Shown piece after piece: positions 1-64,000 of a DNA stretch of 64,000 bases (positions within the stretch are counted from its first letter, which is position 1; every line of letters begins with the position of its first letter). The notes beneath the pieces were generated by a model. That model was not told the origin of the DNA. It saw only the letters and a program-made list of their open reading frames with translations, and made no database searches. The DNA is taken from positions 62,001 to 126,000 of the forward strand of contig DATKRS010000019.1 in assembly GCA_035532035.1 (NCBI GenBank), read 5' to 3'. Made by a program: the position numbers and the translations under genes. The stretch is from Candidatus Dormiibacterota bacterium. Lineage in GTDB: Bacteria > Vulcanimicrobiota > Vulcanimicrobiia > Vulcanimicrobiales > Vulcanimicrobiaceae.

Positions 1-512
1 AACACGAGCGCGAGGGCCACTTGCAGCGGAACCGACAGGTACGAAAGCGCTCGGTAGTATGGATCGGCGACCAAATCGGGACAATGGCGCGCGCGCTCCT
101 CTTTCGACGGAACGTAACGGTTCTTCACGATGAGCCACTTGATGTGCGCCCACGTGAACCCGCGACGCGTCGTATGCGGATCGCCCGCGTGATCGGAGTG
201 GGCGTGATGGACGCGATGCGTCGCCACCCACTCGATGGGCGCTCCTTGCATCGCGAGCGTCCCGACGGTCGCGACGATATGTTCCAGAGGCCATCGCAAG
301 CGTAAGCTGCGATGGGTGAGCGTTCGATGGTAGCCGAGCGTCACGCCGATCGCGCCGGTCACATACGCGAGGACGGCGGCGGCGGCGACCGCCTGCCACG
401 AGAAGAATGCCGGAATGACGGCCAGGAGCGCGCAGACGTGAATTGCCGCAAGCGCTACGCCGTTCGTCCAGTTGGGCCTGCGAGCCCAGAGGCGTCGCTT
501 TGCAAGTTGCAT
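1..512 (-). CDS. Fatty acid desaturase (acyl-CoA delta-9 type), partial
   Basis: Membrane di-iron desaturase that would put a double bond into acyl chains. Translating the minus strand from the ATG at 512 gives a hydrophobic N-terminal segment, then the first histidine box (GYHRTLTHRS, H-x4-H) and the second box (HRVHHAHSD, HxxHH), in the order and spacing of the stearoyl-CoA desaturase family. The third histidine box and the stop lie beyond base 1. No clear Shine-Dalgarno sequence precedes the start. The family call is firm; substrate and regiochemistry are unknown. Confidence 0.93.
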   Translation of the reverse strand, partial: MQLAKRRLWARRPNWTNGVALAAIHVCALLAVIPAFFSWQAVAAAAVLAYVTGAIGVTLGYHRTLTHRSLRLRWPLEHIVATVGTLAMQGAPIEWVATHRVHHAHSDHAGDPHTTRRGFTWAHIKWLIVKNRYVPSKEERARHCPDLVADPYYRALSYLSVPLQVALALV

Positions 513-548
513 GGAGATTTATGGTCTATTCCCCGAAAGAAGCGGAAA

Positions 549-2135
549 TCATCTCCCCACGACGTCGGGAGCGAGGCCAACCTCGATTTTCGTCTCGAAG
601 GTACGGTCCCACGGCAGCGTGATGCGCATGGCCGCTATATGATATCCGGGATATAATTGCGTTAAGATTCCTTGCGCGTCATTCCAGAGCAAGGCCCGAT
701 TCTCTTGGGCGACGGCTGCAGCGCTCGGCGGCAAGAGCAGCATACGGTCGATATTCTGCGCTTTGAGCTGCGCATTCAATAGAGGCCGCACCTCGACGTG
801 ATAGGCGTAATCGTCGGTAAACCGCATGAAGGTGAACTCCTTGTGCGCCAAGGCATCGTACCTTCCCGAGCGCCGGCCGACGCCTGCGGCGACCGCCTCG
901 GCAAGCGCCGTTCCTACCGTATTGGCATTGGTGTTCCAAGAGGCATACGCGTCGAGCCGCCTGGCGACGCCATCGGCGAGAATGCGCCGGGCGAAGGCGC
1001 CCTGATCGGCATATCCAGGGTTCCCTCCGCCCTCCAGAAACGTGATGTCTGCGAGTGCGACGGAACGCCCTGCCGTTTCGTCGGCACGCATCGCGCTCAC
1101 GAAAGCATCGTCCTGCACCGCCGAGGTCGCGGGAACGCGCACGTAAAGCACGATCTCGGGGTTTTCGTCGGTCTCGACGCCTCCGCAAAGCGCGATGAGC
1201 CGTGCGATCGCCACGGAAACGGGAGCATACTCGAGCGGGTCCTGAGCGAGCGCTCCTCCGGGCGTGGAGTAACGCACCGCAACACGCGGCTGCCAGTGGA
1301 CGCTGCGCGCCAGGGCGTGCGCGACGAGGGCCATTCCCAGCTCGTCGGCGCCGGGCTCGATCGCGACCCGCTGCGCAGCGTTGTCGGAGGCGATGTCGCC
1401 TTCAAGCGCTACACGATCCGGGACGTCGATGCCGATCGGTCCGGCATCGTCCTGACCGAGCACGAGCAGATCGAGCGCCGAAGAAGGCGCAGCAGCCTTC
1501 GCCACCCACAATCGGTCAACGGCGAGATCGCGCGCGCGATCCGCCACGTACTCGTCGAATGCAGAGCCGGCTAGCGCGCGGAGCTGCTCGGCACGCGCCT
1601 GCTCGTCGGGCAAGAGCGGATCGTGGAGCTTGGCGTACTTCCACAAGTACTGCCACGTCGCACCCGATGCAAAATACGGCTGCCCGGGCCCGATTGCCGG
1701 TATTCCCGTCGGCGCGAGCCGCATGATGGTGCCGAAGGCGGCAAACCACGCTTTGGGCCGACGATCGCGCAGCCGTATGACGTCGCGCACGCGATAGTAG
1801 GCGTCGTCGTAGGTCGTGCCGGGAACCCGCGATGCGAGAAGCCCTCCGTAGACGAGCATGTCGGTAGAGAGCACGTACGCGCTCGCGTTGCGCGGCGCGC
1901 GCGCGTTCAGCCAAGCGACGATTGCGTCCGGGGAGCCTGGCTCCAAGTAATGGCCGAGCAGCGCATGCGGCGGCGTGACGACGCTGCGCCCGGCGATGCG
2001 CCCAAGCAACACCGGAAGCTGCAGCGTCACCGGCCGGTCGTCCATCGAGACGAAGACGATCGGGCCGCCCGGCGTCGCAGCGGCCGGCCCAGCCGAGAGC
2101 GCAAGCGCGGCCATCAACGCGAGCGCGAACTTCAC
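549..2135 (-). CDS. DUF4127 family exported protein
   Basis: A protein of 528 aa with a cleavable-looking signal peptide (hydrophobic residues 3-20). The motif FVSMDDRPVT and then LLGHYLEPG are typical of DUF4127, a family of unknown function. The GTG start overlaps the murQ stop by 4 nt (GTGA), so it is the last cistron of the muropeptide-salvage run. The signal peptide places it outside the cytoplasm, unlike MurQ and AnmK. A hydrolytic or binding role on cell-wall sugars is an inference from context only. No catalytic residues can be assigned. Confidence 0.85.
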   Translation of the reverse strand: MKFALALMAALALSAGPAAATPGGPIVFVSMDDRPVTLQLPVLLGRIAGRSVVTPPHALLGHYLEPGSPDAIVAWLNARAPRNASAYVLSTDMLVYGGLLASRVPGTTYDDAYYRVRDVIRLRDRRPKAWFAAFGTIMRLAPTGIPAIGPGQPYFASGATWQYLWKYAKLHDPLLPDEQARAEQLRALAGSAFDEYVADRARDLAVDRLWVAKAAAPSSALDLLVLGQDDAGPIGIDVPDRVALEGDIASDNAAQRVAIEPGADELGMALVAHALARSVHWQPRVAVRYSTPGGALAQDPLEYAPVSVAIARLIALCGGVETDENPEIVLYVRVPATSAVQDDAFVSAMRADETAGRSVALADITFLEGGGNPGYADQGAFARRILADGVARRLDAYASWNTNANTVGTALAEAVAAGVGRRSGRYDALAHKEFTFMRFTDDYAYHVEVRPLLNAQLKAQNIDRMLLLPPSAAAVAQENRALLWNDAQGILTQLYPGYHIAAMRITLPWDRTFETKIEVGLAPDVVGR

Positions 2136-3016
2136 AACGCCTCACGCAGCCGGCCGCGTGCGCGCTCGAGCGTGCGACGCGCCGTCGCGGCATCGACGCC
2201 GTGACGCGCCATCACGACGGCAACTTTGACGCTCCCGTCACACGCGGCGAGGAGCGTCGCGGCGCGCGCCTCGTCGACGCCGGCGATACGGCAGACGAGC
2301 CGTCGCGCGCGTTCCGAGAGCTTGCGGTTGGAGGCGACGACGTCGACCATGAGATTCCCGTACACTCTGCCGAGCAGGACCATCGCGGCGGTGGAGATCG
2401 CGTTCAGCACGACCTTCTGCGCCGTCCCCGCACGCATCCGCGTCGAGCCGGCGACCGGCTCGGCTCCCGTGTGAAGCACGATTGCGCGCTGCGCGGCGGC
2501 AGCAAGCGCGGACCGGTCGGTGTTGACGATTGCAACCGTGAATGCGCCGCGCGCACCCGCGGCCGTCACCGCTGCGATCACGAAGGACGCACCGCCGGCG
2601 GCAGAGAGCCCGATCACCACATCGCCCGCATCGACGTCGCGCACAGCCTCTTCGCCTGCCCGCGCATCGTCTTCCGCGCCCTCGACCGCCCGCACGAGTG
2701 CGCTCGCTCCACCGGCGAGGTGCGCTCGGACGAGCCCGGGCTCAACCCCGAACGTCGGCGGCATCTCCGCAGCATCGAGCATCGCCAGCCTTCCGCTCGT
2801 TCCGGCCCCGACGTAGTGCAGCCGACCGCCGTCCTCCAAACGGCGAACGATCTCGTCGACGACGCCTGCAATTTCGTGCCGCCGCGCGAAGACCGCCTCG
2901 ACGGCACCGCGTTGCGCTTCAATCAAGAGTGTGACGAGCGCGTCGGAGGAGAGAGCGTCGAGATCGGTACTGCGCTCGTCGACGGCCTCCGTCTCGGGAA
3001 GGTCGTCGCTTAGCAC
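2132..3016 (-). CDS. murQ: N-acetylmuramic acid 6-phosphate etherase
   Basis: Cleaves the lactyl ether of MurNAc-6-phosphate to give GlcNAc-6-phosphate and D-lactate in the cytoplasm. The 294-aa product has the SIS-type sugar-phosphate fold signature (HYVGAGTSGRLAMLDAAEMP), the family motif PPTFG, and EGAEDD, which holds a conserved active-site glutamate. GSTRMRAGTAQK is also typical. The GTG at 3016 is chosen because it overlaps the anmK stop, gives the usual MurQ length and leaves no extra N-terminus. It receives its substrate from AnmK, encoded just upstream. Confidence 0.96.
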   Translation of the reverse strand: MLSDDLPETEAVDERSTDLDALSSDALVTLLIEAQRGAVEAVFARRHEIAGVVDEIVRRLEDGGRLHYVGAGTSGRLAMLDAAEMPPTFGVEPGLVRAHLAGGASALVRAVEGAEDDARAGEEAVRDVDAGDVVIGLSAAGGASFVIAAVTAAGARGAFTVAIVNTDRSALAAAAQRAIVLHTGAEPVAGSTRMRAGTAQKVVLNAISTAAMVLLGRVYGNLMVDVVASNRKLSERARRLVCRIAGVDEARAATLLAACDGSVKVAVVMARHGVDAATARRTLERARGRLREAL

Positions 3017-4143
3017 TCTGCCTCGACGCGCGCGAGCAGCGCGCTCAACTCGTACGGAGCGATGGAGCCGAGCGCGACCGGCGTGCGCGCTCCCGTCGCG
3101 CGAGGAACGTTCGCGCAACGCCCACGTAGCGTTTCGTAGCCGAGCACGGCGAACGCGACGGCTTCCTTTGCATCCGGCGAGATGCCCATCGCATCCGAGC
3201 GTTCGACGCGCGAGCCGGAAAGCCGCGCCGCAAGGCGCGCCAGCAACGCTGGATTGTTCGCACCCCCGCCCGAGACGATCACGCGCGCGCGCGGCGGCGC
3301 GTACGCCGCTATGTCGTGGGCAACGGTCGTCGCGGTGAGCTCCGTGAGGGTAGCGGCCGCGTCCTCCGTCGAGAGGTGCTCGAGCGCGCGATGCGCCGCG
3401 AGAAAGTGCTCCCCGAAGCGCTCGCGCCCCGTGCTCTTCGGCGGCGGTAGAGCGAAGTACGGATCCGCCAGCATCGCCGCGAGCGTACCTTCGTCGACGC
3501 GTCCTCGCGCTGCGAGTGCGCCGTCTTCGTCGAAGCGCTCGGTGCCATGCGTGCGCGCTCGCACGAGCGCGTCGACCAGCATGTTGCCGGGGCCCGTATC
3601 GAATGCAACGATCTCCTCGCTTCCCTTCGGCAGGACCGTGATGTTCGCAATGCCGCCGACATTCAACGCCACGCGATCTTCGTTCTCACTCTGGAAGAGG
3701 AGCGCATCCACATACGGGACGAGCGGGGCGCCATGACCGCCCGCCGCGCAATCCGCGCTGCGAAAATCGTAGCAAACGCTCGCACGGACGGCTTCGCGGA
3801 TTGCAAAGGCGTCGCCGAGCTGCAGCGTGATCCCGCGGCCGCCGTCGTGAAAGACGGTCTGCCCGTGTGAGGCCACGTAGTCGGCGCGCTCCCCGTTCAA
3901 AACCGCGCACGCCGCCCGCCCGAAGGCCTCGCCGAGGCGATGATGGAGCTCGGCGGCCTCGGCAAAGCTTCCGCGGTTCGGCGGAAGCGCGCGCGCGAGC
4001 GCGGTGAAGAGATCGTCGTCGAAGGCATGGGTCGCGAATCGCATGACTTCAATTGTGTAGCGCGCGCCGCGCGGGTGAATCCGCACGAGAGCCGTGTCGA
4101 TGCCGTCGAGCGACGTGCCGCTCATCACTCCGACGGCGATCAC
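3010..4143 (-). CDS. anmK: Anhydro-N-acetylmuramic acid kinase
   Basis: Phosphorylates and opens 1,6-anhydro-MurNAc to MurNAc-6-phosphate with ATP, feeding MurQ. The 377-aa product starts with the family phosphate-binding motif (GVMSGTSLDGID). It then shows ASHGQTVFHDGG, NVGGIANITVL and FDTGPGNMLVD, whose aspartate is the catalytic-base region. The GTG at 4143 shares GTGA with the stop of the preceding serine-hydrolase gene, which indicates translational coupling. The murQ start overlaps its own end by 7 nt. Confidence 0.97.
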   Translation of the reverse strand: MIAVGVMSGTSLDGIDTALVRIHPRGARYTIEVMRFATHAFDDDLFTALARALPPNRGSFAEAAELHHRLGEAFGRAACAVLNGERADYVASHGQTVFHDGGRGITLQLGDAFAIREAVRASVCYDFRSADCAAGGHGAPLVPYVDALLFQSENEDRVALNVGGIANITVLPKGSEEIVAFDTGPGNMLVDALVRARTHGTERFDEDGALAARGRVDEGTLAAMLADPYFALPPPKSTGRERFGEHFLAAHRALEHLSTEDAAATLTELTATTVAHDIAAYAPPRARVIVSGGGANNPALLARLAARLSGSRVERSDAMGISPDAKEAVAFAVLGYETLRGRCANVPRATGARTPVALGSIAPYELSALLARVEAEC

Positions 4144-5171
4144 GACAGCTCCGACGCTGCGGTTTCGCAGAAGGCGGCACGAAGATCGCGGGTATCGTTG
4201 CGACCGAAGTAGACGCCGTTCGTCAGCAAGACGCATTGGAGGTCGCGCTGCGGGTCCGCCCACACGCACGTGCCGACGAAGCCCGTGTGGCCGAAGCTCC
4301 TCGGCGAGAAGAGCCGTCCGCAGGAGTTCTCGTCGGTCGTCTTGAGAGCCCAGCCGAGGCCGCGCCGCAACACGGGATCCCATGCTTGCTCGCACGTTGC
4401 CTCCGCTACCATCGAAGGCGGCAGCAGGCTGCTGGAACGGCCACGAAGCGGGCCGAGATAGGCTTCCGCCAGCCACGCGACGTCCGCCGCGCTTGCAAAG
4501 AGACCGGCGTGTCCGGCCACGCCGCCCATGAGATATGCCTTCTCGTCGTGGACATAGCCCTGAACGCGTCCGCGCCAGCCGTCGTCTTCAGTCGCGGGTA
4601 TCGACCCACGCTCGCCCGCGCTCGGGCGGAAGGCCAGGTTCGGCCGCGCGAACGCGTGCGCGACGACCGACGCGAGCGAGCGTCGGTGGAGGCGTTCGAG
4701 CAGCATCCCAACAGCGATGAATCCGAGGTCGCTGTAGATCACCCGCTCGCCGGGCCGCGCCGAGAGCGGCTCGCGAATCGTAAACTCTTCGACGTTGTGG
4801 TCGAGCAGGAGGCGGTAATCCGCGCCGGAGTTCATGCCGGAGTCGTGTGCCAGCAGCATGCGCAGCGTGATCGCGGCATGCGGCGTTTCGCGCCACTCGG
4901 GAAAGAGGTCCTGGAGACTTGCGTCGAGAGCGATGCGCTCGTCGGAGACGGCGCGCAGCGCCAAGGTCGCCGTGAAAAGCTTCGTCAGCGACGCAAGGTC
5001 GAAGCGCGTGTCGGCAAAAACCGCCCGCGCTTGCGCGTCCGTTCGCGTAACGCCGTACGCGCGCTCGAAGCGCAGCCGCCCGGCATGCTCGATTCGCGCC
5101 ACGGCCGCCGTGAACGCGGTGCCGCACGCCTCACGCAGCAGCGCGTCGACCCCAGCGAACGCCCGGCTCAT
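4140..5171 (-). CDS. Serine hydrolase, class C beta-lactamase-like fold
   Basis: A 343-aa penicillin-binding-protein-like hydrolase with the three motifs of the fold: S61-L-T-K64, Y147-S-D and HTG (in place of KTG). No signal peptide is seen, so it is probably cytoplasmic. It sits between nagZ and anmK with 4-nt overlaps on both sides. Acting on the peptide part of muropeptides (amidase or D-aminopeptidase) is therefore a reasonable inference, but the family also contains esterases. The ATG at 5171 overlaps the nagZ stop (ATGA). Confidence 0.9.
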   Translation of the reverse strand: MSRAFAGVDALLREACGTAFTAAVARIEHAGRLRFERAYGVTRTDAQARAVFADTRFDLASLTKLFTATLALRAVSDERIALDASLQDLFPEWRETPHAAITLRMLLAHDSGMNSGADYRLLLDHNVEEFTIREPLSARPGERVIYSDLGFIAVGMLLERLHRRSLASVVAHAFARPNLAFRPSAGERGSIPATEDDGWRGRVQGYVHDEKAYLMGGVAGHAGLFASAADVAWLAEAYLGPLRGRSSSLLPPSMVAEATCEQAWDPVLRRGLGWALKTTDENSCGRLFSPRSFGHTGFVGTCVWADPQRDLQCVLLTNGVYFGRNDTRDLRAAFCETAASELS

Positions 5172-6151
5172 ATCGGCAGCGGCGGCTGCAGCTGCGAGCG
5201 CAGTCTTTTGAGCCGCCCCGACGCCTCTTGCAGGCGCTCGAGCGCGAGATCCCCGTCTTTCACCGCGCGCACGACCCGCTGCGCGATGGTAACGGCGAGC
5301 GTCGGATCGTGGCTCACCGTGACCGCGTCGGCCCCGGCACGCAGCGCGCGCCACGCCCCCTCGGCGCTTCCGTACTCGTTCGCGATGGCTGCCATCTGCA
5401 GGCAATCGGTGAAGCAAACGCCGCCGAACCCGAACTCCTCGCGCAGCAAGGTCGTGAGGATGCGCGGCGAGAGCGTCGCCGGATACTCGGAATCGAGCGC
5501 GGCAACGACGACGTGAGCCGTCATCATCGCCCGAGCGCTCGACGCGACCGCTGCGAACGGAACGAGATCGCGCGACCGCAGCGTGCTCTCGTCGAGTGCG
5601 ATGACGGGCAAGCCATGATGTGAATCGGTCGCCGTCGCTCCGTGCCCGGGAAAGTGCTTGTACGTTGCCACGACTCCGCCGCTCTCGAGTCCGCGGGCGA
5701 ACGCGCGCGCCGATTCGGTGACGACGTGCGGATCCGAGCCGAACGAACGATCTCCGATGACGGTATTCCTCGGATCGACCGCAAGATCCAAGACAGGCGC
5801 GAAGTCGAGATTGCACCCCGCACGGCGAAGGTCGTCGGCGCAGCGGGCGCCGATTCGCTCAGCCCGCGCCGCATCGCCACCGATCTCCGCGGCCGAAGGC
5901 ATCGGCGCGACGCCTTCGCGCAAGCGCATGACGCGGCCGCCCTCTTGATCGATCGCCAGAATCGGCGCGAGATCGTACCGGGCGCGCAACCGGTCGGTCA
6001 GCGCTCGAAGCGCACGGAGCGACTCGGTGTTACGATCGAAGAAAATGAAGCCGCCGAACGGGTAGGCGCTCCAGCGCGCGTCGCACGCGTCCTCTTCACG
6101 CACGCCCGTCACGACGACCGACGCAGCGAGGTCCGATAACGAGGCGCTCAC
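5168..6151 (-). CDS. nagZ: Beta-N-acetylhexosaminidase (NagZ type, GH3)
   Basis: Removes GlcNAc from GlcNAc-anhydroMurNAc (peptide) during peptidoglycan recycling. The 327-aa single-domain GH3 protein has IDQEGGRVMRL (residues 67-77) and the NagZ loop starting at K165-H166 (KHFPGHGATATDSH) with its catalytic His-Asp pair. D249 in CFTDCLQM is the expected nucleophile, where the usual sequence is SDDLxM. No export signal is seen. The GTG start at 6151 overlaps the ABC-ATPase stop by 4 nt. Its product is the substrate for AnmK, two genes downstream. Confidence 0.95.
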   Translation of the reverse strand: MSASLSDLAASVVVTGVREEDACDARWSAYPFGGFIFFDRNTESLRALRALTDRLRARYDLAPILAIDQEGGRVMRLREGVAPMPSAAEIGGDAARAERIGARCADDLRRAGCNLDFAPVLDLAVDPRNTVIGDRSFGSDPHVVTESARAFARGLESGGVVATYKHFPGHGATATDSHHGLPVIALDESTLRSRDLVPFAAVASSARAMMTAHVVVAALDSEYPATLSPRILTTLLREEFGFGGVCFTDCLQMAAIANEYGSAEGAWRALRAGADAVTVSHDPTLAVTIAQRVVRAVKDGDLALERLQEASGRLKRLRSQLQPPLPI

Positions 6152-7194
6152 GGAATCGCCGCTCCGCTCGTCGCATCGAATCGCCGTACGTGATCTGCCG
6201 GAAAGTGCAGCGCAACCACGTCTCCGCGCGCATAGGTACGCTCGACCGGAACGCGAGCAGAGACGAGGCCGCGATTCGTTCGCACGTGCACGTACGCATC
6301 GGCACCGACGGATTCCCAGCGCTCGACCGGGCCGCGTAGCGAGCCGTCCGCCACGACGCACACCCGCTCGGGACGAATTCCCACGATCCATGAGCCGTCG
6401 CGCAAGACGTTCATCGGCGGAACGCCCACAGCGGATGCCGCTCGCAGCGTTGCAGGCGCATCGTAAACGCGTTGCGGCGGACCGCAGTCCTCGAGATGCC
6501 CGTCGACCAAAACCGCCAGCACGTCGGCGATCATCATCGCCTCGGCGTGGTCGTGCGTCACGTAGACCACGGGGCCGCCGAAGCGACCGCGCAGATCGCG
6601 CATCGCGTCGCGAACGCGCCCCCGCAGCGCTGGGTCGAGATGTGCCAGCGGCTCGTCCAGCAAGAGCGCGAGCGGATCGGAAAGAAGCGCGCGTGCGAGC
6701 GAGACGCGTTGCCGCTCGCCACCGGAGAGTTCCCGCGGCCTTCGTTCCAGGTGGACCTCGACGTGCAGAGCGACCGCAATCTGCTCGACGCGCGAGGGGG
6801 GAGCACCGCGACGCAACGCAAACGCAAGATTCTCGCGCACGCTCATCGTCGGAAAGAGCGCGTCGTCTTGAAACACTAACGCGATGCGCCGCAGCCGGGC
6901 GGGGAGAGCATCCAGCGCACTGCCGTCGAGTACGACCTCGCCGCGCTGTGCCGCGAGCAAACCGGCAACCACGCGAAGCAGCGTGCTCTTCCCGGCTCCC
7001 GAAGGTCCCACGACCGCCAGCGTCGATCCCGCGGCGACGGAGAAGCTCACGCCGTCGAGTGCGGCGCGCGCGCGCGGCGCGCGCGCGTATGCGAATGCGA
7101 GATCCGCAACGTATAGGCCGGGCTCGCAGGGACTAGCGAATGGTGATGATCTGTGCCACGATTCGGCCTTGGATGACGCTCGCGTCGATTTCAA
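6148..7194 (-). CDS. ABC transporter ATP-binding protein, sugar-importer (MsmK/UgpC) type
   Basis: Cytoplasmic ATPase with Walker A (GPSGAGKS), Q-loop (VFQDD), signature (LSGGERQ), Walker B (LALLLDEP) and H-loop (VTHDH), followed by a C-terminal TOBE-like region with GIRPE as in carbohydrate importers. No permease or binding-protein gene is nearby, so its partners are encoded elsewhere. The only upstream start in frame is TTG at 7194, which makes it overlap the preceding gene by 62 nt. It lies directly before nagZ with a GTGA overlap, which suggests uptake of cell-wall sugars. Confidence 0.9.
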   Translation of the reverse strand: MKSTRASSKAESWHRSSPFASPCEPGLYVADLAFAYARAPRARAALDGVSFSVAAGSTLAVVGPSGAGKSTLLRVVAGLLAAQRGEVVLDGSALDALPARLRRIALVFQDDALFPTMSVRENLAFALRRGAPPSRVEQIAVALHVEVHLERRPRELSGGERQRVSLARALLSDPLALLLDEPLAHLDPALRGRVRDAMRDLRGRFGGPVVYVTHDHAEAMMIADVLAVLVDGHLEDCGPPQRVYDAPATLRAASAVGVPPMNVLRDGSWIVGIRPERVCVVADGSLRGPVERWESVGADAYVHVRTNRGLVSARVPVERTYARGDVVALHFPADHVRRFDATSGAAIP

Positions 7195-7486
7195 CGTAGC
7201 GTCCCGGCCGAATGTCTGTAATCGTCGCGTAGCCGCCGGGCGTGTCGATGTCCGTGCTCGGCGTGACCACGACAGTCCGGACTCCCTCGCCGGTCCGAAC
7301 GACGATGATCGCGTTCATATAGTCTACGCTGACGACCCGTCCTGAGACGTGCGCCTCGTGCGGACTCCGGTCGCTGCGAGCGACCGCGGGCAGGAGCGGA
7401 ACGACCGCTGCGAGCAGGCAGGCGGCAAAGATGCGGCGGGTCATGATCCAATTCGCGTAACGTAGCAGAGCAAGCATTCGTTTCAC
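7133..7486 (-). CDS. Small exported protein, unknown function
   Basis: A 117-aa product with a hydrophobic signal-like stretch (residues 16-36), then a short beta-rich domain (GRVVSVDYMNAIIVVRTGEG) like OB/DUF5666-type folds. The GTG at 7486 overlaps the stop of the gene before it (GTGA). An internal ATG at 7444 would give a more compact signal peptide and may be the real start. It is part of the same overlapping run as the muropeptide genes. Function is unknown. Confidence 0.7.
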   Translation of the reverse strand: MKRMLALLRYANWIMTRRIFAACLLAAVVPLLPAVARSDRSPHEAHVSGRVVSVDYMNAIIVVRTGEGVRTVVVTPSTDIDTPGGYATITDIRPGRYVEIDASVIQGRIVAQIITIR

Positions 7487-7824
7487 GTGCCATCCGGAGA
7501 ACCTTCCAGCTCGGACGCGTACTCCCGCCGCGCGACGGCCGCATCCGAACCTCCCGCGCGAACGCGCTCGACGAGCGCGCGCAGGCGTCGCACGGAAGCG
7601 TCATCCGCGCGTCTTCCGGCGAGGACGAGGCGCAGCGCGAGCACGGCGAGCTGGGGCGTACGTGGCCCGAGCACGCGCATCCCCTCATAAAACGGGCGCG
7701 CGGCGTCGTTCGGCGGCGGATGCGCCAGCAGAGACGTGACGAGCCCGGGCAGAGAGCCGTCAGGGTCGAGAAGCTGCGCGTCGATCAGCGCGGCGGCCTT
7801 ACCGCCGGGCAGTAACGATGACAC
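7483..7824 (-). CDS. Hypothetical protein in salvage operon
   Basis: About 113 aa from a GTG at 7824 that overlaps the end of the TonB-receptor gene by 26 nt; a longer start is possible. The sequence is rich in Ala, Arg and Leu and looks helical (residues 50-100), with no signal peptide or motif that I recognise. Its stop overlaps the next start by 4 nt, which supports a real, translationally coupled gene. No function can be offered. Confidence 0.6.
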   Translation of the reverse strand: MSSLLPGGKAAALIDAQLLDPDGSLPGLVTSLLAHPPPNDAARPFYEGMRVLGPRTPQLAVLALRLVLAGRRADDASVRRLRALVERVRAGGSDAAVARREYASELEGSPDGT

Positions 7825-10087
7825 GGAAACCCGTCGGCTCGACCGCGTACAGGTTGGTTGGAATCTCGCCGCCTGCACCGCTGTACGCTACGCCGTGGCC
7901 CAGGAGGGTGAACTTTCCGGAGACGGCGTTCGTGAGATTGGTGCCGGCGACGCTTATGTCGATCGCACCCACGGCGCGTCCGAAGGCAGCGTTGACGATG
8001 CCGAACGGTGCGGCGTTCAGCTCGTTGTTGCGCCCGCGATAGATCCCGTTCAGCGCGGCGTGCCAAGCCCCGCGTCGCCAGGTGGCATCGAACGACGCTT
8101 GCTGCTGAGGAATATCGAGAAACTGCTCGCCGTTGACGAGGCTTCCGCCCGACGTCGGATTCGAAACGGTCGGAGGCAAATTCTCCGGATATGCGACGTT
8201 CACGCCGTACGACAACCGCGCGGTGAAGTCGCCGAATCGGCGGGTCGCACGAATCTCCCATCCTTCATAGACCGCGTCTCCGACGTTGATCGGATACTCG
8301 ACGCACGGCGGCGAGCCGCTCGAACACGCGCCCGACGTCGCCCGAGCCAGGGGATAGACGTTTTCGATCGGCTGGCGCAGGTTGGTCCGATAGACGGACG
8401 CGTCGAGCTGAGCGTCGGCGAGGCGCTTCGAATACCCTAGCTCGTATTCGGTTGCGCGCTCCGGCTGTTCGTTCGGATTCCCTTGGCCGACGTACACCCC
8501 GTTGACATCGCGCGGAAGGGCCGCCAGCGGAAAGACGTACCGCTCGACGAGCAAGGGCGCCCGGAATCCCGTCCCGACCGACGCGTGAAGCGCCGACGAC
8601 GACCCGAGATCGTATGCGATGCCTAAGCGACCGTCAAGGCTCGTTCCGAAGGTCGAGTAATCCGAAAGATACGCGCCGCCCTCGAGGTGGACGCGCTCCA
8701 CCGGCGATATCTCGCCGCGCGCGAAGTAACTGTGCATCTCCTGCGTGAGCGTCGTCCCGATAAAATCGCCGAAGAGCGACTCATGGCGAACGTAACCGCC
8801 GAACGCGACGACGTAATCGTCCCCGTCGCGCTCCCACGAGAGTCCGAGGTTTCCGCGACGGTCGGTGTGCGTCACGTCGTACGGCGAGATGCCCGAGCCC
8901 GTAAAGCTAAGGCTGTCGTCGTCGGCGCTTGCGTCGGCAACGACCGTTCCCGCACCGAGCGGAAAACGCGCGCGAAGATCGTACGCGCGCAGATCTTGGC
9001 CAAAAACGGCATTTCCCGGACCGACGAAGTACGCTCCCGGCCCCTGGGCGTTTGGGAAGACGGGCGCGTTCTCGCTCCCGCTCATGTCCCGCAGGTCGCC
9101 CAGCGTGAAGATGCGCAACGCCACGTCGGAGCGTTGCGACAGATTCTCGTCGAGGTTCAGCAGCGCCGAACGCTGGGTCGACGTCGATCCAAGATGCACG
9201 GCCTTCGGTCCGAGGCATCGCGAGCCGGCCGCGAGCGCCGCGTCGTAACCTCCCGCACAGAGCGTGACGCCCTGGTCGACATAGCCGTCCGCGTGCGTGT
9301 CGTCGAGGGCGAGCGCGTACCCGAGGCTTCCTTGCGTTCCCGTCGCGTTCGTCCAAACCTCGCTTCTGCCAAACGACCCGAGCGATGCGGAGAGGGCCGC
9401 ATGCGCTTGCAGCGTCGGGCGCAGCGAGAAGAGGTTCACCGCTCCTCCGAAGGTGTTGCTTCCCTGGAGGTCGATCGGCCCGAGCCCTTCGCTGATCTCG
9501 ATTCCGCTGAACGCCGATGCTGGAAGCTGCGAGACGTCGACGTCGCCCGTATTGCCGTCATTGAGGATCTGACCGTCGAGCATCACCAGCGTCTCCGACG
9601 GGTCGGGGCCGCGCAGCGCGATGGGGACCGGCGCCGTCGATGCGCCTCCGTCGGGGCGAGCAAACGTGACCGACGGAACGTCGGCCAATGCTTGGATCAC
9701 GCGATCGAAGCCGAGTTGGTCGATCTGTGCGCGCCCGATCTCGATGTTCGGTACGAACTGGTGAACGTTCGTCAGCGCGCCGTTGACGCGAACGGTCCCG
9801 ATCGTTCGTAGCGCGGGCGTGTCGGCTACGACGAGCCCGACGTCGATCCGCTGATCCCCGTCGACCGCGATCGGCCCCACCTCGACGCTACGAAAGCCCT
9901 GCGCGACGACGACGAGCGTAACCGGCCCGGGAGGTGTCTGAATCGAAAACGTGCCGGTCGCGCCGGTCCGAGCGTGCACCGTCGCGCGCCGCTCGAGGAT
10001 GGTCACCGACGCGCCTGCGACCGAAGCCCCGGAGACGGCGTGCACGTAGCCGTGCAGCAGACAGCACGTCGCGATCAGAAAGCCCAC
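7799..10087 (-). CDS. TonB-dependent outer-membrane receptor
   Basis: A 762-aa receptor with a short signal peptide (to about residue 20), then a carboxypeptidase-regulatory-like beta-sandwich (about 20-85), a plug domain (about 115-215, ALRGPDPSETLVMLDGQ) and a long beta-barrel with aromatic, Asp/Gly-rich strands. It would import a ligand across the outer membrane with TonB energy. It is the first gene of an overlapping run ending in nagZ-anmK-murQ-DUF4127, so muropeptides or amino-sugar ligands are plausible. That ligand is an inference from position. Confidence 0.93.
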   Translation of the reverse strand: MGFLIATCCLLHGYVHAVSGASVAGASVTILERRATVHARTGATGTFSIQTPPGPVTLVVVAQGFRSVEVGPIAVDGDQRIDVGLVVADTPALRTIGTVRVNGALTNVHQFVPNIEIGRAQIDQLGFDRVIQALADVPSVTFARPDGGASTAPVPIALRGPDPSETLVMLDGQILNDGNTGDVDVSQLPASAFSGIEISEGLGPIDLQGSNTFGGAVNLFSLRPTLQAHAALSASLGSFGRSEVWTNATGTQGSLGYALALDDTHADGYVDQGVTLCAGGYDAALAAGSRCLGPKAVHLGSTSTQRSALLNLDENLSQRSDVALRIFTLGDLRDMSGSENAPVFPNAQGPGAYFVGPGNAVFGQDLRAYDLRARFPLGAGTVVADASADDDSLSFTGSGISPYDVTHTDRRGNLGLSWERDGDDYVVAFGGYVRHESLFGDFIGTTLTQEMHSYFARGEISPVERVHLEGGAYLSDYSTFGTSLDGRLGIAYDLGSSSALHASVGTGFRAPLLVERYVFPLAALPRDVNGVYVGQGNPNEQPERATEYELGYSKRLADAQLDASVYRTNLRQPIENVYPLARATSGACSSGSPPCVEYPINVGDAVYEGWEIRATRRFGDFTARLSYGVNVAYPENLPPTVSNPTSGGSLVNGEQFLDIPQQQASFDATWRRGAWHAALNGIYRGRNNELNAAPFGIVNAAFGRAVGAIDISVAGTNLTNAVSGKFTLLGHGVAYSGAGGEIPTNLYAVEPTGFRVIVTARR

Positions 10088-10145
10088 TCGCGGATACTAC
10101 GCATAGAAGGACGCGGGGCCTGCGAGGCCGCTATGAGATCGGCCG

Positions 10146-10328
10146 TTAGCGGCGTTGGTCTTGATCGAGGAGGTCGGAGAGCCGCCACGCGCATTCGGCG
10201 GTGAGATCGCGCAGATCGAGCAGCACCTCCAGCAAGAGCGCTTCGTGCGCGCGCTGCGTCGCCGCTTCTGCGTATGCGCTCTCGATTGCTTCGCGTGCGC
10301 GCGGCGACTGCCCGAAGCGTCTCATCAC
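10146..10328 (-). CDS. Small helical protein paired with an Xre regulator
   Basis: A 60-aa product starting at GTG 10328 (or ATG 10325), overlapping the stop of the Xre-type gene by 4 nt. The sequence is almost entirely predicted helix (AREAIESAYAEAATQRAHEA, then LLDLRDLTAECAWRLSDLLD). No family is recognised. The coupling suggests it acts with the upstream regulator, perhaps as a partner or co-repressor; a toxin-antitoxin role is possible but unsupported. Confidence 0.5.
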   Translation of the reverse strand: MMRRFGQSPRAREAIESAYAEAATQRAHEALLLEVLLDLRDLTAECAWRLSDLLDQDQRR

Positions 10329-10603
10329 GGCTCTCGCGACTTTCGAAGGTCCAGCAAGAGAATGTCGTCGGACGAACAGCCGCAGTGATGCGCGATCCGA
10401 CGCAAAATGGTTGCGGACGGCACCATCCTTCCGCGTTCGTACTCGCTCCACGTGACGGGATGGATTCCGACGGCGGCAGACGCCTGCTTCTGCGTCTCGC
10501 CTCGCAGGACACGCCACTCCCGTAGAGTCCGTGCTTTGGCCATGAGTTCGAGCATACTATAGGGCTTTTGGCCATGTCTCGCAATTGCTTTGGCGAGATT
10601 CAT
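10325..10603 (-). CDS. Xre-family helix-turn-helix regulator
   Basis: Up to 92 aa with one Cro/C1-type HTH (residues about 27-80). GETQKQASAAVGIHPVTWSE and YERGRMVPSATILRRIAHHC follow the HTH_3 pattern. The N-terminus is uncertain: ATG at 10603, 10555 or 10543 would all keep the domain. It is transcribed away from a second Xre gene at 10659 across 55 bp that contain an inverted repeat, so cross- or autoregulation is likely. It is coupled to a 60-aa gene downstream. Confidence 0.8.
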   Translation of the reverse strand: MNLAKAIARHGQKPYSMLELMAKARTLREWRVLRGETQKQASAAVGIHPVTWSEYERGRMVPSATILRRIAHHCGCSSDDILLLDLRKSREP

Positions 10604-10608
10604 TCCTG

Positions 10609-10647
10609 TAAGTTTGCCCTTTCACTAAAAGACCGGTGGAAAACTTA
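10609..10647. promoter_or_regulatory. Inverted repeat between divergent Xre genes
   Basis: TAAGTTT at 10609-10615 is mirrored by AAACTTA at 10641-10647, with 25 bp between the arms. The site fills most of the 55-bp divergent intergenic region. Position and symmetry fit an operator for one or both Xre proteins. This is seen in the sequence; the binding is inferred. Confidence 0.5.
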
Positions 10648-10658
10648 GCGAATCGACT

Positions 10659-11060
10659 ATGATGCCTAAGAAGCGCGCCCGTCGCGGCGACACGTTTCCC
10701 AAAGAGCTCGGCGCGAATATCCGCCTCTGGCGCGAAGAGCGCCGCCTCACGCAGCGCGAGCTGAGCGCCGCGGCGCGGTACGATCTCGCGCAGCTCTCCT
10801 CCGTCGAAGGTGGGAAGGCGGTTCCGCGCGCGGATGCGCTTCGGCGCATCGCCGACGTTCTCGACGTCTCCCTCGATCGGTTGTGCGGGCGCCCGTCGTT
10901 CACGGCGGGTGAAGCGGAAACGGGATCACGTTCTGCCGATCGGTTGCTCTCCGTCGGAAACATCGCGATTGCGGAGGAACTACGTGATTTGCGCCGGCGC
11001 CTCGAACGGATGGAAGCGTGGCGCGTGAGCCGTACAGCACGGCCTCGAAGCAGCACATAG
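10659..11060 (+). CDS. Xre-family helix-turn-helix regulator with C-terminal helix
   Basis: A 133-aa protein with a Cro/C1-type HTH at about residues 17-72 (ELGANIRLWREERRLTQREL, then LSSVEGGKAVPRADALRRIA) and a C-terminal charged helix (EELRDLRRRLERMEAW) that may mediate dimerisation. It is divergent from the Xre gene ending at 10325. There are two adjacent ATG codons at 10659 and 10662. The 94 bp after it, up to the convergent msrB gene, hold nothing I can name. Confidence 0.82.
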   Translation: MMPKKRARRGDTFPKELGANIRLWREERRLTQRELSAAARYDLAQLSSVEGGKAVPRADALRRIADVLDVSLDRLCGRPSFTAGEAETGSRSADRLLSVGNIAIAEELRDLRRRLERMEAWRVSRTARPRSST

Positions 11061-11154
11061 CAAAGGCAAGACGGTCGCATTCATCGTTGTACATACGCTC
11101 ATCATGGCGCGCTGACGTGCCGACTGTATGGCACTACGATGACGCAAGTTTTCG

Positions 11155-11568
11155 CTACTGCTCGGGCGTGAAGTTCAAGGCCAGCGAGTTGATGCAGTAG
11201 CGCGTGTTCCGCGGTCCCGGTCCGTCGTCGAAGACGTGGCCTAGATGTGAGTCGCAGCGCTTGCAACGCACTTCGATGCGGTGCACTCCCAAACTGTCAT
11301 CGTCGACGAGCCTGACGTTCTCTTGTTGTTCCGGATGCGTGAAGCTCGGCCAGCCGCAATGCGATTCGAATTTCGCCTCCGACGAGAAGAGTGCGGCGCC
11401 GCACGCTCCGCATCTATACGCGCCCTCCGCATCCACGTCGAGCAGCGCCCCGGTGAACGGCCGCTCCGTACCGGCTCGACGCAGCACGCGATAGCGCTCT
11501 TCGCCAAGCTCGGTCCTCCATTGCTCTTCCGGCTTCACCACCGCAGGATTCGCATCTCCATGCTCCAT
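11155..11568 (-). CDS. msrB: Peptide-methionine (R)-S-oxide reductase
   Basis: Reduces methionine-R-sulfoxide in proteins. The 137-aa product has the zinc-binding pairs CGAC and CKRC, the motif HCGWPSF, and RYCINS containing the catalytic cysteine. The ATG at 11568 is chosen because AAGGAGG lies 6 nt upstream and the length fits a single-domain MsrB. No export signal is seen, so it is probably cytoplasmic. It is divergent from the transketolase genes. Confidence 0.96.
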   Translation of the reverse strand: MEHGDANPAVVKPEEQWRTELGEERYRVLRRAGTERPFTGALLDVDAEGAYRCGACGAALFSSEAKFESHCGWPSFTHPEQQENVRLVDDDSLGVHRIEVRCKRCDSHLGHVFDDGPGPRNTRYCINSLALNFTPEQ

Positions 11569-11620
11569 CGTTGCCTCCTTCGCCATCGGCCCTGAAGGGC
11601 TTGTCGGGGAGAAGCCGGTA

Positions 11621-12484
11621 TTGCGCCGCATGGCTCTCTCCCCCGAGCGCGTCACGGAGCTGAAACTGCGCGCCAACGACGTACGCCAAGGCATCATTCG
11701 CGCTCTGCTCTCCGCAGGGTCCGGTCATTCCGCCGGACCTCTCGACATGGCGGACGTCTTCGCGGCGCTCTACTTTCATCTCTTGCGGCACGATCCGAAG
11801 AGCCCCGGCTGGCCAGAGCGCGACCGGCTGCTGCTCTCGTGCGGACACATCGTGCCCGTGCAGTACTCGGCCATGGCGTATGCGGGATACTTCCCCGTCG
11901 ACGAGCTGCTAACGCTGCGCAAGTTCGGAACGCGTCTCCAGGGCCACCCTGAACGCGTCCGGTTACCTGGCACCGAGACGACCTCCGGACCACTGGGCGA
12001 AGGGCTCGCGCAAGGCGTCGGCATGGCGCTCGCCGCAAAGACCGACGGGAAGTCATGGCGCGTCTACGTCGTGACGTCCGACGCGGAGCATCAGTGTGGT
12101 CTCCACTGGGAAGCCATGCTTACCGGCGCCAAGTTCAAGCTCGACAACCTCATCAGCATCGTCGATCGCAACCTCATCCAGATCGACGGCAGCACGGAGG
12201 ACGTCATGCCGCTAGAGCCGCTCGCCGACAAATACCGCGCCTTCAACTGGGAGGTCTTCGAGTGCGACGGCAACGATATCGTCGCCTTCATCGATACCGT
12301 GGAACGCGCTCAGCGAGTCACGGGCAAACCCTCGGTCGTCATCGCGCACACCGTGCCCGGCAAAGGCGTCTCGTACATGGAAGGCGACTACACGTGGCAT
12401 GGCAAGCCGCCGAACAGCACGCAAGCAGACGTCGCGCTGAACGAGTTGGAGGCGGAGCGGACGAGGATTTTAGCCCATGCGTAG
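11621..12484 (+). CDS. Transketolase, N-terminal (TPP-binding) subunit
   Basis: First half of a split transketolase. It has the N-terminal core SAGSGHSAGPLDMAD, HPERVRLPGTETTSGPLGEG, and a TPP/metal loop where the usual GDGE reads SDAEHQCGLHWEA, followed by the conserved NLISIVDRN. The TTG at 11621 has GGGGAG 9 nt upstream, and ATG at 11630 is an alternative. It overlaps the C-terminal-half gene by 8 nt. Together they would exchange two-carbon units in the pentose phosphate pathway, although split transketolase-like pairs sometimes act on other ketose substrates. Confidence 0.9.
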   Translation: MRRMALSPERVTELKLRANDVRQGIIRALLSAGSGHSAGPLDMADVFAALYFHLLRHDPKSPGWPERDRLLLSCGHIVPVQYSAMAYAGYFPVDELLTLRKFGTRLQGHPERVRLPGTETTSGPLGEGLAQGVGMALAAKTDGKSWRVYVVTSDAEHQCGLHWEAMLTGAKFKLDNLISIVDRNLIQIDGSTEDVMPLEPLADKYRAFNWEVFECDGNDIVAFIDTVERAQRVTGKPSVVIAHTVPGKGVSYMEGDYTWHGKPPNSTQADVALNELEAERTRILAHA

Positions 12485-13490
12485 CACGGCTCCGCAGAGC
12501 GACGCCGCGTCCATGCACCTCGTAGCGCGCCGCGACGCCGCCACCCTCGAGCAGGTGCCGACGCGCAACGGTTTCGGCGAAGGACTGATCGAATCCGGCA
12601 GCCGCAATCGCAACGTCGTCGGGATTTGCGCCGACCTCTCCGAATCGACGCGCATGGAGGGCTTCAAGAAAGCGCATCCAGATCAGTACTTCGAGATCGG
12701 CGTATCGGAGCAAATGCTCGTCGCGCTGGCGGGCGGCCTCGCGGCTTGCGGAAAGATCCCGTGGATCGCGTCGTACGCGATGTTCAATCCTGGTCGATCG
12801 TGGGAGCAAGTGCGCACGATCATGGCGCTCAACGAAACGAACGTGAAGATCGCAGGCGCGCACGCGGGCGTCTCCGTGGGACCCGACGGTGCTACACACC
12901 AGGCGATCGAAGACATCGCGATCATGCGCGTGATCCCGCACATGCGCGTCGTCGTGCCGTGCGATTCGATTCAGACGAAGAAAGCGACGCTCGCGCTCTC
13001 CGAGACGTGGGGACCGGCGTATCTGCGTTTCGCACGCGAGAAATCTCCGGTCATCTCGACCGAGGCGACGCCATTCGAAATTGGAAAGGCGCAGATCTTT
13101 CGCAATGGATCCGATGCCGCGATCGTTGCGTGCGGAATCCTCGTCTACAACGCGCTCGTCGCGGCGGACGAGCTCGCCGAAGAGGACGGCATCGAGTGCC
13201 GCGTCCTCAACAACCACACCGTCAAACCGATGGACGACGCTGCGATCCTCGACGCCGCGCGCGCGTGCGGCGCGGTCGTCACCGTCGAGGAGCACCAAAT
13301 CCACGGCGGTATGGGCTCGGCGGTCGCGGAGCTGCTCGCGAGCAAACACCCGGTGCCCATCGAGTTCATCGGCGTCAACGACACCTTCGGGCAATCCGGC
13401 GACCCCAAGGAACTCATCGAGCACTACGGCATGGGCGCCGCCTCGATCAAAGAAGCGGTCCACCGAGCGGTGAAGCGCAAGCCGAGATAG
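12477..13490 (+). CDS. Transketolase, C-terminal (pyrimidine-binding) subunit
   Basis: Second half of the split enzyme, 337 aa. It has the Pyr domain with GICADLSESTRMEGF and EIGVSEQMLVALAGGLAACG, including the conserved catalytic glutamate region, then the C-terminal transketolase domain from about residue 205. It begins inside the end of the N-terminal-half gene (8-nt overlap), so the two are co-translated and should form an alpha2beta2 enzyme. Confidence 0.92.
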   Translation: MRSTAPQSDAASMHLVARRDAATLEQVPTRNGFGEGLIESGSRNRNVVGICADLSESTRMEGFKKAHPDQYFEIGVSEQMLVALAGGLAACGKIPWIASYAMFNPGRSWEQVRTIMALNETNVKIAGAHAGVSVGPDGATHQAIEDIAIMRVIPHMRVVVPCDSIQTKKATLALSETWGPAYLRFAREKSPVISTEATPFEIGKAQIFRNGSDAAIVACGILVYNALVAADELAEEDGIECRVLNNHTVKPMDDAAILDAARACGAVVTVEEHQIHGGMGSAVAELLASKHPVPIEFIGVNDTFGQSGDPKELIEHYGMGAASIKEAVHRAVKRKPR

Positions 13491-13550
13491 TGCGCCGCCT
13501 TCGGTGAGCGCTGAGAAGGCCCGAGCGAGCCACCAGGCTAAGTCGGGCGC

Positions 13551-14828
13551 ATGACGACTTCAATCGACCGTTCCGCAGTTCAGGCACAGCAAAATGTCTG
13601 GGAGATGGCGCAACAGCAGCTCGACGAGGTGGCGCGCCTCATCGGTCTCACCGAAGGTATCCATCTCTTTCTTCGTCAGCCCAAGCGCGTGCTCGAGGTT
13701 TCCGTGCCGGTGCACATGGACGACAAACGCATTCGCGTCTTTACCGGCTACCGCGTTCAGCACAACATGGCGCGCGGCCCCGCCAAGGGCGGCATCCGCT
13801 TCCACCCCGACGTGAGCCTCGACGAGGTCAAGGCACTCGCCATGTGGATGACGTGGAAATGCGCACTCGTGAACATTCCGTTCGGCGGTGCCAAGGGAGG
13901 GGTGATCTGCGATCCCAAGGCGATGTCGATGCAGGAGCTCGAGCATCTGACTCGTCGTTTCACGACTGAGATATCGATCATCATCGGCCCCGAGAAAGAC
14001 ATCCCGGCGCCCGACGTCTACACGACGCCGCAGATCATGGCATGGATCATGGACACGTACTCGATGCAGAAGGGGTATTCGATTCCCGGCGTCGTCACTG
14101 GGAAGCCGATCGCAATCGGCGGATCGCTCGGACGCGATAAAGCGACCGCTCGCGGCTGCCTCTATATCGTCGACGAAGCGATGCAGGAGCGTAAGCTGCC
14201 GATCGAGGGCGCGCGCGTCGCGATTCAGGGCTTCGGCAACGCCGGCATGCACGCGGCAACGCTCATGGGCGAGCGCGGATATCGGATCGTCGCCGTTTCC
14301 GACTCGCGCGGGGGCGTCGCGAATCCGAAGGGGCTCGACGTGCGCGGCCTTGTCGCGCACAAGACCGAGACGGGTTCCGTGGTGGGCTTCGGCGGCGGCG
14401 ACGCGATATCGAACAAAGACGTGCTCGAATGCGATTGCGAGGTGCTCGTTCCGGCGGCGCTGGAAAAGGTCATCACGGCTCAGAACGCACCCAAGATTCG
14501 CGCGAAGATCGTCGCCGAAGCCGCAAACGGTCCCACGCTTCCGGAGGCCGACGCGATTCTTCACGATCGCGGCATCATGGTACTTCCCGACATTCTGGCA
14601 AACGCCGGCGGCGTTACCGTCTCGTACTTCGAATGGGTCCAGGATCTGCAAGAGAATTTCTGGGAAGAAGACGAGATCAACGCACGACTCAAGCAGAAGA
14701 TGACGCGCGCCTTCCGTGAAACGCAGGAGCAGGCGGAGCGGCACGGCGTGGACATGCGCACCGGTGCCTATGCGGTCGCGGTCGAGCGCGTCGCGGAAGC
14801 GACAAGACTCCGGGGACTATATCCGTAA
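13551..14828 (+). CDS. gdhA: Glutamate dehydrogenase
   Basis: Interconverts glutamate with 2-oxoglutarate and ammonia using NAD(P). The 425-aa hexameric-type enzyme has the substrate-binding stretch ARGPAKGGIRFHPDV, the catalytic lysine region WKCALVNIPFGGAKGGV, and a Rossmann motif (AIQGFGNAGMHAA). Length matches bacterial and archaeal 420-aa enzymes. Its 3' end overlaps the convergent synthase gene by 12 nt. Coenzyme preference cannot be read with confidence. Confidence 0.96.
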   Translation: MTTSIDRSAVQAQQNVWEMAQQQLDEVARLIGLTEGIHLFLRQPKRVLEVSVPVHMDDKRIRVFTGYRVQHNMARGPAKGGIRFHPDVSLDEVKALAMWMTWKCALVNIPFGGAKGGVICDPKAMSMQELEHLTRRFTTEISIIIGPEKDIPAPDVYTTPQIMAWIMDTYSMQKGYSIPGVVTGKPIAIGGSLGRDKATARGCLYIVDEAMQERKLPIEGARVAIQGFGNAGMHAATLMGERGYRIVAVSDSRGGVANPKGLDVRGLVAHKTETGSVVGFGGGDAISNKDVLECDCEVLVPAALEKVITAQNAPKIRAKIVAEAANGPTLPEADAILHDRGIMVLPDILANAGGVTVSYFEWVQDLQENFWEEDEINARLKQKMTRAFRETQEQAERHGVDMRTGAYAVAVERVAEATRLRGLYP

Positions 14829-15521
14829 GCGTGTGAGTTTGCGCTCGTAGAGCTTCGCCGCCGCGATGACGGCGAGGCGCGAGCCGAGATCCGGAAGCCG
14901 GCGCGCCAAGATGCCGGCTTCCTTATAGTACGTGCGCGCACGCGCAATGACGTCGTCCGACGACAGCACGCCGGGAAGGTAGTTGCGCCCGATCTCCCGA
15001 TCCTTTCCGAGGTCGCGCAGAATATTCGTGAGCTGCAGCGCGATGCCCAAGCGCTCGGCACGATCGAGTGCGTCCGCGTCACCGGCCCCGAGAATCGCCA
15101 TCGCGCACCGCCCGACCGTGCCGGCAACGGCTGCGCAGTATGCCTCGAGTGCCTCGGGCGTATCGCAGACGACGCCGTCGACCTCCGCACGGCAGGCCGC
15201 AATGAGCCGAAGCGCATCCTTGCTTTGGATGGGAAAGCTGGCGAACGCGTCGCGCACGGCGGGAAACCACGCATCGTCCGCTTCGTGGCCGGGATCGCGA
15301 ATACGCTCGACGGTGAGCGCGATCGCATCGAGCTTGCGACGGCGCTCGTCGCCGGTGGCGTTCCCTTCGTCTGCAACGTCGTCGACCGTACGAAAGAGGC
15401 CGTAGACCGCTTCGACGGCTTGGCGTTTGGCACGCGGCAAGAGGCGCGTAGCAAGAAAGAAGCTCTTCGCCTCTCGTTTCAAAATTGCACGGCACCAACG
15501 CCGGCTCTGTGCGATGGTGAT
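14817..15521 (-). CDS. Squalene/phytoene synthase family protein (short)
   Basis: Head-to-head prenyl transferase fold with both Asp-rich motifs: RTVDDVADE and QLTNILRDLGKD. The conserved N-terminal part (RRWCRAILKREAKSFFLATR) extends upstream of the first TTG (15482). The only natural starts are ATC at 15521, with GGAG 8 nt upstream, or ATC at 15515. The product would be about 234 aa and ends roughly 40-50 residues earlier than usual family members. A hopanoid or carotenoid precursor role is possible. It is divergent from a prenyl-synthase-like gene. Confidence 0.82.
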   Translation of the reverse strand: MTIAQSRRWCRAILKREAKSFFLATRLLPRAKRQAVEAVYGLFRTVDDVADEGNATGDERRRKLDAIALTVERIRDPGHEADDAWFPAVRDAFASFPIQSKDALRLIAACRAEVDGVVCDTPEALEAYCAAVAGTVGRCAMAILGAGDADALDRAERLGIALQLTNILRDLGKDREIGRNYLPGVLSSDDVIARARTYYKEAGILARRLPDLGSRLAVIAAAKLYERKLTRLRI

Positions 15522-15579
15522 TGACCCTTCTCCCTTGGATTCACCTTGAACGGGCTCGCGGTGCAGCCCTGCCCGGGGG

Positions 15580-16536
15580 ATGGTACTGCGCCATCGCAGA
15601 ACGGCTTGGGTGATGAAGCCGCAGATCCCCGAGGGTTCGAACTCGGGCGGACGTTACGTGTCCGACGTTCTCGAAGGGTTGCTCGGTGCCAGCGAGACGA
15701 GGGCCGCGCTGCGTGCGTATTGCGTCGCGATGCTCGACGACGTCGGGCAGCCGCTCTCCTCGCAGCTCGAATCGATCGCGGCGTACGTCGGCGGAAAGTG
15801 CATGGGCTATCCGGCGGTGTGGTTTCTAGAATGTCTGCTTGCCGAAACGGGCACCACGCGCGAAGCGCTCATCGAACGAGCGCGAGCCACGATCGCCGTG
15901 AGCCTCTCGACGTCGATCGTCGACGACCTCGCCGACGGTGACGAGCCTTTCAGCTCGGCGTATTTGGCCTTCCTCTACGTCTTGATCGGCCACGCCGCAT
16001 TCGTCGATTGTGCGCCGGACGCGCGCGCGTCCTCGGAGCTGTACCGCGCGCTCGAGATCTGCCTCAACCCCCATGCGTCGATCGCAAGCGATGCCATCGT
16101 ACGGCGTGGAGAGCGCATCGGCGCCTTCTTCCGGCTCATTGCTGGTTCGGTGCTCGACGGCCTGTGGCCGGAGGAGCGCGTGCGCGTCGCCATCGCCGCC
16201 ACCGGTGCGTTCGGAGAGATTTGCGCGCACATCGACGACTGGATGGATGCCGAGCGCGACTTCGCACGCGGCGTCGAGGACAACGTCGTCTTGGTCCTTC
16301 TTCGAGAACGTGTCGCGCCACAACGCCCAACCGCGAGCGACATCGCCAGGAACCGCGCGTGGCTGCGCGATGCGCTGGGCGCCATGCTCATGAGGCGCGT
16401 CACCGAGATCGCCGGGATGCTGAAGCCGTTAGAGACGCACTACGCTATCGACGCGTTGAGCCGGGTTCTGCTCCGGCTCCCAGCCACGCTCGATCAGATC
16501 CCGTTCCGCTCCAGAACCGTGCTGCGCAGCGTGTAG
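15580..16536 (+). CDS. Diverged isoprenoid (polyprenyl) synthase-like protein
   Basis: About 318 aa (ATG 15580; ATG 15613 is an alternative start), largely helical. Two DDxxD-like motifs sit where first and second Asp-rich motifs belong in trans-prenyltransferases: VDDLADGDE (about residue 114) and HIDDWMDAERD (about residue 217) preceded by GAFGEI. Overall similarity to canonical synthases is weak by eye. It neighbours a squalene/phytoene-synthase-like gene, consistent with a small isoprenoid locus. Class I isoprenoid fold is inferred; substrate unknown. Confidence 0.6.
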   Translation: MVLRHRRTAWVMKPQIPEGSNSGGRYVSDVLEGLLGASETRAALRAYCVAMLDDVGQPLSSQLESIAAYVGGKCMGYPAVWFLECLLAETGTTREALIERARATIAVSLSTSIVDDLADGDEPFSSAYLAFLYVLIGHAAFVDCAPDARASSELYRALEICLNPHASIASDAIVRRGERIGAFFRLIAGSVLDGLWPEERVRVAIAATGAFGEICAHIDDWMDAERDFARGVEDNVVLVLLRERVAPQRPTASDIARNRAWLRDALGAMLMRRVTEIAGMLKPLETHYAIDALSRVLLRLPATLDQIPFRSRTVLRSV

Positions 16537-16555
16537 GACGCCGGCTCTCTTCGGC

Positions 16556-16804
16556 TTACTCCGTCCGGTGTAGCGCGTACCAGAACGCCGGCGACTCGAC
16601 GAGAAAGGCCGGGATGCCGCTGCGTTTGATCGCATAACGCTCGACCGCAGGCCGCCCGACGACGTGCGCCCCCGCTCGGACGATGCGCCGACGCTCCGCC
16701 GCGTGAATGGCGCTTCCGACGCGGTATCCCAAATACGCGGTAACGCCGAAATAGATCAGAGCCAGCAGCCCCACGAGTGCCAAGAGCCTGCCGAGAAAGC
16801 GCAT
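16556..16804 (-). CDS. Small membrane-anchored protein, unknown function
   Basis: An 82-aa protein with one N-terminal transmembrane helix (residues 4-28, LGRLLALVGLLALIYFGVTA) and a basic C-terminal tail. It is divergent from the M61 peptidase gene and its start is 38 bp away from that gene's start. No family is recognised. Confidence 0.6.
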   Translation of the reverse strand: MRFLGRLLALVGLLALIYFGVTAYLGYRVGSAIHAAERRRIVRAGAHVVGRPAVERYAIKRSGIPAFLVESPAFWYALHRTE

Positions 16805-16842
16805 GGAGGGGAGTTCACCGCGGCGGGGTAACGCATCCCGCC

Positions 16843-18756
16843 ATGCAGCTTCGTCGATTTTTCGGCGCCCTTTTGGCCGTTGCCGGCGCCTTCACGATCC
16901 TCGTTCCCGCGACGGCGCGCGCGGCGGAGCCTAACGCGAGCGCCGTCTCGTACGCCACCGCAAGCGATCCGGAGACCCTGCTTCTGGACGCCCGCGAGGC
17001 CGCGCGCGGCCTCATGGTCTCGCACCTGACGATCCCGGTGCGTCCCGGCACGTTCACGTTCGTCTATCCCGAATGGATCCCGGGGGAACACGGGCCGACG
17101 GGACCGCTCGAAAACATCACGGAGATGCGCGTGAGCGCAAACGGCCACGCGCTGCACTGGGAGCGCGATCAGGTCGACATGTACGCCTTTCACGTACGCG
17201 TACCGCAAGGCGTGAGCCGTATCGACGTCGACTTTCACGTGGCTCTCAACGCCCCCGACGCCATGTCGACCAAGAACGTCGCGATCGTCAACTGGAATCG
17301 CATGCTCTTCTATCAGAACGGCACCGCCTCGAAAGACGACTTCTTCAAGGTGAGCCTCGACCTGCCGCACGCGTGGGGATACGGCACCGCGCTGCCCGGA
17401 CCGACGCAGCACGGCGATCGCGTCGACTTCGAGGTCGCCGCGCTGAATCTGCTCGTCGATTCGCCGCTCGACATGGGTCGCTACTATCGTCACGTGACGC
17501 TGTGGTCCGGTGACGGCACGGAGCAAGTGCTCGACGCCTTTGCGGACGCGCCGCAGGATCTCGATTTTCCGAGCAGCCTCATCGATGCGTACGAGAACAT
17601 GACGCCGGAGGCGCTGGCGCTGTACGGCTCGCGTCACTGGAACGTCTATCACTCGCTCCTGACGCTCTCGGACGCGATCGGATTCGAGGGCATCGAGCAC
17701 CATCAGTCGAGCGACAATCGCGCGCCGGCGGACTTCATGACGAACCCGGTGTGGCAGCTGACGGCGGGCGATCTGCTGACGCACGAGTTCTCGCACTCCT
17801 GGAACGGAAAGTATCGGCGGCCGTTCGATCTATGGCAACCGAACTTCCAGATACCCGAACATACCGAGCTTCTCTGGGTATACGAGGGAATGAATCAGTA
17901 CCTCGGCGATCTTCTTTCGTTCCGCATGGGAATCCGTGCGCCGTCGAAGTACCCGGAGTACCTCGCGTCGATCTACGCGCGCATGGACGCCGAGTCGGGA
18001 CGCGAAGCGACGCCGCTCATCGACCTCACGACCGGCGCGCCCTACTATTACGCCGCGCGGGGGCCGTGGTCGAACCTCCGCCGCACCGCCGGCGACTTCT
18101 ACACGGAGGGCGAACTGATTTGGCTCGACGCCGACACGATCATTCGGGAAGACTCGCACGGCCACAAGTCACTCGACGATTTCTTGCATCTATACAGCGC
18201 TCCGGCGCTCACCGGGCCGATCACCAAGCCGTACACGCGCGCGGAGATCGAGCACCTGCTCGGTGACGTGCAGCCCTACGACTGGCACGCCTTCTTCGAG
18301 CGTTACGTGTACAGCGTCTCGCCGCACCCGCCGAACGACGACCTCGCGCGCGCCGGATGGCGCCTCGTCTGGAACGAGCACCCCAACGAGTTCATCGCAG
18401 CACGCGACCGCGCACGACATACGGACGACGAGAGCTTCGGCGTCGGGCTCTTCACAGACGACCAAGGAAAGATCCTCGCCGTTACGCAGGGCTCCGCGGC
18501 GTGGAACGCGGGCCTCGGACCCGACATGACGATTCTTGCCGTTGGCGGCCAGACGTTCTCACCGGAGGCGTTGCACTACCTCCTGCGCGAGACGGAGCAC
18601 GCGAGCGGCTCGATTCCCTTCGTCGTGGAGCAAGACGGCTGGGTGAACACCTATGAGGTGCGCTATCACGGCGGATTGCGCTATCCGCACTTGGAGCGCA
18701 TCCCGGGAACGCCCGACATGCTCGCGCAGATCATGGCACCCCATCGAGCGAAGTAG
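16843..18756 (+). CDS. M61 family metallopeptidase (glycyl-aminopeptidase-like) with PDZ domain
   Basis: A secreted zinc peptidase of 637 aa. It has a signal peptide (residues 1-27), an N-terminal beta domain, and a zinc site at H314-E-F-S-H318 followed by W-N and a downstream glutamate in WVYEGMNQY (E348), as in M61 enzymes. A C-terminal PDZ-like domain runs over about 530-620 (FGVGLFTDDQGKILAVTQGS). The ATG at 16843 was chosen because it starts the signal peptide. It is convergent with a sortilin-like gene. Confidence 0.93.
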   Translation: MQLRRFFGALLAVAGAFTILVPATARAAEPNASAVSYATASDPETLLLDAREAARGLMVSHLTIPVRPGTFTFVYPEWIPGEHGPTGPLENITEMRVSANGHALHWERDQVDMYAFHVRVPQGVSRIDVDFHVALNAPDAMSTKNVAIVNWNRMLFYQNGTASKDDFFKVSLDLPHAWGYGTALPGPTQHGDRVDFEVAALNLLVDSPLDMGRYYRHVTLWSGDGTEQVLDAFADAPQDLDFPSSLIDAYENMTPEALALYGSRHWNVYHSLLTLSDAIGFEGIEHHQSSDNRAPADFMTNPVWQLTAGDLLTHEFSHSWNGKYRRPFDLWQPNFQIPEHTELLWVYEGMNQYLGDLLSFRMGIRAPSKYPEYLASIYARMDAESGREATPLIDLTTGAPYYYAARGPWSNLRRTAGDFYTEGELIWLDADTIIREDSHGHKSLDDFLHLYSAPALTGPITKPYTRAEIEHLLGDVQPYDWHAFFERYVYSVSPHPPNDDLARAGWRLVWNEHPNEFIAARDRARHTDDESFGVGLFTDDQGKILAVTQGSAAWNAGLGPDMTILAVGGQTFSPEALHYLLRETEHASGSIPFVVEQDGWVNTYEVRYHGGLRYPHLERIPGTPDMLAQIMAPHRAK

Positions 18757-18762
18757 TATTCG

Positions 18763-21700
18763 TCAGTGAGGTGCCGCTGACATCGCCGCTTCCAGCGCCG
18801 CTTCGCCGCGCTTGGCATCGCCGATGAGCTGTTCGGCAACGGCATTCTCGGCATCGGTCGGTGCTGTGTAACTCAGCTCCACCTCAGCAGCGAGATAGGC
18901 GAGATGGCTGTGCAGCTTGCTCTCGTGCAGCAGGTCTCCTTCGCTTGAGTGGATGTCCAGTTGCACGAGATCGCCGATCTCGCGATCGAGCGCGGTACGT
19001 TCGGATCCGTGCATGCGACTGCGCATCGCAATCGCGCGGTTCAGCGTCCGGTCGAGCGTATCGAGCGCACGATGAATGCGTAAGCCGAGCGCGAGCCGCG
19101 CTGCGAGATCGCTTTGGCTGGCGTGAAGCCGCGGATCGAGCGCAACCGCAAACGGCTGCCGCACCGTGCGTTCACCGTACGCGAGCGCGACGGTGTAGGT
19201 TCCCGGCACCACGGTCGGGCCGAGAACGCTGTCGTCCAGTCCTCCGGCAGCTACCGGCGCGCGAAACCCCGTGACGTCGGTCGCACTGGGATAGCGCAGA
19301 TCCCATTGAAAACGATTCGCTCCGGGAACGACGCCGTTCTCAACGCCTTTGGCCTTACGATGGAGCATGACGGTGCGAATCGTTGCGCCGCTCGCATCGA
19401 GGAAGCTCAGTCGGACCGGCGTACGGCCGTCGTAGCTCGACGGAAGATCGAAGTAGACCGTCGCGCCGAACGGTGGATTCTCTCCCACGGCAGGGATGAA
19501 CCGTGCGTACTCGCCCGCGCCGTACGCGTGGCTGAGCCACGCTGTTTGCGGAGCAAAAAGCCGCGCGCCGCCTGCGCCTTCGCCGCCATTCTTCGAGAGC
19601 TGCTCGAGCAACGTTAGATCGTCGAGCACCCAGAACGACCGGCCGTGGGTTGCAATCACGACGTCTCCCTGACGCGTGTCGATCGCGATGTCGCGCACCT
19701 GGACGTGCGGCAAATTGAGGGAGAGCGAACGCCACACCGCGCCGCCGTCGAGGCTCACGTAGACGGTGTTCTTCGTGCCGAGAAAGAGCAGATCGGCGTC
19801 GTTCGGATCCTGCCGGATCGCGAAGGCGTACTCGTCGCCGGGCAGGCCGGCAGAGATCGAACGCCAATGGCGGCCGTAATCCGCCGTCTCGTAGACGTAA
19901 GGGTGGAAATCGTCCCACATGTACCGTGAGGCGGTGAGATAGGCTGCGCCCGCGACCGTGTGGGAGGGCTCGATGGAGCTGATCTGCGCCCATTGCGGCA
20001 GCTGCGGCGGCGTTACGAGCGACCAGCTCGTACCGCCGTCGGTGGTCACGTGCACGAGACCGTCATCCGAGCCGACCCAGATCACGTTTCCGTCAAGCGG
20101 TGAAACGGCGAGCGAAGCCATCCCCGGGAAGACTTCGGCACTCGATTGATCGAGGTCGACGGGACCACCGCTCGGTGCCTCCGTCGCTCTGTCGTTGCGC
20201 GTGAGATCGGGACTGATACGATGCCAGGTCTTGCCGTAGTCGTCGCTGACGAGCACGTACTGCGCGCCGATCAGGAGCTGCTTCGGGTTCGCGGGCGAAA
20301 AAACGATGGGGTGCGTCCAGCCGAACCGATACCGCAGCTCGCCGGACGAGGCGCCCTCTTGGTAGAGAGGCCACGGGCTCACGCTGCTGTACTCGCCTGT
20401 TGCCTCATCGTAGCGCAAGAAGATGCTGAAGTAGCCTGCTCCGTACGTAACCTCAGGATCGCCGGGCTGCGGTGCGACGAACGTGCTCTCTCCGTAGGCG
20501 ACGCGTTGCCAGTCTTCCAGTGGAATCATTCCGTCCGGCGTGGCGCTCGGACCCTCGAACGAGCCTTCGTCCTGCTGTGCCCCATAGACGTGGAAAGGAA
20601 AGCGATCATCGAGTGCGACGTGATAGAACTGTCCCGTCGGTTGATTGTGTTCGCCGCTCCACGTTCTGCCGCCGTCGCTCGAGATCGTGGCACCGCCATC
20701 GTTGCCTTCCAACAGAATGTGCGGATCGTGCGGATTGATCCAAACGATATGATTGTCGCCGTGCGGCGTGTGCAGCTCGGTCCACTTCTTGCCGCCGTCG
20801 TGCGAAACCCAGAGCGCGTCGACCTGTGGCGCGTAGATGGTGTTCGGGTTCGTCGGGTCGGCAAAGATGCTCATGTAGTAGAACGCGCGTTGACGGAGCT
20901 TCCATTCGTCGTTCACGCGCGTCCAGCTCGCGCCGCCGTTGGCGGAGCGGAAGACGCCGCCATCGTGCGCCTGGACGATTGCGTAGACGATGCGCGGATC
21001 GCTTGCCGCGACGCTCAGACCGATACGGCCGAGCACCCCGCGCGCGAAGCCCGGTGCGCGCGTGAGATTCGTCCAATGCGCACCGCCATCGGTCGTCTTG
21101 TAGATCCCGCTCCCGGGGCCGCCGTCTTGCAACGTCCACGGCGTGCGATACGCTTGCCACGTCGCGGCGTAGAGCACCGACGGATCGTGCGGATCCATGA
21201 CGACGTCGATTGCGCCCGTCTCGGCATTGACGAAGAGCACCCTATGCCACGTCTGACCACCGTCGGTCGACTTGAAGACACCGCGCTCGGCATTTGGCTT
21301 GAAGACGTGACCCATGGAAGACGCATAGACGACGTTGGGATTGCGCGGGTCGACGACGAGCGCGCTGATCGTGTGCGTGTCGCGCAGCCCGGCGTAGTGC
21401 CACGTCTTGCCCGCGTCGGCGGACCGGAAGACGCCGTCGCCCGTCACGAAGTTTGCACGGATGTCGCTCTCGCCCGTTCCCACGTAGATGACGCTGGCGT
21501 TCGAGGGCGCGACCGCGAGCGCTCCGATGCTGTCGCTCGACGACGGAAATCTGCCGTCGGTGAGGTTCGTCCAGACGTTGCCGTAATCGGTGCTCCGCCA
21601 GACGCCGCCGTCGACGCCACCCATGTAGAAGAGATTCGGATTGCTCGCGACGCCGGCAACGGCGACGACCCGTCCGCCGACCGCCGGCCCGATGCTGCGC

Positions 21701-21816
21701 CAGTGCAACCCCGAAAGGATCTGTGCCGGGATAGGGGCATCCGCTGAAGCGGCGAGCGTAGCCGTCGAACCGAGGACGGCAATCAAGACGAAGATTCTCC
21801 ACATACGCTCGTGCAT
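18763..21816 (-). CDS. Secreted sortilin/VPS10-like beta-propeller protein
   Basis: 1017 aa with a signal peptide (to about residue 25) and many BNR/Asp-box repeats of the type S-x-D-x-G-x-T-W (e.g. RSADAGKTW, KSTDGGQTW, VSDDYGKTWHRIS, ETADYGRHW). These form one or two large propellers over residues 35-760, followed by a beta domain and a helical C-terminus. It resembles bacterial 'WD40/YVTN/BNR glycosyl hydrolase' proteins, which are usually secreted and often annotated as glycosidases without proof. An ATG at 21804 is an alternative start. Confidence 0.9.
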   Translation of the reverse strand: MHERMWRIFVLIAVLGSTATLAASADAPIPAQILSGLHWRSIGPAVGGRVVAVAGVASNPNLFYMGGVDGGVWRSTDYGNVWTNLTDGRFPSSSDSIGALAVAPSNASVIYVGTGESDIRANFVTGDGVFRSADAGKTWHYAGLRDTHTISALVVDPRNPNVVYASSMGHVFKPNAERGVFKSTDGGQTWHRVLFVNAETGAIDVVMDPHDPSVLYAATWQAYRTPWTLQDGGPGSGIYKTTDGGAHWTNLTRAPGFARGVLGRIGLSVAASDPRIVYAIVQAHDGGVFRSANGGASWTRVNDEWKLRQRAFYYMSIFADPTNPNTIYAPQVDALWVSHDGGKKWTELHTPHGDNHIVWINPHDPHILLEGNDGGATISSDGGRTWSGEHNQPTGQFYHVALDDRFPFHVYGAQQDEGSFEGPSATPDGMIPLEDWQRVAYGESTFVAPQPGDPEVTYGAGYFSIFLRYDEATGEYSSVSPWPLYQEGASSGELRYRFGWTHPIVFSPANPKQLLIGAQYVLVSDDYGKTWHRISPDLTRNDRATEAPSGGPVDLDQSSAEVFPGMASLAVSPLDGNVIWVGSDDGLVHVTTDGGTSWSLVTPPQLPQWAQISSIEPSHTVAGAAYLTASRYMWDDFHPYVYETADYGRHWRSISAGLPGDEYAFAIRQDPNDADLLFLGTKNTVYVSLDGGAVWRSLSLNLPHVQVRDIAIDTRQGDVVIATHGRSFWVLDDLTLLEQLSKNGGEGAGGARLFAPQTAWLSHAYGAGEYARFIPAVGENPPFGATVYFDLPSSYDGRTPVRLSFLDASGATIRTVMLHRKAKGVENGVVPGANRFQWDLRYPSATDVTGFRAPVAAGGLDDSVLGPTVVPGTYTVALAYGERTVRQPFAVALDPRLHASQSDLAARLALGLRIHRALDTLDRTLNRAIAMRSRMHGSERTALDREIGDLVQLDIHSSEGDLLHESKLHSHLAYLAAEVELSYTAPTDAENAVAEQLIGDAKRGEAALEAAMSAAPH

Positions 21817-21856
21817 TTCTGCAATCGAGCGCCTCGTCCTCGCCTAGGAACCTGCC

Positions 21857-22012
21857 GGAGTATTGCGCACGTGTTCAACAAAATGGGCTACGGCTGCGGT
21901 CCTTTTGCTCGATTTCGTCGTCGCTCGCCGCTCAGATGACGCTGGTATTCCGCACTCCTCGCCCCTCGAACATGGCCAAAATCGCTCGCATTGAACACGT
22001 GGCCAATACACC
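21857..22012. repeat. Inverted-repeat-bounded segment (MITE-like candidate)
   Basis: A 22-bp sequence at 21857-21878 is repeated in inverse orientation at 21991-22012 with 19 of 22 matches. The inner 11 bp (CACGTGTTCAA) match perfectly. CCTAG/CTAGG pairs occur just outside both ends (21843 and 22021). The segment fills the gap between two genes, and its outer right edge coincides with the TAG stop of the serine hydrolase gene. No coding sequence is visible inside. It could be a miniature transposable element or a long-range operator. Confidence 0.4.
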
Positions 22013-22020
22013 GATACCAA

Positions 22021-23442
22021 CTAGGAGCCGGGTGAGAGAAGGTAGCCCGAGATCTTGCCTGCTGCGTTGACGGACATGTAGACGTTGAGCTGAGCGCCCG
22101 AGCTGAAGGACACGTGGTACGCGTACGTCGTCTGCGCGCCCACAGCATGCTTTCCACGATAGACCCACGTCGTCGCGGAGCCGAGTTGCAAAAACTGTGC
22201 CTTCGCCCCGGCGAGAAGGTCCGGCGTCAAGTGTGCGTTCATATCTGCGTCGAACTGCGTGCGGTCGACCAAGCCGTTCGTGAGCTGCGCCAAGACGGCT
22301 TTGGCGCGGTTCGTGACCGCCGGATCTTCGCCGGCGACCGCTCTTCGGCTTGCGGCCGCGAGTCGCGGATGGAGTCGCTCGAACTGCGCACCCGCTATCG
22401 TGTCGGCGTTCGCGACCGTTGTATTGAGCAGAACGATCACGATCTGATGCTGCCGGGGATAGATTTCGTTGCTGGAGGAGAACCCGAGCGTTCCACCGTT
22501 GTGCCAGATGCGCGGCTGGCCGTCGTAACGGTCGACGACCCAGCCGAAGCCGTAATGCGCATCTGGCCCGAAGGCCGCGAGCCGGCCGGGCGCCGTCATG
22601 AGGCGCACATCCGCACTACTTACGATCCGGCCGCCGAAGAGCGCGGCGTCCCATTTCGCGAGATCCGTCGCGGTCGAGACGATGGCGCCGGCACCTTCGG
22701 CCCATCCGGTGAACGTGCCGCGGGTGCCGCCGGCGTCACGGATGTGCCCTCGGAACATCAGATAGCCCGTCGCCATATCGGGAGTGTTGCCCTCGTTCTC
22801 CATGAACGTCGACTCCGTCATGCCCGCCCGTGCAAACACGTTCTTCTCGACGTAGCGCTGCCACGACATGCCGGAGACGATCTCGACGATGCGCCCGAGC
22901 AGCACGTAGTTGCTGTTGCTGTATTGGAACCTCGTCCCCGGCCTGAACCCGAGCGGCTTCCCGTGCAAGAGCGCGAGTATGGCGTCGAAGTTGCCACTGC
23001 GGCGCAGCACGACGGTCGTGCCGCGCAGGGTGACGAGGGATCTGAATGCGGGCGTATCGGTATAGTTGGGAATCCCACTGACCTGCATCAGCAGCTGACG
23101 AAGCGTGACGTTACGGCCTTGCACGTACTGCGGAACGTACTTGCCCAGGCGGTCGTCGAGCGACAACCGTCCACGCTCCCTGAGCTGAAGGATCGCCGCT
23201 GCGGTGAACTGCTTCGTAATCGAGCCGATCTCGAAGCGGGTGTGCGTGTCGACCGGTTGTTGCGTGTCGACGTTTCGCACGCCGTATGCAGCGTCGGTCA
23301 CGATCCGGCCGTGGTCGACGACGACGACCTCCATTCCGGGAACGTTCTGCACGTGCATCGATGAGGCCGGGCCCCACGCGCCAGCACCGAGAAGGAAGGC
23401 CGGCAACGCAACGGCGGCCAAGGCACAAACGACGAGCTTCAT
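22021..23442 (-). CDS. Exported serine hydrolase, beta-lactamase/PBP-like, with C-terminal lipocalin-like domain
   Basis: 473 aa with a signal peptide (1-22), then the class C beta-lactamase-type fold: S74-I-T-K77, Y173-S-N175 and HNGG. After about residue 370 comes a smaller beta-rich domain resembling those appended to many serine hydrolases of this group (DUF3471-like). It is probably a periplasmic or secreted esterase or peptidase. ATG 23442 was chosen as the signal-peptide start. It is not coupled to neighbouring genes. Confidence 0.9.
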   Translation of the reverse strand: MKLVVCALAAVALPAFLLGAGAWGPASSMHVQNVPGMEVVVVDHGRIVTDAAYGVRNVDTQQPVDTHTRFEIGSITKQFTAAAILQLRERGRLSLDDRLGKYVPQYVQGRNVTLRQLLMQVSGIPNYTDTPAFRSLVTLRGTTVVLRRSGNFDAILALLHGKPLGFRPGTRFQYSNSNYVLLGRIVEIVSGMSWQRYVEKNVFARAGMTESTFMENEGNTPDMATGYLMFRGHIRDAGGTRGTFTGWAEGAGAIVSTATDLAKWDAALFGGRIVSSADVRLMTAPGRLAAFGPDAHYGFGWVVDRYDGQPRIWHNGGTLGFSSSNEIYPRQHQIVIVLLNTTVANADTIAGAQFERLHPRLAAASRRAVAGEDPAVTNRAKAVLAQLTNGLVDRTQFDADMNAHLTPDLLAGAKAQFLQLGSATTWVYRGKHAVGAQTTYAYHVSFSSGAQLNVYMSVNAAGKISGYLLSPGS

Positions 23443-23518
23443 CACTATGATACACATTCGTCCTGGGTATGTTTCCGCCTCTGAGCGCTCCGCTGCACGG
23501 GTATAGGAGCGTACGGCA

Positions 23519-23992
23519 ATGACCCTCGTAATCGCCATCGTTGCGCAATGGGGCATACTCATTCCCGCCGCCCTCGTCGCAGCAAGCATTCTGTTGCGCA
23601 GACATTGGAAGAACGATGTGCTCGAAGCGGCGGTCGCCGGGGGCGCAACGATAGCGCTCGTGAAGATCGCCGGCGCACTCGTCTTCGAGAAGCGCCCCTT
23701 CGTCGTCGAACATCTCCACCCACTTGTTTCGCATGCCGCCGACAACGCGTTCCCATCCGATCATCTGGCAGCGTGCGGGCTAGCTTTCGCCTACCTCTGG
23801 CCACGCTCGCGGAGCATGGCCGGCGTGACGGTAATTATCGCGGCAGCGATAGCATCAGCGCGCGTGCTCGCTCATCTGCATTGGCCGATCGACGTGGCAA
23901 CCGGATTCGTACTCGGCTTTGCGGCTGTGCACGGCGCGCGCGGCGTGCTAGCGCTGGTTCACGCTCGGGAAGGCTCGGAGCGCCGCGGCTAG
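23519..23992 (+). CDS. PAP2-family membrane phosphatase
   Basis: A 157-aa membrane protein with about five hydrophobic helices and the three PAP2 motifs: KIAGALVFEKRP, PSDH (variant of PSGH) and SARVLAHLHWPIDV. Such small enzymes dephosphorylate undecaprenyl-, phosphatidyl- or prenyl-(di)phosphates at the membrane. Substrate is undetermined; a BcrC-like undecaprenyl-diphosphatase role is possible. It is followed after 34 bp by a polytopic membrane protein on the same strand. Confidence 0.9.
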   Translation: MTLVIAIVAQWGILIPAALVAASILLRRHWKNDVLEAAVAGGATIALVKIAGALVFEKRPFVVEHLHPLVSHAADNAFPSDHLAACGLAFAYLWPRSRSMAGVTVIIAAAIASARVLAHLHWPIDVATGFVLGFAAVHGARGVLALVHAREGSERRG

Positions 23993-24026
23993 CACCGTTC
24001 CATCGCCTCGAATCCCGCTCGCGTTC

Positions 24027-25130
24027 GTGGCTGCTGCACTCGCGACGTTAGTGGCGACGCTCGTATGGACGATCGCTGCGCTCCCGGCGCCGCTCGCGTT
24101 GCTGCACGCCCTCGTTGTCGGCGTCTTCTTAACGATCGCAATGGGATTATTGTATCAGTTCGTTCCCGTCGTCGCGATGGCGCCGCTGCGTCTGCCCTAC
24201 CTCGCGTTCCTTCATCTCGCTTTGGCTCTGACGGGAACGCTCTGCATTGTTGGCGGGTTCCAGCACTCAGACTTCGCGCTCGTGCGCCTTGGCGGCTCGC
24301 TCCATCTCGTTGGTATCGGCATAGAAGCCATCGTCCTCGGCGCGACGCTGCGCGGCCACACTCCGCCTGCTCCGGCCGCGGGCGCTGCGCTCTCCCTGCT
24401 GTGGCTAATCGCGACGGCAGGCCTCGGTGTTTGGCTCGCCGACCGATTCCTGCGCCATCGAGGCGTCGACGGCGTAACCCTTTTCCACGCGCTCTTCGGC
24501 GTCGCGGGTTTCTTCGGAACGCTCATTACCGCAGTTAGCCTCCGCCTTCTGCGCATGTTCGAGCGCGTAAACGTGGAGCGCCGCACGGGAATGCTGGCGC
24601 TTGCGGTAAGCCTTGCCGCGATCCTTGCTGCGCTAGGAGGGCGCTACGGCCGCTATGCATTGCTTGCGGCCTCCGCGGCGGTTGCCGTCAACGTCGTGGC
24701 GATCGCCCGCGTACGCAACCCGGCCTACCAGCGTGAAACGCTGCTCTACGCCCTAACGAGTTCCCTCGGAGCAGTGGCAGCAGCTGCGGCCTATACCGCC
24801 GGTGCAATGGCGGCGGCCGTCATTTGCGCCGTATGGTTGTACATCGGCACCGCCGTCGTGGGGTACCTACAACGCATCGTGCCGTTCATCTGGTGGATTC
24901 GTCGCTCTCGTATCGAGGGCACGCGTAGTATCCCGACGCTTGGCGAAATGAACGATTCACGCCTAGGGTATGCGATTCTCGTCCTCTGGGTGCTTGCGGG
25001 AGTCGTCGCGCTCCTCGCGCGGCAACCGCTCGCGGCCATCTTTGGGCTCGCAGCTTGGATTGCACTCCTCGCGCAACTCGCTCGCCCATTCATCACGCGC
25101 AAGGCTGTCGACCGTGCGTCACGGCAATGA
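24027..25130 (+). CDS. Polytopic membrane protein, unknown function
   Basis: 367 aa with roughly ten transmembrane helices. Histidines near membrane segments (e.g. LHLALALTG, TLFHALFGVAG) and segments such as GLLYQFVPVVAM and YLQRIVPFIWWIRR recall NnrS- or oxidase-subunit-I-related proteins. I do not recognise the family with certainty. GTG at 24027 is the only start after an in-frame stop. It follows the PAP2 gene and is probably co-transcribed with it. Confidence 0.7.
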   Translation: MAAALATLVATLVWTIAALPAPLALLHALVVGVFLTIAMGLLYQFVPVVAMAPLRLPYLAFLHLALALTGTLCIVGGFQHSDFALVRLGGSLHLVGIGIEAIVLGATLRGHTPPAPAAGAALSLLWLIATAGLGVWLADRFLRHRGVDGVTLFHALFGVAGFFGTLITAVSLRLLRMFERVNVERRTGMLALAVSLAAILAALGGRYGRYALLAASAAVAVNVVAIARVRNPAYQRETLLYALTSSLGAVAAAAAYTAGAMAAAVICAVWLYIGTAVVGYLQRIVPFIWWIRRSRIEGTRSIPTLGEMNDSRLGYAILVLWVLAGVVALLARQPLAAIFGLAAWIALLAQLARPFITRKAVDRASRQ

Positions 25131-25212
25131 GATCACCGAATACGACGCGCCCGACCGCGAGCGATGACGAATCCGGCCACATCGATGCACGATCTCGCCG
25201 CAGCCTACCATC

Positions 25213-26304
25213 TCAACGCGGCGGGACGGATGCAACACACGTAGCCTGAGACGACGGCCTTCCACCCGCGTTGTGCCGCACGGCGCTGCCGCGCTCGTAC
25301 CAGCCCTTGCTCGCTTTGACGATCTTCACGACCGATAACATCACGGGCACTTCGATCAAGACGCCCACGACGGTTGCGAGCGCGGCACCCGATGCGAAGC
25401 CGAACACGCTGATCGCGGTGGCAACCGCGACCTCGAAAAAGTTGCTCGCACCGATCAAAGCGGATGGAGCCGCGACGCAATGTGCTTCGCCGGCAAGACG
25501 ATTGAGCATGTAGGCGAGGCCAAAGTTGAAATACACTTGAACCAGGATGGGAACCGCAAGGAGCGCGATGATGACGGGTTGCGCGGTGATCTCCTCGCCT
25601 TGGAAGCCGAACAGCAGGAGCAGCGTGGCGAGCAAAGCGACGAGCGATATCGGTTGCAACGCGCGTGAGAGCCTTTGCAACGCGGCTTCACCCGCAAACA
25701 GGGTACGATAACGCAACACCTGCGCGATCGCGACCGGCACAACAATGTAGAGGCTCACCGACAGCACCAAGGTCTGCCACGGCACCGTGATGGCTGATAG
25801 CCCGAGCAGCAACCCCACGATCGGGGCATACGCGAACACCATGATGGTGTCGTTGAGGGCTACTTGCGTGAGCGTAAAGTATGGATCGCCGTCAGAAAGG
25901 CTGCTCCAAACGAAGACCATCGCCGTGCACGGAGCTGCGGCAAGCACGATGAGCCCGCCGATATAGCTATCGATCTGCGCCGCAGGGAGATAGCGCGCGA
26001 AGACGTGACCGAGAAAGAACCACCCGAGCACTGCCATCGAAAACGGCTTCACCGCCCAGTTGACGAGCAGCGTGATGCCCATGCCGCGCCAGTACCTGCG
26101 CACGCGCCCGATCGCGGTGAAGTCGATCTTCACCAGCATCGGAACGATCATGAGCCAGACGAGTGCCGCAACCGGCAGGTTGACCTTGGCGATCTCCATC
26201 GAGCCGATGGCGTGAAACGCTCCCGGCAGAAAATGCCCGAGCGCGACGCCGGTGATGATGCACAGCGCAACCCACGCGGTGAGGTAGCGCTCGAATGTCG
26301 ACAT
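25213..26304 (-). CDS. acr3: Arsenite efflux permease Acr3
   Basis: A 363-aa inner-membrane carrier with about ten helices that exports arsenite. It contains the Acr3 hallmark APCTAMVFVWSSL with its essential cysteine, and ASNFFEVAVA. The ATG at 26304 gives the usual MSTFERYL N-terminus. It is the last gene of the arsR-arsI-arsC-acr3 operon, 7 bp after arsC. Confidence 0.96.
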   Translation of the reverse strand: MSTFERYLTAWVALCIITGVALGHFLPGAFHAIGSMEIAKVNLPVAALVWLMIVPMLVKIDFTAIGRVRRYWRGMGITLLVNWAVKPFSMAVLGWFFLGHVFARYLPAAQIDSYIGGLIVLAAAPCTAMVFVWSSLSDGDPYFTLTQVALNDTIMVFAYAPIVGLLLGLSAITVPWQTLVLSVSLYIVVPVAIAQVLRYRTLFAGEAALQRLSRALQPISLVALLATLLLLFGFQGEEITAQPVIIALLAVPILVQVYFNFGLAYMLNRLAGEAHCVAAPSALIGASNFFEVAVATAISVFGFASGAALATVVGVLIEVPVMLSVVKIVKASKGWYERGSAVRHNAGGRPSSQATCVASVPPR

Positions 26305-26311
26305 GGAGCGG

Positions 26312-26716
26312 CTACGCCTGCGCGGAGAGGAAATCGTCTGCGAGCCGCATCGCCTTGGCTTTGATCGTATCGCGGATCGCGCGCACGCGCTCGGGCGGCT
26401 GGCCTTTCGGGTCTGGCAGCTCCCAATCGTCGTCGATGCGCGCGATGCCCTCGACGTCGCAGCCCATCGAAATGATTCGGTCCGCGCGCGATGCAACCGC
26501 CGGGTCGATGCGCTTGGGCCGCGCAGACGAGATGTCGATCCCATCCTCGAGCATCGCGGTCACGACGCCTGCGTCGAGCGCATCCGCAGCCTGCGTGCCC
26601 GCCGATACGACGTCAATCGCATCGCCGGCGAATCGGCGCAGGTAGGCCTCGGCCATTTGACTCCGTCCGGTGTTGTGGCGGCACACGAAGAGGACGAGCG
26701 GTTTACGTGACGGCAT
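26312..26716 (-). CDS. arsC: Arsenate reductase, thioredoxin-coupled (LMW phosphatase) type
   Basis: Reduces arsenate to arsenite for export by Acr3. The 134-aa product has the P-loop C-R-H-N-T-G-R-S with catalytic cysteine near the N-terminus, a second cysteine in ISMGCD, and the Asp-Pro motif in WELPDPKG. The ATG at 26716 overlaps the end of the short ArsI-like gene by 14 nt. Confidence 0.94.
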   Translation of the reverse strand: MPSRKPLVLFVCRHNTGRSQMAEAYLRRFAGDAIDVVSAGTQAADALDAGVVTAMLEDGIDISSARPKRIDPAVASRADRIISMGCDVEGIARIDDDWELPDPKGQPPERVRAIRDTIKAKAMRLADDFLSAQA

Positions 26717-26894
26717 CCGGCGTCCTCGATGGGCAGCAGGGCATACCGGCATCGTCGCGCTCCTCGGTGTCCTCGTGAACCGCGTAGACTTCCCAGCGAC
26801 GGCCCTCCGGGTCGCTGGCCCATACCTTGGTTCGGTTGGCGTAGCAGCACGTTTCCGCGCGCTCTACCGTAGCTAAGCTCAAATGCGTTTTCAC
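26703..26894 (-). CDS. Internally deleted ArsI/CadI-like protein
   Basis: A 63-aa product whose first nine residues (VKTHLSLAT) match the N-terminus of ArsI/CadI glyoxalase-fold proteins. The following stretch (VERAETCCYANRTKVWASDP, then GRRWEV) matches their C-terminal part with the vicinal cysteine pair. About 75 central residues, including metal ligands of the vicinal-oxygen-chelate fold, are missing, yet the frame is kept and the operon continues. The GTG at 26894 overlaps the arsR stop by 4 nt. It is probably a non-catalytic remnant, or a small arsenic-binding protein. Confidence 0.65.
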   Translation of the reverse strand: MKTHLSLATVERAETCCYANRTKVWASDPEGRRWEVYAVHEDTEERDDAGMPCCPSRTPDAVT

Positions 26895-27220
26895 GCCCGT
26901 GCCTTCTGCTGAAAGATGCCGGTCAATGCGTTGCCGAGGCGTTCGTGCGCGTCCGGTGCCAACCGATAGAACACCCACGTCCCGCGACGCTCGCACGCAA
27001 CCAGTCCCGCCTCCCGCAAGATACGCAAATGATGAGAAACGGTGGGTTGATTGACCGGGAGCGCATCGGTGAACTCGCAGACGCACACCTCGCCCTCGGC
27101 GGCGGCGAGCGTTGCGAGGATGCTCACGCGATACGGATCCGCTACGGCCTTGAAGAGCGCCGCGGCTGGATTGAACTCCTCGTCGCTGACCCGAGGTGGA
27201 GAGGCATATTGCATTGACAC
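26891..27220 (-). CDS. arsR: ArsR-family metalloregulator
   Basis: A 109-aa winged-helix repressor. VCVCEF supplies the thiolates typical of As(III) sensing, and the recognition region is NQPTVSHHLRILREAGLV. It should repress the operon and release on arsenite. The start is GTG 27220 or ATG 27214. The promoter's -10 box ends only 6 nt upstream of the GTG, so the transcript is likely leaderless. Confidence 0.95.
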   Translation of the reverse strand: MSMQYASPPRVSDEEFNPAAALFKAVADPYRVSILATLAAAEGEVCVCEFTDALPVNQPTVSHHLRILREAGLVACERRGTWVFYRLAPDAHERLGNALTGIFQQKARA

Positions 27221-27226
27221 GCATCG

Positions 27227-27257
27227 ATATTACTTATTGAATCGGTATTTGTCAATA
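27227..27257 (-). promoter_or_regulatory. ars operon promoter and ArsR operator
   Basis: On the minus strand, TTGACA (27255-27250) and TAATAT (27232-27227) are separated by exactly 17 bp, a near-consensus housekeeping promoter. An inverted repeat, TATTGA at 27235-27240 and TCAATA at 27252-27257, covers the -35 box and spacer, where an ArsR dimer would block polymerase. The start of transcription would fall at or next to the GTG of arsR. Confidence 0.75.
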
Positions 27258-27269
27258 TAGTATAGAAAG

Positions 27270-27298
27270 TTGACCCCGAGTGGGGTCACGCGTTATGC
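27270..27298 (+). promoter_or_regulatory. Toxin-antitoxin promoter with spacer operator
   Basis: TTGACC (27270-27275) and TTATGC (27293-27298) are spaced by 17 bp. The palindrome GACCCC-GAGT-GGGGTC at 27272-27287 lies across the -35 box and spacer, as expected for antitoxin autorepression. The antitoxin ATG at 27307 is 9 nt after the -10 box, so this mRNA also looks leaderless. Confidence 0.6.
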
Positions 27299-27306
27299 TC
27301 GGGGCA

Positions 27307-27552
27307 ATGGCAGACCTCAAAGTGCGTAACCTCGACGACCGCATTGCCGCAAGCTTGCGAGTGCGCGCAAAGCACCACGGCGTTTCGCTCGAAGAGGAGG
27401 CGCGCCGCGTGCTCGGCAGCTCCGTGATCTGGCGGCGAAGTGCCGTCGTCCGGCGTGCGGCAGCCCTACGTGCAGCTGCGGGGTCGCCACCAAAGGATCG
27501 GGATCTCGATAGCGCTCGCATCATACGGCAAGAACGCGATGCCCGGGGCTGA
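27307..27552 (+). CDS. FitA-like ribbon-helix-helix antitoxin
   Basis: 81 aa with an N-terminal ribbon-helix-helix of the FitA/VapB class (MADLKVRNLDDRIAASLRVR, then HGVSLEEEARRVL) and a disordered charged C-terminus that would wrap around the toxin. It overlaps the PIN toxin gene by 14 nt. Starts at 27280 and 27295 are possible, but 27307 aligns with family N-termini. Confidence 0.85.
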   Translation: MADLKVRNLDDRIAASLRVRAKHHGVSLEEEARRVLGSSVIWRRSAVVRRAAALRAAAGSPPKDRDLDSARIIRQERDARG

Positions 27553-27982
27553 CGAGCCGTCCTCTGCCGTCCTCGACGCCTCAGTAGCTGTTCGCTGGCT
27601 CGTGCCGGAGCGGGGGAGCGACGAGGCAGCGGCTCTCATGGAACGGCCAGTCACCTGGATCGCGCCGCGCCTGCTGGTTACGGAGGTTGCTTCGGCGCTG
27701 CGCCGCAAGGTCGTCGCGAACGAGCTGCGCGTCGAACATGCGGTTCAGGCGCTCGCAATCCTTGGACAAGCCGCCTCGGACGGCATCGTGCAGTTCGTCC
27801 AGGATGAAGACCTCGTCGCGCCTGCACTCATGCTTGCGCTCACGCTCGAGCACAAGGTTCCGGATTGCGTGTATCTTGCGCTCGCGCAGCGCGACGGCGC
27901 CGCGCTGGCTACGGCCGATCTGACGTTATCTCGACTCGCGGAGAATCAGGGAACGCCGGTTCTTCTCCTGCCCTCTGCCTGA
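27539..27982 (+). CDS. vapC: PIN-domain ribonuclease toxin (VapC/FitB-like)
   Basis: A 147-aa PIN domain with acidic active-site positions: D in VLDASVAVRWL, E in VTEVASALRR, D in VPDCVYLALA, and D in ATADLTLSRLA. It is expected to cleave tRNA or other RNA when not bound by the upstream antitoxin. The ATG at 27539 lies within the antitoxin's last codons. The pair ends 50 bp before the mobile-element boundary but is outside it. Confidence 0.9.
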   Translation: MPGADEPSSAVLDASVAVRWLVPERGSDEAAALMERPVTWIAPRLLVTEVASALRRKVVANELRVEHAVQALAILGQAASDGIVQFVQDEDLVAPALMLALTLEHKVPDCVYLALAQRDGAALATADLTLSRLAENQGTPVLLLPSA

Positions 27983-27998
27983 GTGCGCCTTTGAAAAT

Positions 27999-28025
27999 CG
28001 AGAAGCCCCGTATCGAGGCTTCTCG
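27999..28025 (-). terminator. Original terminator of tRNA-Asn, now displaced
   Basis: A perfect 9-bp stem (CGAGAAGCC / GGCTTCTCG) with a 9-nt loop lies 6 nt beyond the 3' end of the left tRNA-Asn fragment. On the minus strand it is followed by ATTTTC. It fits the terminator that served tRNA-Asn before the element was inserted. Confidence 0.6.
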
Positions 28026-28031
28026 AAAAGC

Positions 28032-28076
28032 TGGCTCCGGATGTTGGACTCGAACCAACGACCCGCTGATTAACAG
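28032..28076 (-). repeat. Left attachment site: displaced 3' half of tRNA-Asn
   Basis: 45 bp that match the 3' 45 nt (anticodon arm to CCA) of the intact tRNA-Asn at 40351-40395 in 43 positions. The two differences (28044, 28058) are the two partners of one T-stem base pair (U-A here, C-G in the intact gene), so both copies fold. The longest identical block is the 18 bp at 28059-28076, the likely crossover zone. Confidence 0.9.
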
Positions 28077-28185
28077 GGCGCGAAAGTAGTCCCAGCGAGT
28101 CACTGAGAGTCACGGCGAGCCTCGTCTCCTGAGGGAAATGGGGCTCGCCTGTCACGTTAAGCACCATCCTTTCACCGCGTTTCCC

Positions 28186-28210
28186 GACTTCTTGTGACCA
28201 AACGGTGACC
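28186..28210 (+). repeat. Arm-type direct repeat, left copy
   Basis: 25 bp that recur at 40246-40270 near the other end of the element in the same orientation, with 23 matches. The core holds GTGACC twice, 11 bp apart. In the excised circle the two copies would flank the core site, as arm-type integrase-binding sites do. Confidence 0.65.
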
Positions 28211-28301
28211 GGCGCTGATCGCACTGGCGAGTGTCATTTCGGCTTTCCGGCGCTGCGCATCCCGACCGATTCCCGTCGTTACCACCCGTTTCTGACGAGT
28301 C

Positions 28302-28378
28302 TGTTAGACGAATGTTAGACGGTAGCAGAGGCGGGTGAGTTCCCGGAACAGTGCAAGCCATCTAACAAAGCTCTAACG
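28302..28378. repeat. Four-copy TGTTAGA motif cluster with 11-bp phasing
   Basis: TGTTAGACG occurs at 28302 and 28313, and the reverse-complement type TCTAACA/TCTAACG occurs at 28361 and 28372. Both pairs have an 11-bp period, placing the sites on one face of the helix. A binding site for the integrase, excisionase or a regulator of the element is likely. Confidence 0.6.
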
Positions 28379-28388
28379 AATGTCTCGA

Positions 28389-28685
28389 CTACGGCTTCTC
28401 CACGTTCTCAGTCTCGGGTTCATCATCGGGCTTCATGCCCGGGAGCTTGTCCAGGAAGTCCGTCAGCGACTGGTGCGGCTGCGTGGAGTGTTCCCACGCG
28501 AACTGCTGGAACTGAATCGCAATCCAGGCGAGAAAGAAGATCATGACCAGAAAGACGGGCGGGACGGATGCGTCCACAGGTGCGCCTATATGAGGACCAA
28601 ACGCCCCGCGTCGGCCATGCCGGTGACGACCTGGATGAAGAAATAGATGGCGACTCTGCCCTGGCTGCCTAGTTCTCAGCGGCAT
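28389..28685 (-). CDS. Small membrane protein of the element (uncertain)
   Basis: Up to 98 aa. The C-terminal 55 residues look genuine: one transmembrane helix (FLVMIFFLAWIAIQFQQFAW) followed by an acidic tail (PGMKPDDEPETENVEK). The N-terminal third is Arg/His-rich and may not be translated; an internal GTG near 28575 is a likelier start. No family is recognised. It is transcribed away from the replication gene. Confidence 0.4.
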   Translation of the reverse strand: MPLRTRQPGQSRHLFLHPGRHRHGRRGAFGPHIGAPVDASVPPVFLVMIFFLAWIAIQFQQFAWEHSTQPHQSLTDFLDKLPGMKPDDEPETENVEKP

Positions 28686-28762
28686 CCGGACTGGTTCGCA
28701 TTTTCAGGCCTAGTGTACACCCAAAAAATCCTGTAAGAGGACTCCGCATTCGCAGTGTTTAG

Positions 28763-28791
28763 TTGACAACCGCTTGCTTGTATGCTATTAT
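28763..28791 (+). promoter_or_regulatory. Promoter of the element's replication genes
   Basis: TTGACA (28763-28768) and TATTAT (28786-28791) are separated by 17 bp, followed by ACTGGT and a GGGAG stretch. A second promoter of the element at 38589-38617 shares the 17-bp spacing and the TATACTGGT just after or over the -10. GTGTACACC at 28713 upstream recurs upstream of the other promoter too (38555). Confidence 0.75.
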
Positions 28792-28957
28792 ACTGGTGTA
28801 GAGGGAGAACCGTCCGTCGCCTCTGCATAAAAGATGATCCCCTCGCCCGGCAGCGCCTGAGCGACTTTTCATATTCGGCGCCGCCCTACGCGAGCGCGCA
28901 TAACCGGCGGCCATGATCGCCGAGGATACCTAAAACCACAACGAGGTTCGCATCAAT

Positions 28958-29155
28958 ATGCGAGACCATGCCGACCGCTTCATCGAGCGGCTCGATTCGC
29001 TCATCCTTTCCGGGCGCAGTAGCTTCGAGATAGGCCGCACCCTCGGAATCAGAGACACTTCAGTCCGGCAACGTCGCCGTAAGCTGCGCCAGGCCGGACT
29101 CCTACCCTTCTTCGAGAGGCCAACTCCGCATGTCCGTAACCAAGAACTTCGTTAA
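28958..29155 (+). CDS. Small helix-turn-helix protein
   Basis: A 65-aa basic protein with a single HTH (SSFEIGRTLGIRDTSVRQRR) preceded by a helix. It overlaps the replication-protein gene by 26 nt and is the first gene after the strong promoter at 28763. It may regulate replication. No closer family is recognised. Confidence 0.65.
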   Translation: MRDHADRFIERLDSLILSGRSSFEIGRTLGIRDTSVRQRRRKLRQAGLLPFFERPTPHVRNQELR

Positions 29156-30350
29156 AGCCCCAAACCACTTACTCACAGACTCGACGCTCGACGTGCGCTG
29201 CCGACTGCTCGCGTTGCGCCTGCTGCACTACGCGCGCGACAAGGCGACGTGCTGGCCGTCGCAGCAGAAGCTCGCCGATGACCTTGGATGGCCGCTCATC
29301 ACCACGAAGCGCCACTTCGAGCACCTGCGCTCTCAGGGACGCATCGGCGTTCGGCGCAAGGCACGCGACAAGCAGAAGCGCGAAGGCGTCCTGAACGTGT
29401 ACGACGTTTCGGCGCTCAAGGCCGGGACCAAAGTATCACAGGTGATCCCTAGGTCCGGGGATGACCAAGGTATCGCGAGTGATACGTTGGTCGAGTGGAC
29501 CAACGTATCAAATCGCATCGACCAAAGTATCAAAAGCGATCACGACCAAAGTATCTCCAGTGAGCCAGTAATCAGACTCAGGGAAATAGATACAAAAGAA
29601 AAAGACAGATTGCGCACGCTCGACTCAGCAGCGAATGCCAGTGCCGAGCCGGATCGTGACGATGAGTTCGGATCGTGTGCTGAGTCTGAAGCCCGCGAGC
29701 TAGAGCCAGCACCGAATGCCGCTGCTGGAGACGAGCCGGATGGTTTCGATTGTTCGGCTGAGACTGAGACCGTCGCGCACGGCTCCGATGCGACAATCGG
29801 CACCACGATGGGTGATCCTCTTCAGAACCAAACGCATTGCGAACCGGAACCTACGTTCCGGTTGGGAGACGAGCGCAGCGCTGCGATAGCGTCGCCGTTC
29901 TATCAGCAGCACGGCCTCGGGATCGCGCCGGAAGATGCCGGTCTCGACTGGGTCAAGACCACGCTGTACGATCCCGGCTTCGGAGCGACGTGGTACGAAG
30001 AGCCTAACGCCTCGCTGATAAATGACTGGCTCGAGCAGTTGCCCGAAGCCATCGTCGCGACCGAGATGCTCCTCACGCGACTCTGGAACGCGCAGCGCAC
30101 CGGCAAGGACTGCCCGATTAGGAAGCCCGTCCCGTATGTCGCCAAGATCGTAGCCAACGGCGACCGTCCCACGAAGAACGAGCACGCTATCGCCTTGACG
30201 ATGAAACGTGAACGCGAGGTCGTCGGATGGGTCGAGGAAATCGAGGATATGGGGGGCTTAAAAGGCTTCATGAGCCTTGACGACGTACCCGAGCACTTGC
30301 GCGACGACGTGAAGCGCGCCATAGAGCAAGAAACGGGCGCCGCAGCATGA
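29130..30350 (+). CDS. Replication-initiator-like protein with N-terminal winged helix
   Basis: 406 aa. The N-terminal 75 residues form an HTH_36-type winged helix (TCWPSQQKLADDLGWPLITT) as in phage and plasmid replication proteins. A low-complexity acidic middle (residues 100-250) is followed by a C-terminal domain with conserved-looking VGWVEEIEDMGGLKGFMS. The gene contains a five-copy iteron array at the DNA level (29426-29565) followed by an A-rich stretch, like the origin inside lambda gene O. ATGA couples it to the next gene. Replication role is inferred. Confidence 0.7.
   Translation: MSVTKNFVKAPNHLLTDSTLDVRCRLLALRLLHYARDKATCWPSQQKLADDLGWPLITTKRHFEHLRSQGRIGVRRKARDKQKREGVLNVYDVSALKAGTKVSQVIPRSGDDQGIASDTLVEWTNVSNRIDQSIKSDHDQSISSEPVIRLREIDTKEKDRLRTLDSAANASAEPDRDDEFGSCAESEARELEPAPNAAAGDEPDGFDCSAETETVAHGSDATIGTTMGDPLQNQTHCEPEPTFRLGDERSAAIASPFYQQHGLGIAPEDAGLDWVKTTLYDPGFGATWYEEPNASLINDWLEQLPEAIVATEMLLTRLWNAQRTGKDCPIRKPVPYVAKIVANGDRPTKNEHAIALTMKREREVVGWVEEIEDMGGLKGFMSLDDVPEHLRDDVKRAIEQETGAAA
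29426..29565. repeat. Iteron array inside the replication gene (candidate origin)
   Basis: GACCAANGTATC occurs at 29426, 29463, 29498, 29520 and 29544, and once in reverse at 29481-29492, which makes a perfect 12-bp palindrome arm pair with the third copy (5-bp loop). Copies 1 and 3 lie in a different codon phase from copies 2, 4 and 5, so the repetition is selected as DNA, not as protein. The last copies are spaced 22-24 bp. An A-rich stretch (29580-29605) follows. Confidence 0.8.
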
Positions 30351-30829
30351 GCACGCAACGCGCCGTGTCTATCCTCTCATTGCCGGATGAACGCCTGAGA
30401 TCGCTGCGCCTGCGTCGGCGTGAGTGCAACCACTGCGGCAAGGCCTACATCGCCAAGCGCGATGCGTCGAGGTTTTGTCTACCAAAATGTCGGAGGGCCG
30501 CTTACAGAAAGCAGCATCCGACGGACCCACGAGGCACGAAACGCCCGGCGAACAAGCGACAACGCGTGCGAGCAGCCGCGCTGGTCAAGTGGGGCCCACG
30601 CTGCGCCCTGTGCAGCCGTGAGCGCCCGCTCGAAAAGCTCCGCGCTCGCCTGGGGCGCGTCCTCGTTTGCACGAGCTGCAACGGACGCTGGGTAGCAGGT
30701 CGTCGACGTGGCGCAGACGGTAGGCGCTCCGGCGGGGAGATGCGCTACCTATCGGATGCCGTACTGAGCGGCCTCCTCATGCAGACGCAAACTTCAGAAC
30801 AAAGTTGTGCAGCCGTTGTCCCGAAGTAG
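30347..30829 (+). CDS. Zinc-finger protein of the element
   Basis: A 160-aa basic protein with two treble-clef-like Cys clusters: CNHCGKAYIAKRDASRFC...C (about residues 28-47) and CALCSRERPLEK followed by CTSCNGRW (about 87-112). The spacing recalls zinc ribbons and HNH-type fingers, but no HNH catalytic histidines are obvious. Its ATG overlaps the replication gene's stop (ATGA), so it is probably co-translated and nucleic-acid binding. Confidence 0.65.
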   Translation: MSTQRAVSILSLPDERLRSLRLRRRECNHCGKAYIAKRDASRFCLPKCRRAAYRKQHPTDPRGTKRPANKRQRVRAAALVKWGPRCALCSRERPLEKLRARLGRVLVCTSCNGRWVAGRRRGADGRRSGGEMRYLSDAVLSGLLMQTQTSEQSCAAVVPK

Positions 30830-30877
30830 CGTGCGCGAACAGCCTTGCACAGTGTAGGGGAAGAATAATGTGGCGCC

Positions 30878-31150
30878 CTAGCGCCACGACGGCAGCCGCG
30901 CGAGCAGCGACTCCCAGGCAAGACTCGCAAGGCGTTGCAGATCGTCGCGGGACAGCACCTCCGCTAACCAGCACGGGTCAACGTCGGCGCACCACGCCTC
31001 GGCGTGAAGCCCCAGGTGTTCGGGGTCTGTCAGCAGAGACTCGCGGTGGTCAGTGCTCAAATCGGCTAACCTGTGATCTAGCAGCATGGCGCGCCCCTGC
31101 GTGCTCATGTCCTCGAAAAGAAGCGTCGGCATTGCGGCTTCGTCAAACAT
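30878..31150 (-). CDS. Hypothetical protein of the element
   Basis: 90 aa, acidic and Leu/Asp-rich, with no signal peptide (e.g. HRLADLSTDHRESLLTDPEH, AEVLSRDDLQRLASLAW). ATG 31150 or 31132 are possible starts. It stands alone on the minus strand. Composition looks protein-like but no family is recognised. Confidence 0.45.
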   Translation of the reverse strand: MFDEAAMPTLLFEDMSTQGRAMLLDHRLADLSTDHRESLLTDPEHLGLHAEAWCADVDPCWLAEVLSRDDLQRLASLAWESLLARLPSWR

Positions 31151-31376
31151 GTAGGTAGCCTAGCATGCGCTAACCCAACAGCGCAAACCATCAGACGGCT
31201 ACGCCGCGGGAACGCACGACCAATGTACTCAGGCTCGCGCGTACTTTCGACTTTGCGCGTATGCACGACTCGTGCCTAACTTCTGCCAGTGATTCTGCAA
31301 CCGCGGCGGCTAGATTAAAGTTTCCAGCCGTTCGCCTCCAAACAAGAAAGACAGGCCCGATGAAACGGCTTGCTGT

Positions 31377-31702
31377 GTGCATGCCTTTGCGGTCGTGGAG
31401 CGACATGCACGCCGAAACGCGCTATGCCTCTGCGCTCGCGTATGTCACGCGCTGAGAGAACATACAAAAATGTCCAGTGAGCCGACCGCCAACACGGCTC
31501 GCTGGTCTTTAACGTCCGCCCAGCTTCCTGGGCGGATCGTCGCCCGCGCTCCTCGGACATGGAAACGCGGACGACGTGCCGCACTGTGAGAACTGCTGCG
31601 GCAACGCTTCGTGCGGATCGTTCAGCCCGCGCGTAGCGCCGAGTCTGCACCCGCTCCCTGTTCCTCACGGGTCGAGCGGGTGAGGCTCCCTCTCTCTTTT
31701 TT
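31377..31702 (+). ncRNA. Candidate structured RNA (hairpin chain ending in a T-run)
   Basis: This lies in a 632-bp stretch (31151-31782) without a convincing gene. Perfect or near-perfect stems follow one another: GTGCATG (31377/31404), GTATGT (31440/31460), an 11-bp stem with one G-U pair (31474-31484/31495-31505), an 8-bp stem TCCGCCCA (31515/31529), and a 9-bp stem CACCCGCTC (31648/31674) followed by TCTCTCTTTTTT at 31691-31702. The order suggests one transcript with a terminator. No known RNA family is recognised and no good promoter is seen. Confidence 0.4.
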
Positions 31703-31782
31703 GCCAGTGCGACAACACTCGCGAAACACGCGGGCCATATTGTGCGCCGCGACCATTACACTCTCTACCATCAAAGGATACG

Positions 31783-32070
31783 ATGAGCCAACTACTTACC
31801 GAGCCCAGTGACTGCATCACAGGTTTGCACCTTGCATTGCTTTGGCAAACGCAGGGCTTGAAAGAGAAAGAACTCGCGAAGCGCGCAAAGGTGAGCCAAT
31901 ACACTCTCAGCCGCGCCAAACACAATAACCAAACTCTAAAGCCGAACCAGGCTCGACGCATTGCGGTCGTGCTCGGCGTGCGCGCTGAGTTCTTGTCAAA
32001 ACTGATCCACAAGGACTGCTTGCGCGAGCCGTTTAGGCACCTCTACCAAGTCGCCGATGAGGCCGCATAA
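31783..32070 (+). CDS. Cro/C1-type helix-turn-helix protein
   Basis: 95 aa with an HTH_3-like domain over residues 20-65 (LKEKELAKRAKVSQYTLSRA, then LKPNQARRIAVVLGV). An AAAGGA Shine-Dalgarno sequence lies 4 nt before the ATG. It is the first gene of a four- to five-gene overlapping run and probably regulates the element. Confidence 0.75.
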   Translation: MSQLLTEPSDCITGLHLALLWQTQGLKEKELAKRAKVSQYTLSRAKHNNQTLKPNQARRIAVVLGVRAEFLSKLIHKDCLREPFRHLYQVADEAA

Positions 32071-32578
32071 CGTGAGCAGCATCAAGTTCAAATACAAGAA
32101 GAACCAAATGATTGACTTCGACGACGGAGTCTATCACGCGATCCCGGTGCTATCCGCGCGCATGGTGCCCGTTAACACGCCGTACGGGGATTCGCAAGTT
32201 CTGCTGCATGACTTCGACATGGGTCACGTGCACCTCATCGAGCTTCCCAACATGTCCCCGCAGATACCGAAGCGCCGCGACGAATGGAGCGACGGCTTCT
32301 TCGCGAAAGTTCAAGAAGCCGCATACGCCCAGGCGATTGAGAACCGCGCCAAAGTCTCGCAGATCGTGAAGCGCGTAAAACTCTATGCAGACGCCAATCA
32401 GCCTGGCGGTGCTGTCGTCGAAATCGTCGAAGATGCGGATGGCATCCTCGCAGAAGACCACGAACTCAGTGAAGCAGAGGCCGCACTCATTGGCGAAGGC
32501 CCCAAGTCCGAGCGCGTAAATCCACGAACTGCGAAACCTACCGAGATCATCGCAGCCATTACGGGTAAGCGCACGTGA
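32057..32578 (+). CDS. Hypothetical protein of the element
   Basis: Up to 173 aa; GTG at 32072, just after the upstream stop, is an alternative start that shortens it by five residues. The first half is beta-rich (YHAIPVLSARMVPVNTPYGD) and the second contains a basic helix and an acidic stretch (VEIVEDADGILAEDHELSEA). No family is recognised. It overlaps the next gene by 4 nt (GTGA). Confidence 0.65.
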   Translation: MRPHNVSSIKFKYKKNQMIDFDDGVYHAIPVLSARMVPVNTPYGDSQVLLHDFDMGHVHLIELPNMSPQIPKRRDEWSDGFFAKVQEAAYAQAIENRAKVSQIVKRVKLYADANQPGGAVVEIVEDADGILAEDHELSEAEAALIGEGPKSERVNPRTAKPTEIIAAITGKRT

Positions 32579-32982
32579 GCCTCGCAACTGAAACTGAACG
32601 CGGTAGCGCGACCGAATCGCAGTCGTTCATCGACAAACTACATCTAGGCTTCTTACGGCGCAAACGCGCAAAACGTGAGAGGGAGCTTGCCTCCGCACCC
32701 GCGTTCACGCCTACTGCGCACAAGAAAGCACAGTTAGGAAAACTCGACGCAGCTATCGCGAATGCGCTAGGGTGCAGTAGCGAAAACGAGCGCGAGGCAA
32801 AACGCCTAAGCGCGCTCTTCGCCGGTCTTGTAAAGCTCGAACAGCAGACTGGCATCGTCAAGTCTGCCGACTTCAGCGAGGCTTACGTCATCGCTGAGGG
32901 TGCACGCTTGGGCGGAGTATCGACTGCATGGGCCAATTCGCTACCCATCGGTACGAAGCAGCGAATGCGGCGCCTGGTCTAA
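32575..32982 (+). CDS. Hypothetical helical protein of the element
   Basis: 135 aa, mostly helical and strongly charged (LGFLRRKRAKRERELASAPA, SSENEREAKRLSALFAGLVK). The GTG start overlaps the previous stop by 4 nt and the next gene begins 2 nt after its stop, so it belongs to a coupled run. No motif is recognised. Confidence 0.6.
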   Translation: MSLATETERGSATESQSFIDKLHLGFLRRKRAKRERELASAPAFTPTAHKKAQLGKLDAAIANALGCSSENEREAKRLSALFAGLVKLEQQTGIVKSADFSEAYVIAEGARLGGVSTAWANSLPIGTKQRMRRLV

Positions 32983-32983
32983 C

Positions 32984-33196
32984 GTGGCGGAAAACCGAAC
33001 GTATCACTGCATGCGCTGCGGCCATGCGAAGAACGGCCACGACGATAGCGGGTGCACTCACGCTTCCTGCAAATGCAAAACCGAAATCGTGGAGGTTCGT
33101 TACTTCCGGCGTCGGGATCGGAGGCCGCCAAGCTTCGCACTGCCGGATGATGCGCGCGAGCAGGTGAAAGGGTTGCTAGTACGAGGTGTGCTTTGA
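32984..33196 (+). CDS. Small Cys/His-rich zinc protein
   Basis: 70 aa from GTG 32984. CMRCGHAKNGHDDSGCTHAS followed by CKCK gives six cysteines and three histidines in the first 30 residues, enough for one or two zinc sites. The rest is basic (YFRRRDRRPPSF). It overlaps the next gene by 11 nt. Confidence 0.6.
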   Translation: MAENRTYHCMRCGHAKNGHDDSGCTHASCKCKTEIVEVRYFRRRDRRPPSFALPDDAREQVKGLLVRGVL

Positions 33197-33437
33197 CAGT
33201 CGAAAAGCTGGATGGTACTGCTGGCGCACAAACGCCCCATATCCCGAAGCGTGGCTGAAGACGTGGCACACTTGCGACATGTGCTCGCGAGCTAATCGAA
33301 TCGCCGAACTTCGGCCCCTTGAGGTCGAGGTGCACCTCCTCAGAGAACACGGCGTAACGCTGGACGAGTACGCGACCAGCTACGAAGGTAATATTCCAGA
33401 ATGGCACTTGAGTTTCGCGCAATGGCGGAGGCCGTAG
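33186..33437 (+). CDS. MucR/Ros-like zinc-finger protein
   Basis: 83 aa with CDMC (about residue 30) followed by VHLLREHGVTLDEYATSYEG, the C2H2 pattern and HG-x-T-x-x-E-Y ending typical of Ros/MucR transcriptional regulators. The start is GTG 33186 inside the preceding gene. It is probably DNA binding. It is convergent with an exported-protein gene 6 bp away. Confidence 0.6.
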   Translation: MCFDSRKAGWYCWRTNAPYPEAWLKTWHTCDMCSRANRIAELRPLEVEVHLLREHGVTLDEYATSYEGNIPEWHLSFAQWRRP

Positions 33438-33443
33438 CGATTC

Positions 33444-34064
33444 CTAATTAGGTGCCGGGGTCAACTCGTCATCGGGCGCGATCATATCGGTCGGCAACGG
33501 TAGGGGCAGCGCGGTCGTCTTTTCTGCGCAGATGGTCTTTTCGAAGCGATCGGTGCGGGTTTCCAGAACTTTGCCAGCCTTAAAAACCGCATCGTTCGTA
33601 TGATGCCCGGTAAGCCCAAAGGTGAAAAATGAAACCACATGGTTATTGTAGGAGCCGCCAACGAACGTGCGGGTAAAGTGCAGATGGATCGTGTCCCCGC
33701 AGAAATTAATGAGGGTGTCCATGCCTAGGTCAACCTCTTGGGAAGTTGAGCTAGAAAAGACACGGCCTGTCGCGTTGCGCTCATTTGTAAACTGACCCTC
33801 TACCGGGTCGCCTGCCTTCGCAATAACATAACCGTTCCAGATCACGTCCTGGGCGACAGCAAACTCCACCGGCGTGTTTGCGACGCCGTTAAGACTCGAA
33901 TTGCCACCGACGCGAACGTCCTTCGTAACGAGTACGGGGACGACGACGCCGCGCGGGATGCTGATGGCCGTTGTGCGCGGTGTTTGCATCGGGCCAGGAG
34001 TCGTTTGCGCAAGGGCTAGCCCTGTACCGGCTAGAAACATAAGGAGAAGCAGATTCCTAAACAA
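33444..34064 (-). CDS. Exported protein of the element, unknown function
   Basis: 206 aa with a clear signal peptide (LLLLMFLAGTGLALAQ), then a beta-rich domain (SIPRGVVVPVLVTKDVRVGG, GYVIAKAGDPVEGQF) that resembles small SH3/OB-like periplasmic modules. The start is TTG 34064 with an internal ATG at 34040. No family is recognised. The element therefore carries envelope-directed cargo. Confidence 0.65.
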   Translation of the reverse strand: MFRNLLLLMFLAGTGLALAQTTPGPMQTPRTTAISIPRGVVVPVLVTKDVRVGGNSSLNGVANTPVEFAVAQDVIWNGYVIAKAGDPVEGQFTNERNATGRVFSSSTSQEVDLGMDTLINFCGDTIHLHFTRTFVGGSYNNHVVSFFTFGLTGHHTNDAVFKAGKVLETRTDRFEKTICAEKTTALPLPLPTDMIAPDDELTPAPN

Positions 34065-34139
34065 AGTCTCACCCTTCCTGGCTCAAGAGCAGCAAGCGTA
34101 ACTGCTCGCCGTATTGGCGGGTTAGCTCTGTACCCCTTC

Positions 34140-34586
34140 GTGGAGCAGCGCTGCCGCGACTGCGCCGCGCCATTCCACGATCCGAGTCCGCGACGTAACC
34201 GGCTGTACTGCGGATCGTGTAAGCGAAAGCGAAGGCTGGCGACGTATGAGAGGGTGAACGCGCGTCGCCCTCGCCGAGCACCATCGGGAGGTACGTTCTC
34301 GTCTCCGCCGGGATGGGCAGAGACTCCCGTCGTTTGTGAACCTTGCGAGGCCTCGGGTGTACACCGAAAGATTCAGGCCAAGGGGCTTTGGGGGCACATT
34401 GCGCGACTGCACCGATTGACGCTGCGCGAGCTGAGGAAGCGATTCCCGAAGACCGCGAGCCGGATCGCGTGGTATAGACCGAGCCGTGAAAGACGGATCG
34501 AGTTGCGCCAACGAATGCAACAGATTCGACACTGTTGGCTACGGAAGGTAGTCGACGAAGCGGCTCTGAAAGTCGACATACCGTGA
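34140..34586 (+). CDS. Zinc-finger (Ros/MucR-like) protein
   Basis: 148 aa, very basic. An N-terminal CRDCAAPFHDPSPRRNRLYC...C ribbon is followed by CEPCEASGVHRKIQAKGLWG and HIARLHRLTLRELRKRFP, a C2H2 finger of the Ros/MucR style. It is probably a DNA-binding regulator. Its stop overlaps the GTG of the next gene by 4 nt. Confidence 0.6.
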   Translation: MEQRCRDCAAPFHDPSPRRNRLYCGSCKRKRRLATYERVNARRPRRAPSGGTFSSPPGWAETPVVCEPCEASGVHRKIQAKGLWGHIARLHRLTLRELRKRFPKTASRIAWYRPSRERRIELRQRMQQIRHCWLRKVVDEAALKVDIP

Positions 34587-35194
34587 GACACCTCCTAGCT
34601 GTGGCGCTGGTCTTGCTAGCTTCTCTTTTCCCATGCCGAGCTTGGACCGACGAGACTGGAATGGCAGAGCCAACTGGACCGACTGACACCGTTCAGACGG
34701 AGAAGTGCTCTGTCGGGCTCTCCGACCTAGCAAACGATGCGGATGAATACAACTGGTGCGAAGTTTCGCATTTCCCCAAGGCCGCGTCGCAATTACCCAT
34801 CGGGATTAGTTACGTGGGATGGTATCACGACCGTACGGAAACGGACGACTGGGGCTGGTGCCTAGACTTCACGAATAACACCACTCGCGAAATGAGCGCT
34901 GTTCGGTTTCGTGTGGTGTTTGCAGACGCGTTCAACGAAGTGGTTTGGGACGCAACGAGCGCCCGAACTGGCGATTTTGCTCCTGGAATTCTAATCCAGG
35001 GAGGCCGCAGCGTTGACGACGTTTACAGCGGGAAGCAAGTCGCGCGAAACTGTTGGACCGGTTCATGGAATGTTCCAACCCTGGCGAGCATCGCCGTGAT
35101 AGTGCAAAATGCACGATACACAGACGGGACCGTTTGGAATAATACACGCGGGAAAGCCGCACTTTTGATAAACGTAACGAACACCTATTACTAG
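34583..35194 (+). CDS. Exported protein of the element, unknown function
   Basis: 203 aa from GTG 34583 with a signal sequence (VRHLLAVALVLLASLFPC) that may be a lipoprotein type. The mature part has several Trp and Cys residues and Ig-like beta strands (ISYVGWYHDRTETDDWGWCL, VRFRVVFADAF). No family is recognised. The 152 bp after it hold only a weak hairpin near 35250 followed by a T-rich stretch. Confidence 0.65.
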   Translation: MRHLLAVALVLLASLFPCRAWTDETGMAEPTGPTDTVQTEKCSVGLSDLANDADEYNWCEVSHFPKAASQLPIGISYVGWYHDRTETDDWGWCLDFTNNTTREMSAVRFRVVFADAFNEVVWDATSARTGDFAPGILIQGGRSVDDVYSGKQVARNCWTGSWNVPTLASIAVIVQNARYTDGTVWNNTRGKAALLINVTNTYY

Positions 35195-35346
35195 CGACCG
35201 AAGTCTGTGGTAAGACTCCAGGCGACTAACGCAGTGATGACAAAGCCCTAGCGCTATAGGACGGTTTTCTTTCTGGAGGCACAGGGGGACAAAAGTTCAA
35301 ACTGCGCCGAGGACGCATGATTCTGCCGGTGTTCTGACATACGGGA

Positions 35347-35616
35347 CTACTGCTGAGCGCGCAGCATTTCAAGCCACTCTGCGAACGCTTCTGCACTGTT
35401 GTAGCGCTTGCGGTAAGGCCTTTTCCCGGTAACGGGATCGACCGGCTTCGCCACGCTCCTACGGACGCGGATTCGCGGTTTCTTAGGCCCAGGCACGCAC
35501 CCCGGAAACCACCCTTTCACCTTACCGATTCGCCCATCGGGCGGCTTCACGAACGCGTACCGACGCGCCGCGTGGTAAAAGTTGCCAGCAAACCCTGGGC
35601 CGTGGTTTATCTTCAC
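35347..35616 (-). CDS. Hypothetical basic protein of the element
   Basis: 89 aa from GTG 35616, with GAGG 6 nt upstream. It is rich in Arg, Lys and Pro (KKPRIRVRRSVAKPVDPVTG) and ends in a helix (SAEAFAEWLEMLRAQ). No family is recognised; nucleic-acid binding is possible from its charge. Confidence 0.5.
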   Translation of the reverse strand: MKINHGPGFAGNFYHAARRYAFVKPPDGRIGKVKGWFPGCVPGPKKPRIRVRRSVAKPVDPVTGKRPYRKRYNSAEAFAEWLEMLRAQQ

Positions 35617-35691
35617 GCCAGCCTCACTTTCGGATTTAGCCCGTATGCAAGTTTTTGCATGGGTTCGATGACCTCTGAGTCGTCCAAACGG

Positions 35692-36414
35692 TTAGAGCCG
35701 CGCCTGCGCGAAAAGAAGTGGCAATGCGCGCTTTCTGGAAGCACGACCCAAGATGCGGTGCACCGTCATAGGCGTAAATGGCTTGTCCGTACGGGTGGTG
35801 TGACGCCGGTTTAGCTTGTGCGCGATCCACTCGAACGACTTACCCTGGTCACGATATGACTCGATGATGGGTAGCAGGTCCGCATAGGCTTCGGTAGCCT
35901 TGGCCCGCATTGCGCTGGCGCCTAGTTTACGCCCACGTGCTGCGGCTTTTCCGCGGAGGTTGTTGCGGCATGCGGGGATATGCGATCCCAGGGGCAAGCC
36001 GCGGGCCTTGCGCGCTGCTAAAGCCGCCGAAGTGCGCTCGCGAATGAGTTTAGCTTCGTACTCTGCCACTGCACCCATGACCTGGAGCATGAACACGTTT
36101 GCCTGTGGGAAGTCGCAGGATACGAACGAGACGCCGTTCTTCATGAAGGCCGATAGAAACGCAAGGTCACGGCTCAGCCGGTCGAGCTTTGCGGTAACGA
36201 GGGTTGCACCGGCTCGTCGCGCGTGAGCAACCGCTTTCGTAAGCTCGGGCCGCGAGCTAACACGGCCGGACTCCGTCTCGCGGTAGGAGTCTATAAGGCG
36301 CCCACCCTCGCGCCTTACGTACTCGCTGACGGCTGACTGTTGGGCGTCAAGCCCAAGCCCTGAGCGTTCTTGCTTCTTCGTTGAAACGCGGTAGTACGCG
36401 ATGAACTTGGTCAC
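35692..36414 (-). CDS. Serine recombinase (resolvase/invertase family)
   Basis: 240 aa with the catalytic N-terminal domain: YYRVSTKKQERSGLGLDAQQ, whose serine is the nucleophile, LDRLSRDLAFLSAF, and EYEAKLIRERTSAALAARK. A resolvase-type C-terminal HTH follows (about 185-230). The GTG at 36414 overlaps the preceding gene by 1 nt. Such enzymes resolve multimers or invert DNA. It is a second recombinase besides the tyrosine integrase, perhaps for dimer resolution of the replicating form. Confidence 0.92.
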   Translation of the reverse strand: MTKFIAYYRVSTKKQERSGLGLDAQQSAVSEYVRREGGRLIDSYRETESGRVSSRPELTKAVAHARRAGATLVTAKLDRLSRDLAFLSAFMKNGVSFVSCDFPQANVFMLQVMGAVAEYEAKLIRERTSAALAARKARGLPLGSHIPACRNNLRGKAAARGRKLGASAMRAKATEAYADLLPIIESYRDQGKSFEWIAHKLNRRHTTRTDKPFTPMTVHRILGRASRKRALPLLFAQARL

Positions 36415-36653
36415 TAGAAACCGCGCGCGACAAGCGCGGCGCGCAGCGAGCGAGACTTCGTGAGCGCCATATATCCGAGGCCGGAGTACTGAAATAGGCG
36501 GAGCACCACGACTGAGCTTCCTGCACCGGCCAGTAAGCGCTGAAGGAACAGATACGCCATCATGGCGCACGCGTCGCGCACTCTCATATCAGGTACGTTC
36601 GGCACTGTGGAGCGAGCGATTATGTGGCCGAGAACTGCGTTTAAGTTCATCAT
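36414..36653 (-). CDS. Hypothetical protein upstream of resolvase
   Basis: 79 aa, hydrophobic and helical (ACAMMAYLFLQRLLAGAGSS). It shares one nucleotide with the resolvase start, so they are co-expressed. Its start is ATG 36653 or 36650. No family is recognised. Confidence 0.45.
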   Translation of the reverse strand: MMNLNAVLGHIIARSTVPNVPDMRVRDACAMMAYLFLQRLLAGAGSSVVVLRLFQYSGLGYMALTKSRSLRAALVARGF

Positions 36654-36794
36654 GTATCAATCCTACATCGTCGAACCGCTGAAGTGATATGACCTAAGTC
36701 ACGTCGACGGGGTAGGGTTGCAGCATGCGCACGATAAACATCGTCGCCCGGCCACCACCACACCTACTGCGTCCTCCCATTCGAAAACCTAACC

Positions 36795-36857
36795 CGGGAC
36801 AAAAGTCGGGACACAACCCGGGACATTTTGCTATGTCGGGACATTCGGCGTGTCCCG
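36795..36857. promoter_or_regulatory. CGGGACA operator array
   Basis: CGGGACA occurs at 36795, 36807, 36819 and 36837 in the same orientation and once inverted (TGTCCCG, 36851-36857). The last direct copy and the inverted one form TCGGGACA-7nt-TGTCCCGA, an 8-bp palindrome. The first three are exactly 12 bp apart. It lies directly before the gene at 36880, so a regulator of the element probably binds here. The rest of the gap 36654-36794 shows nothing else. Confidence 0.65.
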
Positions 36858-36879
36858 ACTTCCTCGAAAAGGATCGAAC

Positions 36880-37290
36880 ATGAAAAGACTTCCGGCCAAG
36901 TGTGAACGCTGCTCCGAACCAGTACCATCCGCCCGAGCTAGGCGGTCGTCAACGTGTTCCGCCAAGTGCGCGGAGGCCGCGAAGAAAGCGAAGCAGCGCA
37001 CTAAGAGGGGGGATGGTTCTGCTGAGGTTCGCGCGAGCGACTCCGGCGAAGCCTCTCTGCTGAAAATTCCGGGTGACCTCATGGAAACACTTCAGGCCGC
37101 CAGTTGGATCGAGGAGCAAGAGCAATGCGCTTGGGCCGCCGCGGTCTCTGCATTCCTCGAATCTGATTCGAGCAGTGCGCTTGAAGAGCTTTGCTCGCGC
37201 GGGCTATTGCGCCTCCATAACGTCCAAGAGGGTGAGCGCGTCTACGTCCTGACGGCTGAAGGCCGCGCAGCACTGAAGGCCGTCGCGTGA
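36880..37290 (+). CDS. Zinc-ribbon/winged-helix-like regulatory protein
   Basis: 136 aa from ATG 36880 with AAAGGAT upstream. An N-terminal Cys4 cluster (CERCSEPVPSARARRSSTCS, then AKC) is followed by a linker and a C-terminal winged-helix-like part (EELCSRGLLRLHNVQEGERV then LTAEGRAALK). It sits behind the CGGGACA array, which it may bind. It overlaps the next gene by 4 nt. Confidence 0.6.
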   Translation: MKRLPAKCERCSEPVPSARARRSSTCSAKCAEAAKKAKQRTKRGDGSAEVRASDSGEASLLKIPGDLMETLQAASWIEEQEQCAWAAAVSAFLESDSSSALEELCSRGLLRLHNVQEGERVYVLTAEGRAALKAVA

Positions 37291-37589
37291 CTGAAGCCGA
37301 CACGCCGAACACGCTGGAGCGTGCACCTGCACTCGCGAGCCAAGCCTACGTGTACGAGAAGCTCTTGGGCGTCGAGTTTGGAACTGACGCCGCGTACCGG
37401 CAGTGCTTCTGGCTCTTGGTCGCGCCTTCGCGCTATTGGATGCGCGGCGCGCTCACGGAGGATCAGGTCGTGCAACTTGGCCGCGCCGCTCACGACCGCT
37501 TCGTCGAAACGGAGTCAACGTGTGCGAGCGATTATTGCGACATTGGTTCGGACGTTCAGCCCGCGCTGCGTGGCGACGTTAGGCAGTGA
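37287..37589 (+). CDS. Hypothetical protein of the element
   Basis: 100 aa, starting with GTG in a GTGA overlap. It has a helical, Trp/Tyr-containing centre (YRQCFWLLVAPSRYWMRGAL) and a helix EDQVVQLGRAAHDRFVETES. No motif or family is recognised. Confidence 0.5.
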   Translation: MTEADTPNTLERAPALASQAYVYEKLLGVEFGTDAAYRQCFWLLVAPSRYWMRGALTEDQVVQLGRAAHDRFVETESTCASDYCDIGSDVQPALRGDVRQ

Positions 37590-37647
37590 TGCTAGACCAC
37601 ACCAAAGGGCAGCGGCGTCGCAGTACCGAAGGACCTGCTTAGCGAAT

Positions 37648-38244
37648 GTGGAGCAATTGATTCAAGGGCTAATCGGGACCATAGTCGGCGGTCTTATCAG
37701 CGCTGCTGTCGCTTTCGTGACTTTGCGGGGATCGCTCGGGAACCAACTGCAACTCGAAGAACGAAAATTCGAATACCGTAAACAACTTGAGGCGCGGGAG
37801 CGAGAACATCGAGCGTCAGCGTTTCAGAGAAAACTGGTGCGAACCGTGCGGCGTCTACATAACACGTCGCGCATGGATGCCAAGGCACGAGTTTCTGTCC
37901 CCGCATGGAAACGAATTACCAAAGTTCTGGAAGGCTTGCTCGAAAGCGACGAATGTGCTCAGTCCCTGGATGATACGACTTATGAGGCCGTATGGAAAGC
38001 GTGCGACGAGTCGCAAGCAGCGACGATGTTTCTTGAGACATGGACGGGGGATGCAAGGAATCCGGCCGCTGTGGTGCTCTTATCCCTTGCTGAGTACTCC
38101 AAAGCGCTGGAAGCCTGCTTTGTAACACTTGGAGATAAAGACCGAGCACGCAACGTGCATGATGCTTGCGCGAAAAACTTCAAGGGAGTCGGGTTCTGTA
38201 TGACTGACGACTACGACCGCAAAGCGGCTTACCCAAACCCATGA
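37648..38244 (+). CDS. Membrane-anchored coiled-coil protein
   Basis: 198 aa from GTG 37648. There is an N-terminal transmembrane helix (residues 5-27, IGTIVGGLISAAVAFVTL), then a charged coiled coil (LEERKFEYRKQLEAREREHR) and a helical C-terminal domain. The layout is that of small anchored proteins with a cytoplasmic domain. No family is recognised. It overlaps the next gene by 4 nt (ATGA). Confidence 0.55.
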   Translation: MEQLIQGLIGTIVGGLISAAVAFVTLRGSLGNQLQLEERKFEYRKQLEAREREHRASAFQRKLVRTVRRLHNTSRMDAKARVSVPAWKRITKVLEGLLESDECAQSLDDTTYEAVWKACDESQAATMFLETWTGDARNPAAVVLLSLAEYSKALEACFVTLGDKDRARNVHDACAKNFKGVGFCMTDDYDRKAAYPNP

Positions 38245-38474
38245 GCAGCGACCCATTCGAACCCGGCAACGTCTCCAGCCTCGGCACGTTCCGCGGCGCG
38301 TACTATGACGACGACGCGACGGAGATAGGGAGTGATGACCTGAGCGCGCGGCCTCGAATACAACCCTGCCAACAGCCACAGAATGCCTCGGCGACATGGA
38401 TCGCGGTGGTCGTGATCATCGTCGCGATTCCGGTCTTACTCCTAGCCGGGTGGCTACTGTCGCTCTTTCAGTAA
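38241..38474 (+). CDS. Small tail-anchored membrane protein
   Basis: 77 aa: an acidic, probably disordered N-terminus (YYDDDATEIGSDDLSARPRI) and a C-terminal transmembrane helix (TWIAVVVIIVAIPVLLLAGW). It is coupled to the coiled-coil membrane protein before it; the two may act together at the membrane. No family is recognised. Confidence 0.55.
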   Translation: MSSDPFEPGNVSSLGTFRGAYYDDDATEIGSDDLSARPRIQPCQQPQNASATWIAVVVIIVAIPVLLLAGWLLSLFQ

Positions 38475-38588
38475 CCCGGCTGATGCCCAACCACCGAATT
38501 ACACTCGAAAAAGTCCCGGCTGCGTCATTACCATTCAGTAGACCAGTTTTTCGGGTGTACACCGAAGGAAAAAATCCAACAGAGGTGC

Positions 38589-38617
38589 TCGACAAAAGGC
38601 CTGTTTCGCGGTACTAT
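38589..38617 (+). promoter_or_regulatory. Promoter of excisionase-integrase genes
   Basis: TCGACA (38589-38594), a 17-bp spacer and TACTAT (38612-38617), followed by ACTGGT and AAGGGGAG. The layout mirrors the promoter before the replication genes at 28763. The likely transcript has a leader of about 250 nt before the excisionase gene. Confidence 0.65.
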
Positions 38618-38762
38618 ACTGGTAAGGGGAGCAGTCACACAATCGCGAGGCGCAGTGCGTCGGCGCGATTCGCAATTCTGGGGCAAAAGGTATTCTGTGG
38701 AGAATACAAAGCGAAAAAGCGCGTAAACACTGAGCGCCGCCTATAGCGCGAGCGCACCGGCC

Positions 38763-38789
38763 TTCGAGGTATACGTCTAAAACCTCGAA
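38763..38789. repeat. 8-bp inverted repeat in the excisionase leader
   Basis: TTCGAGGT and ACCTCGAA are separated by 11 nt. They could form an RNA hairpin in the leader or serve as an excisionase or regulator site. Confidence 0.45.
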
Positions 38790-38877
38790 CCGTAGGGCCG
38801 TAGGGCGCGACCAAGGTAAACCAAACTTGCATACACGATCCAAGCGGGACGAAAGCTCGTCGCCGCTTTCTGCAAAC

Positions 38878-39072
38878 ATGCCCGAGCACAAGCGTCTTAC
38901 CATGACCGTGGCTGAGGCCGCTGGAATGCTTGGCATCGGAATAAATACCGCCTATGAGGCCGTGAGGCGCGGAGAACTTCCCGCCGTGCGTTTCGGAAGG
39001 CGCGTAGTGGTCCCGATAGCCGGGCTTGAAAGTGTCCTCCGTATGGACGCCGAACCGACCGGCACCGCCTGA
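38878..39072 (+). CDS. xis: Excisionase-family DNA-binding protein
   Basis: 64 aa from ATG 38878. The sequence TMTVAEAAGMLGIGINTAYE AVRRGELPAVRFGRRVVVPI (winged HTH_17, MerR-like) is the common 'excisionase family' domain. It precedes the integrase gene by 31 bp, as directionality factors often do. It would bend the attachment DNA to favour excision and may also regulate the integrase. Confidence 0.85.
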   Translation: MPEHKRLTMTVAEAAGMLGIGINTAYEAVRRGELPAVRFGRRVVVPIAGLESVLRMDAEPTGTA

Positions 39073-39103
39073 CCCTTACGCGGGCGGAGAAAGGAGAACA
39101 ACC

Positions 39104-40420
39104 TTGCAAGTCAAGGCCAAAGCACGCGGCGACAAGTGGAGCGTGCTCATTGACCTGCCACGCAAGAACGGAAGGCGGAAGCAGAAACGCTTTACCTCGC
39201 GCACTAAGGGCGAAACCGAGCGACTCGCGCTGAAGTACCTGGCCGAAGCTAAGGCAAAGAAAGCACAACCGCAGACGCGAACAGTCGGCGATCTACTCGA
39301 TGCGTGGTTGGCCGACGTGCGCCCTTCGATTGAATCGCGGACTTACGCTTCATACGAAAGCGTGGTCCGGCTGTATCTACGACCAGAGCTAGGTCCCGAT
39401 AGACTCTGCGAGCTATCGGCAGAGGCAATCTCTTCCGCGCGAGACGCTTGGATGAGCGCCAGCCGCAAGGATAAGCGAAAGGGGACAATCTCAGGAACCA
39501 CGGCCCGATATGTCCTCCGCACCCTTAAAACGGCGCTCACGTTTGGGATAGAGCGTAAATGGCTGGACGAGAATCCCGCCAGGTACGTCAAACCCCCAAA
39601 AGCGTCCGAGTCAGAGAAGCGGCCATTAGAGGCAGAGGAAGTACGCTCGCTGCTTTCCGCTGCAAGAAACACGGCTCTGTTCTGCCCTGTCCTAATCGCC
39701 TTATACTCCGGCGTTCGGCGAGGCGAACTGCTCGCAGTTAAGTGGGAGGACTTCGACCTCGTGGATGGCTCCCTCACTGTGCGACGCTCGCTAGAAGTTG
39801 ACAGACTGGACGGCTACGCCATCAAAGAGAAGGCGCCAAAAAGCGCGTCGAGCAAACGCGCCATACCGATTCCGGCCTCGGTCGTTGAGGAGCTTCGAGA
39901 GTACAAAGTCGCTCAAGCACAGCGACTGCAGGTTCTGGGCTTGGATCAGGAGTCAGAGACCCTGGTCTTTGATCGTGGGGACGGCCAGCCGTGGCACCCG
40001 GATACATTCGGCCAAGCGTGGATCGAGTTCGCAAAGACGTGCGGCGTGCGTCGGGTTCGATTCCATGACCTAAGGGCTACGTTCGCAAGCCTGCTCATCG
40101 AAGCGGGAGTCGATCCGGTAACAGTGCAGCACTTCCTTGGACACTCGACCCTGAACATGACGATGCGCGTCTATGCCAAGGCCACGACGCGAGCGAAGCG
40201 TGCTGCTGCAGACCGGCTCGAAGCCTCGCTCATGCAGCCGTCCGAGACTTCCTGTGACCAAATGGTGACCAGAACGTCGGACACGCTCGCTTGCGCAATC
40301 CCTACAAAAGCGAAAACCCTCGACAAATCAAGGGTTTCCACTCCTGTAAGTGGCTCCGGATGCTGGACTCGAACCAGCGACCCGCTGATTAACAGTCAGC
40401 TGCTCTACCAACTGAGCTAA
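39104..40420 (+). CDS. int: Tyrosine recombinase / integrase of the element
   Basis: 438 aa from TTG 39104 (AAGGAG with 7-nt spacing). It has an N-terminal arm-binding domain, a SAM-like core-binding domain (about 65-155), and a catalytic domain with R in YSGVRRGELLAVKW, H-x-x-R in HDLRATFASLL, then GHSTLNMTMRVY with the tyrosine. The last 20 or so codons run through attR and the tRNA-Asn gene in antisense. The stop codon lies in chromosomal tRNA sequence, so excision would change the C-terminus. Confidence 0.95.
   Translation: MQVKAKARGDKWSVLIDLPRKNGRRKQKRFTSRTKGETERLALKYLAEAKAKKAQPQTRTVGDLLDAWLADVRPSIESRTYASYESVVRLYLRPELGPDRLCELSAEAISSARDAWMSASRKDKRKGTISGTTARYVLRTLKTALTFGIERKWLDENPARYVKPPKASESEKRPLEAEEVRSLLSAARNTALFCPVLIALYSGVRRGELLAVKWEDFDLVDGSLTVRRSLEVDRLDGYAIKEKAPKSASSKRAIPIPASVVEELREYKVAQAQRLQVLGLDQESETLVFDRGDGQPWHPDTFGQAWIEFAKTCGVRRVRFHDLRATFASLLIEAGVDPVTVQHFLGHSTLNMTMRVYAKATTRAKRAAADRLEASLMQPSETSCDQMVTRTSDTLACAIPTKAKTLDKSRVSTPVSGSGCWTRTSDPLINSQLLYQLS
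40246..40270 (+). repeat. Arm-type direct repeat, right copy
   Basis: Second copy of the 25-bp repeat at 28186 (23 matches), here inside the 3' part of the integrase gene, about 80 bp from the core site. Confidence 0.65.
40314..40337 (-). terminator. Element-supplied terminator for tRNA-Asn
   Basis: AAACCCT (40314-40320) and AGGGTTT (40331-40337) form a 7-bp stem, 13 nt beyond the tRNA 3' end on the minus strand, followed by TCGCTTTTG. It replaces the original hairpin at 27999 that insertion removed from the tRNA. It overlaps the integrase gene in antisense. Confidence 0.5.
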
Positions 40421-40426
40421 TCCGGA
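40351..40426 (-). tRNA. tRNA-Asn (GTT)
   Basis: 76 nt with encoded CCA. It has a 7-bp acceptor stem (TCCGGAT/ATCCGGA), D-arm GCTC...GAGC, anticodon arm GCTGA-CTGTTAA-TCAGC with anticodon GTT, and T-arm GCTGG-TTCGAGT-CCAGC. The 5' part is chromosomal. The 3' 45 nt coincide with the element's attachment repeat, so the gene was rebuilt by the integration. Confidence 0.97.
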
Positions 40427-40454
40427 ACGTGCGGCAAGGGGCCGCCGCATCAGC

Positions 40455-40483
40455 AGTATAAGGCAGGGAAATCAACCAGGCAA
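40455..40483 (-). promoter_or_regulatory. Promoter of tRNA-Asn
   Basis: On the minus strand, TTGCCT (40483-40478), a 17-bp spacer and TATACT (40460-40455) lie about 28 bp before the mature tRNA 5' end. Confidence 0.6.
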
Positions 40484-40605
40484 ATTCCAACGAGGCCGAT
40501 GTCCTGCGCTGCTACCAGTGCGGCGGCACGACGTTCATCTACAAGCACGCCAAGGCCTTTTGCGCCGATTGCGGTCAGCTCGCGGCCAACTGCTGCGGCG
40601 ACTAA
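40471..40605 (+). CDS. Small zinc-ribbon protein with non-standard start
   Basis: A frame of up to 44 codons encoding RCYQCGGTTFIYKHAKAFCA followed by DCGQLAANCCGD, a compact Cys4 zinc ribbon. An in-frame TAA lies at 40459 and no ATG, GTG or TTG follows before the ribbon. ATC at 40471 (AGGG upstream) or CTG at 40504 (GAGG upstream) must start it if it is translated. It is divergent from tRNA-Asn and convergent with the CsgG-like gene. Confidence 0.45.
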   Translation: MNQANSNEADVLRCYQCGGTTFIYKHAKAFCADCGQLAANCCGD

Positions 40606-40612
40606 AGGCGCG

Positions 40613-41560
40613 TTACGGTTCCGACTGTACCTGCTCTCCCTTTTTCGGAGCGCCGGAAACGCGTCGAGCGATCGCGGTCTCGCCGCTCACCGCCGTAACT
40701 TGCAACCGGCCCGTGGGTTCGTTCACCGTCAGATAACGTCCGGTGCCCGGGTCACGAACCTGCATCACCTTGTTGACCTGGAAGTATTGTCCCACCGAGA
40801 CGCCGCGTGACGACCCGACGTTGATGATGTAGTAGCCGTTGTCGAACCCGATGATACGCCCCCAGAGCGTCGGCATCGCCGGCACCGATGCCAGCCGATG
40901 CGGATCGATGTGTGCAGCGATCAGCTTCGCTTCCGCGTCGATGAGATGCCCCATCGTCGACGACGTGAAGTTCGAGTTGTGGTAGCTTCCGTACGTGCCG
41001 CTCAAGAAGCTGATGCCGCCGGCGCCCCATGAGTTCGCCGTCTGCGTTTGCTCGTCGTCAAAGGCTTGCACGATACGCCCGGTCTGCGTGTCGACGACGC
41101 GCACCGCGACTTTGATCGTTACGCGCGTGCTGTGATAGCCTCCGGCGACGCCGCCGAGAATTCCGCCGATGGCCTGCCCGGCGTTGGCACCCGAGGCTCC
41201 CGTCTGCTCGAACTGCAGAACGTTACCTTCGACCAGGAAGTGTGCTCCGACCAAGCGACCGGCCCGAACGGCGGTCTCGGGATCGACCGCACCTGACGTG
41301 TCGAGCTGATGCTCTTGCATCGTGTCGCCGAGCTTCGCTCTCTCCACAACGTTGAAGTTGCCTTCGTTGACCAGCTCGTCGGTGACGAGATCAGAGAGCG
41401 CAACCCCGGGTTGGAACTGACCCCACCAGTCACCGGTGAGACCTTGCGTTGAGAAGTTCATTACTGCGATGGATGGCTGCTGCTGCGCGACAGCCGGCAA
41501 CCTGCTCGCCAGGCCGAAGCTCAGGCCGGCGAATGCGATAAAAACGAGGAAACGCCGCAT
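40613..41560 (-). CDS. CsgG-family exported protein
   Basis: 315 aa with a signal peptide (1-27), then a CsgG-like domain (IAVMNFSTQGLTGDWWGQFQ; VTDELVNEGNFNVVERAKLG; GRLVGAHFLVEGNVLQFE). A C-terminal module follows (about 245-315, GYYIINVGSSRGVSVGQYFQ) of the type often called a flagellar-assembly-T or SH3-like domain. GGAGG precedes the ATG at 41560. CsgG relatives form outer-membrane pores or act in LPS or curli export; the substrate here is unknown. Confidence 0.85.
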   Translation of the reverse strand: MRRFLVFIAFAGLSFGLASRLPAVAQQQPSIAVMNFSTQGLTGDWWGQFQPGVALSDLVTDELVNEGNFNVVERAKLGDTMQEHQLDTSGAVDPETAVRAGRLVGAHFLVEGNVLQFEQTGASGANAGQAIGGILGGVAGGYHSTRVTIKVAVRVVDTQTGRIVQAFDDEQTQTANSWGAGGISFLSGTYGSYHNSNFTSSTMGHLIDAEAKLIAAHIDPHRLASVPAMPTLWGRIIGFDNGYYIINVGSSRGVSVGQYFQVNKVMQVRDPGTGRYLTVNEPTGRLQVTAVSGETAIARRVSGAPKKGEQVQSEP

Positions 41561-41638
41561 ACCATGTACCTCCGATGGGCAAGTGCGTAGTTGCCCGAGG
41601 GGGTCCATTCGAGCGGCACCTTGCGGTGCCTGCAGGAG

Positions 41639-42862
41639 CTAGCTTGCGAAGTTCGGTACGCGCAGAGACTCGCCGGTAAAACGCGTGGCCCGGCGCAGGG
41701 CCTCCACGCGATCGATCTTCTCCCACGGCAGATCGAGCTCGGGTCTGCCGAAGTGCCCATACGATGCGGTCTGCCGATACATTGGCCGCCGCAAGTTGAG
41801 ATGGTGAATGATCGCGGCCGGCCGCAGATCGAACACGTCCGCAATCGCTTGGGCAATCGTCTCGTCCGGCATTCTCCCGGTGCCGAACGTTTCCACGAGC
41901 ACGCTCACCGGATGCGCGACGCCGATGGCATATGCCAGCTGCACCTCGCAGCGGTCCGCAAGCCCTGCCGCGACGACGTTCTTCGCAACCCAGCGCGCGG
42001 CGTAGGCGCCCGAGCGATCCACCTTGGTCGGGTCCTTCCCCGAGAACGCACCGCCGCCGTGGCGCGCCATGCCGCCGTACGTGTCGGCGATGATCTTGCG
42101 TCCCGTCAAGCCCGCGTCGCCCTTCGGTCCGCCGATGACGAAACGTCCCGTCGGATTCACGAACACGCGCGTGCGCGCATCGTGCATCGCCTCGGGAATC
42201 ACGTGGTTGATCACCCGCTCGGTAATTTCGTTGCGAATGACCTCGAGCGGTATCTCGGGGTCGTGCTGTGCCGAGACGACGACCGCATCCACACGGACGG
42301 GCTTGTCGCCATCGTACTCGACGGTGACCTGCGATTTGCCGTCCGGGCGAAGGTACGGAATCGCTCCGTTCTTCCGCACCGCAGCCAGGTGACGGGTGAG
42401 GTTGTGTGCGAGCACGATCGGCAACGGCATGAGCTCGTCGGTCTCGCGGCACGCGTAGCCGAACATCATGCCCTGATCGCCGGCACCGGTGAGCTCGAAC
42501 GCGTCATCGTCGCCGGCCTTCGCCTCGAGCGACTTATCGACGCCGAGCGCGATGTCGGGTGACTGCTCGTCGATCGAGACGCTCACGCCGCACGTCTCGG
42601 CGTCGAAGCCGATGGACGAGCGCGTGTATCCGACCTCGCGAATCGTTTCGCGCACGAGGCGCGGAATGTCGACGTAGGTCTTCGTCGTCACCTCACCCGC
42701 GATATGGATCTGCCCGGTGATCGCAAACGTCTCGACGGCAACCCGGGATTGCGGGTCGTCTTTCAGCAATGCGTCCAGAACAGCGTCCGAGATTTGATCG
42801 GCGAGCTTGTCGGGATGCCCCTCGGTGACCGACTCAGAGGTAAAGAGCCGACGATATGCCAC
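41639..42862 (-). CDS. metK: S-adenosylmethionine synthetase
   Basis: Makes SAM from methionine and ATP. 407 aa with the signatures [20 protein letters not shown] near the N-terminus, [12 protein letters not shown], and [16 protein letters not shown] with the catalytic lysine. The GTG at 42862 directly follows the ahcY stop with no intervening base, so the two are translationally linked. No SAM or SAH riboswitch fits in the 53 bp upstream of the operon. Confidence 0.98.
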
Positions 42863-44134
42863 TTACGTTCCCTCGCTCCAGGATGCCATGTACTTCTCCT
42901 GCTCCGGCGTCAGCGTGTCGATACCGATGCCCATCGACGCGAGCTTGAGCTGCGCGACCTCTTCGTCGATCTCGATCGGTACGTCGTACACCTTCTTCTC
43001 GAGCCGTGCGTGCTCCGCAGCGAGGAACGCCGCGCACATCGCCTGATTTGCAAAGGACATGTCCATCACGGCAGCGGGATGGCCCTCGCCCGCCGCGAGA
43101 TTGACGAGCCGGCCTTCCGCGAGGATGCACACCCGCCGGCCGTCGGCGAGCTCGAACTGTTCGACGAAGGCGCGAGGCTGCGTCCTGCGTACGGCGAGAC
43201 GAGCAATCGCGTCGAGATCGAGCTCGTCGTTGAAGTGGCCGGAGTTACAGACGATTGCGCCGTCTTTCATCGCGCGGAAATGCTCCTCACGAATGACGTG
43301 ATAGTTACCGGTCACGGTCACGAAGACGTCCCCGATCTTCGCCGCCTCGGCAATCGTCATCACGCGGTAACCGTCCATCACCGCTTCGATCGCCTTGCGC
43401 GGGTCGACCTCGATGACGACGACGTGCGCACCCATCCCCGCCGCACGCGAGGCGATGCCGCGCCCGCACCATCCGTAGCCGACGACGACCACGGTGCGGC
43501 CGGCGAGGAGCACGTTCGTCGCTCGGATGATCCCGTCGAGCGTCGATTGCCCGGTTCCGTATCGGTTGTCGAACATGTGCTTGGTCAGCGCATTGTTGAC
43601 GGCAACCACGGGATACGGCAGGACGCCGTCGCGCTGCATCGCGCGTAGCCGAATCACGCCGGTCGTCGTTTCCTCGCAGCCGCCGATCATGTGCGGGAGC
43701 AGCTCTTTGTGGCTCTTGAAGATCGTGGTGACGAGATCGCAGCCGTCATCCATCGACATCTGGGGGCGCGTCGCGATCACCGACTCGATGTGTGCGTAAT
43801 ACCGCGCGTGATCTTCGCCCTTGATCGCAAACGTGGGTATGCCGTTCTCGCACAAGGCTGCCGCAACGTCGTCCTGCGTCGAGAGCGGGTTGCTGGCGCA
43901 GAGCGCGATCTGCGCCCCGCCGGCCTGCAGCGCGAGCATGAGGTTCGCCGTCTCCGTGGTGACGTGCAGGCACGCCCCGATCCGCACCTCGCGCAGCGGT
44001 TTGTCGCGCTCGAAACGCTCGCGAATCTGTGCGAGGACCGGCATGTACGCGCCGGCCCACGCGATCCGCGCGCGTCCTTGCTCGGCGAGCGTACGGTCTT
44101 TGACGTCACCTTGCGGCGCAACGGCAGTTTGCAT
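42863..44134 (-). CDS. ahcY: S-adenosylhomocysteine hydrolase
   Basis: Splits S-adenosylhomocysteine into adenosine and homocysteine and so drives SAM-dependent methylation. 423 aa with the substrate domain (HVTTETANLMLALQAGGAQI), the NAD-binding motif VVVGYGWCGRGIASRAAGMG, and the C-terminal GHPAAVMDMSFANQAM. The ATG at 44134 has AAGGAG upstream. It forms an operon with metK. Confidence 0.98.
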   Translation of the reverse strand: MQTAVAPQGDVKDRTLAEQGRARIAWAGAYMPVLAQIRERFERDKPLREVRIGACLHVTTETANLMLALQAGGAQIALCASNPLSTQDDVAAALCENGIPTFAIKGEDHARYYAHIESVIATRPQMSMDDGCDLVTTIFKSHKELLPHMIGGCEETTTGVIRLRAMQRDGVLPYPVVAVNNALTKHMFDNRYGTGQSTLDGIIRATNVLLAGRTVVVVGYGWCGRGIASRAAGMGAHVVVIEVDPRKAIEAVMDGYRVMTIAEAAKIGDVFVTVTGNYHVIREEHFRAMKDGAIVCNSGHFNDELDLDAIARLAVRRTQPRAFVEQFELADGRRVCILAEGRLVNLAAGEGHPAAVMDMSFANQAMCAAFLAAEHARLEKKVYDVPIEIDEEVAQLKLASMGIGIDTLTPEQEKYMASWSEGT

Positions 44135-44187
44135 CCGCGCTCCTTCGCCGAAAGGCCCCTCATCCCCGTTGCAAAAATGCACCTCTC

Positions 44188-44754
44188 GTGAAGAGCCTCG
44201 CAGCATACCTCGAACAGCTTGCTTCGACGAGCCCCACGCCCGGCGGCGGTAGTGCTGCGACCATCGTCGCAGCGCTCGGGGCATCGCTCGTTGCAATGGC
44301 TGCGCGCATCACCGCGGGCAATCCGCGCTACGCACCGCAGCGCGGGCGCGCGCACGGCATAGCGTCGCGCGCCGACCTGCTGCGCGAGCGGCTGTTGGAG
44401 GCTGGGTCGCGCGACGAAGATGCCTTCGCGGCCGTCGTGGCAGCGCGCGGCGATGCTCGGCAGCAGGCACTAATACGCGCCGCGCAAGAGCCTCTGCGCG
44501 CGATGTCGCTCGCACTCGACGTGCAGCGCCTCGCCGTCGAGGCGCTCGACCTCGGTAACCCGCATCTTGCGAGCGATGCCGCGAGCGCAAGCGAGTTCGC
44601 TGCGGCTGCACTGGCCGCGTGCGCCTACAACGTGCGCATCAACCACCGCGCCATGAACGATCGGGCGGTCGTGGACGACCAGCGCAACGCGATGGAAGCC
44701 TACGAAACCGAGAGCGCTATGCTGCTCCGGCAAGCGCGAGAAAAGGCGCAATAG
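44188..44754 (+). CDS. fchA: Formimino/methenyl-tetrahydrofolate cyclodeaminase-cyclohydrolase
   Basis: 188 aa of the FTCD_C family. STPTPGGGSAATIVAALGAS is its hallmark, followed by an all-helical domain. Such proteins act as formiminoTHF cyclodeaminase or methenylTHF cyclohydrolase in one-carbon metabolism. It is divergent from ahcY-metK across 53 bp, consistent with shared control of the folate-methionine cycle. The start is GTG. Confidence 0.88.
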   Translation: MKSLAAYLEQLASTSPTPGGGSAATIVAALGASLVAMAARITAGNPRYAPQRGRAHGIASRADLLRERLLEAGSRDEDAFAAVVAARGDARQQALIRAAQEPLRAMSLALDVQRLAVEALDLGNPHLASDAASASEFAAAALAACAYNVRINHRAMNDRAVVDDQRNAMEAYETESAMLLRQAREKAQ

Positions 44755-45526
44755 CCTCGTCGTCCACGCGCATCCCGACGCCGTGGGCGTGATAGCGGAT
44801 GTCGTGAAAATCCGATCCCGCCGTCATGACGAGCCCACGTTCCTTCGCCTTCTCGCGGAAGAAGCGGACGTCGTCGTCGTCATGGAGCGGGTAGAACACC
44901 TCCAAGCCGTGCAGGCCGTGCTCGACGAGCGCATCGATGATCCCCCGGTCCTTCAAGCGGCCAGGATGCGCCAGCACGGCAATGCCCCCGCAATCGCGGA
45001 TGCACGCAATGGCCTCCGGCGGCGTTACGTGCGTCGAGGGAACGTAGCCGGGGCGCCCACGTCGTAGCAGGCCGCGAAACGCCGCAGCCACGTCCGAGGC
45101 CTCGCCGGCGCGGACGAGCGCCTTGGCGACGTGCGGGCGCCCGAGCGATTTCGAGCCGCGCGCTTCTTCGAGCACCGCGCCGAAGGTGATCCGGTAGCCG
45201 GCGGCCTGAAGCTGCACGACCATGCGCTCTGCGCGCGCACGGCGTTCGGCGCGGTTGCGCTCGAGCATCGCGTTCAGCGCGGCATCATCTAAAGGAAGCG
45301 CGTAGCCGAGCAGGTGTACCTCATTGTCCCGCCAGGTGGTATTGATCTCGATCCCCGTGACGACGCGCGTCCCGGCGGCCGCACGAAAGGCGCCGTACGC
45401 CGAGAGCGTGTCGTGGTCGGATATCGCGAAGACGTCGACGCGGCGATCGCGCATGTAGTCGGCCAAGGCCTGCGGCGTAAGAGAGCCGTCGCTCTCGATC
45501 GTGTGACAGTGAAAATCGACGATCAC
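44717..45526 (-). CDS. PHP-domain phosphoesterase (TrpH/RNase AM-like)
   Basis: 269 aa with PHP metal motifs DFHCHTIESDGSLTP, ISDHDTL, VLAHPGRLKD and AGSDFHD. Closest by pattern to the YciV/TrpH group, which trims nucleic-acid 5' ends or hydrolyses 3',5'-bisphosphates. It overlaps the ymdB stop by 4 nt and the convergent fchA gene by 38 nt. Confidence 0.92.
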   Translation of the reverse strand: MIVDFHCHTIESDGSLTPQALADYMRDRRVDVFAISDHDTLSAYGAFRAAAGTRVVTGIEINTTWRDNEVHLLGYALPLDDAALNAMLERNRAERRARAERMVVQLQAAGYRITFGAVLEEARGSKSLGRPHVAKALVRAGEASDVAAAFRGLLRRGRPGYVPSTHVTPPEAIACIRDCGGIAVLAHPGRLKDRGIIDALVEHGLHGLEVFYPLHDDDDVRFFREKAKERGLVMTAGSDFHDIRYHAHGVGMRVDDEAIAPFLALAGAA

Positions 45527-46308
45527 GGGATGCCGCGAAGGAAGAGCCGCTTGATCTCCGTCGCCTTACCGCTGGCCGTATCGATGGCAACGACGATCGC
45601 GCAAAACTGCCGTGGCCCGGTCTTCTGCACCGAGAAGCGGTCCGAGACGCCCACCAGGAACCGGTCGAGCACGGCTTTTTGCTCCATGCCGATGATGCCG
45701 TCGGTCGGACCTGTCATACCGACGTCGCTGATAAAGGCGGTTCCGCCGGGAAGGATCTGCTCGTCCGCGGTCTGGACGTGGGTGTGCGTACCGTAGACCA
45801 GCGAGACGCGGCCGTCGAGATACCGCCCGAGCGCCACCTTCTCCGACGTCGCTTCGGCGTGCACGTCCACGACGATCGCGCGCGTCTGCGGGCTCAATCC
45901 CTGGAGGCAGGCGTCTGCCGCGCGAAACGGATCGTCGACGGGTGGCATGAACGTGCGGCCCATGACGTTGATCACACCTACCGTGACGCCCTCGACCGAG
46001 AACGTGCCGTACCCGTGGCCCGGAAATCCTTCGGGATAGTTCGCCGGGCGAAGGACGCGCTCTGACGCGTCGAGATACGCGCCGAAATCGCGTTTGTCCA
46101 GGATGTGGTTGCCGCCGGTGATGAAGTCGACCCCGGTATCGAAGAGCTCCTGCGCGGTCTGCGCGGTAAGCCCGAAGCCGCCTGCGACGTTCTCGCCGTT
46201 CGCGATGCACGCGTGCACGCGGTGCTGCTCCCGAAGCAACGCCAACAGGCGCTTGAGGGTATCGCGCCCAGGGGATCCGACGACGTCGCCGATGATGAGG
46301 AGATTCAG
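45523..46308 (-). CDS. ymdB: YmdB-type metallophosphoesterase
   Basis: 261 aa, a dinuclear phosphodiesterase (2',3'-cyclic nucleotide type in Bacillus). Motifs: GDVVGSPGR (residues 8-16), NGENVAGGFG, GGNHILDKRDF, VVDVHAEATSEK and YGTHTHVQTADE. The essential N-terminal GDVVG lies upstream of the first TTG. The only start in line with the family Met is CTG 46308, 5 nt after the preceding gene's stop and without a Shine-Dalgarno sequence. Confidence 0.9.
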   Translation of the reverse strand: MNLLIIGDVVGSPGRDTLKRLLALLREQHRVHACIANGENVAGGFGLTAQTAQELFDTGVDFITGGNHILDKRDFGAYLDASERVLRPANYPEGFPGHGYGTFSVEGVTVGVINVMGRTFMPPVDDPFRAADACLQGLSPQTRAIVVDVHAEATSEKVALGRYLDGRVSLVYGTHTHVQTADEQILPGGTAFISDVGMTGPTDGIIGMEQKAVLDRFLVGVSDRFSVQKTGPRQFCAIVVAIDTASGKATEIKRLFLRGIP

Positions 46309-46313
46309 CGAGC

Positions 46314-46883
46314 TTAGCGGCGAGCCGATGCCTTTGCTTTCTTCTGGGCCTTCAGGAAATACACCAAGACGCGTTTCTCTTCGCGAAAGCCGACGAGATT
46401 CTTCGACTGCGTGGGATCGCGTAGCGCCTCGATCGCGTAGAGCGCCGCCTCATCTTGGGCGGCTTCGTCCTCCTCGAAGCCGTCGTCGGCGCGAGGACTA
46501 CAGACGAGTGCGTCTTCGAAGCGGGCAAGAAAGAAGGCCCCGAGCATCTCCAGCTCGTCCTTCGAGAAACTCTCCAAATCCCGAGTCACGTGAATAAAGC
46601 TCATCGGCCGCTCGCTCTCGCACTCGACCCGCAGACTCTCCGGCGCCCCGCCGGAGAGCAGAACGAAAGCGCCGACGTGATCGCTCACGAGCTCGGCGAT
46701 CTGCCGCTGGGCGGCGCGGTCGAGCCGCTGCCGCACGGCGAAGGTGAGACGCACCGTACCCTCTGCCGGCATGGCGCGAATCGAAGCCAGCTCCGGAAAG
46801 CGCGCCAGGAGCGCGCAGACCAAGCTGACCGTGTCGGCATTCTCGACCGGGAGGCGGGAGTTCACGTTAGGTGCTGTCGCCAT
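46314..46883 (-). CDS. Hypothetical protein upstream of ymdB
   Basis: 189 aa with an alpha/beta N-terminal domain (IRAMPAEGTVRLTFAVRQRL; AELVSDHVGAFVLLSGGA) and an acidic middle (DDGFEEDEAAQDEAAL). The C-terminus is basic (LKAQKKAKASARR), a feature of RNA-binding tails. It is immediately upstream of ymdB. In some bacteria the gene before ymdB encodes RNase Y, but this protein is not one. Function is unknown. Confidence 0.75.
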   Translation of the reverse strand: MATAPNVNSRLPVENADTVSLVCALLARFPELASIRAMPAEGTVRLTFAVRQRLDRAAQRQIAELVSDHVGAFVLLSGGAPESLRVECESERPMSFIHVTRDLESFSKDELEMLGAFFLARFEDALVCSPRADDGFEEDEAAQDEAALYAIEALRDPTQSKNLVGFREEKRVLVYFLKAQKKAKASARR

Positions 46884-47000
46884 GCCTTTCTTGGAGATAC
46901 GTATCCCCCAAAAGACGGGCTGCGCCTAGGGGGAGGGGCCGGGAGTGTACGACGCCCGCTCAAGGCCAACCCTTGCGACTGGACGAAAGTTGCGGCCTCG

Positions 47001-47552
47001 ATGAGGGCGAGAGAGCTCCCAGGAGCCGTCGTATTCGGGCTTATTGCTTCGCTTTTGGCCCATGCTGCCGGCTACGGCAGCGGCCACGCGATAGGCGGCT
47101 CCTACCACGAGCTACTCCTCGTGCTGAGCGCGCTCGCGCTGCTCGGAGGAGTGCTTGCCGTTGGGGCGCTCGCTTGGGCGGGCGCCGGACGAACGCAAGA
47201 GGGCTCCATTCTGGCCGCCCGGCTGAAAACCGCGGTTCCGAGCTGGCCCGCTCTCACTGTGGCTGCCGCCTCGTGGCTGGCGCTCGCCGAGCATCTCGAA
47301 CCGCGGCATCAAACCGTTTCGCCGCCGTTGCTGCTCGCAGCCGTCGCGCTAGCTGCATGGCTGCTGCTGGTCCTGGCGCGCGGTGCTATCTCCCTCTTGG
47401 CTGCAGCCGCCATCGCGATTCGCTGCGGCCGCTTCGCCCAGCGCCCTCTCGCGTGGCGCATCCGCGCTTGCCCGACGCCGACGGTCTCACGCATCCTGCG
47501 CGCGGCCCGCCGTTACGCTCGTCCTCCCCCGACCGCGGTACTCGGCGCGTAA
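47001..47552 (+). CDS. Integral membrane protein, unknown function
   Basis: 183 aa with about four hydrophobic helices (VVFGLIASLLAHAAGYGSGH; LLLVLSALALLGGVLAVGAL; ALTVAAASWLALAE; LLLAAVALAAWLLLVLARG) and a basic Arg/Pro-rich tail. It stands 44 bp before a TonB-receptor gene and probably shares its transcript, although no function can be assigned. Confidence 0.6.
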   Translation: MRARELPGAVVFGLIASLLAHAAGYGSGHAIGGSYHELLLVLSALALLGGVLAVGALAWAGAGRTQEGSILAARLKTAVPSWPALTVAAASWLALAEHLEPRHQTVSPPLLLAAVALAAWLLLVLARGAISLLAAAAIAIRCGRFAQRPLAWRIRACPTPTVSRILRAARRYARPPPTAVLGA

Positions 47553-47596
47553 GCGCCTCTTCCAACCGCTACCGCGTTCCTTTCGAAAGGGAGTCT

Positions 47597-49984
47597 GTGT
47601 TTCGCATTCTTGCGGCGCTTTTTGCCGCACTCAGCATCGAGGTTGCAACCTTCGCCTTCGCATTTGCCGTCGCCGGCGCGGCGACGACAGGTCTCGTCCG
47701 CGGCACCGTTACGCTCGATGGCGCGCCGGCGCCGCGAGCGCGCGTCACGCTCGTGGGCGAGGGCTCGCGCTTCGTCGCGACGACCGACGCACACGGGGTG
47801 TACGTCTTCTCAACCGTTCCGTTCGGCGACTACCTTCTGACCGCGCACGCCGACAGCGCGTTGGCCCGCTCCTATACACTGAGTGTCTCGAGCGACTCCA
47901 TCGTCACCGTCGACGTCGCACTCTCTCATCTGCACGCGATCGCCCACGCGACGGTCGCCGCGAACGCAGGCGTCACGGGGACGCCAGTCGGCGTAAACCA
48001 GATCGACCGTAGCGCGATCCAGGCTTCCCCCGATGAAAACGATCTGAACCGGTTGATCGAGACGATGCCGGGCATCGTGCGTTTCTCCTATGACGAGCCG
48101 GTTGCGCTCGGTTTTCACGGCGTCACCTACAATATCGACGGGGCTCCGCTCCCGCTCGCTACCAGCTCCAACTTCGCGCAGATCGTCGATCCTGCCGACA
48201 TCGATTCGATCGAGATATATACGGGTGATTTTCCGGCCGAGTACGGTGGCGAGCGCATGGGCGCCCTCGTCAACGTCATCACCGACCGCTCGAGCGACAT
48301 CGGACAGGGAAACTTCGGCCGGTTAACCGAGGGCGTGGGCAACTACGGCCAAGCCATCGCAGAGCTGGCCGACGAGGCACGCTCGGGCTCGACCGAGGTG
48401 TTTCTCGACGTGAACACCCAGCAGACGAACTATGGAATCGACGCGCCGACGTACGTGCCCATCCACGACAACAGCTCCTCGAGTGACGAGTTCCTGCGTG
48501 CGATCACGCAGATCGACAGCCGCTCCACGCTCGCTTTCGATTACGGCAATCAGTTCTCGCAGTTCGAGATTCCGATCAACGCCGACCCGAGCAATCCGCT
48601 CGACCCCGTGACGAGCGCTCCCGGGACCGACGACGTACAGCGCGAGTACGACCGCTTCGCGAGCGCGAACTACACGCTTGCGTCGCGCGACGGAAGCGGC
48701 GTCTTCCAAGTGATTCCGTGGTATCGCATGACGCGCGTCGTCTACGCGGGAGACTTGGCCAATGACGTGCTCGCAACCCAGTTCGATCCCAACACGGGAA
48801 CGCTGGACCACCTCGTAGGACTCGATCAGGATCGCCTGGCCGCCTACGCCGGGATCCGCGTCAGCGACTTTCGCGCGACGGGAACGCATGCGTGGAAGAT
48901 CGGGATCGATGCCGATCGCGAGAACTTTACGGCGAACGAGACCTTCGCATGCTACTACGTCCAGTGCAATTCGACGCTCTCACCGGTATCGCCGTACTAC
49001 CCGGTCTACACGGCGCAAGCTCGGGCGGGCTCCGCGATCGGACTCTACGCGCAAGACACGTGGACGCCGATACGAATCCTTTCCATTCAGTACGGCCTGA
49101 GATACGATCGCTCGACCGGCTACGTCGGCGGGGACATGCTCGAACCGCGAATCGCAGCGAACCTCCAAGCCGATCCCAAAAACATCGTCCATGTCTACTA
49201 CGGGCGGTTCTACGCAGCGCCTCAATTGGAGGACGTTCGCCAAGCCTGCGCGTTGTTGGGAGCCGGCTCCGGCGGCTGCCCGGCGAATCCCGTCTACAAC
49301 CTGCAGCCCGAGCGAGACGCGTACTTCGAGATGGGCTTGCAGCACGCGTTCTCTCCGACGATGACCGGCTACGTGAACCTCGACGAGCGTAACGTCATCA
49401 ACGTGCTCGACACGACGCAGCTCTTGAATACGCCGCTCTTCGCCGTCTTCAACAATGCGCTCGGCCGCTATACGGGCGTCGAGATGCGCCTCGAGGATCG
49501 CCTCGAGAACGGCAACTCGTGGTACGTCACGACCACGGTCTCGTCGTCGCAGGCCGGCGGCATATCGGGCTCGACGTTCCTCTTCGGACCCGCGCCGAAT
49601 CCGCCGGGAGTGCCGCTGACCTCGCCCGAACTGCTTTCGCCGGAGGATCACGACCAAACGGTTGCGTCGACGGCAGGATACACGGCGCGCTTCGGGCCCG
49701 CGCGGGAGTGGTACGCAACGCTGCAGGGCGATTACGGTACGGGCTATCCAGTCGCATTCGAGAACGCGACGACATCGCTCTCGGGGCGTCTCCCCTCGCA
49801 TCTCGCGTTCGACGCATCCCTTGGCCGAACGCTCGTCGGGACGCCGAACCACGGCCTCGGCGTTCGGGTCGACGTCGAGAATCTGCTAAACCATCAATAC
49901 GTCCTCAAGATAGCCAACGGCTTCAACACGACGCAGATCGCGCCCGGGCGCAGTGCGCTCGTGCGATTGACCGAGGCCTTCTAG
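47597..49984 (+). CDS. TonB-dependent outer-membrane receptor
   Basis: 795 aa from GTG 47597 (AAAGGGAG upstream). Signal peptide, carboxypeptidase-regulatory-like domain (about 30-105: GLVRGTVTLDGAPAPRARVT), plug domain with GFHGVTYNIDGAPLP and DIDSIEIYTGDFPAEYGGER, and a barrel ending in aromatic F. Its neighbours downstream are a cytochrome-containing protein and a multicopper oxidase, so a copper or other metal-related ligand is possible. That is an inference. Confidence 0.93.
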   Translation: MFRILAALFAALSIEVATFAFAFAVAGAATTGLVRGTVTLDGAPAPRARVTLVGEGSRFVATTDAHGVYVFSTVPFGDYLLTAHADSALARSYTLSVSSDSIVTVDVALSHLHAIAHATVAANAGVTGTPVGVNQIDRSAIQASPDENDLNRLIETMPGIVRFSYDEPVALGFHGVTYNIDGAPLPLATSSNFAQIVDPADIDSIEIYTGDFPAEYGGERMGALVNVITDRSSDIGQGNFGRLTEGVGNYGQAIAELADEARSGSTEVFLDVNTQQTNYGIDAPTYVPIHDNSSSSDEFLRAITQIDSRSTLAFDYGNQFSQFEIPINADPSNPLDPVTSAPGTDDVQREYDRFASANYTLASRDGSGVFQVIPWYRMTRVVYAGDLANDVLATQFDPNTGTLDHLVGLDQDRLAAYAGIRVSDFRATGTHAWKIGIDADRENFTANETFACYYVQCNSTLSPVSPYYPVYTAQARAGSAIGLYAQDTWTPIRILSIQYGLRYDRSTGYVGGDMLEPRIAANLQADPKNIVHVYYGRFYAAPQLEDVRQACALLGAGSGGCPANPVYNLQPERDAYFEMGLQHAFSPTMTGYVNLDERNVINVLDTTQLLNTPLFAVFNNALGRYTGVEMRLEDRLENGNSWYVTTTVSSSQAGGISGSTFLFGPAPNPPGVPLTSPELLSPEDHDQTVASTAGYTARFGPAREWYATLQGDYGTGYPVAFENATTSLSGRLPSHLAFDASLGRTLVGTPNHGLGVRVDVENLLNHQYVLKIANGFNTTQIAPGRSALVRLTEAF

Positions 49985-50022
49985 CGAGGACTGCTGGTGC
50001 AACGAATGAATAAGGAGCTCCG

Positions 50023-51750
50023 ATGAGGCGCCTCATTTCGATCGCGTGGCTCTGCTGCGCGTGTGCATTCTTGTTCCTGATTGCTGCGCGCGCGGCCCGG
50101 GCGGTACCGGTCTTCGCAAACGGGCAGGGCGTCTCGTGCGAGGAGTGCCACACGACCTTTCCCGGCATGACGCCGTACGGCATGATGGTCATGATGACGA
50201 ACTTCCAAACGCTCAACCGTCACCTGCAGGATCAAGCGCTGCCCTTTGCGGTGCGCGCGTACGTCACATCGTATCTCGCCAACAAGGATCGGCCCGGCGC
50301 GCTGATGGTCTCGGATCTGTCGCTCTTGGGCGGCGGCTTCCTTGGCCGCAACTTCACGTGGTACCTCGAGCAGCATGCGATCGACTCCGGGCAAATCGGA
50401 CAGACCGAGCAGATGTGGCTTTCGTGGAACGGCCTCTTCCATGGAACGAACTCGCTGCAGCTCGGAAAGTTTCACACGCCCTTCCCGTTCATGCCGGCGC
50501 ACGCCTGGACGCTCGGCAGCTACCTGCTCGCGACGCAGCAGACCGGGCAGAACGTCTTCAACCCGAACGAAGCGCGCTGGGGAATGGCCTTCAGCGGAAT
50601 GTCGAACGAGTTCATGTACAATCTATCGTACCTCACCGGGAGCGGGGCGACCGGCGACGCGCTCGACTACAACCAGACCGTGAATCCACGAACGCTCGAT
50701 GCGAACGTCTCCTACGGCGGCATGTCGGAGCCGTGGAGCATTGGAATCGTGGGCATGCGCGGGTTCGCGCCGCTGCACGACGCGCTCGGAGCGTTCGCCG
50801 GCACCGATCCCTTCACGCGCGAAGGTCTCTACTACGGCTACCAGACGCCGCAGTGGCATTTCCAAACGATGTTCTATCACGGCTTCGACGCGCAACCTGC
50901 TCTCTCGGAGCGCGACGTCCCGCTCAACGGCTTCATGCTGGAGGTGGAGCGCGACATCGGTTGGCGCAATCACGTCCTGCTCCGTTACGACGTCGCGAGC
51001 TCCGACACGCTCAACCGGCAGTACGTGCTCGACTTCTCGCACAATCTCCAGCCGAATATGGCACTTATCGGCGAGCTGCTCGTGGGGCCGAACGCGGCGC
51101 CGCAGATCGGACTCCAGCTCGCCTTCGCGGGACCGTACGAGCCCGGGAAGCGTTTCTTGTTCAGCGAACCCGCCGGGGTCACCGTCGAGCCGATCGTACC
51201 CCGCGTTGCCGCAGCCTCGCCTCTCGCCCCCGCCGCGTCCGCAAACGCCGGCGCAGGGCTCGTCGCGCAGAACGGATGCACGGGCTGCCACGGCACGAAC
51301 TTCCAAGGCGGGATCGGTCCGGCGCTCTTCGGAATCGAGCATCGCTTGACGCCGCAAGGAATCGCGTTTGCGATCTTGCATCCGCATCCACCGATGCCGA
51401 ACTTCGGATTCACCGCGGCGCAAGTAGCGGATATCGCCGCCTATCTCTCGAGTCTCGACGGCGGAGCCGCGGGAGCCGGCCCGACGATCTCGCTGAGCCC
51501 GCAGAACCCTGCGACGACCGCGACGCTGACCGTTCGTTTTCCGGGCACCATACCGGCGCTGGTAACCGCCGCCGCGATCATGCACATGGGGATAGAGACG
51601 CATCAATACGCGGTCACGCTTCGGCCGACGAGCGACCCACACGTCCTGAGCGGAGTTCTGCGCTTCAACATGGCAGGACCGTGGGTCGTCGAGGTCCGCT
51701 ACGGGAGTACGGTCATTGACAAACCGATCGAAGTCGGGGGCGGCTCGTGA
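50023..51750 (+). CDS. Exported cytochrome c / barrel-like / FixH-like fusion protein
   Basis: 575 aa. It has a signal peptide (1-27) and a first heme motif C39-E-E-C42-H43. A long beta-rich middle (about 60-385, aromatic porin-like strands such as WYLEQHAIDSGQIGQTEQMW) follows. A second c-type heme, C419-T-G-C422-H423, has a downstream Met (HPPMPNFGF). A C-terminal beta domain (about 480-575) resembles FixH/YtkA-like modules. AAGGAG precedes the ATG. It is coupled to the multicopper oxidase by GTGA, so electron transfer between them is likely. Confidence 0.8.
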   Translation: MRRLISIAWLCCACAFLFLIAARAARAVPVFANGQGVSCEECHTTFPGMTPYGMMVMMTNFQTLNRHLQDQALPFAVRAYVTSYLANKDRPGALMVSDLSLLGGGFLGRNFTWYLEQHAIDSGQIGQTEQMWLSWNGLFHGTNSLQLGKFHTPFPFMPAHAWTLGSYLLATQQTGQNVFNPNEARWGMAFSGMSNEFMYNLSYLTGSGATGDALDYNQTVNPRTLDANVSYGGMSEPWSIGIVGMRGFAPLHDALGAFAGTDPFTREGLYYGYQTPQWHFQTMFYHGFDAQPALSERDVPLNGFMLEVERDIGWRNHVLLRYDVASSDTLNRQYVLDFSHNLQPNMALIGELLVGPNAAPQIGLQLAFAGPYEPGKRFLFSEPAGVTVEPIVPRVAAASPLAPAASANAGAGLVAQNGCTGCHGTNFQGGIGPALFGIEHRLTPQGIAFAILHPHPPMPNFGFTAAQVADIAAYLSSLDGGAAGAGPTISLSPQNPATTATLTVRFPGTIPALVTAAAIMHMGIETHQYAVTLRPTSDPHVLSGVLRFNMAGPWVVEVRYGSTVIDKPIEVGGGS

Positions 51751-53174
51751 ACCGCGCCGCGTTCCTGCGGCGCAGCGCCGGCGCGATGGCCGTCGCGTCG
51801 ATCGCGCCGCTTTCGGAACGCGCGCTCGCGAGCGACGTGGTCGAGTACGCGCTCACGGCCGCAGCGCTGACCTTCACGCCGGCGCCCGGTATCGCGTTCC
51901 CCGCGCTCGGGTACAACGGGCGCGTTCCCGGTCCGCTTCTTCGGGTCGTCCACGGCCAGCGCGTACGCGTCCTCTACCGAAATCTCACCGGCGTTGCGAC
52001 CACCGTGCACTGGCACGGGATGATCCTGCCCAACGCGATGGACGGCGTTCCCGGGGTGACGCAAGCTCCGGTGCTGCACGGCGGGAGCTTTCGCTACGAG
52101 TTCGCGCCGGGGCCACCCGGAACGCGCTGGTACCACGATCACGGCATGATGCTCGGCGCGGTGCGTGGGCTCTTCGGCATGTTCGTCGTCGACGATCCGA
52201 AGGAGCAGCGCGCGGACAAAGAGTTCGCGCTGGTCTTCCACGACGTGCCGGACATGCAGAGCGTGCACGCGGCCATGGCCGGGCGCAGCTCCGCGCCGAT
52301 GACGGACCCGGTAGGCTCTCCCGAGATGGCAGAGATGATGCCCAACGACCGTATGGGGGACGAGGTTTCGTATCGTGCGCACTGCATCAACGGCGAAAGC
52401 TATCCCGCAACGCAGTCGCTTACCGTCAACGTCGGAGAGCGCGTGCGGCTGCGCATTCTCAACGCCAACCCAACGCAGACGCGATACGTGCGCTTGGCGG
52501 CGCATCGCCTCACCGTTACGCACGCCGACGGCAATCCGCTCGAGCGACCGGTCGACGTGGACGCGTTGCGCATCGGCGTTGCCGAGCGTTACGATGCATG
52601 GTTCGAGGTAACGCGGCCGGGAGCGTGGCTCCTCCAAGGCCTCTCGAGCGATCCGCTCGCATTCGAACAGGCCGTCGTCGTTCGCACGCCCGGCATGGAG
52701 AACGTCTCGCCGCAGAGCAGTTCGCAATCGCTCGAAGGCGTCGATTATTTCACCTACGAGAAAGCCTGCGGCGTCGGCGGTGACTACCGGGAACGCCCGG
52801 CCGACGTGCGCAAAGCGTTGACCCTCGGCGGCGGCACGTACGGGACGTCGATCTGGTCGATCGACGGAAAGCAATGGCCCAACACGCCGAAGATTCACGT
52901 TCGGCGCGGCGACCGCGTCGCCGTGACGTTCACGAACAAGACCGACATGGAGCATCCCATGCACCTTCACGGGCACGTCTTTTCCATCGTCGCGATCAAC
53001 GGCAAGGCTCTGCTGCGACCGCTGGCAAAGGACGTCTCCCTCGTTCCTGCAAACGGCGGAACGTTGAGCTGGACGTTCGACGCCACGTCGCCTGCCGGGC
53101 GTTGGCTGCTCCACTGCCACAACGAAGTCCACATGATGGACGGAATGATGACGGAGGTCGACTATCTCTCGTAA
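51747..53174 (+). CDS. Multicopper oxidase
   Basis: 475 aa with a Tat-like signal (FLRRSAGAMAVAS) and all four copper-ligand clusters: H88-W-H90-G, Y-H130-D-H132, HPMHLHGH from residue 403, and HCHNEVHMMDGM from residue 456, where the axial ligand is Met. Three cupredoxin domains. It would oxidise Cu(I), metals or organics in the periplasm with O2. The GTG overlaps the cytochrome-fusion stop; the hldD gene starts inside its end. Confidence 0.95.
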   Translation: MNRAAFLRRSAGAMAVASIAPLSERALASDVVEYALTAAALTFTPAPGIAFPALGYNGRVPGPLLRVVHGQRVRVLYRNLTGVATTVHWHGMILPNAMDGVPGVTQAPVLHGGSFRYEFAPGPPGTRWYHDHGMMLGAVRGLFGMFVVDDPKEQRADKEFALVFHDVPDMQSVHAAMAGRSSAPMTDPVGSPEMAEMMPNDRMGDEVSYRAHCINGESYPATQSLTVNVGERVRLRILNANPTQTRYVRLAAHRLTVTHADGNPLERPVDVDALRIGVAERYDAWFEVTRPGAWLLQGLSSDPLAFEQAVVVRTPGMENVSPQSSSQSLEGVDYFTYEKACGVGGDYRERPADVRKALTLGGGTYGTSIWSIDGKQWPNTPKIHVRRGDRVAVTFTNKTDMEHPMHLHGHVFSIVAINGKALLRPLAKDVSLVPANGGTLSWTFDATSPAGRWLLHCHNEVHMMDGMMTEVDYLS

Positions 53175-54198
53175 GCACGATCTCGCGCGCGGAACGATTG
53201 CCGTCACGGGCGGCGCTGGCCTCATCGGGAGCGCCGTCATCTGGGCACTCAACCGCCGCGGCATCGACGACATTCTCGTCGTCGACCGCCTCGACAGCAG
53301 CGAGAAGTGGCGCCATCTCGTCCCATTGCGATTCGCCGACTACGTCGACGCCGACGTCTTTGCAGATCGGCTCTTGGATCGCGAGGATGCCTTCGGCGAT
53401 CTGCAAACGATCGTCCACCTCGGCGCGTGCTCGTCGACGACGGAGACCGACGCCGGTTACCTCCTGCGCAACAACTATGAGTACACGAAGCGCCTGGCCG
53501 AGCATGCTGCTGCACGGGATGCGCGCTTCGTCTACGCGTCGTCGGCCGCGACGTACGGCTCGCTCGAGGAGAACCTCTCCGACGAGCTCGACCTTCGCTC
53601 GCTCCGCCCGCTCAACGCCTACGCGTTCTCCAAACAACTCTTCGATCTCTACGCGGCCCGCACGGGTCTTGCCGACCGGTGCTGTGGCATCAAATACTTC
53701 AACGTCTTCGGCCCGAACGAAGATCACAAGGCCGATATGCGCAGCATCGTCTTGAAAGCGTACGAGCAAATCCTGACGAACGGCAGCGTCAAACTCTTCA
53801 AAAGCTATCGCCCGGAGTTCGCTGACGGCGAGCAGCGGCGCGACTTCATCTACGTCAAGGACGTGGCGGAGATCACGCTCCATCTGGCGCAAGCCGGAAC
53901 GGCCGGCCTCGTGAACGCCGGAACCGGCCGCGCGCAGACGTGGCTCGAGCTCGTCCGGCCGATCTTTCGAGCGCTTGCGCTTCCCGAGCGCATCGAGTTC
54001 GTCGACATGCCGGAGCAGCTGCGCGGGCGGTACCAGTACTCCACCTGCGCGCGCATCGACCGCCTACGCGCGAGCGGCTACGACGGCAGGATGACCCCGC
54101 TCGCGGAGGCGGTCACCGACTACGTCCGCGGCTACCTCGTGCCCGGGCGTCCGCTGGACCCTGCCGACGCGCCGTTGGAGGCAACCGCGCTCGCTTAG
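53164..54198 (+). CDS. hldD: ADP-L-glycero-D-manno-heptose 6-epimerase, ATC start
   Basis: About 344 aa, an NAD(P)-dependent SDR epimerase for LPS-heptose synthesis. The cofactor motif TGGAGLIGS lies near the N-terminus, followed by KWRHLVPLRFADYVD, ASSAATYG, NAYAFSKQLFD (YxxxK) and FNVFGPNEDHKADM, all HldD-like. An in-frame TGA at 53149 is followed by no ATG, GTG, TTG or CTG before the cofactor motif. ATC at 53164 has GGAGG exactly 6 nt upstream, so it is the best start. It overlaps the oxidase gene by 11 nt. Confidence 0.9.
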   Translation: MSRKHDLARGTIAVTGGAGLIGSAVIWALNRRGIDDILVVDRLDSSEKWRHLVPLRFADYVDADVFADRLLDREDAFGDLQTIVHLGACSSTTETDAGYLLRNNYEYTKRLAEHAAARDARFVYASSAATYGSLEENLSDELDLRSLRPLNAYAFSKQLFDLYAARTGLADRCCGIKYFNVFGPNEDHKADMRSIVLKAYEQILTNGSVKLFKSYRPEFADGEQRRDFIYVKDVAEITLHLAQAGTAGLVNAGTGRAQTWLELVRPIFRALALPERIEFVDMPEQLRGRYQYSTCARIDRLRASGYDGRMTPLAEAVTDYVRGYLVPGRPLDPADAPLEATALA

Positions 54199-54236
54199 GG
54201 AAAGCCCGCTCTGTCACTTCCAAGCGAGGTTTTTTC

Positions 54237-54959
54237 GTGTCTCAATCATCTCGCGCGCAGCGCCGTCAAGCCGCGCGCGGTGGGCCGCAGCCCCCGAAGC
54301 GGCGCGATCCCATGTCGATCGTCTACGTCGCGTTTGGCGCGATCGTTCTCATCGTCGTCGCGGTCTTCGCGATCGTCAACATTCAACAACAGCGCGCGAT
54401 CGCGATGGCCAACGCGACGCCTACTCCCGGACCCAACGCCAGCGCGGCTCCGGTGCAGCTCGTCGACAACGTCGGCCTGGGCACGCCCGCGTTTGCGAAT
54501 CCCATCAAGGCCAACCCTCACGCAGGCGCGCCCGTCGACGGCATCACGTGCCTGACGACCGAGCAGACCGTACTGCACATTCACACGCATCTCGCGCTCT
54601 TCGTGAACGGCAAGCAGCTGCAGATCCCGGCGGGCATCGGGATCGCTCCGATCCCACCGCAAGGCTGCCTCTATTGGGTCCACACGCACGATGCAAGCGG
54701 CATCATCCACATCGAAGCCCCGCAGATCGGCGCGCCATCCGGTGGCCCGTTCACGCTGGGAATGTTCTTCGACGTCTGGGGTGAGCCGTTGACGAGCGAC
54801 GACGTCGCGGGAAAGCGCGGACCGGTCACCGCCTACGTCAACGGCGCTCTTTGGCAAGGAGACCTGCGCGCGATTCCGCTGCGGGCGCACCAGCAGATCA
54901 CCCTCGAGGTCGGCAAGGCGGTGCCGCCGCCGAACTACGCCTTCCCCCCCAGCGTCTAA
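54237..54959 (+). CDS. Membrane-anchored His-rich protein, unknown function
   Basis: 240 aa from GTG 54237 with GAGGT upstream. One transmembrane helix at about 27-47 (VYVAFGAIVLIVVAVFAIVN), then an extracytoplasmic domain with conserved-looking metal-type motifs: VLHIHTHLALFVNG, CLYWVHTHDASGIIHIEAPQ and GMFFDVWGEPLT. Similar proteins are seen in several soil phyla, but I know of no assigned function. Metal binding is inferred from the HxHxH pattern. Confidence 0.75.
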   Translation: MSQSSRAQRRQAARGGPQPPKRRDPMSIVYVAFGAIVLIVVAVFAIVNIQQQRAIAMANATPTPGPNASAAPVQLVDNVGLGTPAFANPIKANPHAGAPVDGITCLTTEQTVLHIHTHLALFVNGKQLQIPAGIGIAPIPPQGCLYWVHTHDASGIIHIEAPQIGAPSGGPFTLGMFFDVWGEPLTSDDVAGKRGPVTAYVNGALWQGDLRAIPLRAHQQITLEVGKAVPPPNYAFPPSV

Positions 54960-54971
54960 CGTTACGGCGCG

Positions 54972-55829
54972 ATGCGCGCGATCGTCGTTCTCGCCGAGCT
55001 CTGGGCGGCCTCTGAGATCGTTCTCCTCACCGGTCCGCTGCGAGGCGCAGCACTCGTCTATGCGATCGGCGCGCTCGCACTCTTCTTCTGCTCCGCGCTG
55101 ACCTACCTCGTCACGCTTCCGCCTCGAAGCGCGCGCGACGCGCCGATCACGCGGCAGCTCCTTCCGCTGCAGCTCGCGTTGACGCTGCTCGTCGTCGCGC
55201 TCACGGGTTGGATGCTCGCGGTCCACGCGCACGCGCTCGCGTTTGCGCCGCCGCTTTGGTCGTCCATCAATCGTCATCTCGGCGCCGCATTGGCTGCCGT
55301 GGCGCCGGGCGGCCTTGGCCCGCCGCTCCTGAACTTCGCGGAGTACGCAGTGCTGCCGCTCGTCGTGCTGGCGCTCCTACGCGTTCCGTTCGCGAAGATG
55401 GGGCTGGGGGGCTTCAACCGCGGTAGCGCCGCCTCCGCCGCGATCTGGCTGGTGCTGCCGTTTTTTGCCGTCGCGTATGCGATTCTGTACGCCGATACGT
55501 CGGTCGCGCTCGTCGGGCGGCGTTTTCTCTCGAGCTTCTTTTCGAGCGGGTTCAGCCAAGAGTTCCTTTTCCGCGGCGCGCTCTTCGGGAGGCTGCGCGC
55601 ACTCATGCCGACGCAATGGGCCGCATTCTTGCAGGCGATCGCCTTCGGCCTCTGGCACTTCGGTGCCGACGTCGCGCGCGGACACGGTATCGTGCCGGCG
55701 CTCGCGCTCATGGTACCCGCACAGGCGGCGTTCGCGTACGCCATGGCGATCCTCGTGCGGCGCAGCGGCAACCTCGCGATCCCCGTGGTGCTCCACACGA
55801 CGCTCGACGCGCTTCGCTCCGTCGTCTAG
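54972..55829 (+). CDS. CPBP-family intramembrane metalloprotease
   Basis: 285 aa, about eight helices. The CPBP/Abi motifs are present: SQEFLFRGALFG, where the first Glu of the usual EExxxR pair is Gln, FGLWHFGAD, and VVLHTTLDA. The family cleaves substrates within the membrane or matures peptides and prenylated proteins. The Gln substitution may alter activity. Its stop overlaps the convergent tlpA-like gene. Confidence 0.82.
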   Translation: MRAIVVLAELWAASEIVLLTGPLRGAALVYAIGALALFFCSALTYLVTLPPRSARDAPITRQLLPLQLALTLLVVALTGWMLAVHAHALAFAPPLWSSINRHLGAALAAVAPGGLGPPLLNFAEYAVLPLVVLALLRVPFAKMGLGGFNRGSAASAAIWLVLPFFAVAYAILYADTSVALVGRRFLSSFFSSGFSQEFLFRGALFGRLRALMPTQWAAFLQAIAFGLWHFGADVARGHGIVPALALMVPAQAAFAYAMAILVRRSGNLAIPVVLHTTLDALRSVV

Positions 55830-56401
55830 CGCGCTTTATTCAAAGCACTCGCTAGCGTTTGGTACGGGATCTCGCCCGTGCTGACGTAGAGAATCTTCTT
55901 GTTCGTTCCGACGACGGCGATCGTGGGAAAGCCGCCTTGAATGTACTCGTTGGCGACGGTGAGCTGCGGGTCGAAAACCGCAACGGGATACGCCACGTGG
56001 AAGCGCTCGATGAAGTTGAGGAGATCCGCCTCCGATTCGGGCGAGCTCCCGTCCATCCCGGTCGTGCTTCCCGGAATGGCGATGAAAGCGACGCGCGACT
56101 CGAACGCGCCGTAGAGCCTGTTCAGAACGGCGGTCTCGTGCTGGCAATGCGGGCACCAGCTCGCGAAGATTTCAACCAGGACGGGACGGCGCTCTCTGTC
56201 GAGGTCGAAGAGGCCGGCCGTGGACGGGATGCGGAACTCCGGCGCCGCACTGCCCGTTTGGAGCGCGCTCATCGCCGGGGCATACGATGCGTTCTGCAGA
56301 TTCTGCGGCGGATGAAGCGTTCGTACGACGACGACTGCGACGATGATGCCGAGTATGGCGATGGTGACGAGCGCGTACGCGAGGGTGCGGCGATTTTGCA
56401 T
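55826..56401 (-). CDS. TlpA-like thioredoxin-fold protein
   Basis: 191 aa with an N-terminal membrane anchor (10-30) and a periplasmic redoxin domain. It has FASWCPHCQHE with the CPHC redox pair, and GGFPTIAVVGTNKKILYVST with the cis-Pro loop. It is probably a disulfide reductant for cytochrome c or copper-protein maturation. Its ATG shares one base with the stop of the MauE-like gene, which probably supplies membrane electrons. Confidence 0.9.
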   Translation of the reverse strand: MQNRRTLAYALVTIAILGIIVAVVVVRTLHPPQNLQNASYAPAMSALQTGSAAPEFRIPSTAGLFDLDRERRPVLVEIFASWCPHCQHETAVLNRLYGAFESRVAFIAIPGSTTGMDGSSPESEADLLNFIERFHVAYPVAVFDPQLTVANEYIQGGFPTIAVVGTNKKILYVSTGEIPYQTLASALNKAR

Positions 56402-56853
56402 TAGCGGTCCTTCCTGGCTGCGCGCGACAGCGTTGCGTCGAGCGCGAGAGAGCCCGGCGCCCGGCGGGCGATTAGCGCGGCGAGCGCCGCAAGCGCGGCG
56501 TCGACGCCGACGTGCGGCCAGTCGGCCGTCGCGGCGTCTGCCGGGCCGAAGCAGCCGCAGTTCGCCGGAATATGTCGTACGACCGCCGACGCAACCGCCG
56601 CGGCATAGACGAGCAACATGGCACACACGCTCGCCGAGGCGATACGCGTGAAGAGCCCGATCGCGAGGTAGAAGCCTAGGATCAGCTCGAGCGGCGGAAT
56701 CGCGATCGCGAGCGGTACGACGAGGGCACCGGGAAGCAAGCGATATCCGGCGATCGCCGACGCGAGAGACTCGGGGTGCGAGACCTTGAGCGCGCCCGCG
56801 ACGATCAGCAAGCCTCCCAAGAGGACGCGCAGCGCGAAGACCAGCCAAGCCAT
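56401..56853 (-). CDS. MauE/DoxX-family membrane protein
   Basis: 150 aa with four helices. LLGGLLIVAGALKVSHPESL and NCGCFGPADA are typical of MauE-type proteins, whose CxC-like cysteines may pass reducing power across the membrane. It is paired with the TlpA-like gene (TAATG overlap), the usual context for disulfide-relay pairs. Confidence 0.85.
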   Translation of the reverse strand: MAWLVFALRVLLGGLLIVAGALKVSHPESLASAIAGYRLLPGALVVPLAIAIPPLELILGFYLAIGLFTRIASASVCAMLLVYAAAVASAVVRHIPANCGCFGPADAATADWPHVGVDAALAALAALIARRAPGSLALDATLSRAARKDR

Positions 56854-56917
56854 TCACGGCTCCTTTGCGCCATTTCCGCTAGGGCGCCTGCCGCCCGCGG
56901 CGTACGGTAGAAGTGCC

Positions 56918-57490
56918 GTGCGTCTCGCGCTCCTCGCCGTCATCGTCACCGTGCTCGCAGCCTGCGGCTCCGGCACCGCATTCACCGGAACCGCGTTCTC
57001 GCCGGCGCGCCCCGCACCCGATTTCACGCTCGTGGATCAAGCCGGCCGCAACTGGAGTCTCGCGTCGCAGCGAGGAACGAGCGTCGCGCTCTACTTCGGC
57101 TACACGCATTGCCTCGATGAGTGTCCATTGACGGTCGCCAAGCTCGCGCGTGCTATTGCCGCTCTTCCCTCAGGCGATCGTGCGGAGGTTGTATTCGTCA
57201 CCGTCGATCCGCAGCGGGATACGCCCCGGGTTCTCGCCGCCTTCGTCCGCCGCTTCCGCGGGGCCACGGTCGTCGGCCTGACCGGAACGCATCGCGCCCT
57301 CGCGCGCGTGTACGCTGCGTATCACGTCTGGGAGCAGCGCATTCCGGGAAGGGCGAGGCGCGGCGGCTACGCCGTCGCTCACGCCTCGCCGGTCTTCCTG
57401 ATCGACGATCGCGGCATGCTGCGCGTACTTCACGACGACGGCGACGCGCGCAGCGCGTTCGTTCACGATCTCCGCGAGCTAAACGGATGA
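56918..57490 (+). CDS. SCO1/SenC copper chaperone lipoprotein
   Basis: 190 aa from GTG 56918 with a lipobox (TVLAAC). A thioredoxin fold carries the copper ligands in FGYTHCLDECPL (C-x3-C) and a His in AVAHASPVFLID. It would insert copper into cytochrome oxidase or act as a thiol reductase. It overlaps a second SCO-like gene by 4 nt. Confidence 0.93.
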   Translation: MRLALLAVIVTVLAACGSGTAFTGTAFSPARPAPDFTLVDQAGRNWSLASQRGTSVALYFGYTHCLDECPLTVAKLARAIAALPSGDRAEVVFVTVDPQRDTPRVLAAFVRRFRGATVVGLTGTHRALARVYAAYHVWEQRIPGRARRGGYAVAHASPVFLIDDRGMLRVLHDDGDARSAFVHDLRELNG

Positions 57491-58440
57491 TGCTCGGCGC
57501 TCTCGTCTTGGCCGCGTCGCTCATTCCGGTTCACGGATTCGTGCTCGACGCGCGCGGCGGACGAACCGCGATCATACGAACCGACGCCGTGCCCCTTATG
57601 CTGCCGTCGCAGACACGCCGTTACCGGCTCTCGCCGCACGCACCGCTCGCAATGGGAGACGGCGTCGACGGCTTCGTCGACACGTCGACACGCCCGTGGA
57701 CGCTGCGCGATCCGCTTGCCGCCGGGCATTTCGTGCCGGGGCTGCCCGATGCCGGGCGCGTGATTCCCGTCGACATCGGGAGTGCGCTGCCCTCGGCGTT
57801 GCTCGTCGACCAAAGCGGCCGCCTGATCTCGCTGCAACGCGCCTTCGCGGGCAAGACGCTGCTGCTCAGCTTCGTCTTCACGCGCTGCCCCGACCGCGAT
57901 CTCTGTCCGGCGATCAGCGGCAAGTTCGCCTACCTGCAGTCGCATCTCGATCCCGCGCGCTTCGCGCTCGCCGAGATTACGCTCGACCCTCCGTACGACT
58001 CGCCGCGCGTCCTAGCAGAGTACGGCCGCACGTTCGGTCAGAACGCCGCAATCTGGAGCCTGCTGACCGGGCGCGGATCGACGATCGTGCGGCTCCTCGA
58101 CGCCTTCGGCATCAACTCGCTACGTGTGAGCTCGAGCGCCTTCATCCATAACGACAAGCTCTTCATCGTCGCCTCGAACGGCCGCGTCGCCGACGTGCTC
58201 ACGACGGCCGCCTGGAACCCGGACGACGTCATCGCGCAGGCGCGCTCCGTTGCCGGGCTCGCGAGCAATCCCTTCGAGCGCTTCAAACTCTCGCTGATCG
58301 CCGGCATCGTGACCATGTGCGGCGGCAGTCAATGGGCGGGGATCGTCATGCTCGAGCTCGCGCTCTTCTTCATCATCCTGCTCTTCGTATCGGGCGCGCT
58401 CTGGTTCGTGGCACGCACCCTCTGGGGGAGAGGAACGTAG
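57487..58440 (+). CDS. SCO-like protein with altered metal site and C-terminal membrane helix
   Basis: 317 aa: signal peptide, an N-terminal segment of about 90 residues, then an SCO fold with FTRCPDRDLCPA. Here the cysteines are five residues apart instead of three. The conserved His of the LID motif is not apparent (SSSAFIHNDKLFIV). A transmembrane helix (about 285-310) anchors the C-terminus. It is coupled to SCO1 by ATGA. It may be a redox partner and not itself a copper carrier. Confidence 0.82.
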   Translation: MMLGALVLAASLIPVHGFVLDARGGRTAIIRTDAVPLMLPSQTRRYRLSPHAPLAMGDGVDGFVDTSTRPWTLRDPLAAGHFVPGLPDAGRVIPVDIGSALPSALLVDQSGRLISLQRAFAGKTLLLSFVFTRCPDRDLCPAISGKFAYLQSHLDPARFALAEITLDPPYDSPRVLAEYGRTFGQNAAIWSLLTGRGSTIVRLLDAFGINSLRVSSSAFIHNDKLFIVASNGRVADVLTTAAWNPDDVIAQARSVAGLASNPFERFKLSLIAGIVTMCGGSQWAGIVMLELALFFIILLFVSGALWFVARTLWGRGT

Positions 58441-58461
58441 CGACTGCAAAATGCAGCCAGC

Positions 58462-59028
58462 GTGGCTGCTCCCCGCAAGCCCGTCCAACCGCCCTCGGCC
58501 GAGCAGCGAGCCTTCTTGGAACGCGCCATGGAGCAATACGGCAAGGCGACCTACAACTTCGCCTACCGCCTGACGCGCAACGACTCGGATGCCGCCGATT
58601 TGACCCAGGAGGCCTTCATCAGGGTCTATCGGGCCTGGCGCAGCTTCGTCCCGGGGACCTCTTTCCTCTCATGGATCTACCGAATTGTCACGAATCTCTA
58701 CCGGGACGAACTTCGGCGCCAGAAGGGACGTTATCAGGAGGAGATCCCCGAAGACAATGCACCGCAGGCCTTCGGGGGGAGCCGGCCTTTGGCGGTCGAG
58801 CCGATCGACGAGTATGTCGAGCGGCAGATGAGCGAACCGGTCGCCAAGGCGTTGGAGGCACTCACACCCGACCAGCGAGCCGTGCTGGTACTTGCAGACA
58901 TCGAGGAGTATAGCTACCAGGAGATTGCGGAGATCGTCGGCTGCTCGATCGGAACGGTCCGCTCACGCCTTCACCGGGCGCGCAACCAGCTCCGCAGACT
59001 CGTAACCGAGCATTCAACAACATTATGA
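58462..59028 (+). CDS. ECF (RpoE-type) sigma factor
   Basis: 188 aa from GTG 58462. Region 2: YNFAYRLTRNDSDAADLTQE AF and SFLSWIYRIVTNLYRDELRR. Region 4: LTPDQRAVLVLADIEEYSYQ EIAEIVGCSIGTVRSRLHRA. It is followed by an anti-sigma gene with an ATGA overlap and an RseB-like gene, so it is an envelope-stress or redox sigma regulon head. Confidence 0.96.
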   Translation: MAAPRKPVQPPSAEQRAFLERAMEQYGKATYNFAYRLTRNDSDAADLTQEAFIRVYRAWRSFVPGTSFLSWIYRIVTNLYRDELRRQKGRYQEEIPEDNAPQAFGGSRPLAVEPIDEYVERQMSEPVAKALEALTPDQRAVLVLADIEEYSYQEIAEIVGCSIGTVRSRLHRARNQLRRLVTEHSTTL

Positions 59029-59549
59029 CAAACGAACATATCGACAGCAGCACCCTCATCGACTACCTCCACCACGAGCTCGCGCCGGGGCAGGACGTGC
59101 TGGTGCACGCCCATTTGACCGCCTGCACGGAGTGTGCCGGCGCGTACGAGGCGGAGGCTCGCTTAACGGAAGCACTGCGCGCCGAGGCGCGTGCGGCCGA
59201 GCGAGAGCTCCCGTTGCGCGTCGAGAACCACATTTTGACCGGTATAGCGGGTCGCCCCATCCCGGCGTGGTTTCAGCGGTTACATATCCTCGTGCGGCCC
59301 GCAATCGGGTTGCCGGCCGCCGCGGTGCTCGTGCTGGCGCTCGCGCTCGGCTTTGCATCGCTGGGTTCGCATACGCAGCATGCACCGACAATTGCCGCGG
59401 CGTACTATCTCGACGCTCACGCGGCGCTTTCCAATAGGTCCCTGCCCTTCGCGCAAACGTCGGTGGTGCCGGCCGCGCTAGATAACGGGACGACCAACGC
59501 CGGCAACGCGAGCGCGGCCATCGCCGCAAACACGATCGCGAGCGAATGA
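59025..59549 (+). CDS. Anti-sigma factor with zinc-finger (ZAS) domain
   Basis: 174 aa. The N-terminal HAHLTACTEC (H-x3-C-x2-C) is the zinc anti-sigma motif. One transmembrane helix (about 93-112) separates it from a periplasmic tail. It would hold the ECF sigma at the membrane until proteolysed or oxidised. It overlaps both neighbours by 4 nt. Confidence 0.9.
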   Translation: MTNEHIDSSTLIDYLHHELAPGQDVLVHAHLTACTECAGAYEAEARLTEALRAEARAAERELPLRVENHILTGIAGRPIPAWFQRLHILVRPAIGLPAAAVLVLALALGFASLGSHTQHAPTIAAAYYLDAHAALSNRSLPFAQTSVVPAALDNGTTNAGNASAAIAANTIASE

Positions 59550-60574
59550 CGCTGCGCCGGGTTCTCACGCTCCTTCTCGTTCTCGCAGCCGGAGCGCACG
59601 TCTCGGCGGCACCCGCGCAAACCGACCACACGGCGTTTGCGTTGCTTCATGCAGCCGCGGAGGCACCACTTCACGTATCGTTCGTCGCCCAAGTCGAACT
59701 CCTGACGATCGGGTCGCACGGATCCGATGCCTCGATCTTTCGCGTCGAACATCGCGCTCCCAACTTGACGCGGCGGTGGTATCTGGCACCGTCGAACGTG
59801 TACGGCGATTGGACGGTCTCGCGCGGAGATTCGACCTATGCCGTCGACGTGAAGCACCACCGGGTGGTCGTTACCCGGCACGATGCCTTCGGCGTCCACT
59901 TCGGCTGGCGCCACAACCTCGCGCTACTGACGCGAAACTACGCGCCTATCCTCGGACCCGACGCGCAGATCGCGGGGCGCCGCGCCCGCACGATCTCACT
60001 CGTGAATCGATACTCGGGTGCCACGACGATGCGGCTGTGGGTCGATGCGGCGACCGGCCTCATGCTCCAACGGCAGGTCTACGCCACGGATGGCTCGCTC
60101 GTAGTGCAGATGCACTTCGCCGAGCTTCGCATCACGAACGACATTCCGATCTCCACCTTCAGCCTCCCCGCCAACTACGCCCAAACCATTGGCCCAAGTC
60201 GCAGCCTGCCTTCTAACAACCCCGCGCGGGCGATGGCGGAAAGCGGCTTCGCAGCGCGAGCGCCGCGCTTTCTTCCCGAGGGTTTCACGCCGGTCGCCGC
60301 CGACGTCGGCGACGAGAAAGGGATACGGACGCTGCACATCCTCTACTCCGACGGCCTGCGCACGATCTCGCTCTTCGAAAACGCCCGCGGTGCCGCAGTC
60401 GACATGTCGGGATATCATCCGGTCGCACTCACGGTCGGTCCGCTGCACGTGGAATCCGTCGATCGAGGGCCGACGACGCTGTTCGCGTGGTCGCAAGGGA
60501 ACCTCCACTATGCGCTCGTCGGCGATTTGAACCGCGAGGACTTGGAGAAGATCGCGCTCTCGCTCGCGCAGTAA
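59546..60574 (+). CDS. RseB/MucB-like periplasmic regulator
   Basis: 342 aa with a signal peptide (1-24), an LolA-like first domain (about 45-215, with RLWVDAATGLMLQRQVYATD) and a second domain (about 235-340, PRFLPEGFTPVAADVGDEKG). The layout matches RseB, which protects the anti-sigma factor from cleavage and senses envelope lipids or LPS. It is the third gene of the sigma operon. Confidence 0.85.
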   Translation: MTLRRVLTLLLVLAAGAHVSAAPAQTDHTAFALLHAAAEAPLHVSFVAQVELLTIGSHGSDASIFRVEHRAPNLTRRWYLAPSNVYGDWTVSRGDSTYAVDVKHHRVVVTRHDAFGVHFGWRHNLALLTRNYAPILGPDAQIAGRRARTISLVNRYSGATTMRLWVDAATGLMLQRQVYATDGSLVVQMHFAELRITNDIPISTFSLPANYAQTIGPSRSLPSNNPARAMAESGFAARAPRFLPEGFTPVAADVGDEKGIRTLHILYSDGLRTISLFENARGAAVDMSGYHPVALTVGPLHVESVDRGPTTLFAWSQGNLHYALVGDLNREDLEKIALSLAQ

Positions 60575-60580
60575 CGTGCC

Positions 60581-61912
60581 TCACCCAGAGCGCAGGCTGC
60601 GCAACGGGACTGCCACGACTCCTTCGCGCGAGCCGTCGATCAGCGTGTCGTTCACGATGATGGGAGAGCCGACGTTGAAGTGGACCCCTTCCGCCTTTCT
60701 CCCGAGGACGCGGCCCGTTGCCGCGTCAACCGCCCAGAAGTAGCCGCCGAGATCTCCAAAATAGACGATCCCGTTTCGGGCGACGAGCCCGCCTTTCACG
60801 GGCCCTTTCACGCGTAGCTGCCAAAGGACTCGCCCGCTGCGCACGTCAAGGGCGCTCACGATTGATGTCAGGGCGCTGCCGATGAAGATTGCGTTTCGAT
60901 AGATAAGCGGAATCGCGGATTCGTTGAACGCCGGAGCGCGGCCTTTGACGTTGGCAAGCGTGCGATCCCAGAGCACGCTTCCCGTTCGCTTGTCAAGGGC
61001 ATATACGTGCTGGCGCGCGAGGGATCCGAACTGTACGACCCAGCCTTGCGGGCCACGTGCGAGCGGCTCTACGTACATGCCCACGAGGCTCGTCTTCGTC
61101 GATGCAATCGGATCGTCGGCTATCGCGCCGTCCACGCGCGCGAACGCTCGTCTCCAGAGGACCGCGCCGGTCTTGGCGTTCAGCGCGTAGACGGCGTTGG
61201 GAAAGCCACCGGAGACGTAGATTCTTCCTGCGTCGCCGCGGGTCACCGCCGTCATCGAAAAGAACGACGGTAATGACGCGTGCCACCGATACGCGCCTGT
61301 CTTGGAATCGAGCGCTACGACGGCGCCGGCGCCGTCCGCGTGGACGATCGCGCCACCGACCAATAGGGGCGTCGGCATGCCGGTTCCCGCAATGCCCTGC
61401 GACCACGTCTCTCGCCCGGTCGCCGCGTCGATCGCTTCGATGCGATTGGTTCCCAAGCCCATGACGACGTACGACGGCGGGAAGTACGCCGAGCAGTCGG
61501 AGTTGCCCGTCGCAACGAAGATCGTGCCGCGCTCGTAGATCGGCTGGGCCATGAGCTCGTTCTCCGCTTTGTACGTCCAGCGGATGGCACCCGTCGCTCC
61601 ATCGATCGCGTACAGGCGATGGTCGTTCGAGGCCACCAGAATTGCATCGTGGTAGACAACGGGGGACGAGGAGATGCCGCCGGTTCGAACGCTCCACGCG
61701 AACGCGCTCGGAAGGCGCGGATCGACCACGACGACGTTGAGGCCGCCCCCCAAGCGAAAGCTCGTCCACGACGTCTCACGGTCCGAGCGAAAGATGCGCA
61801 CGCTCGGATCGGGCGGCGCCGTCACGCCCATCGCGCGCGATTCCTGATGCTGCGAGCACGCGGCAAGTACGAGCGCAAGCGGCCAAAGCCACGCATTCCT
61901 GAGAGATGCCAT
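60581..61912 (-). CDS. PQQ-repeat beta-propeller lipoprotein
   Basis: 443 aa with a lipobox (ALVLAACS) and repeated propeller blades (LYAIDGATGAIRWTYKAENE; VVALDSKTGAYRWHA; VYALDKRTGSVLWDRTL; VSALDVRSGRVLWQLRVKGP). It resembles BamB or PQQ-type sensors; no dehydrogenase active site is evident. It is divergent from a clear paralogue at 61991 with nearly co-linear sequence. Confidence 0.88.
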   Translation of the reverse strand: MASLRNAWLWPLALVLAACSQHQESRAMGVTAPPDPSVRIFRSDRETSWTSFRLGGGLNVVVVDPRLPSAFAWSVRTGGISSSPVVYHDAILVASNDHRLYAIDGATGAIRWTYKAENELMAQPIYERGTIFVATGNSDCSAYFPPSYVVMGLGTNRIEAIDAATGRETWSQGIAGTGMPTPLLVGGAIVHADGAGAVVALDSKTGAYRWHASLPSFFSMTAVTRGDAGRIYVSGGFPNAVYALNAKTGAVLWRRAFARVDGAIADDPIASTKTSLVGMYVEPLARGPQGWVVQFGSLARQHVYALDKRTGSVLWDRTLANVKGRAPAFNESAIPLIYRNAIFIGSALTSIVSALDVRSGRVLWQLRVKGPVKGGLVARNGIVYFGDLGGYFWAVDAATGRVLGRKAEGVHFNVGSPIIVNDTLIDGSREGVVAVPLRSLRSG

Positions 61913-61990
61913 GAGACGCGCCCTTCTCGCGACAAGGCGCCGCGCCCTCGGAGCGCCGAACGGGGCATCGTGGGGACTCCGACCGCGAGT

Positions 61991-63418
61991 GTGTTGCGCT
62001 GGACCTCGGCATTGTCGCTCGCGCTATGCGCGTGCTCGACGCACTACGCGTCTCCTGCGATGGGCGTTGCCGGCACGCCGGATCCAAGGGTGACGGTCTT
62101 CCGCGCCGATCGGGAGCGGTCGTGGTCGAGCTTTCGCTTGGGGGGCGGCCTCAACGTCGTCGTCGCGAGTCGCGGTTTGCCGCGTGAGTTTGCATGGCGC
62201 TTCCCTACCGGCGGCATCTCGTCGTCCCCTACTGTCATAAGGACGACGATTCTCGTCTCCGCCAACGACGATCATCTCTACGCGATCGACGCTTCCACCG
62301 GCGCGCTGCGATGGCGATACCACGCGGAGAACGAAATCATGTCGCAGCCCGCCTATGCGCACGGGCTCGTCTACGTCGGCATCGGCAATTCCGAGAACAC
62401 CGCCTACGACCCGCCGTATTTTACGGTCGTCGGATCGGGAATGAACAAACTCGAAGCCATCTCCGCAAACACCGGCATCGAGCAATGGTGGAGCGGCCTC
62501 GACGGGACGGGCATGCCTTCACCGGCGGTCGTCGGAAGCAACGTTATCGCGGTAACCGGACATGGAACCGTCTTGGCGGTCGACGCTAAACGGGGAACCT
62601 TTCGCTGGCGCAGGGAGCTGGAGACCGTCTTCGCGATGTCCAGCGTCGTCAGCGATGCTGACGGGCGGCTCTATCTCTGCGGTCGGTTCCAGAATGCCGT
62701 CTTCGCGCTGAACGCGAACGACGGAAACATCCTGTGGACGCATACCTTCGACCGTCTCGTGGGCGGAGTCGGTGACGATCCGCTTGCGTCAACGCCGGGC
62801 GCGGTGATCGGCGATTACCTCCAGCCTCTGCGCGCTGGCCCCTTCGGCATGTTCGTGACGTACGGCTCGGTGGCACGCGAGCACGTGTACGCACTCGACA
62901 AGCGTGACGGCCACCTTCTTTGGGACAGGACTCTGGGCGCGGTGCAAGGCGTCGTGCCGCGGTACAACGAGTCTGCGATCGCGCTCGTCTACGGCGATCG
63001 CGTCTACGTCGGCAGCACGGTCGCTCCGATCGTTACGGCGCTCGACGCGCACTCCGGGCGCGTCGTCTGGCAGCTCCACGTCGGCGGACCGGTGAAGGGC
63101 GGCATCGCCGCACGAGACGGCATTCTCTACTTCGGCGATTTGACCGGCGTTCTGTGGGCCGTCGATGCACGAAGCGGTCGAGCCGTCGGACGCGTCGCCA
63201 CCGACATGCACTTCAACGTCGGCTCACCGATCATCGTCAACGACTCGCTCGTCGATGGAGGCCTGGAGGACGTCATCGCATTGCCGCTGTCCAACATCCG
63301 CGCGTCGCAACCCATGCCGGGCGTCACGAGTCTCTCCCTCTGGCAGAAGATCGCTCGAGGGATCGCGAGCGTCGTTCCCCACCGTGATCCCCATCGCGAG
63401 GCCGCCTACTATCGCTGA
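61991..63418 (+). CDS. PQQ-repeat beta-propeller lipoprotein (paralogue)
   Basis: 475 aa from GTG 61991 (GTG 61970 is also possible), lipobox LALCAC. The sequence parallels the protein at 60581 over its whole length (shared SFRLGGGLNVVV, FHFNVGSPIIVND-type ending, VYALDKR, LWDRTL) plus about 30 extra C-terminal residues. The pair arose by inverted duplication. Function is unknown; a role in outer-membrane assembly is possible. Confidence 0.87.
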   Translation: MLRWTSALSLALCACSTHYASPAMGVAGTPDPRVTVFRADRERSWSSFRLGGGLNVVVASRGLPREFAWRFPTGGISSSPTVIRTTILVSANDDHLYAIDASTGALRWRYHAENEIMSQPAYAHGLVYVGIGNSENTAYDPPYFTVVGSGMNKLEAISANTGIEQWWSGLDGTGMPSPAVVGSNVIAVTGHGTVLAVDAKRGTFRWRRELETVFAMSSVVSDADGRLYLCGRFQNAVFALNANDGNILWTHTFDRLVGGVGDDPLASTPGAVIGDYLQPLRAGPFGMFVTYGSVAREHVYALDKRDGHLLWDRTLGAVQGVVPRYNESAIALVYGDRVYVGSTVAPIVTALDAHSGRVVWQLHVGGPVKGGIAARDGILYFGDLTGVLWAVDARSGRAVGRVATDMHFNVGSPIIVNDSLVDGGLEDVIALPLSNIRASQPMPGVTSLSLWQKIARGIASVVPHRDPHREAAYYR

Positions 63419-64000
63419 GCGTCCGCCGCCTGCGCGATGCGCGCGATCGACTCCACGATCGACTCGATGACGTAGCCCCCCTCGAGGACGTAGGCGAGTC
63501 GCCCGCCGCAGTACTCCGCGGCCGTTCGTTCTATTTGCTCCGCGAGCGGCGTGGCCGCCTCGACGCCAATGCCGAGATCGCCGACTGGATCGCCCGCAAC
63601 GTAATCGAATCCGGCGCTGACGACGAGCATGTCGGGGCGCACCTCAGCCGCTACGCGCGGCAAGAGCGCCTCCCACACGGCAACGAACTTTGCGGTACTC
63701 ACCCCCGAAGCCGGGAGCGGTGCATTCACAACCAGGTCTGCGCCAAGCATCAGCGACTCTGAGGAGTTGCCGGTTCCCGGGTACGCCGGCGACGCATGGG
63801 TGGAGACGTACGACAACCCGTTGCCGGCTGCGGCCTGCGTGCCGTTCCCGTGATGGTAGTCGAAGTCGACGACAAGAACCCGGCCGCCGTAGTGCGATAG
63901 AAGCGCCCGCGCCGCAATCGCGGCATTGTTGAAGATGCAGAATCCCATCCCGCGTGCCGGCTCGGCATGGTGCCCCGGCGGCCGCACGAGCGCGAAGGTC
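63409..64000 (-). CDS. Histone-deacetylase/acetylpolyamine-amidohydrolase family protein, partial
   Basis: The C-terminal 197 residues are visible; the start lies beyond base 64000. Family motifs: VRPPGHHAEPARGMGFCIFN NAAIAA (catalytic His pair), VDFDYHHGNGTQ (zinc ligands), SAGFDYVAGDPVGDLGI and VLEGGYV. Bacterial members deacetylate polyamines or small acetylated substrates. It is convergent with the propeller gene, with a 10-nt overlap. Confidence 0.95.
   Translation of the reverse strand, partial: TFALVRPPGHHAEPARGMGFCIFNNAAIAARALLSHYGGRVLVVDFDYHHGNGTQAAAGNGLSYVSTHASPAYPGTGNSSESLMLGADLVVNAPLPASGVSTAKFVAVWEALLPRVAAEVRPDMLVVSAGFDYVAGDPVGDLGIGVEAATPLAEQIERTAAEYCGGRLAYVLEGGYVIESIVESIARIAQAADAQR

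Follow-up and report, generated by a model that had tools for sequence, protein, structure and literature searches.

Short repeats bound by a single protein are known from replication origins, partition sites and operators. In origins of the lambda O type the iterons lie inside the initiator gene. TubR binds 12-bp iterons, partition sites of the TubRC and AspA type consist of short direct repeats, and the operators of MarR-type repressors are dyads. In phage SPP1 the organizer G38P (gp38) binds direct repeats at two origins, oriL within gene 38 and oriR in an intergenic position about 13 kb away, according to the published account (PMC6316719). We analysed an array of the word CGGGACA in a stretch of DNA of 64 kb, here called the window, in which it sits within an element of about 12.3 kb integrated at tRNA-Asn (28033-40426). 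The array resembles the SPP1 origins in that a short word recurs in direct orientation, spaced 11-12 bp, and, like oriR as described in that account (PMC6316719), it lies outside the initiator gene; it differs in its word, the SPP1 repeats not being CGGGACA, and in that the element's initiator gene carries other iterons.

The array is real and stands far above chance. The first-pass annotation had reported four direct copies and one inverted copy, and an exact-word search confirmed all five:

36795..36801, plus strand: CGGGACA copy 1, within CCCGGGACAAAAGT
36807..36813, plus strand: CGGGACA copy 2, 12 bp past copy 1
36819..36825, plus strand: CGGGACA copy 3, 12 bp past copy 2
36837..36843, plus strand: CGGGACA copy 4, 18 bp past copy 3, left arm of a hairpin
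36851..36857, minus strand: inverted copy (TGTCCCG), 7 nt past copy 4
36835..36859: perfect 9-bp inverted repeat GTCGGGACA-N7-TGTCCCGAC, made by the last two copies

Start-to-start spacings are 12, 12, 18 and 14 bp; the 12-bp period that had been proposed holds for the first three copies and is lost thereafter (18 bp, then 14 bp to the inverted copy). The copies are flanked by C or T on the 5' side and by A, C or T on the 3' side, and copy 2 with its flanks forms a 12-nt perfect complement to the inverted copy. With spacings of 12, 12 and 18 bp the direct copies form a cluster of short repeats at about one helical turn, as in phage iteron origins. CGGGACA is not a rare word in the 64-kb window, where it occurs 11 times against 9.8 expected from shuffles; its rarity lies in its clustering. 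The highest count of any 7-mer per 63 bp is 5 in the window, compared with 3 in 39 and 4 in one of 40 order-2 Markov windows, and 200 shuffles of the element alone gave maxima of 2 or 3. No other direct pair of CGGGACA 3-12 bp apart was found in 2.25 Mb of the same genome, and the two further exact copies in the element (30817, minus strand, and 30948, plus strand) are isolated.

The array lies in a 226-bp gap between a minus-strand ORF of 79 aa and a plus-strand gene that begins at 36880, and it spans 85 to 22 nt upstream of the ATG of the latter. The sequence AAAAGGA, which is ribosome-binding-site-like, stands six bases before this ATG. The surrounding features of the element are:

28033..28076: left att, a 44-nt copy of the 3' part of tRNA-Asn with 2 mismatches
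31783: Xre-type regulator
35692..36414, minus strand: serine recombinase with a Resolvase domain, 240 aa, divergent from the array
36414..36653, minus strand: 79-aa ORF without assignment, between array and recombinase
36880..37290, plus strand: 136-aa protein with a Cys motif and, in a low-confidence model, a winged-helix-like C-terminal half; first of the plus-strand gene run
within 37287..40420, plus strand: further genes at 37287 (100 aa), 37648 (198 aa) and 38241 (77 aa)
start 38827, plus strand: HTH_17/excisionase-like gene
39026..40420, plus strand: tyrosine integrase
40351..40426, minus strand: tRNA-Asn, the right att, into which the integrase ORF extends

The plus-strand genes follow in the order 36880, 37287, 37648, 38241, 38827 and 39026, with a gap of 352 nt ahead of 38827. 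Among the element products scanned there was nothing convincing for capsid or terminase, only weak matches; the Xre-type protein (31783) matches a terminase-small-subunit profile weakly (E 0.005). A PADLOC search returned no match.

The array had been said to precede a zinc-ribbon/winged-helix gene. The position of the gene is as claimed, but the fold is weakly supported, both by the PHROG matches and by the model. The product carries the Cys pattern CERC...CSAKC in its sequence, matches two PHROG families weakly (an unknown family at 0.001 and a DksA-like zinc finger at 0.008), and has no Pfam or NCBIfam match above the cut-off. Its AlphaFold model is of low confidence (mean pLDDT 60.5). Residues 42-136 of the model, its C-terminal half, resemble winged-helix proteins; the best structural match is a MepR Q18P mutant (Z 5.3, rmsd 3.5 over 79 residues), and TubR, the pNOB8 centromere binders (AspA) and MarR proteins match at Z values of about 4.2-4.9, values of 4 to 5 being common between unrelated models. 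Foldseek gave no match to the model at E <= 0.001. Relatives of the protein were found in its own genome only (1 of 98 genomes), with none in the viral contigs and plasmids.

Our preferred explanation, which we hold tentatively, is that the array is an operator over the leader of a plus-strand operon starting at 36880, with the 36880 product as the first candidate for the binder. We infer that one sequence-specific DNA-binding protein would dock on all sites of the array, over the promoter and leader of 36880. Its monomers would occupy the CGGGACA half-sites one after another along nearly one face of the DNA, together with the closing inverted pair, and the bound protein would occlude the promoter and so repress a co-transcribed operon that would start at 36880 and run on into the excisionase-like and integrase genes. 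With the 36880 product as binder, this would be autoregulation. We count in favour of the operator the excess of the array over chance and the lack of a second one in the genome, the place of the sites in the 36880 leader (36795-36857, ahead of ATG 36880 with its AAAAGGA), the winged-helix-like C-terminal half of the model, which matches repressors of the MarR type as well as wHTH centromere binders, and the DNA-level behaviour of CGGGACA elsewhere, in 32 of 55 viral arrays and in a leader array on contig L198 (both described below). Counted against it are the low confidence of the fold, the lack of a gene relative in the sets searched, and the fact that 23 of 32 comparable viral arrays lie at replication genes rather than regulators. 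Also counted against it is that a promoter search around the array, made with criteria for the sigma-70 type, gave no match. As in MarR-type repressors with operators in their own leaders, a small winged-helix-like protein, its fold weakly supported, is encoded right behind the sites; the MarR sites are dyads, whereas the window array has four direct copies and one inverted copy, which to our knowledge is not a usual repressor operator.

The leader position also bears on a regulatory RNA, in which the inverted copy would pair alternatively with the direct copies in the 36880 mRNA and modulate translation or termination. The 106-nt leader folds well for its composition (z = -3.48, with 0 of 200 shuffles as good), the inverted copy pairing with copy 2 and not with copy 4, and a perfect 9-bp hairpin sits 20 nt ahead of the start codon. 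Inverted binding sites, however, fold by construction, and the leader has no match in Rfam, no terminator-like site reported and no relatives from which covariation could be read. We regard an RNA leader as improbable.

A partition site had been proposed as well, and the structural matches of the 36880 model bear on it directly. A centromere-like site bound by a winged-helix-like protein would fit the weak matches to TubR and pNOB8 AspA, or centromere-binding proteins, at Z 4.5 to 4.7; if the model is right, TubRC and AspA partition sites would also share with the window array a small winged-helix binder and short direct repeats. The proposal has this faint structural echo in its favour. Against it, the same matches are tied with MarR proteins, and no motor NTPase was recognised by Pfam in the neighbouring products scanned, including 37287, 37648 and 38241. 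An element that is integrated, moreover, has no need of partitioning, and we think such a site unlikely.

We also examined how CGGGACA behaves in other DNA. Viral contigs hold 78 stretches in which CGGGACA occurs three times at 12-bp steps, compared with 13 for the reversed word and 26 for a permuted word of the same composition. After removal of identical arrays, extra copies within 150 bp, either out of frame or on the opposite strand, accompany 32 of 55 CGGGACA arrays (57 when the other duplicate copy is removed) but 0 of 12 and 5 of 22 arrays of the control words, indicating that the majority of CGGGACA arrays are a feature at the level of DNA and not coding repeats. These out-of-frame and two-strand arrays support the earlier suggestion of multi-site protein binding along the DNA. 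Across the 32 loci, 72 of the 107 neighbour pairs no more than 40 bp apart are spaced 7-13 bp, the triples used for selection being left out. A search of whole records found CGGGACA pairs in 15 of 15 viral records and pairs of the reversed word in 0 of 15, the records having been chosen by the motif.

Replication genes are the usual neighbours of these viral arrays. By our own count, for which there is no matched control figure, a replication gene overlies the array or lies within 2.5 kb of it at 23 of the 32 loci: 14 in an AAA_25 BLAST cluster, 7 in an organizer cluster, L019 (Prim-Pol/AAA_25) and L062 (primase). Profile scans cover L016, L030, L042 and L045 (AAA_25) and the organizers L055, L060 and L089, the last of which falls outside the 32; the rest were assigned by BLAST clustering. 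The remaining nine arrays are L024, L026, L033, L050, L051, L059, L065, L074 and L078, with a terminase gene within 1 kb of the array at L059 and L065, and the array of L033 within a portal gene. The replication genes at CGGGACA arrays encode an AAA_25 helicase/primase or an SPP1-G38P-like (DnaD-like) organizer. Arrays of the AAA_25 phages resemble the window array in their word, in their irregular spacing of mostly 7-13 bp and in having direct and inverted copies, but they adjoin the helicase gene and the window array does not.

The word is nonetheless not a universal phage iteron, a candidate that we rejected on finding GGGACA repeats in only 5 of 80 AAA_25 relatives and 1 of 9 organizer genes. 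The five (L111, L112, L115, L118 and L175, with L115 and L023 being one contig) have at least five GGGACA within 300 bp, and are drawn from the best 80 of 441 relatives retrieved with an alignment of sequences to which the motif itself had led, a bias in the motif's favour. Other hexamer clusters (AGGGGC, GTACCA, CGGACA and others) often follow the AAA_25 genes in L108-L187, an observation that carries no shuffle control; it looks as if a single type of origin came with many iteron specificities.

Organizer genes from nine phage records were compared, a tenth stretch, L372, being left out for having the gene layout of L373; the phage records similar to the L060 organizer include SPP1 gene 38. 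The organizer gene of Sulfitobacter phage pCB2047-A, which was found by protein similarity alone, holds eight GGGACA at mostly 11-12-bp steps and is the only one of the nine with GGGACA repeats. In SPP1 gene 38 the word GACA occurs four times at 11-bp steps, in three Staphylococcus phages the repeats are ACATCA or AAGACA at mostly 11-bp steps, and the organizer gene of Mammaliicoccus phage phi31 has GGAACA at 12-bp steps. A spacing of 12 bp had been called unusual for dimeric regulators; it is nothing exceptional in arrays of this class, as SPP1 and several of its relatives show 11-12 bp inside the organizer gene. This comparison, taken with the SPP1 account, suggests that CGGGACA is one specificity among those of an already known class of initiator arrays. 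Among the matches listed from open-licence full texts, no description of CGGGACA or GGGACA as a phage or origin repeat was found.

The element has an initiator gene and an iteron array of its own:

29130..30350, plus strand: O-like / DnaD-like replication initiator (phrog_270 at 5e-10, phrog_391 at 7e-10)
29426..29555: iterons GACCAAAGTATC with 0-1 mismatch, direct at 29426, 29463, 29498, 29520 and 29544, inverted at 29481

The GACCAAAGTATC iterons sit in differing reading frames inside the initiator gene, flanked by one of the element's stretches of highest A+T content. Their layout is that of the lambda O or SPP1 type of origin, and they lie about 300-430 nt into the gene, similar to the place of the repeats in SPP1 gene 38 and its relatives. 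This array probably serves the element as its replication origin. The GACCAAAGTATC iterons and the CGGGACA array share words of 7 nt at most. By eye, CCGGGACAAAAGT (array copy 1, at 36794) and CCGGGACCAAAGT (the first initiator iteron with its flank, at 29421) are equal at 12 of 13 positions, an agreement that is possibly due to chance. Relatives of the initiator were found in its own genome only (1 of 149 genomes), with none in phages and viral contigs, and its AlphaFold model (pLDDT 36) is useless.

These results bear on the possibility that the CGGGACA array is itself bound by an initiator of that specificity, as a second origin of the element, as the relic origin of an ancestral replicon, or as a site for the initiator of another phage. 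The viral base rate of 23 in 32 favours a site of the replication type, for the identical word recurs at mostly 7-13-bp spacing in or beside the AAA_25 helicase/primase and G38P/DnaD-like organizer genes, and the Sulfitobacter organizer gene with its eight GGGACA was found without the motif. The initiator at 29130 matches some of the same PHROG families as the CGGGACA-bearing organizers, namely phrog_270, phrog_391 and phrog_186 in common with L055, and phrog_186 and phrog_428 in common with L060, so that 29130 might bind CGGGACA. In addition, no 60-nt stretch of the element is richer in A+T than 36640-36699 (60-62 percent), which stops about 95 bp short of the array, the A+T content over the array itself being 43-48 percent. 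The second replication site put forward in the first-pass annotation thus finds support by analogy, in the viral arrays and in the two SPP1 origins, about 13 kb apart and served by one organizer according to that account (PMC6316719). It is weakened by the different sequence of the iterons in the element's initiator gene, and by the place of the array 7 kb from that gene (29130-30350 vs 36795), in the leader of another. No AAA_25 protein was found among the Pfam-scanned element products, the alignment of the organizers against 29130 by hhalign gave a probability near 1 percent and hence no support, and hhalign linked neither 36880 nor 29130 to any of the array-bearing initiators. The low rate of GGGACA clusters in AAA_25 relatives (5 of 80) also means that the shared word may be a coincidence of specificity. 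On balance we consider an initiator-binding array possible but doubtful. A particular form of it, in which the element would use an orphan array of foreign phage specificity, beside its own origin, to draw in the initiator of a helper phage or of a competitor, either to be replicated by that initiator or to titrate it, seems to us unlikely.

We prefer the operator over the 36880 leader to an initiator site because of the position of the array and because a separate origin-like array exists in the initiator gene; with the GACCAAAGTATC iterons there, the CGGGACA array is not needed as the origin of the element. One 7-bp word forms two-strand, frame-independent arrays at phage replication genes with different types of initiator (AAA_25 and SPP1-like). 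The window element, for its part, has two arrays of different specificity: the first lies in its initiator gene, the second ahead of a gene run that ends with the excisionase-like and integrase genes. The second array may be a switch or a site for another's initiator.

Cellular genomes gave one parallel. Ten of 98 other genomes of the family each have one direct CGGGACA pair, compared with 8 matches in 7 genomes for the reversed word, indicating that these pairs are background; two of the ten, G038 and G051, were examined further. At least 120 loci were found in bacterial genomes at large, and of the 80 that were classified (L268-L307 were left out) 68 are near-identical tandem units and 12 are irregular. 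Contig L198, from the Acidimicrobiales, carries the word six times in direct orientation and once inverted, with CGGGACA-N7-TGTCCCG among these copies, and its array ends about 73 nt upstream of the ATG of a small hydrophobic ORF. It is, by analogy, a bacterial parallel for the leader position of the window array. We read the neighbouring ORFs of L198 as a putative conjugation operon.

The divergent serine recombinase offers another candidate for the binder, which would use the array as a res-like binding or recombination site. TGTC is a hallmark of resolvase half-sites, and each direct copy has its TGTC end facing the recombinase, whose gene starts 380-440 bp from the array. No pair of half-sites in resolvase orientation could be seen by eye in the array, however, and at least three CGGGACA within 600 bp upstream were found at 0 of 27 recombinase relatives (27 of 29 loci, L348 and L358 being left out; L340 offers only 393 nt). 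We judge this the least likely of the explanations considered. A serine-recombinase site had also been suggested by CGGGACA pairs beside recombinases in two other genomes, but both pairs proved to code for the N-terminus MSRKxVPK, which together with the 0 of 27 relatives disfavours it. In the recombinase relatives L335, L337, L338, L341 and L343, a TTGAACG- or TTGACCG-like element was seen by eye before the start codons; judged from its sequence, it is perhaps an SOS-type operator.

Two further kinds of CGGGACA cluster were seen in viral contigs. The 95-kb contigs L381 and L383 hold 46 and 43 copies of CGGGACA/TGTCCCG, mostly in two dense clusters that overlap ORFs and are unlike the small arrays described here. 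On one 38-kb contig (L050 and L078), palindromic CGGGACATGTCCCGGGACA arrays occur at two places, both with the end TGTCCCGGTCATG, and a third pair lies elsewhere; these may be a set of repressor operators rather than an origin.

Follow-up and report, generated by a model that had tools for sequence, protein, structure and literature searches.

The integrase gene of a 12.3-kb element inserted in a tRNA-Asn gene was found to run in frame through its own attachment core, such that integration replaces the last residues of the protein. Taking the results jointly, it is probable that this exchange is a neutral by-product in the element analysed, while in a clade of related integrases associated with tRNA-Glu the same layout is a selected feature that brings with it a conserved acidic C-terminus. 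A broader reading, to which we give slightly better than even chances, is that there is a bacterial family of tyrosine integrases with a built-in integration-state switch, in which an acidic C-terminus is encoded by the circular attP form only; the element analysed shares this layout but lacks the acidic tail.

Integration exchanges the C-terminus encoded by the integrase gene

The window (the whole stretch of DNA analysed, 64,000 nucleotides) contains an element flanked by two 45-bp att cores, which form a direct repeat with 2 mismatches, both at a compensated pair of the T-stem (Table 1). The element has the make-up of a tRNA-targeting genomic island, i.e. an intact tRNA gene, a displaced 3′ fragment of that gene and an internal integrase. 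The integrase frame begins at a TTG codon preceded by AAAGGAG, and its stop codon (40418–40420) falls within the antisense strand of the tRNA-Asn(GTT) gene. The original prediction that this frame crosses attR and ends in chromosomal, tRNA-encoded sequence (SQLLYQLS) was right in both coordinates and residues. Reading the same frame at the left core (…DPLIN-RARK-stop, ending at 28089) confirmed that it also continues there past the core and into element DNA. A different tail on the excised circle had been predicted as well, and joining the ends in silico bore this out: the circle would encode an integrase of 434 aa ending in PLIN-RARK, and the integrated element encodes one of 438 aa ending in PLIN-SQLLYQLS. 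The frame that passes through both cores is that of the integrase. A match of this kind follows automatically; what is not trivial is solely that no stop interrupts the integrase frame ahead of or within the core. The two tails are of very different character, LLYQLS (integrated form) being hydrophobic and RARK (circle form) basic.

A genome of the same genus (G004) was found to have a tRNA-Asn gene with a homologous right flank and no such element beside it. The 3′ part of this gene is identical to the attL copy, which suggests that the attL copy represents the original tRNA end and that the exchange would have taken place within the 18 bp of the core on the anticodon side. The attR version of the tRNA end was present in other genomes of the genus.

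Table 1. Positions in the window of the integrase gene, its target and the associated DNA features.
Feature	Position	Strand	Basis or remark
Element DNA completing the circle tail, RARK-stop	28077–28089	+	
attL core, displaced tRNA-Asn 3′ half	28032–28076		Direct repeat D2, 96%; letters equal to the 3′ part of tRNA-Asn in sister genome G004
Probable original terminator, a hairpin adjoining the displaced tRNA end	27985–28031	−	−25.3 kcal/mol, z −5.7
Left-end arm-type repeat, 110 nt from the core	28186–28210		Direct repeat D8; putative role
Small HTH_17 protein, excisionase-like, directly upstream of int	38827–39072	+	PF12728, phrog_66
Tyrosine integrase gene, integrated form, 438 aa plus stop	39104–40420	+	PF00589, phrog_1, reading frame
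C-terminal extension, residues 381–438, predicted disordered; overlaps the arm-type repeat, hairpin and tRNA gene	40244–40420	+	pLDDT <50
Arm-type repeat within int, reads CDQMVT	40246–40270		Direct repeat D8; putative role
Hairpin adjoining the tRNA 3′ end, antisense to int codons, probable tRNA terminator	40304–40345	−	−23.7 kcal/mol, z −7.0
attR core, 45 bp, 3′ half of the minus-strand tRNA-Asn	40351–40395		Direct repeat D2
tRNA-Asn(GTT), target gene, restored by the element	40351–40426	−	ARAGORN
Chromosomal DNA completing the integrated tail, SQLLYQLS-stop	40396–40420	+	

The 3′ end of the integrase gene carries more than codons

The integrase matched PF00589 (residues 175–361, E 1.1e-23), PF14659 and phrog_1, and has the R, K, HxxR, H and Y of a tyrosine recombinase catalytic domain; these residues (R206, K243, H321, R324, H347 and Y357) were invariant among its relatives. 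The catalytic Tyr357 lies 80 residues ahead of the swapped tail, and residues 381–438, which include both alternative tails, were predicted to be disordered, with a pLDDT of about 30. Since the arm-type repeat, a hairpin and the tRNA 3′ half all lie on the DNA encoding this region, the 3′ end of int carries attachment-site and probable tRNA-terminator functions as well as codons. The repeat (GACTTCYTGTGACCAAAYGGTGACC) is found as a single copy near each core, as arm-type sites would be. A strict terminator scan returned no site, although the hairpins fold strongly, so we infer the terminator role from the folding.

Several other features were observed in and around the element. Just to the right of the attL core (28097–28113) there is another short repeat pair, GAGTCACTGAGAGTCAC, which is similar to AAGTCACGGGAAAGTCACGG from the L112 integrase tail and is possibly a further Int or excisionase site. 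The ORF at 29130–30350 showed weak matches to phage replication-initiation/O-like families and contains, at 29426–29565, five copies of a 22-nt repeat (GACCAAAGTATCACAGGTGATC) that look like iterons within a replication gene (cf. the lambda origin). A DNA-invertase-like serine recombinase (PF00239; 35692–36570, minus strand) is present inside the element alongside the tyrosine integrase. Outside the element, beside attL, positions 27280–27982 encode a PIN-domain protein and a small upstream partner ORF, in a VapBC-like arrangement.

Read-through of the core in the window element is within chance

The survey covered around 90 related integrases of the class and of its relatives. Most of them end before the adjacent tRNA gene, typically 60–120 nt short of it, while a minority run into it. 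When the stretch between 40259 and the core was shuffled, 28% of the shuffles remained open, and of the three antisense frames of tRNA-Asn(GTT) one has no stop across the core; a single case of read-through is therefore not improbable. On a maximum-likelihood tree of 82 integrases, the label for read-through had to change several times independently. The window integrase grouped with L013, L055 and the long-branched L054; the two well-placed neighbours, L013 and L055, both stop ahead of the core. The RARK continuation was absent from the 14 other tRNA-Asn left ends compared; some tRNA-Asn left ends read LINR-stop, a plain stop just past the core.

With the open frame at chance level, the early stops of L013 and L055 and a RARK ending that is not shared, these comparisons do not support a selected tail switch in the window element. 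The exchange there is most likely a neutral by-product occurring in a disordered tail. Alternatively, the swap might regulate the window integrase, with LLYQLS (a possible degradation signal) and RARK conferring different stability or activity. The strong dissimilarity of the tails would fit with this, as would the selection that appears to act on the attP-form tail of related elements (see below) and the integration-dependent loss of a C-terminal tag known in mycobacteriophages (PMC9262239). Regulation of this kind is nonetheless unlikely, since the open frame and the nearest tree neighbours speak against it as above, neither tail is conserved, and the integrated tail is set by the tRNA sequence rather than by the element. 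The original prediction had likened the arrangement to integration-dependent control. Its change of tail stands, control in the window element is not supported, and the general idea finds support in the tRNA-Glu relatives. The proposed check for a frame conserved through the core was likewise positive in the tRNA-Glu clade and negative for L013 and L055.

Elements of the tRNA-Glu clade encode an acidic tail in their attP form

Integrases L010, L011, L042–L046 and L083 formed one supported clade (99/94), associated with tRNA-Glu, in which every member crosses the core in the same frame (reading VAPTGIE or a close variant). Integrase L087, which was outside the tree sample, reads through the core likewise. 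The window integrase falls outside this clade in the tree; it shares the open frame but not the acidic tail, its own being RARK, and it is about 32–36% identical to the clade over the full alignment, a distance at which the clade may say little about the window. The linkers ahead of the arm site, 14 to 40 codons long, were in frame in all four of the clade members measured. In L115 (12022–13434) and L116 (about 10600–11800), a CCTTCGACAGGCTCAGGGTGACACTG repeat was seen inserted in frame in the linker of the integrase tail.

The attP form of the clade integrases ends in ESESDDPDE-stop or variants of it, encoded at the far end of the element. When circles were made in silico by joining the int-side core to the far core, PVFAT-stop and PVLPP-stop, the tRNA-encoded tails of the integrated form, gave way to SESDDPDE-stop and SESGDDDE-stop. 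A pattern search for left ends of this type found 26 in 117 genomes; the reversed pattern returned no matches. The in-frame continuations were mostly short and acidic (SESDDDAG, SDSDDPDE, SETDGTDE, SECGDTDE, SEGDGDAE, SEPEESEET and others). The attP-form tails of the clade mostly end in D or E, and the acidic tail was predicted to be disordered. The genomes compared are drafts, in which contigs often end inside elements; pairs of integrase and left end were traced on single contigs in three genomes only (G098, G013 and G021). Direct junctions of an integrase with an acidic tail were seen in L112 and, beside an integrase fragment, in L154; a circular contig was sought for L112 and not found. 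The other left ends are tied to the tRNA-Glu family by the arm site alone.

Tandem arrays of elements were observed at tRNA-Glu (L101–L103, L110, L111, L116 and L117). A second type of left end, which reads GPGRSR, is found repeatedly next to the cores of these arrays; they also contain an integrase that ends short of the core, with GTTAGACGG-type repeats. The acidic left end of G033 sits in a tandem array in which the right-hand integrase stops before the core.

The acidic tail of the tRNA-Glu clade appears to be under selection

The acidic tail was analysed in 20 clustered left ends, excluding the codons fixed by the search pattern. At codons 3–8, acidic residues occupied 48 of 120 positions in the integrase frame, compared with 5 in each of the other two frames. 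In shuffles, which treat the clustered left ends as independent (true only approximately), 9.3 acidic residues were expected, with a maximum of 23 in 20,000; a stop at codon 8–10, present in 16 of the 20 left ends, was expected in 1.8 and seen in at most 7. The stops TAG, TGA and TAA were all in use, as were the acidic codons GAT, GAC, GAG and GAA. In control left ends from other element types, acidic residues numbered 0/30 and 2/94. A search for the arm site, made without reference to the tails, served as an independent test. It returned 13 matches at 118–120 nt from a tRNA-Glu-type core, every one of them acidic-tailed. A fourteenth arm-site left end, that of L220, adjoins a core other than tRNA-Glu and has the continuation SESAEAEE (14/14 acidic), which suggests that the tail can survive a switch of target; the L220 arm site is at position 1501 of the reverse complement.

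On the int side, the frame was kept into the core in eight of the nine arm-site matches; the ninth (G019) was frame-broken and also had in-frame stops. Since the spacing from arm site to core is fixed at 66 nt, this constancy does not prove that the clade sequence is coding, and it was not counted; the tests on the acidic tail were used in its place.

The same fixed spacing could be taken to mean that the acidic tails are a DNA-level feature, for instance a core-type or accessory protein site, that looks like a peptide only when translated. The first 5 nt past the core are, moreover, almost fixed (partly by the search pattern), and conserved DNA is also found at the left ends of other element types, which lack read-through integrases. 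This explanation is nevertheless quite improbable: it does not account for an enrichment limited to the integrase frame (48 versus 5 and 5), for the use of every acidic codon (four) and every stop codon (three), for values that shuffles never reached, or for the fact that left ends of the other types are not acidic. From the pattern of residues and codons, the acidic tail of the tRNA-Glu clade looks to be under selection.

What the tail might do is a separate matter. It may be a harmless, soluble ending that closes the frame of the circle quickly and has no regulatory role, in agreement with a stop kept about 8 codons beyond the core and with the predicted disorder. We regard this as rather doubtful, since a plain stop right past the core would do, as in some tRNA-Asn left ends, and since 40% acidic residues at codons 3–8 seems more than solubility would need. 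Tuning of the DNA binding of Int, or of its contacts with partners, would be the likeliest role, with a purely protective ending as the main alternative.

A model for the exchange of integrase tails

In the model proposed, the DNA lying between the codons of the catalytic domain and the core would serve as arm-type site, terminator-like hairpin and tRNA 3′ half. In the window element, the int frame would stay open over this stretch by chance, and integration would swap RARK for SQLLYQLS. In the tRNA-Glu clade, the far end of the element would provide the acidic C-terminus and its stop, which become contiguous with int only on the circle or at a junction between two elements, and integration would replace the acidic tail with a short, tRNA-encoded one. 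If the circle form is translated, the acidic tail may tune the Int of the free state, e.g. by weakening its DNA binding or altering its contacts with partners. Integrated and free elements would thus make different Int proteins, perhaps of different activity, from which the element might benefit.

Accessory factors and the occupancy of arm sites are the usual explanation for how a tyrosine integrase chooses between integration and excision. If the model is true, an integrase with a C-terminus rewritten by its own reaction would add a further, self-contained input to this choice. With a difference of only about ten residues between the two proteins, the idea is easy to test. A caution for annotation also follows, in that integrated copies report one of two natural C-termini.

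Comparison with known systems

A scan of a collection of genome contigs for direct relatives gave remote matches only (23–24% identity). In viral contigs, pattern scans for the tRNA-Glu left end and for the window left end found nothing, and an integrase search gave one weak locus. Phage and plasmid tyrosine integrases were at most about 34% identical among the matches listed. Thermus phages IN93 and Tsatsa, taken as comparators, are not cases of read-through, their integrases stopping before a tRNA-like core. A literature search, mostly of open-access papers, returned no report of a conserved or swapped integrase tail of this kind, which is weak evidence of absence.

The window element resembles the Islander-type tRNA-targeting islands (PMC4383910) in its tyrosine integrase, its restored tRNA gene and the displaced 3′ fragment at its far end. 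It differs from them in that its int frame crosses the core, while most of the integrases surveyed here stop before it.

In BPs-type phages (clusters G, N and P), attP lies within the repressor gene, and integration removes an ssrA-like tag, producing a stable repressor (PMC9262239). The present elements likewise have attP in a coding frame beside a tRNA target, with replacement of the C-terminus and restoration of the tRNA. Here, however, the gene is that of the integrase, and arm-type repeats, which BPs-type sites lack, are present. Integration-dependent immunity of the BPs type was rejected as an assignment, since the attP-form tail is RARK in the window and mostly ends in D or E in the tRNA-Glu clade, neither being ssrA-like nor carrying an LAA-like tag.

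In archaea, integrases of the SSV type are split and inactivated when the element integrates, and recombinases that disrupt themselves have been described as archaeal only (PMC8371274). The elements studied here share with these suicidal integrases an attachment site inside the integrase gene and the rewriting of that gene by integration, but only the last residues, beyond the catalytic tyrosine, are changed. The window integrase was not assigned to the SSV type, in view of the distance from Tyr357 to the swap and of its Pfam matches, which do not include PF16795. If the model proposed is true, these integrases would be a bacterial counterpart of both the mycobacteriophage split repressor and the self-splitting integrases of archaea.
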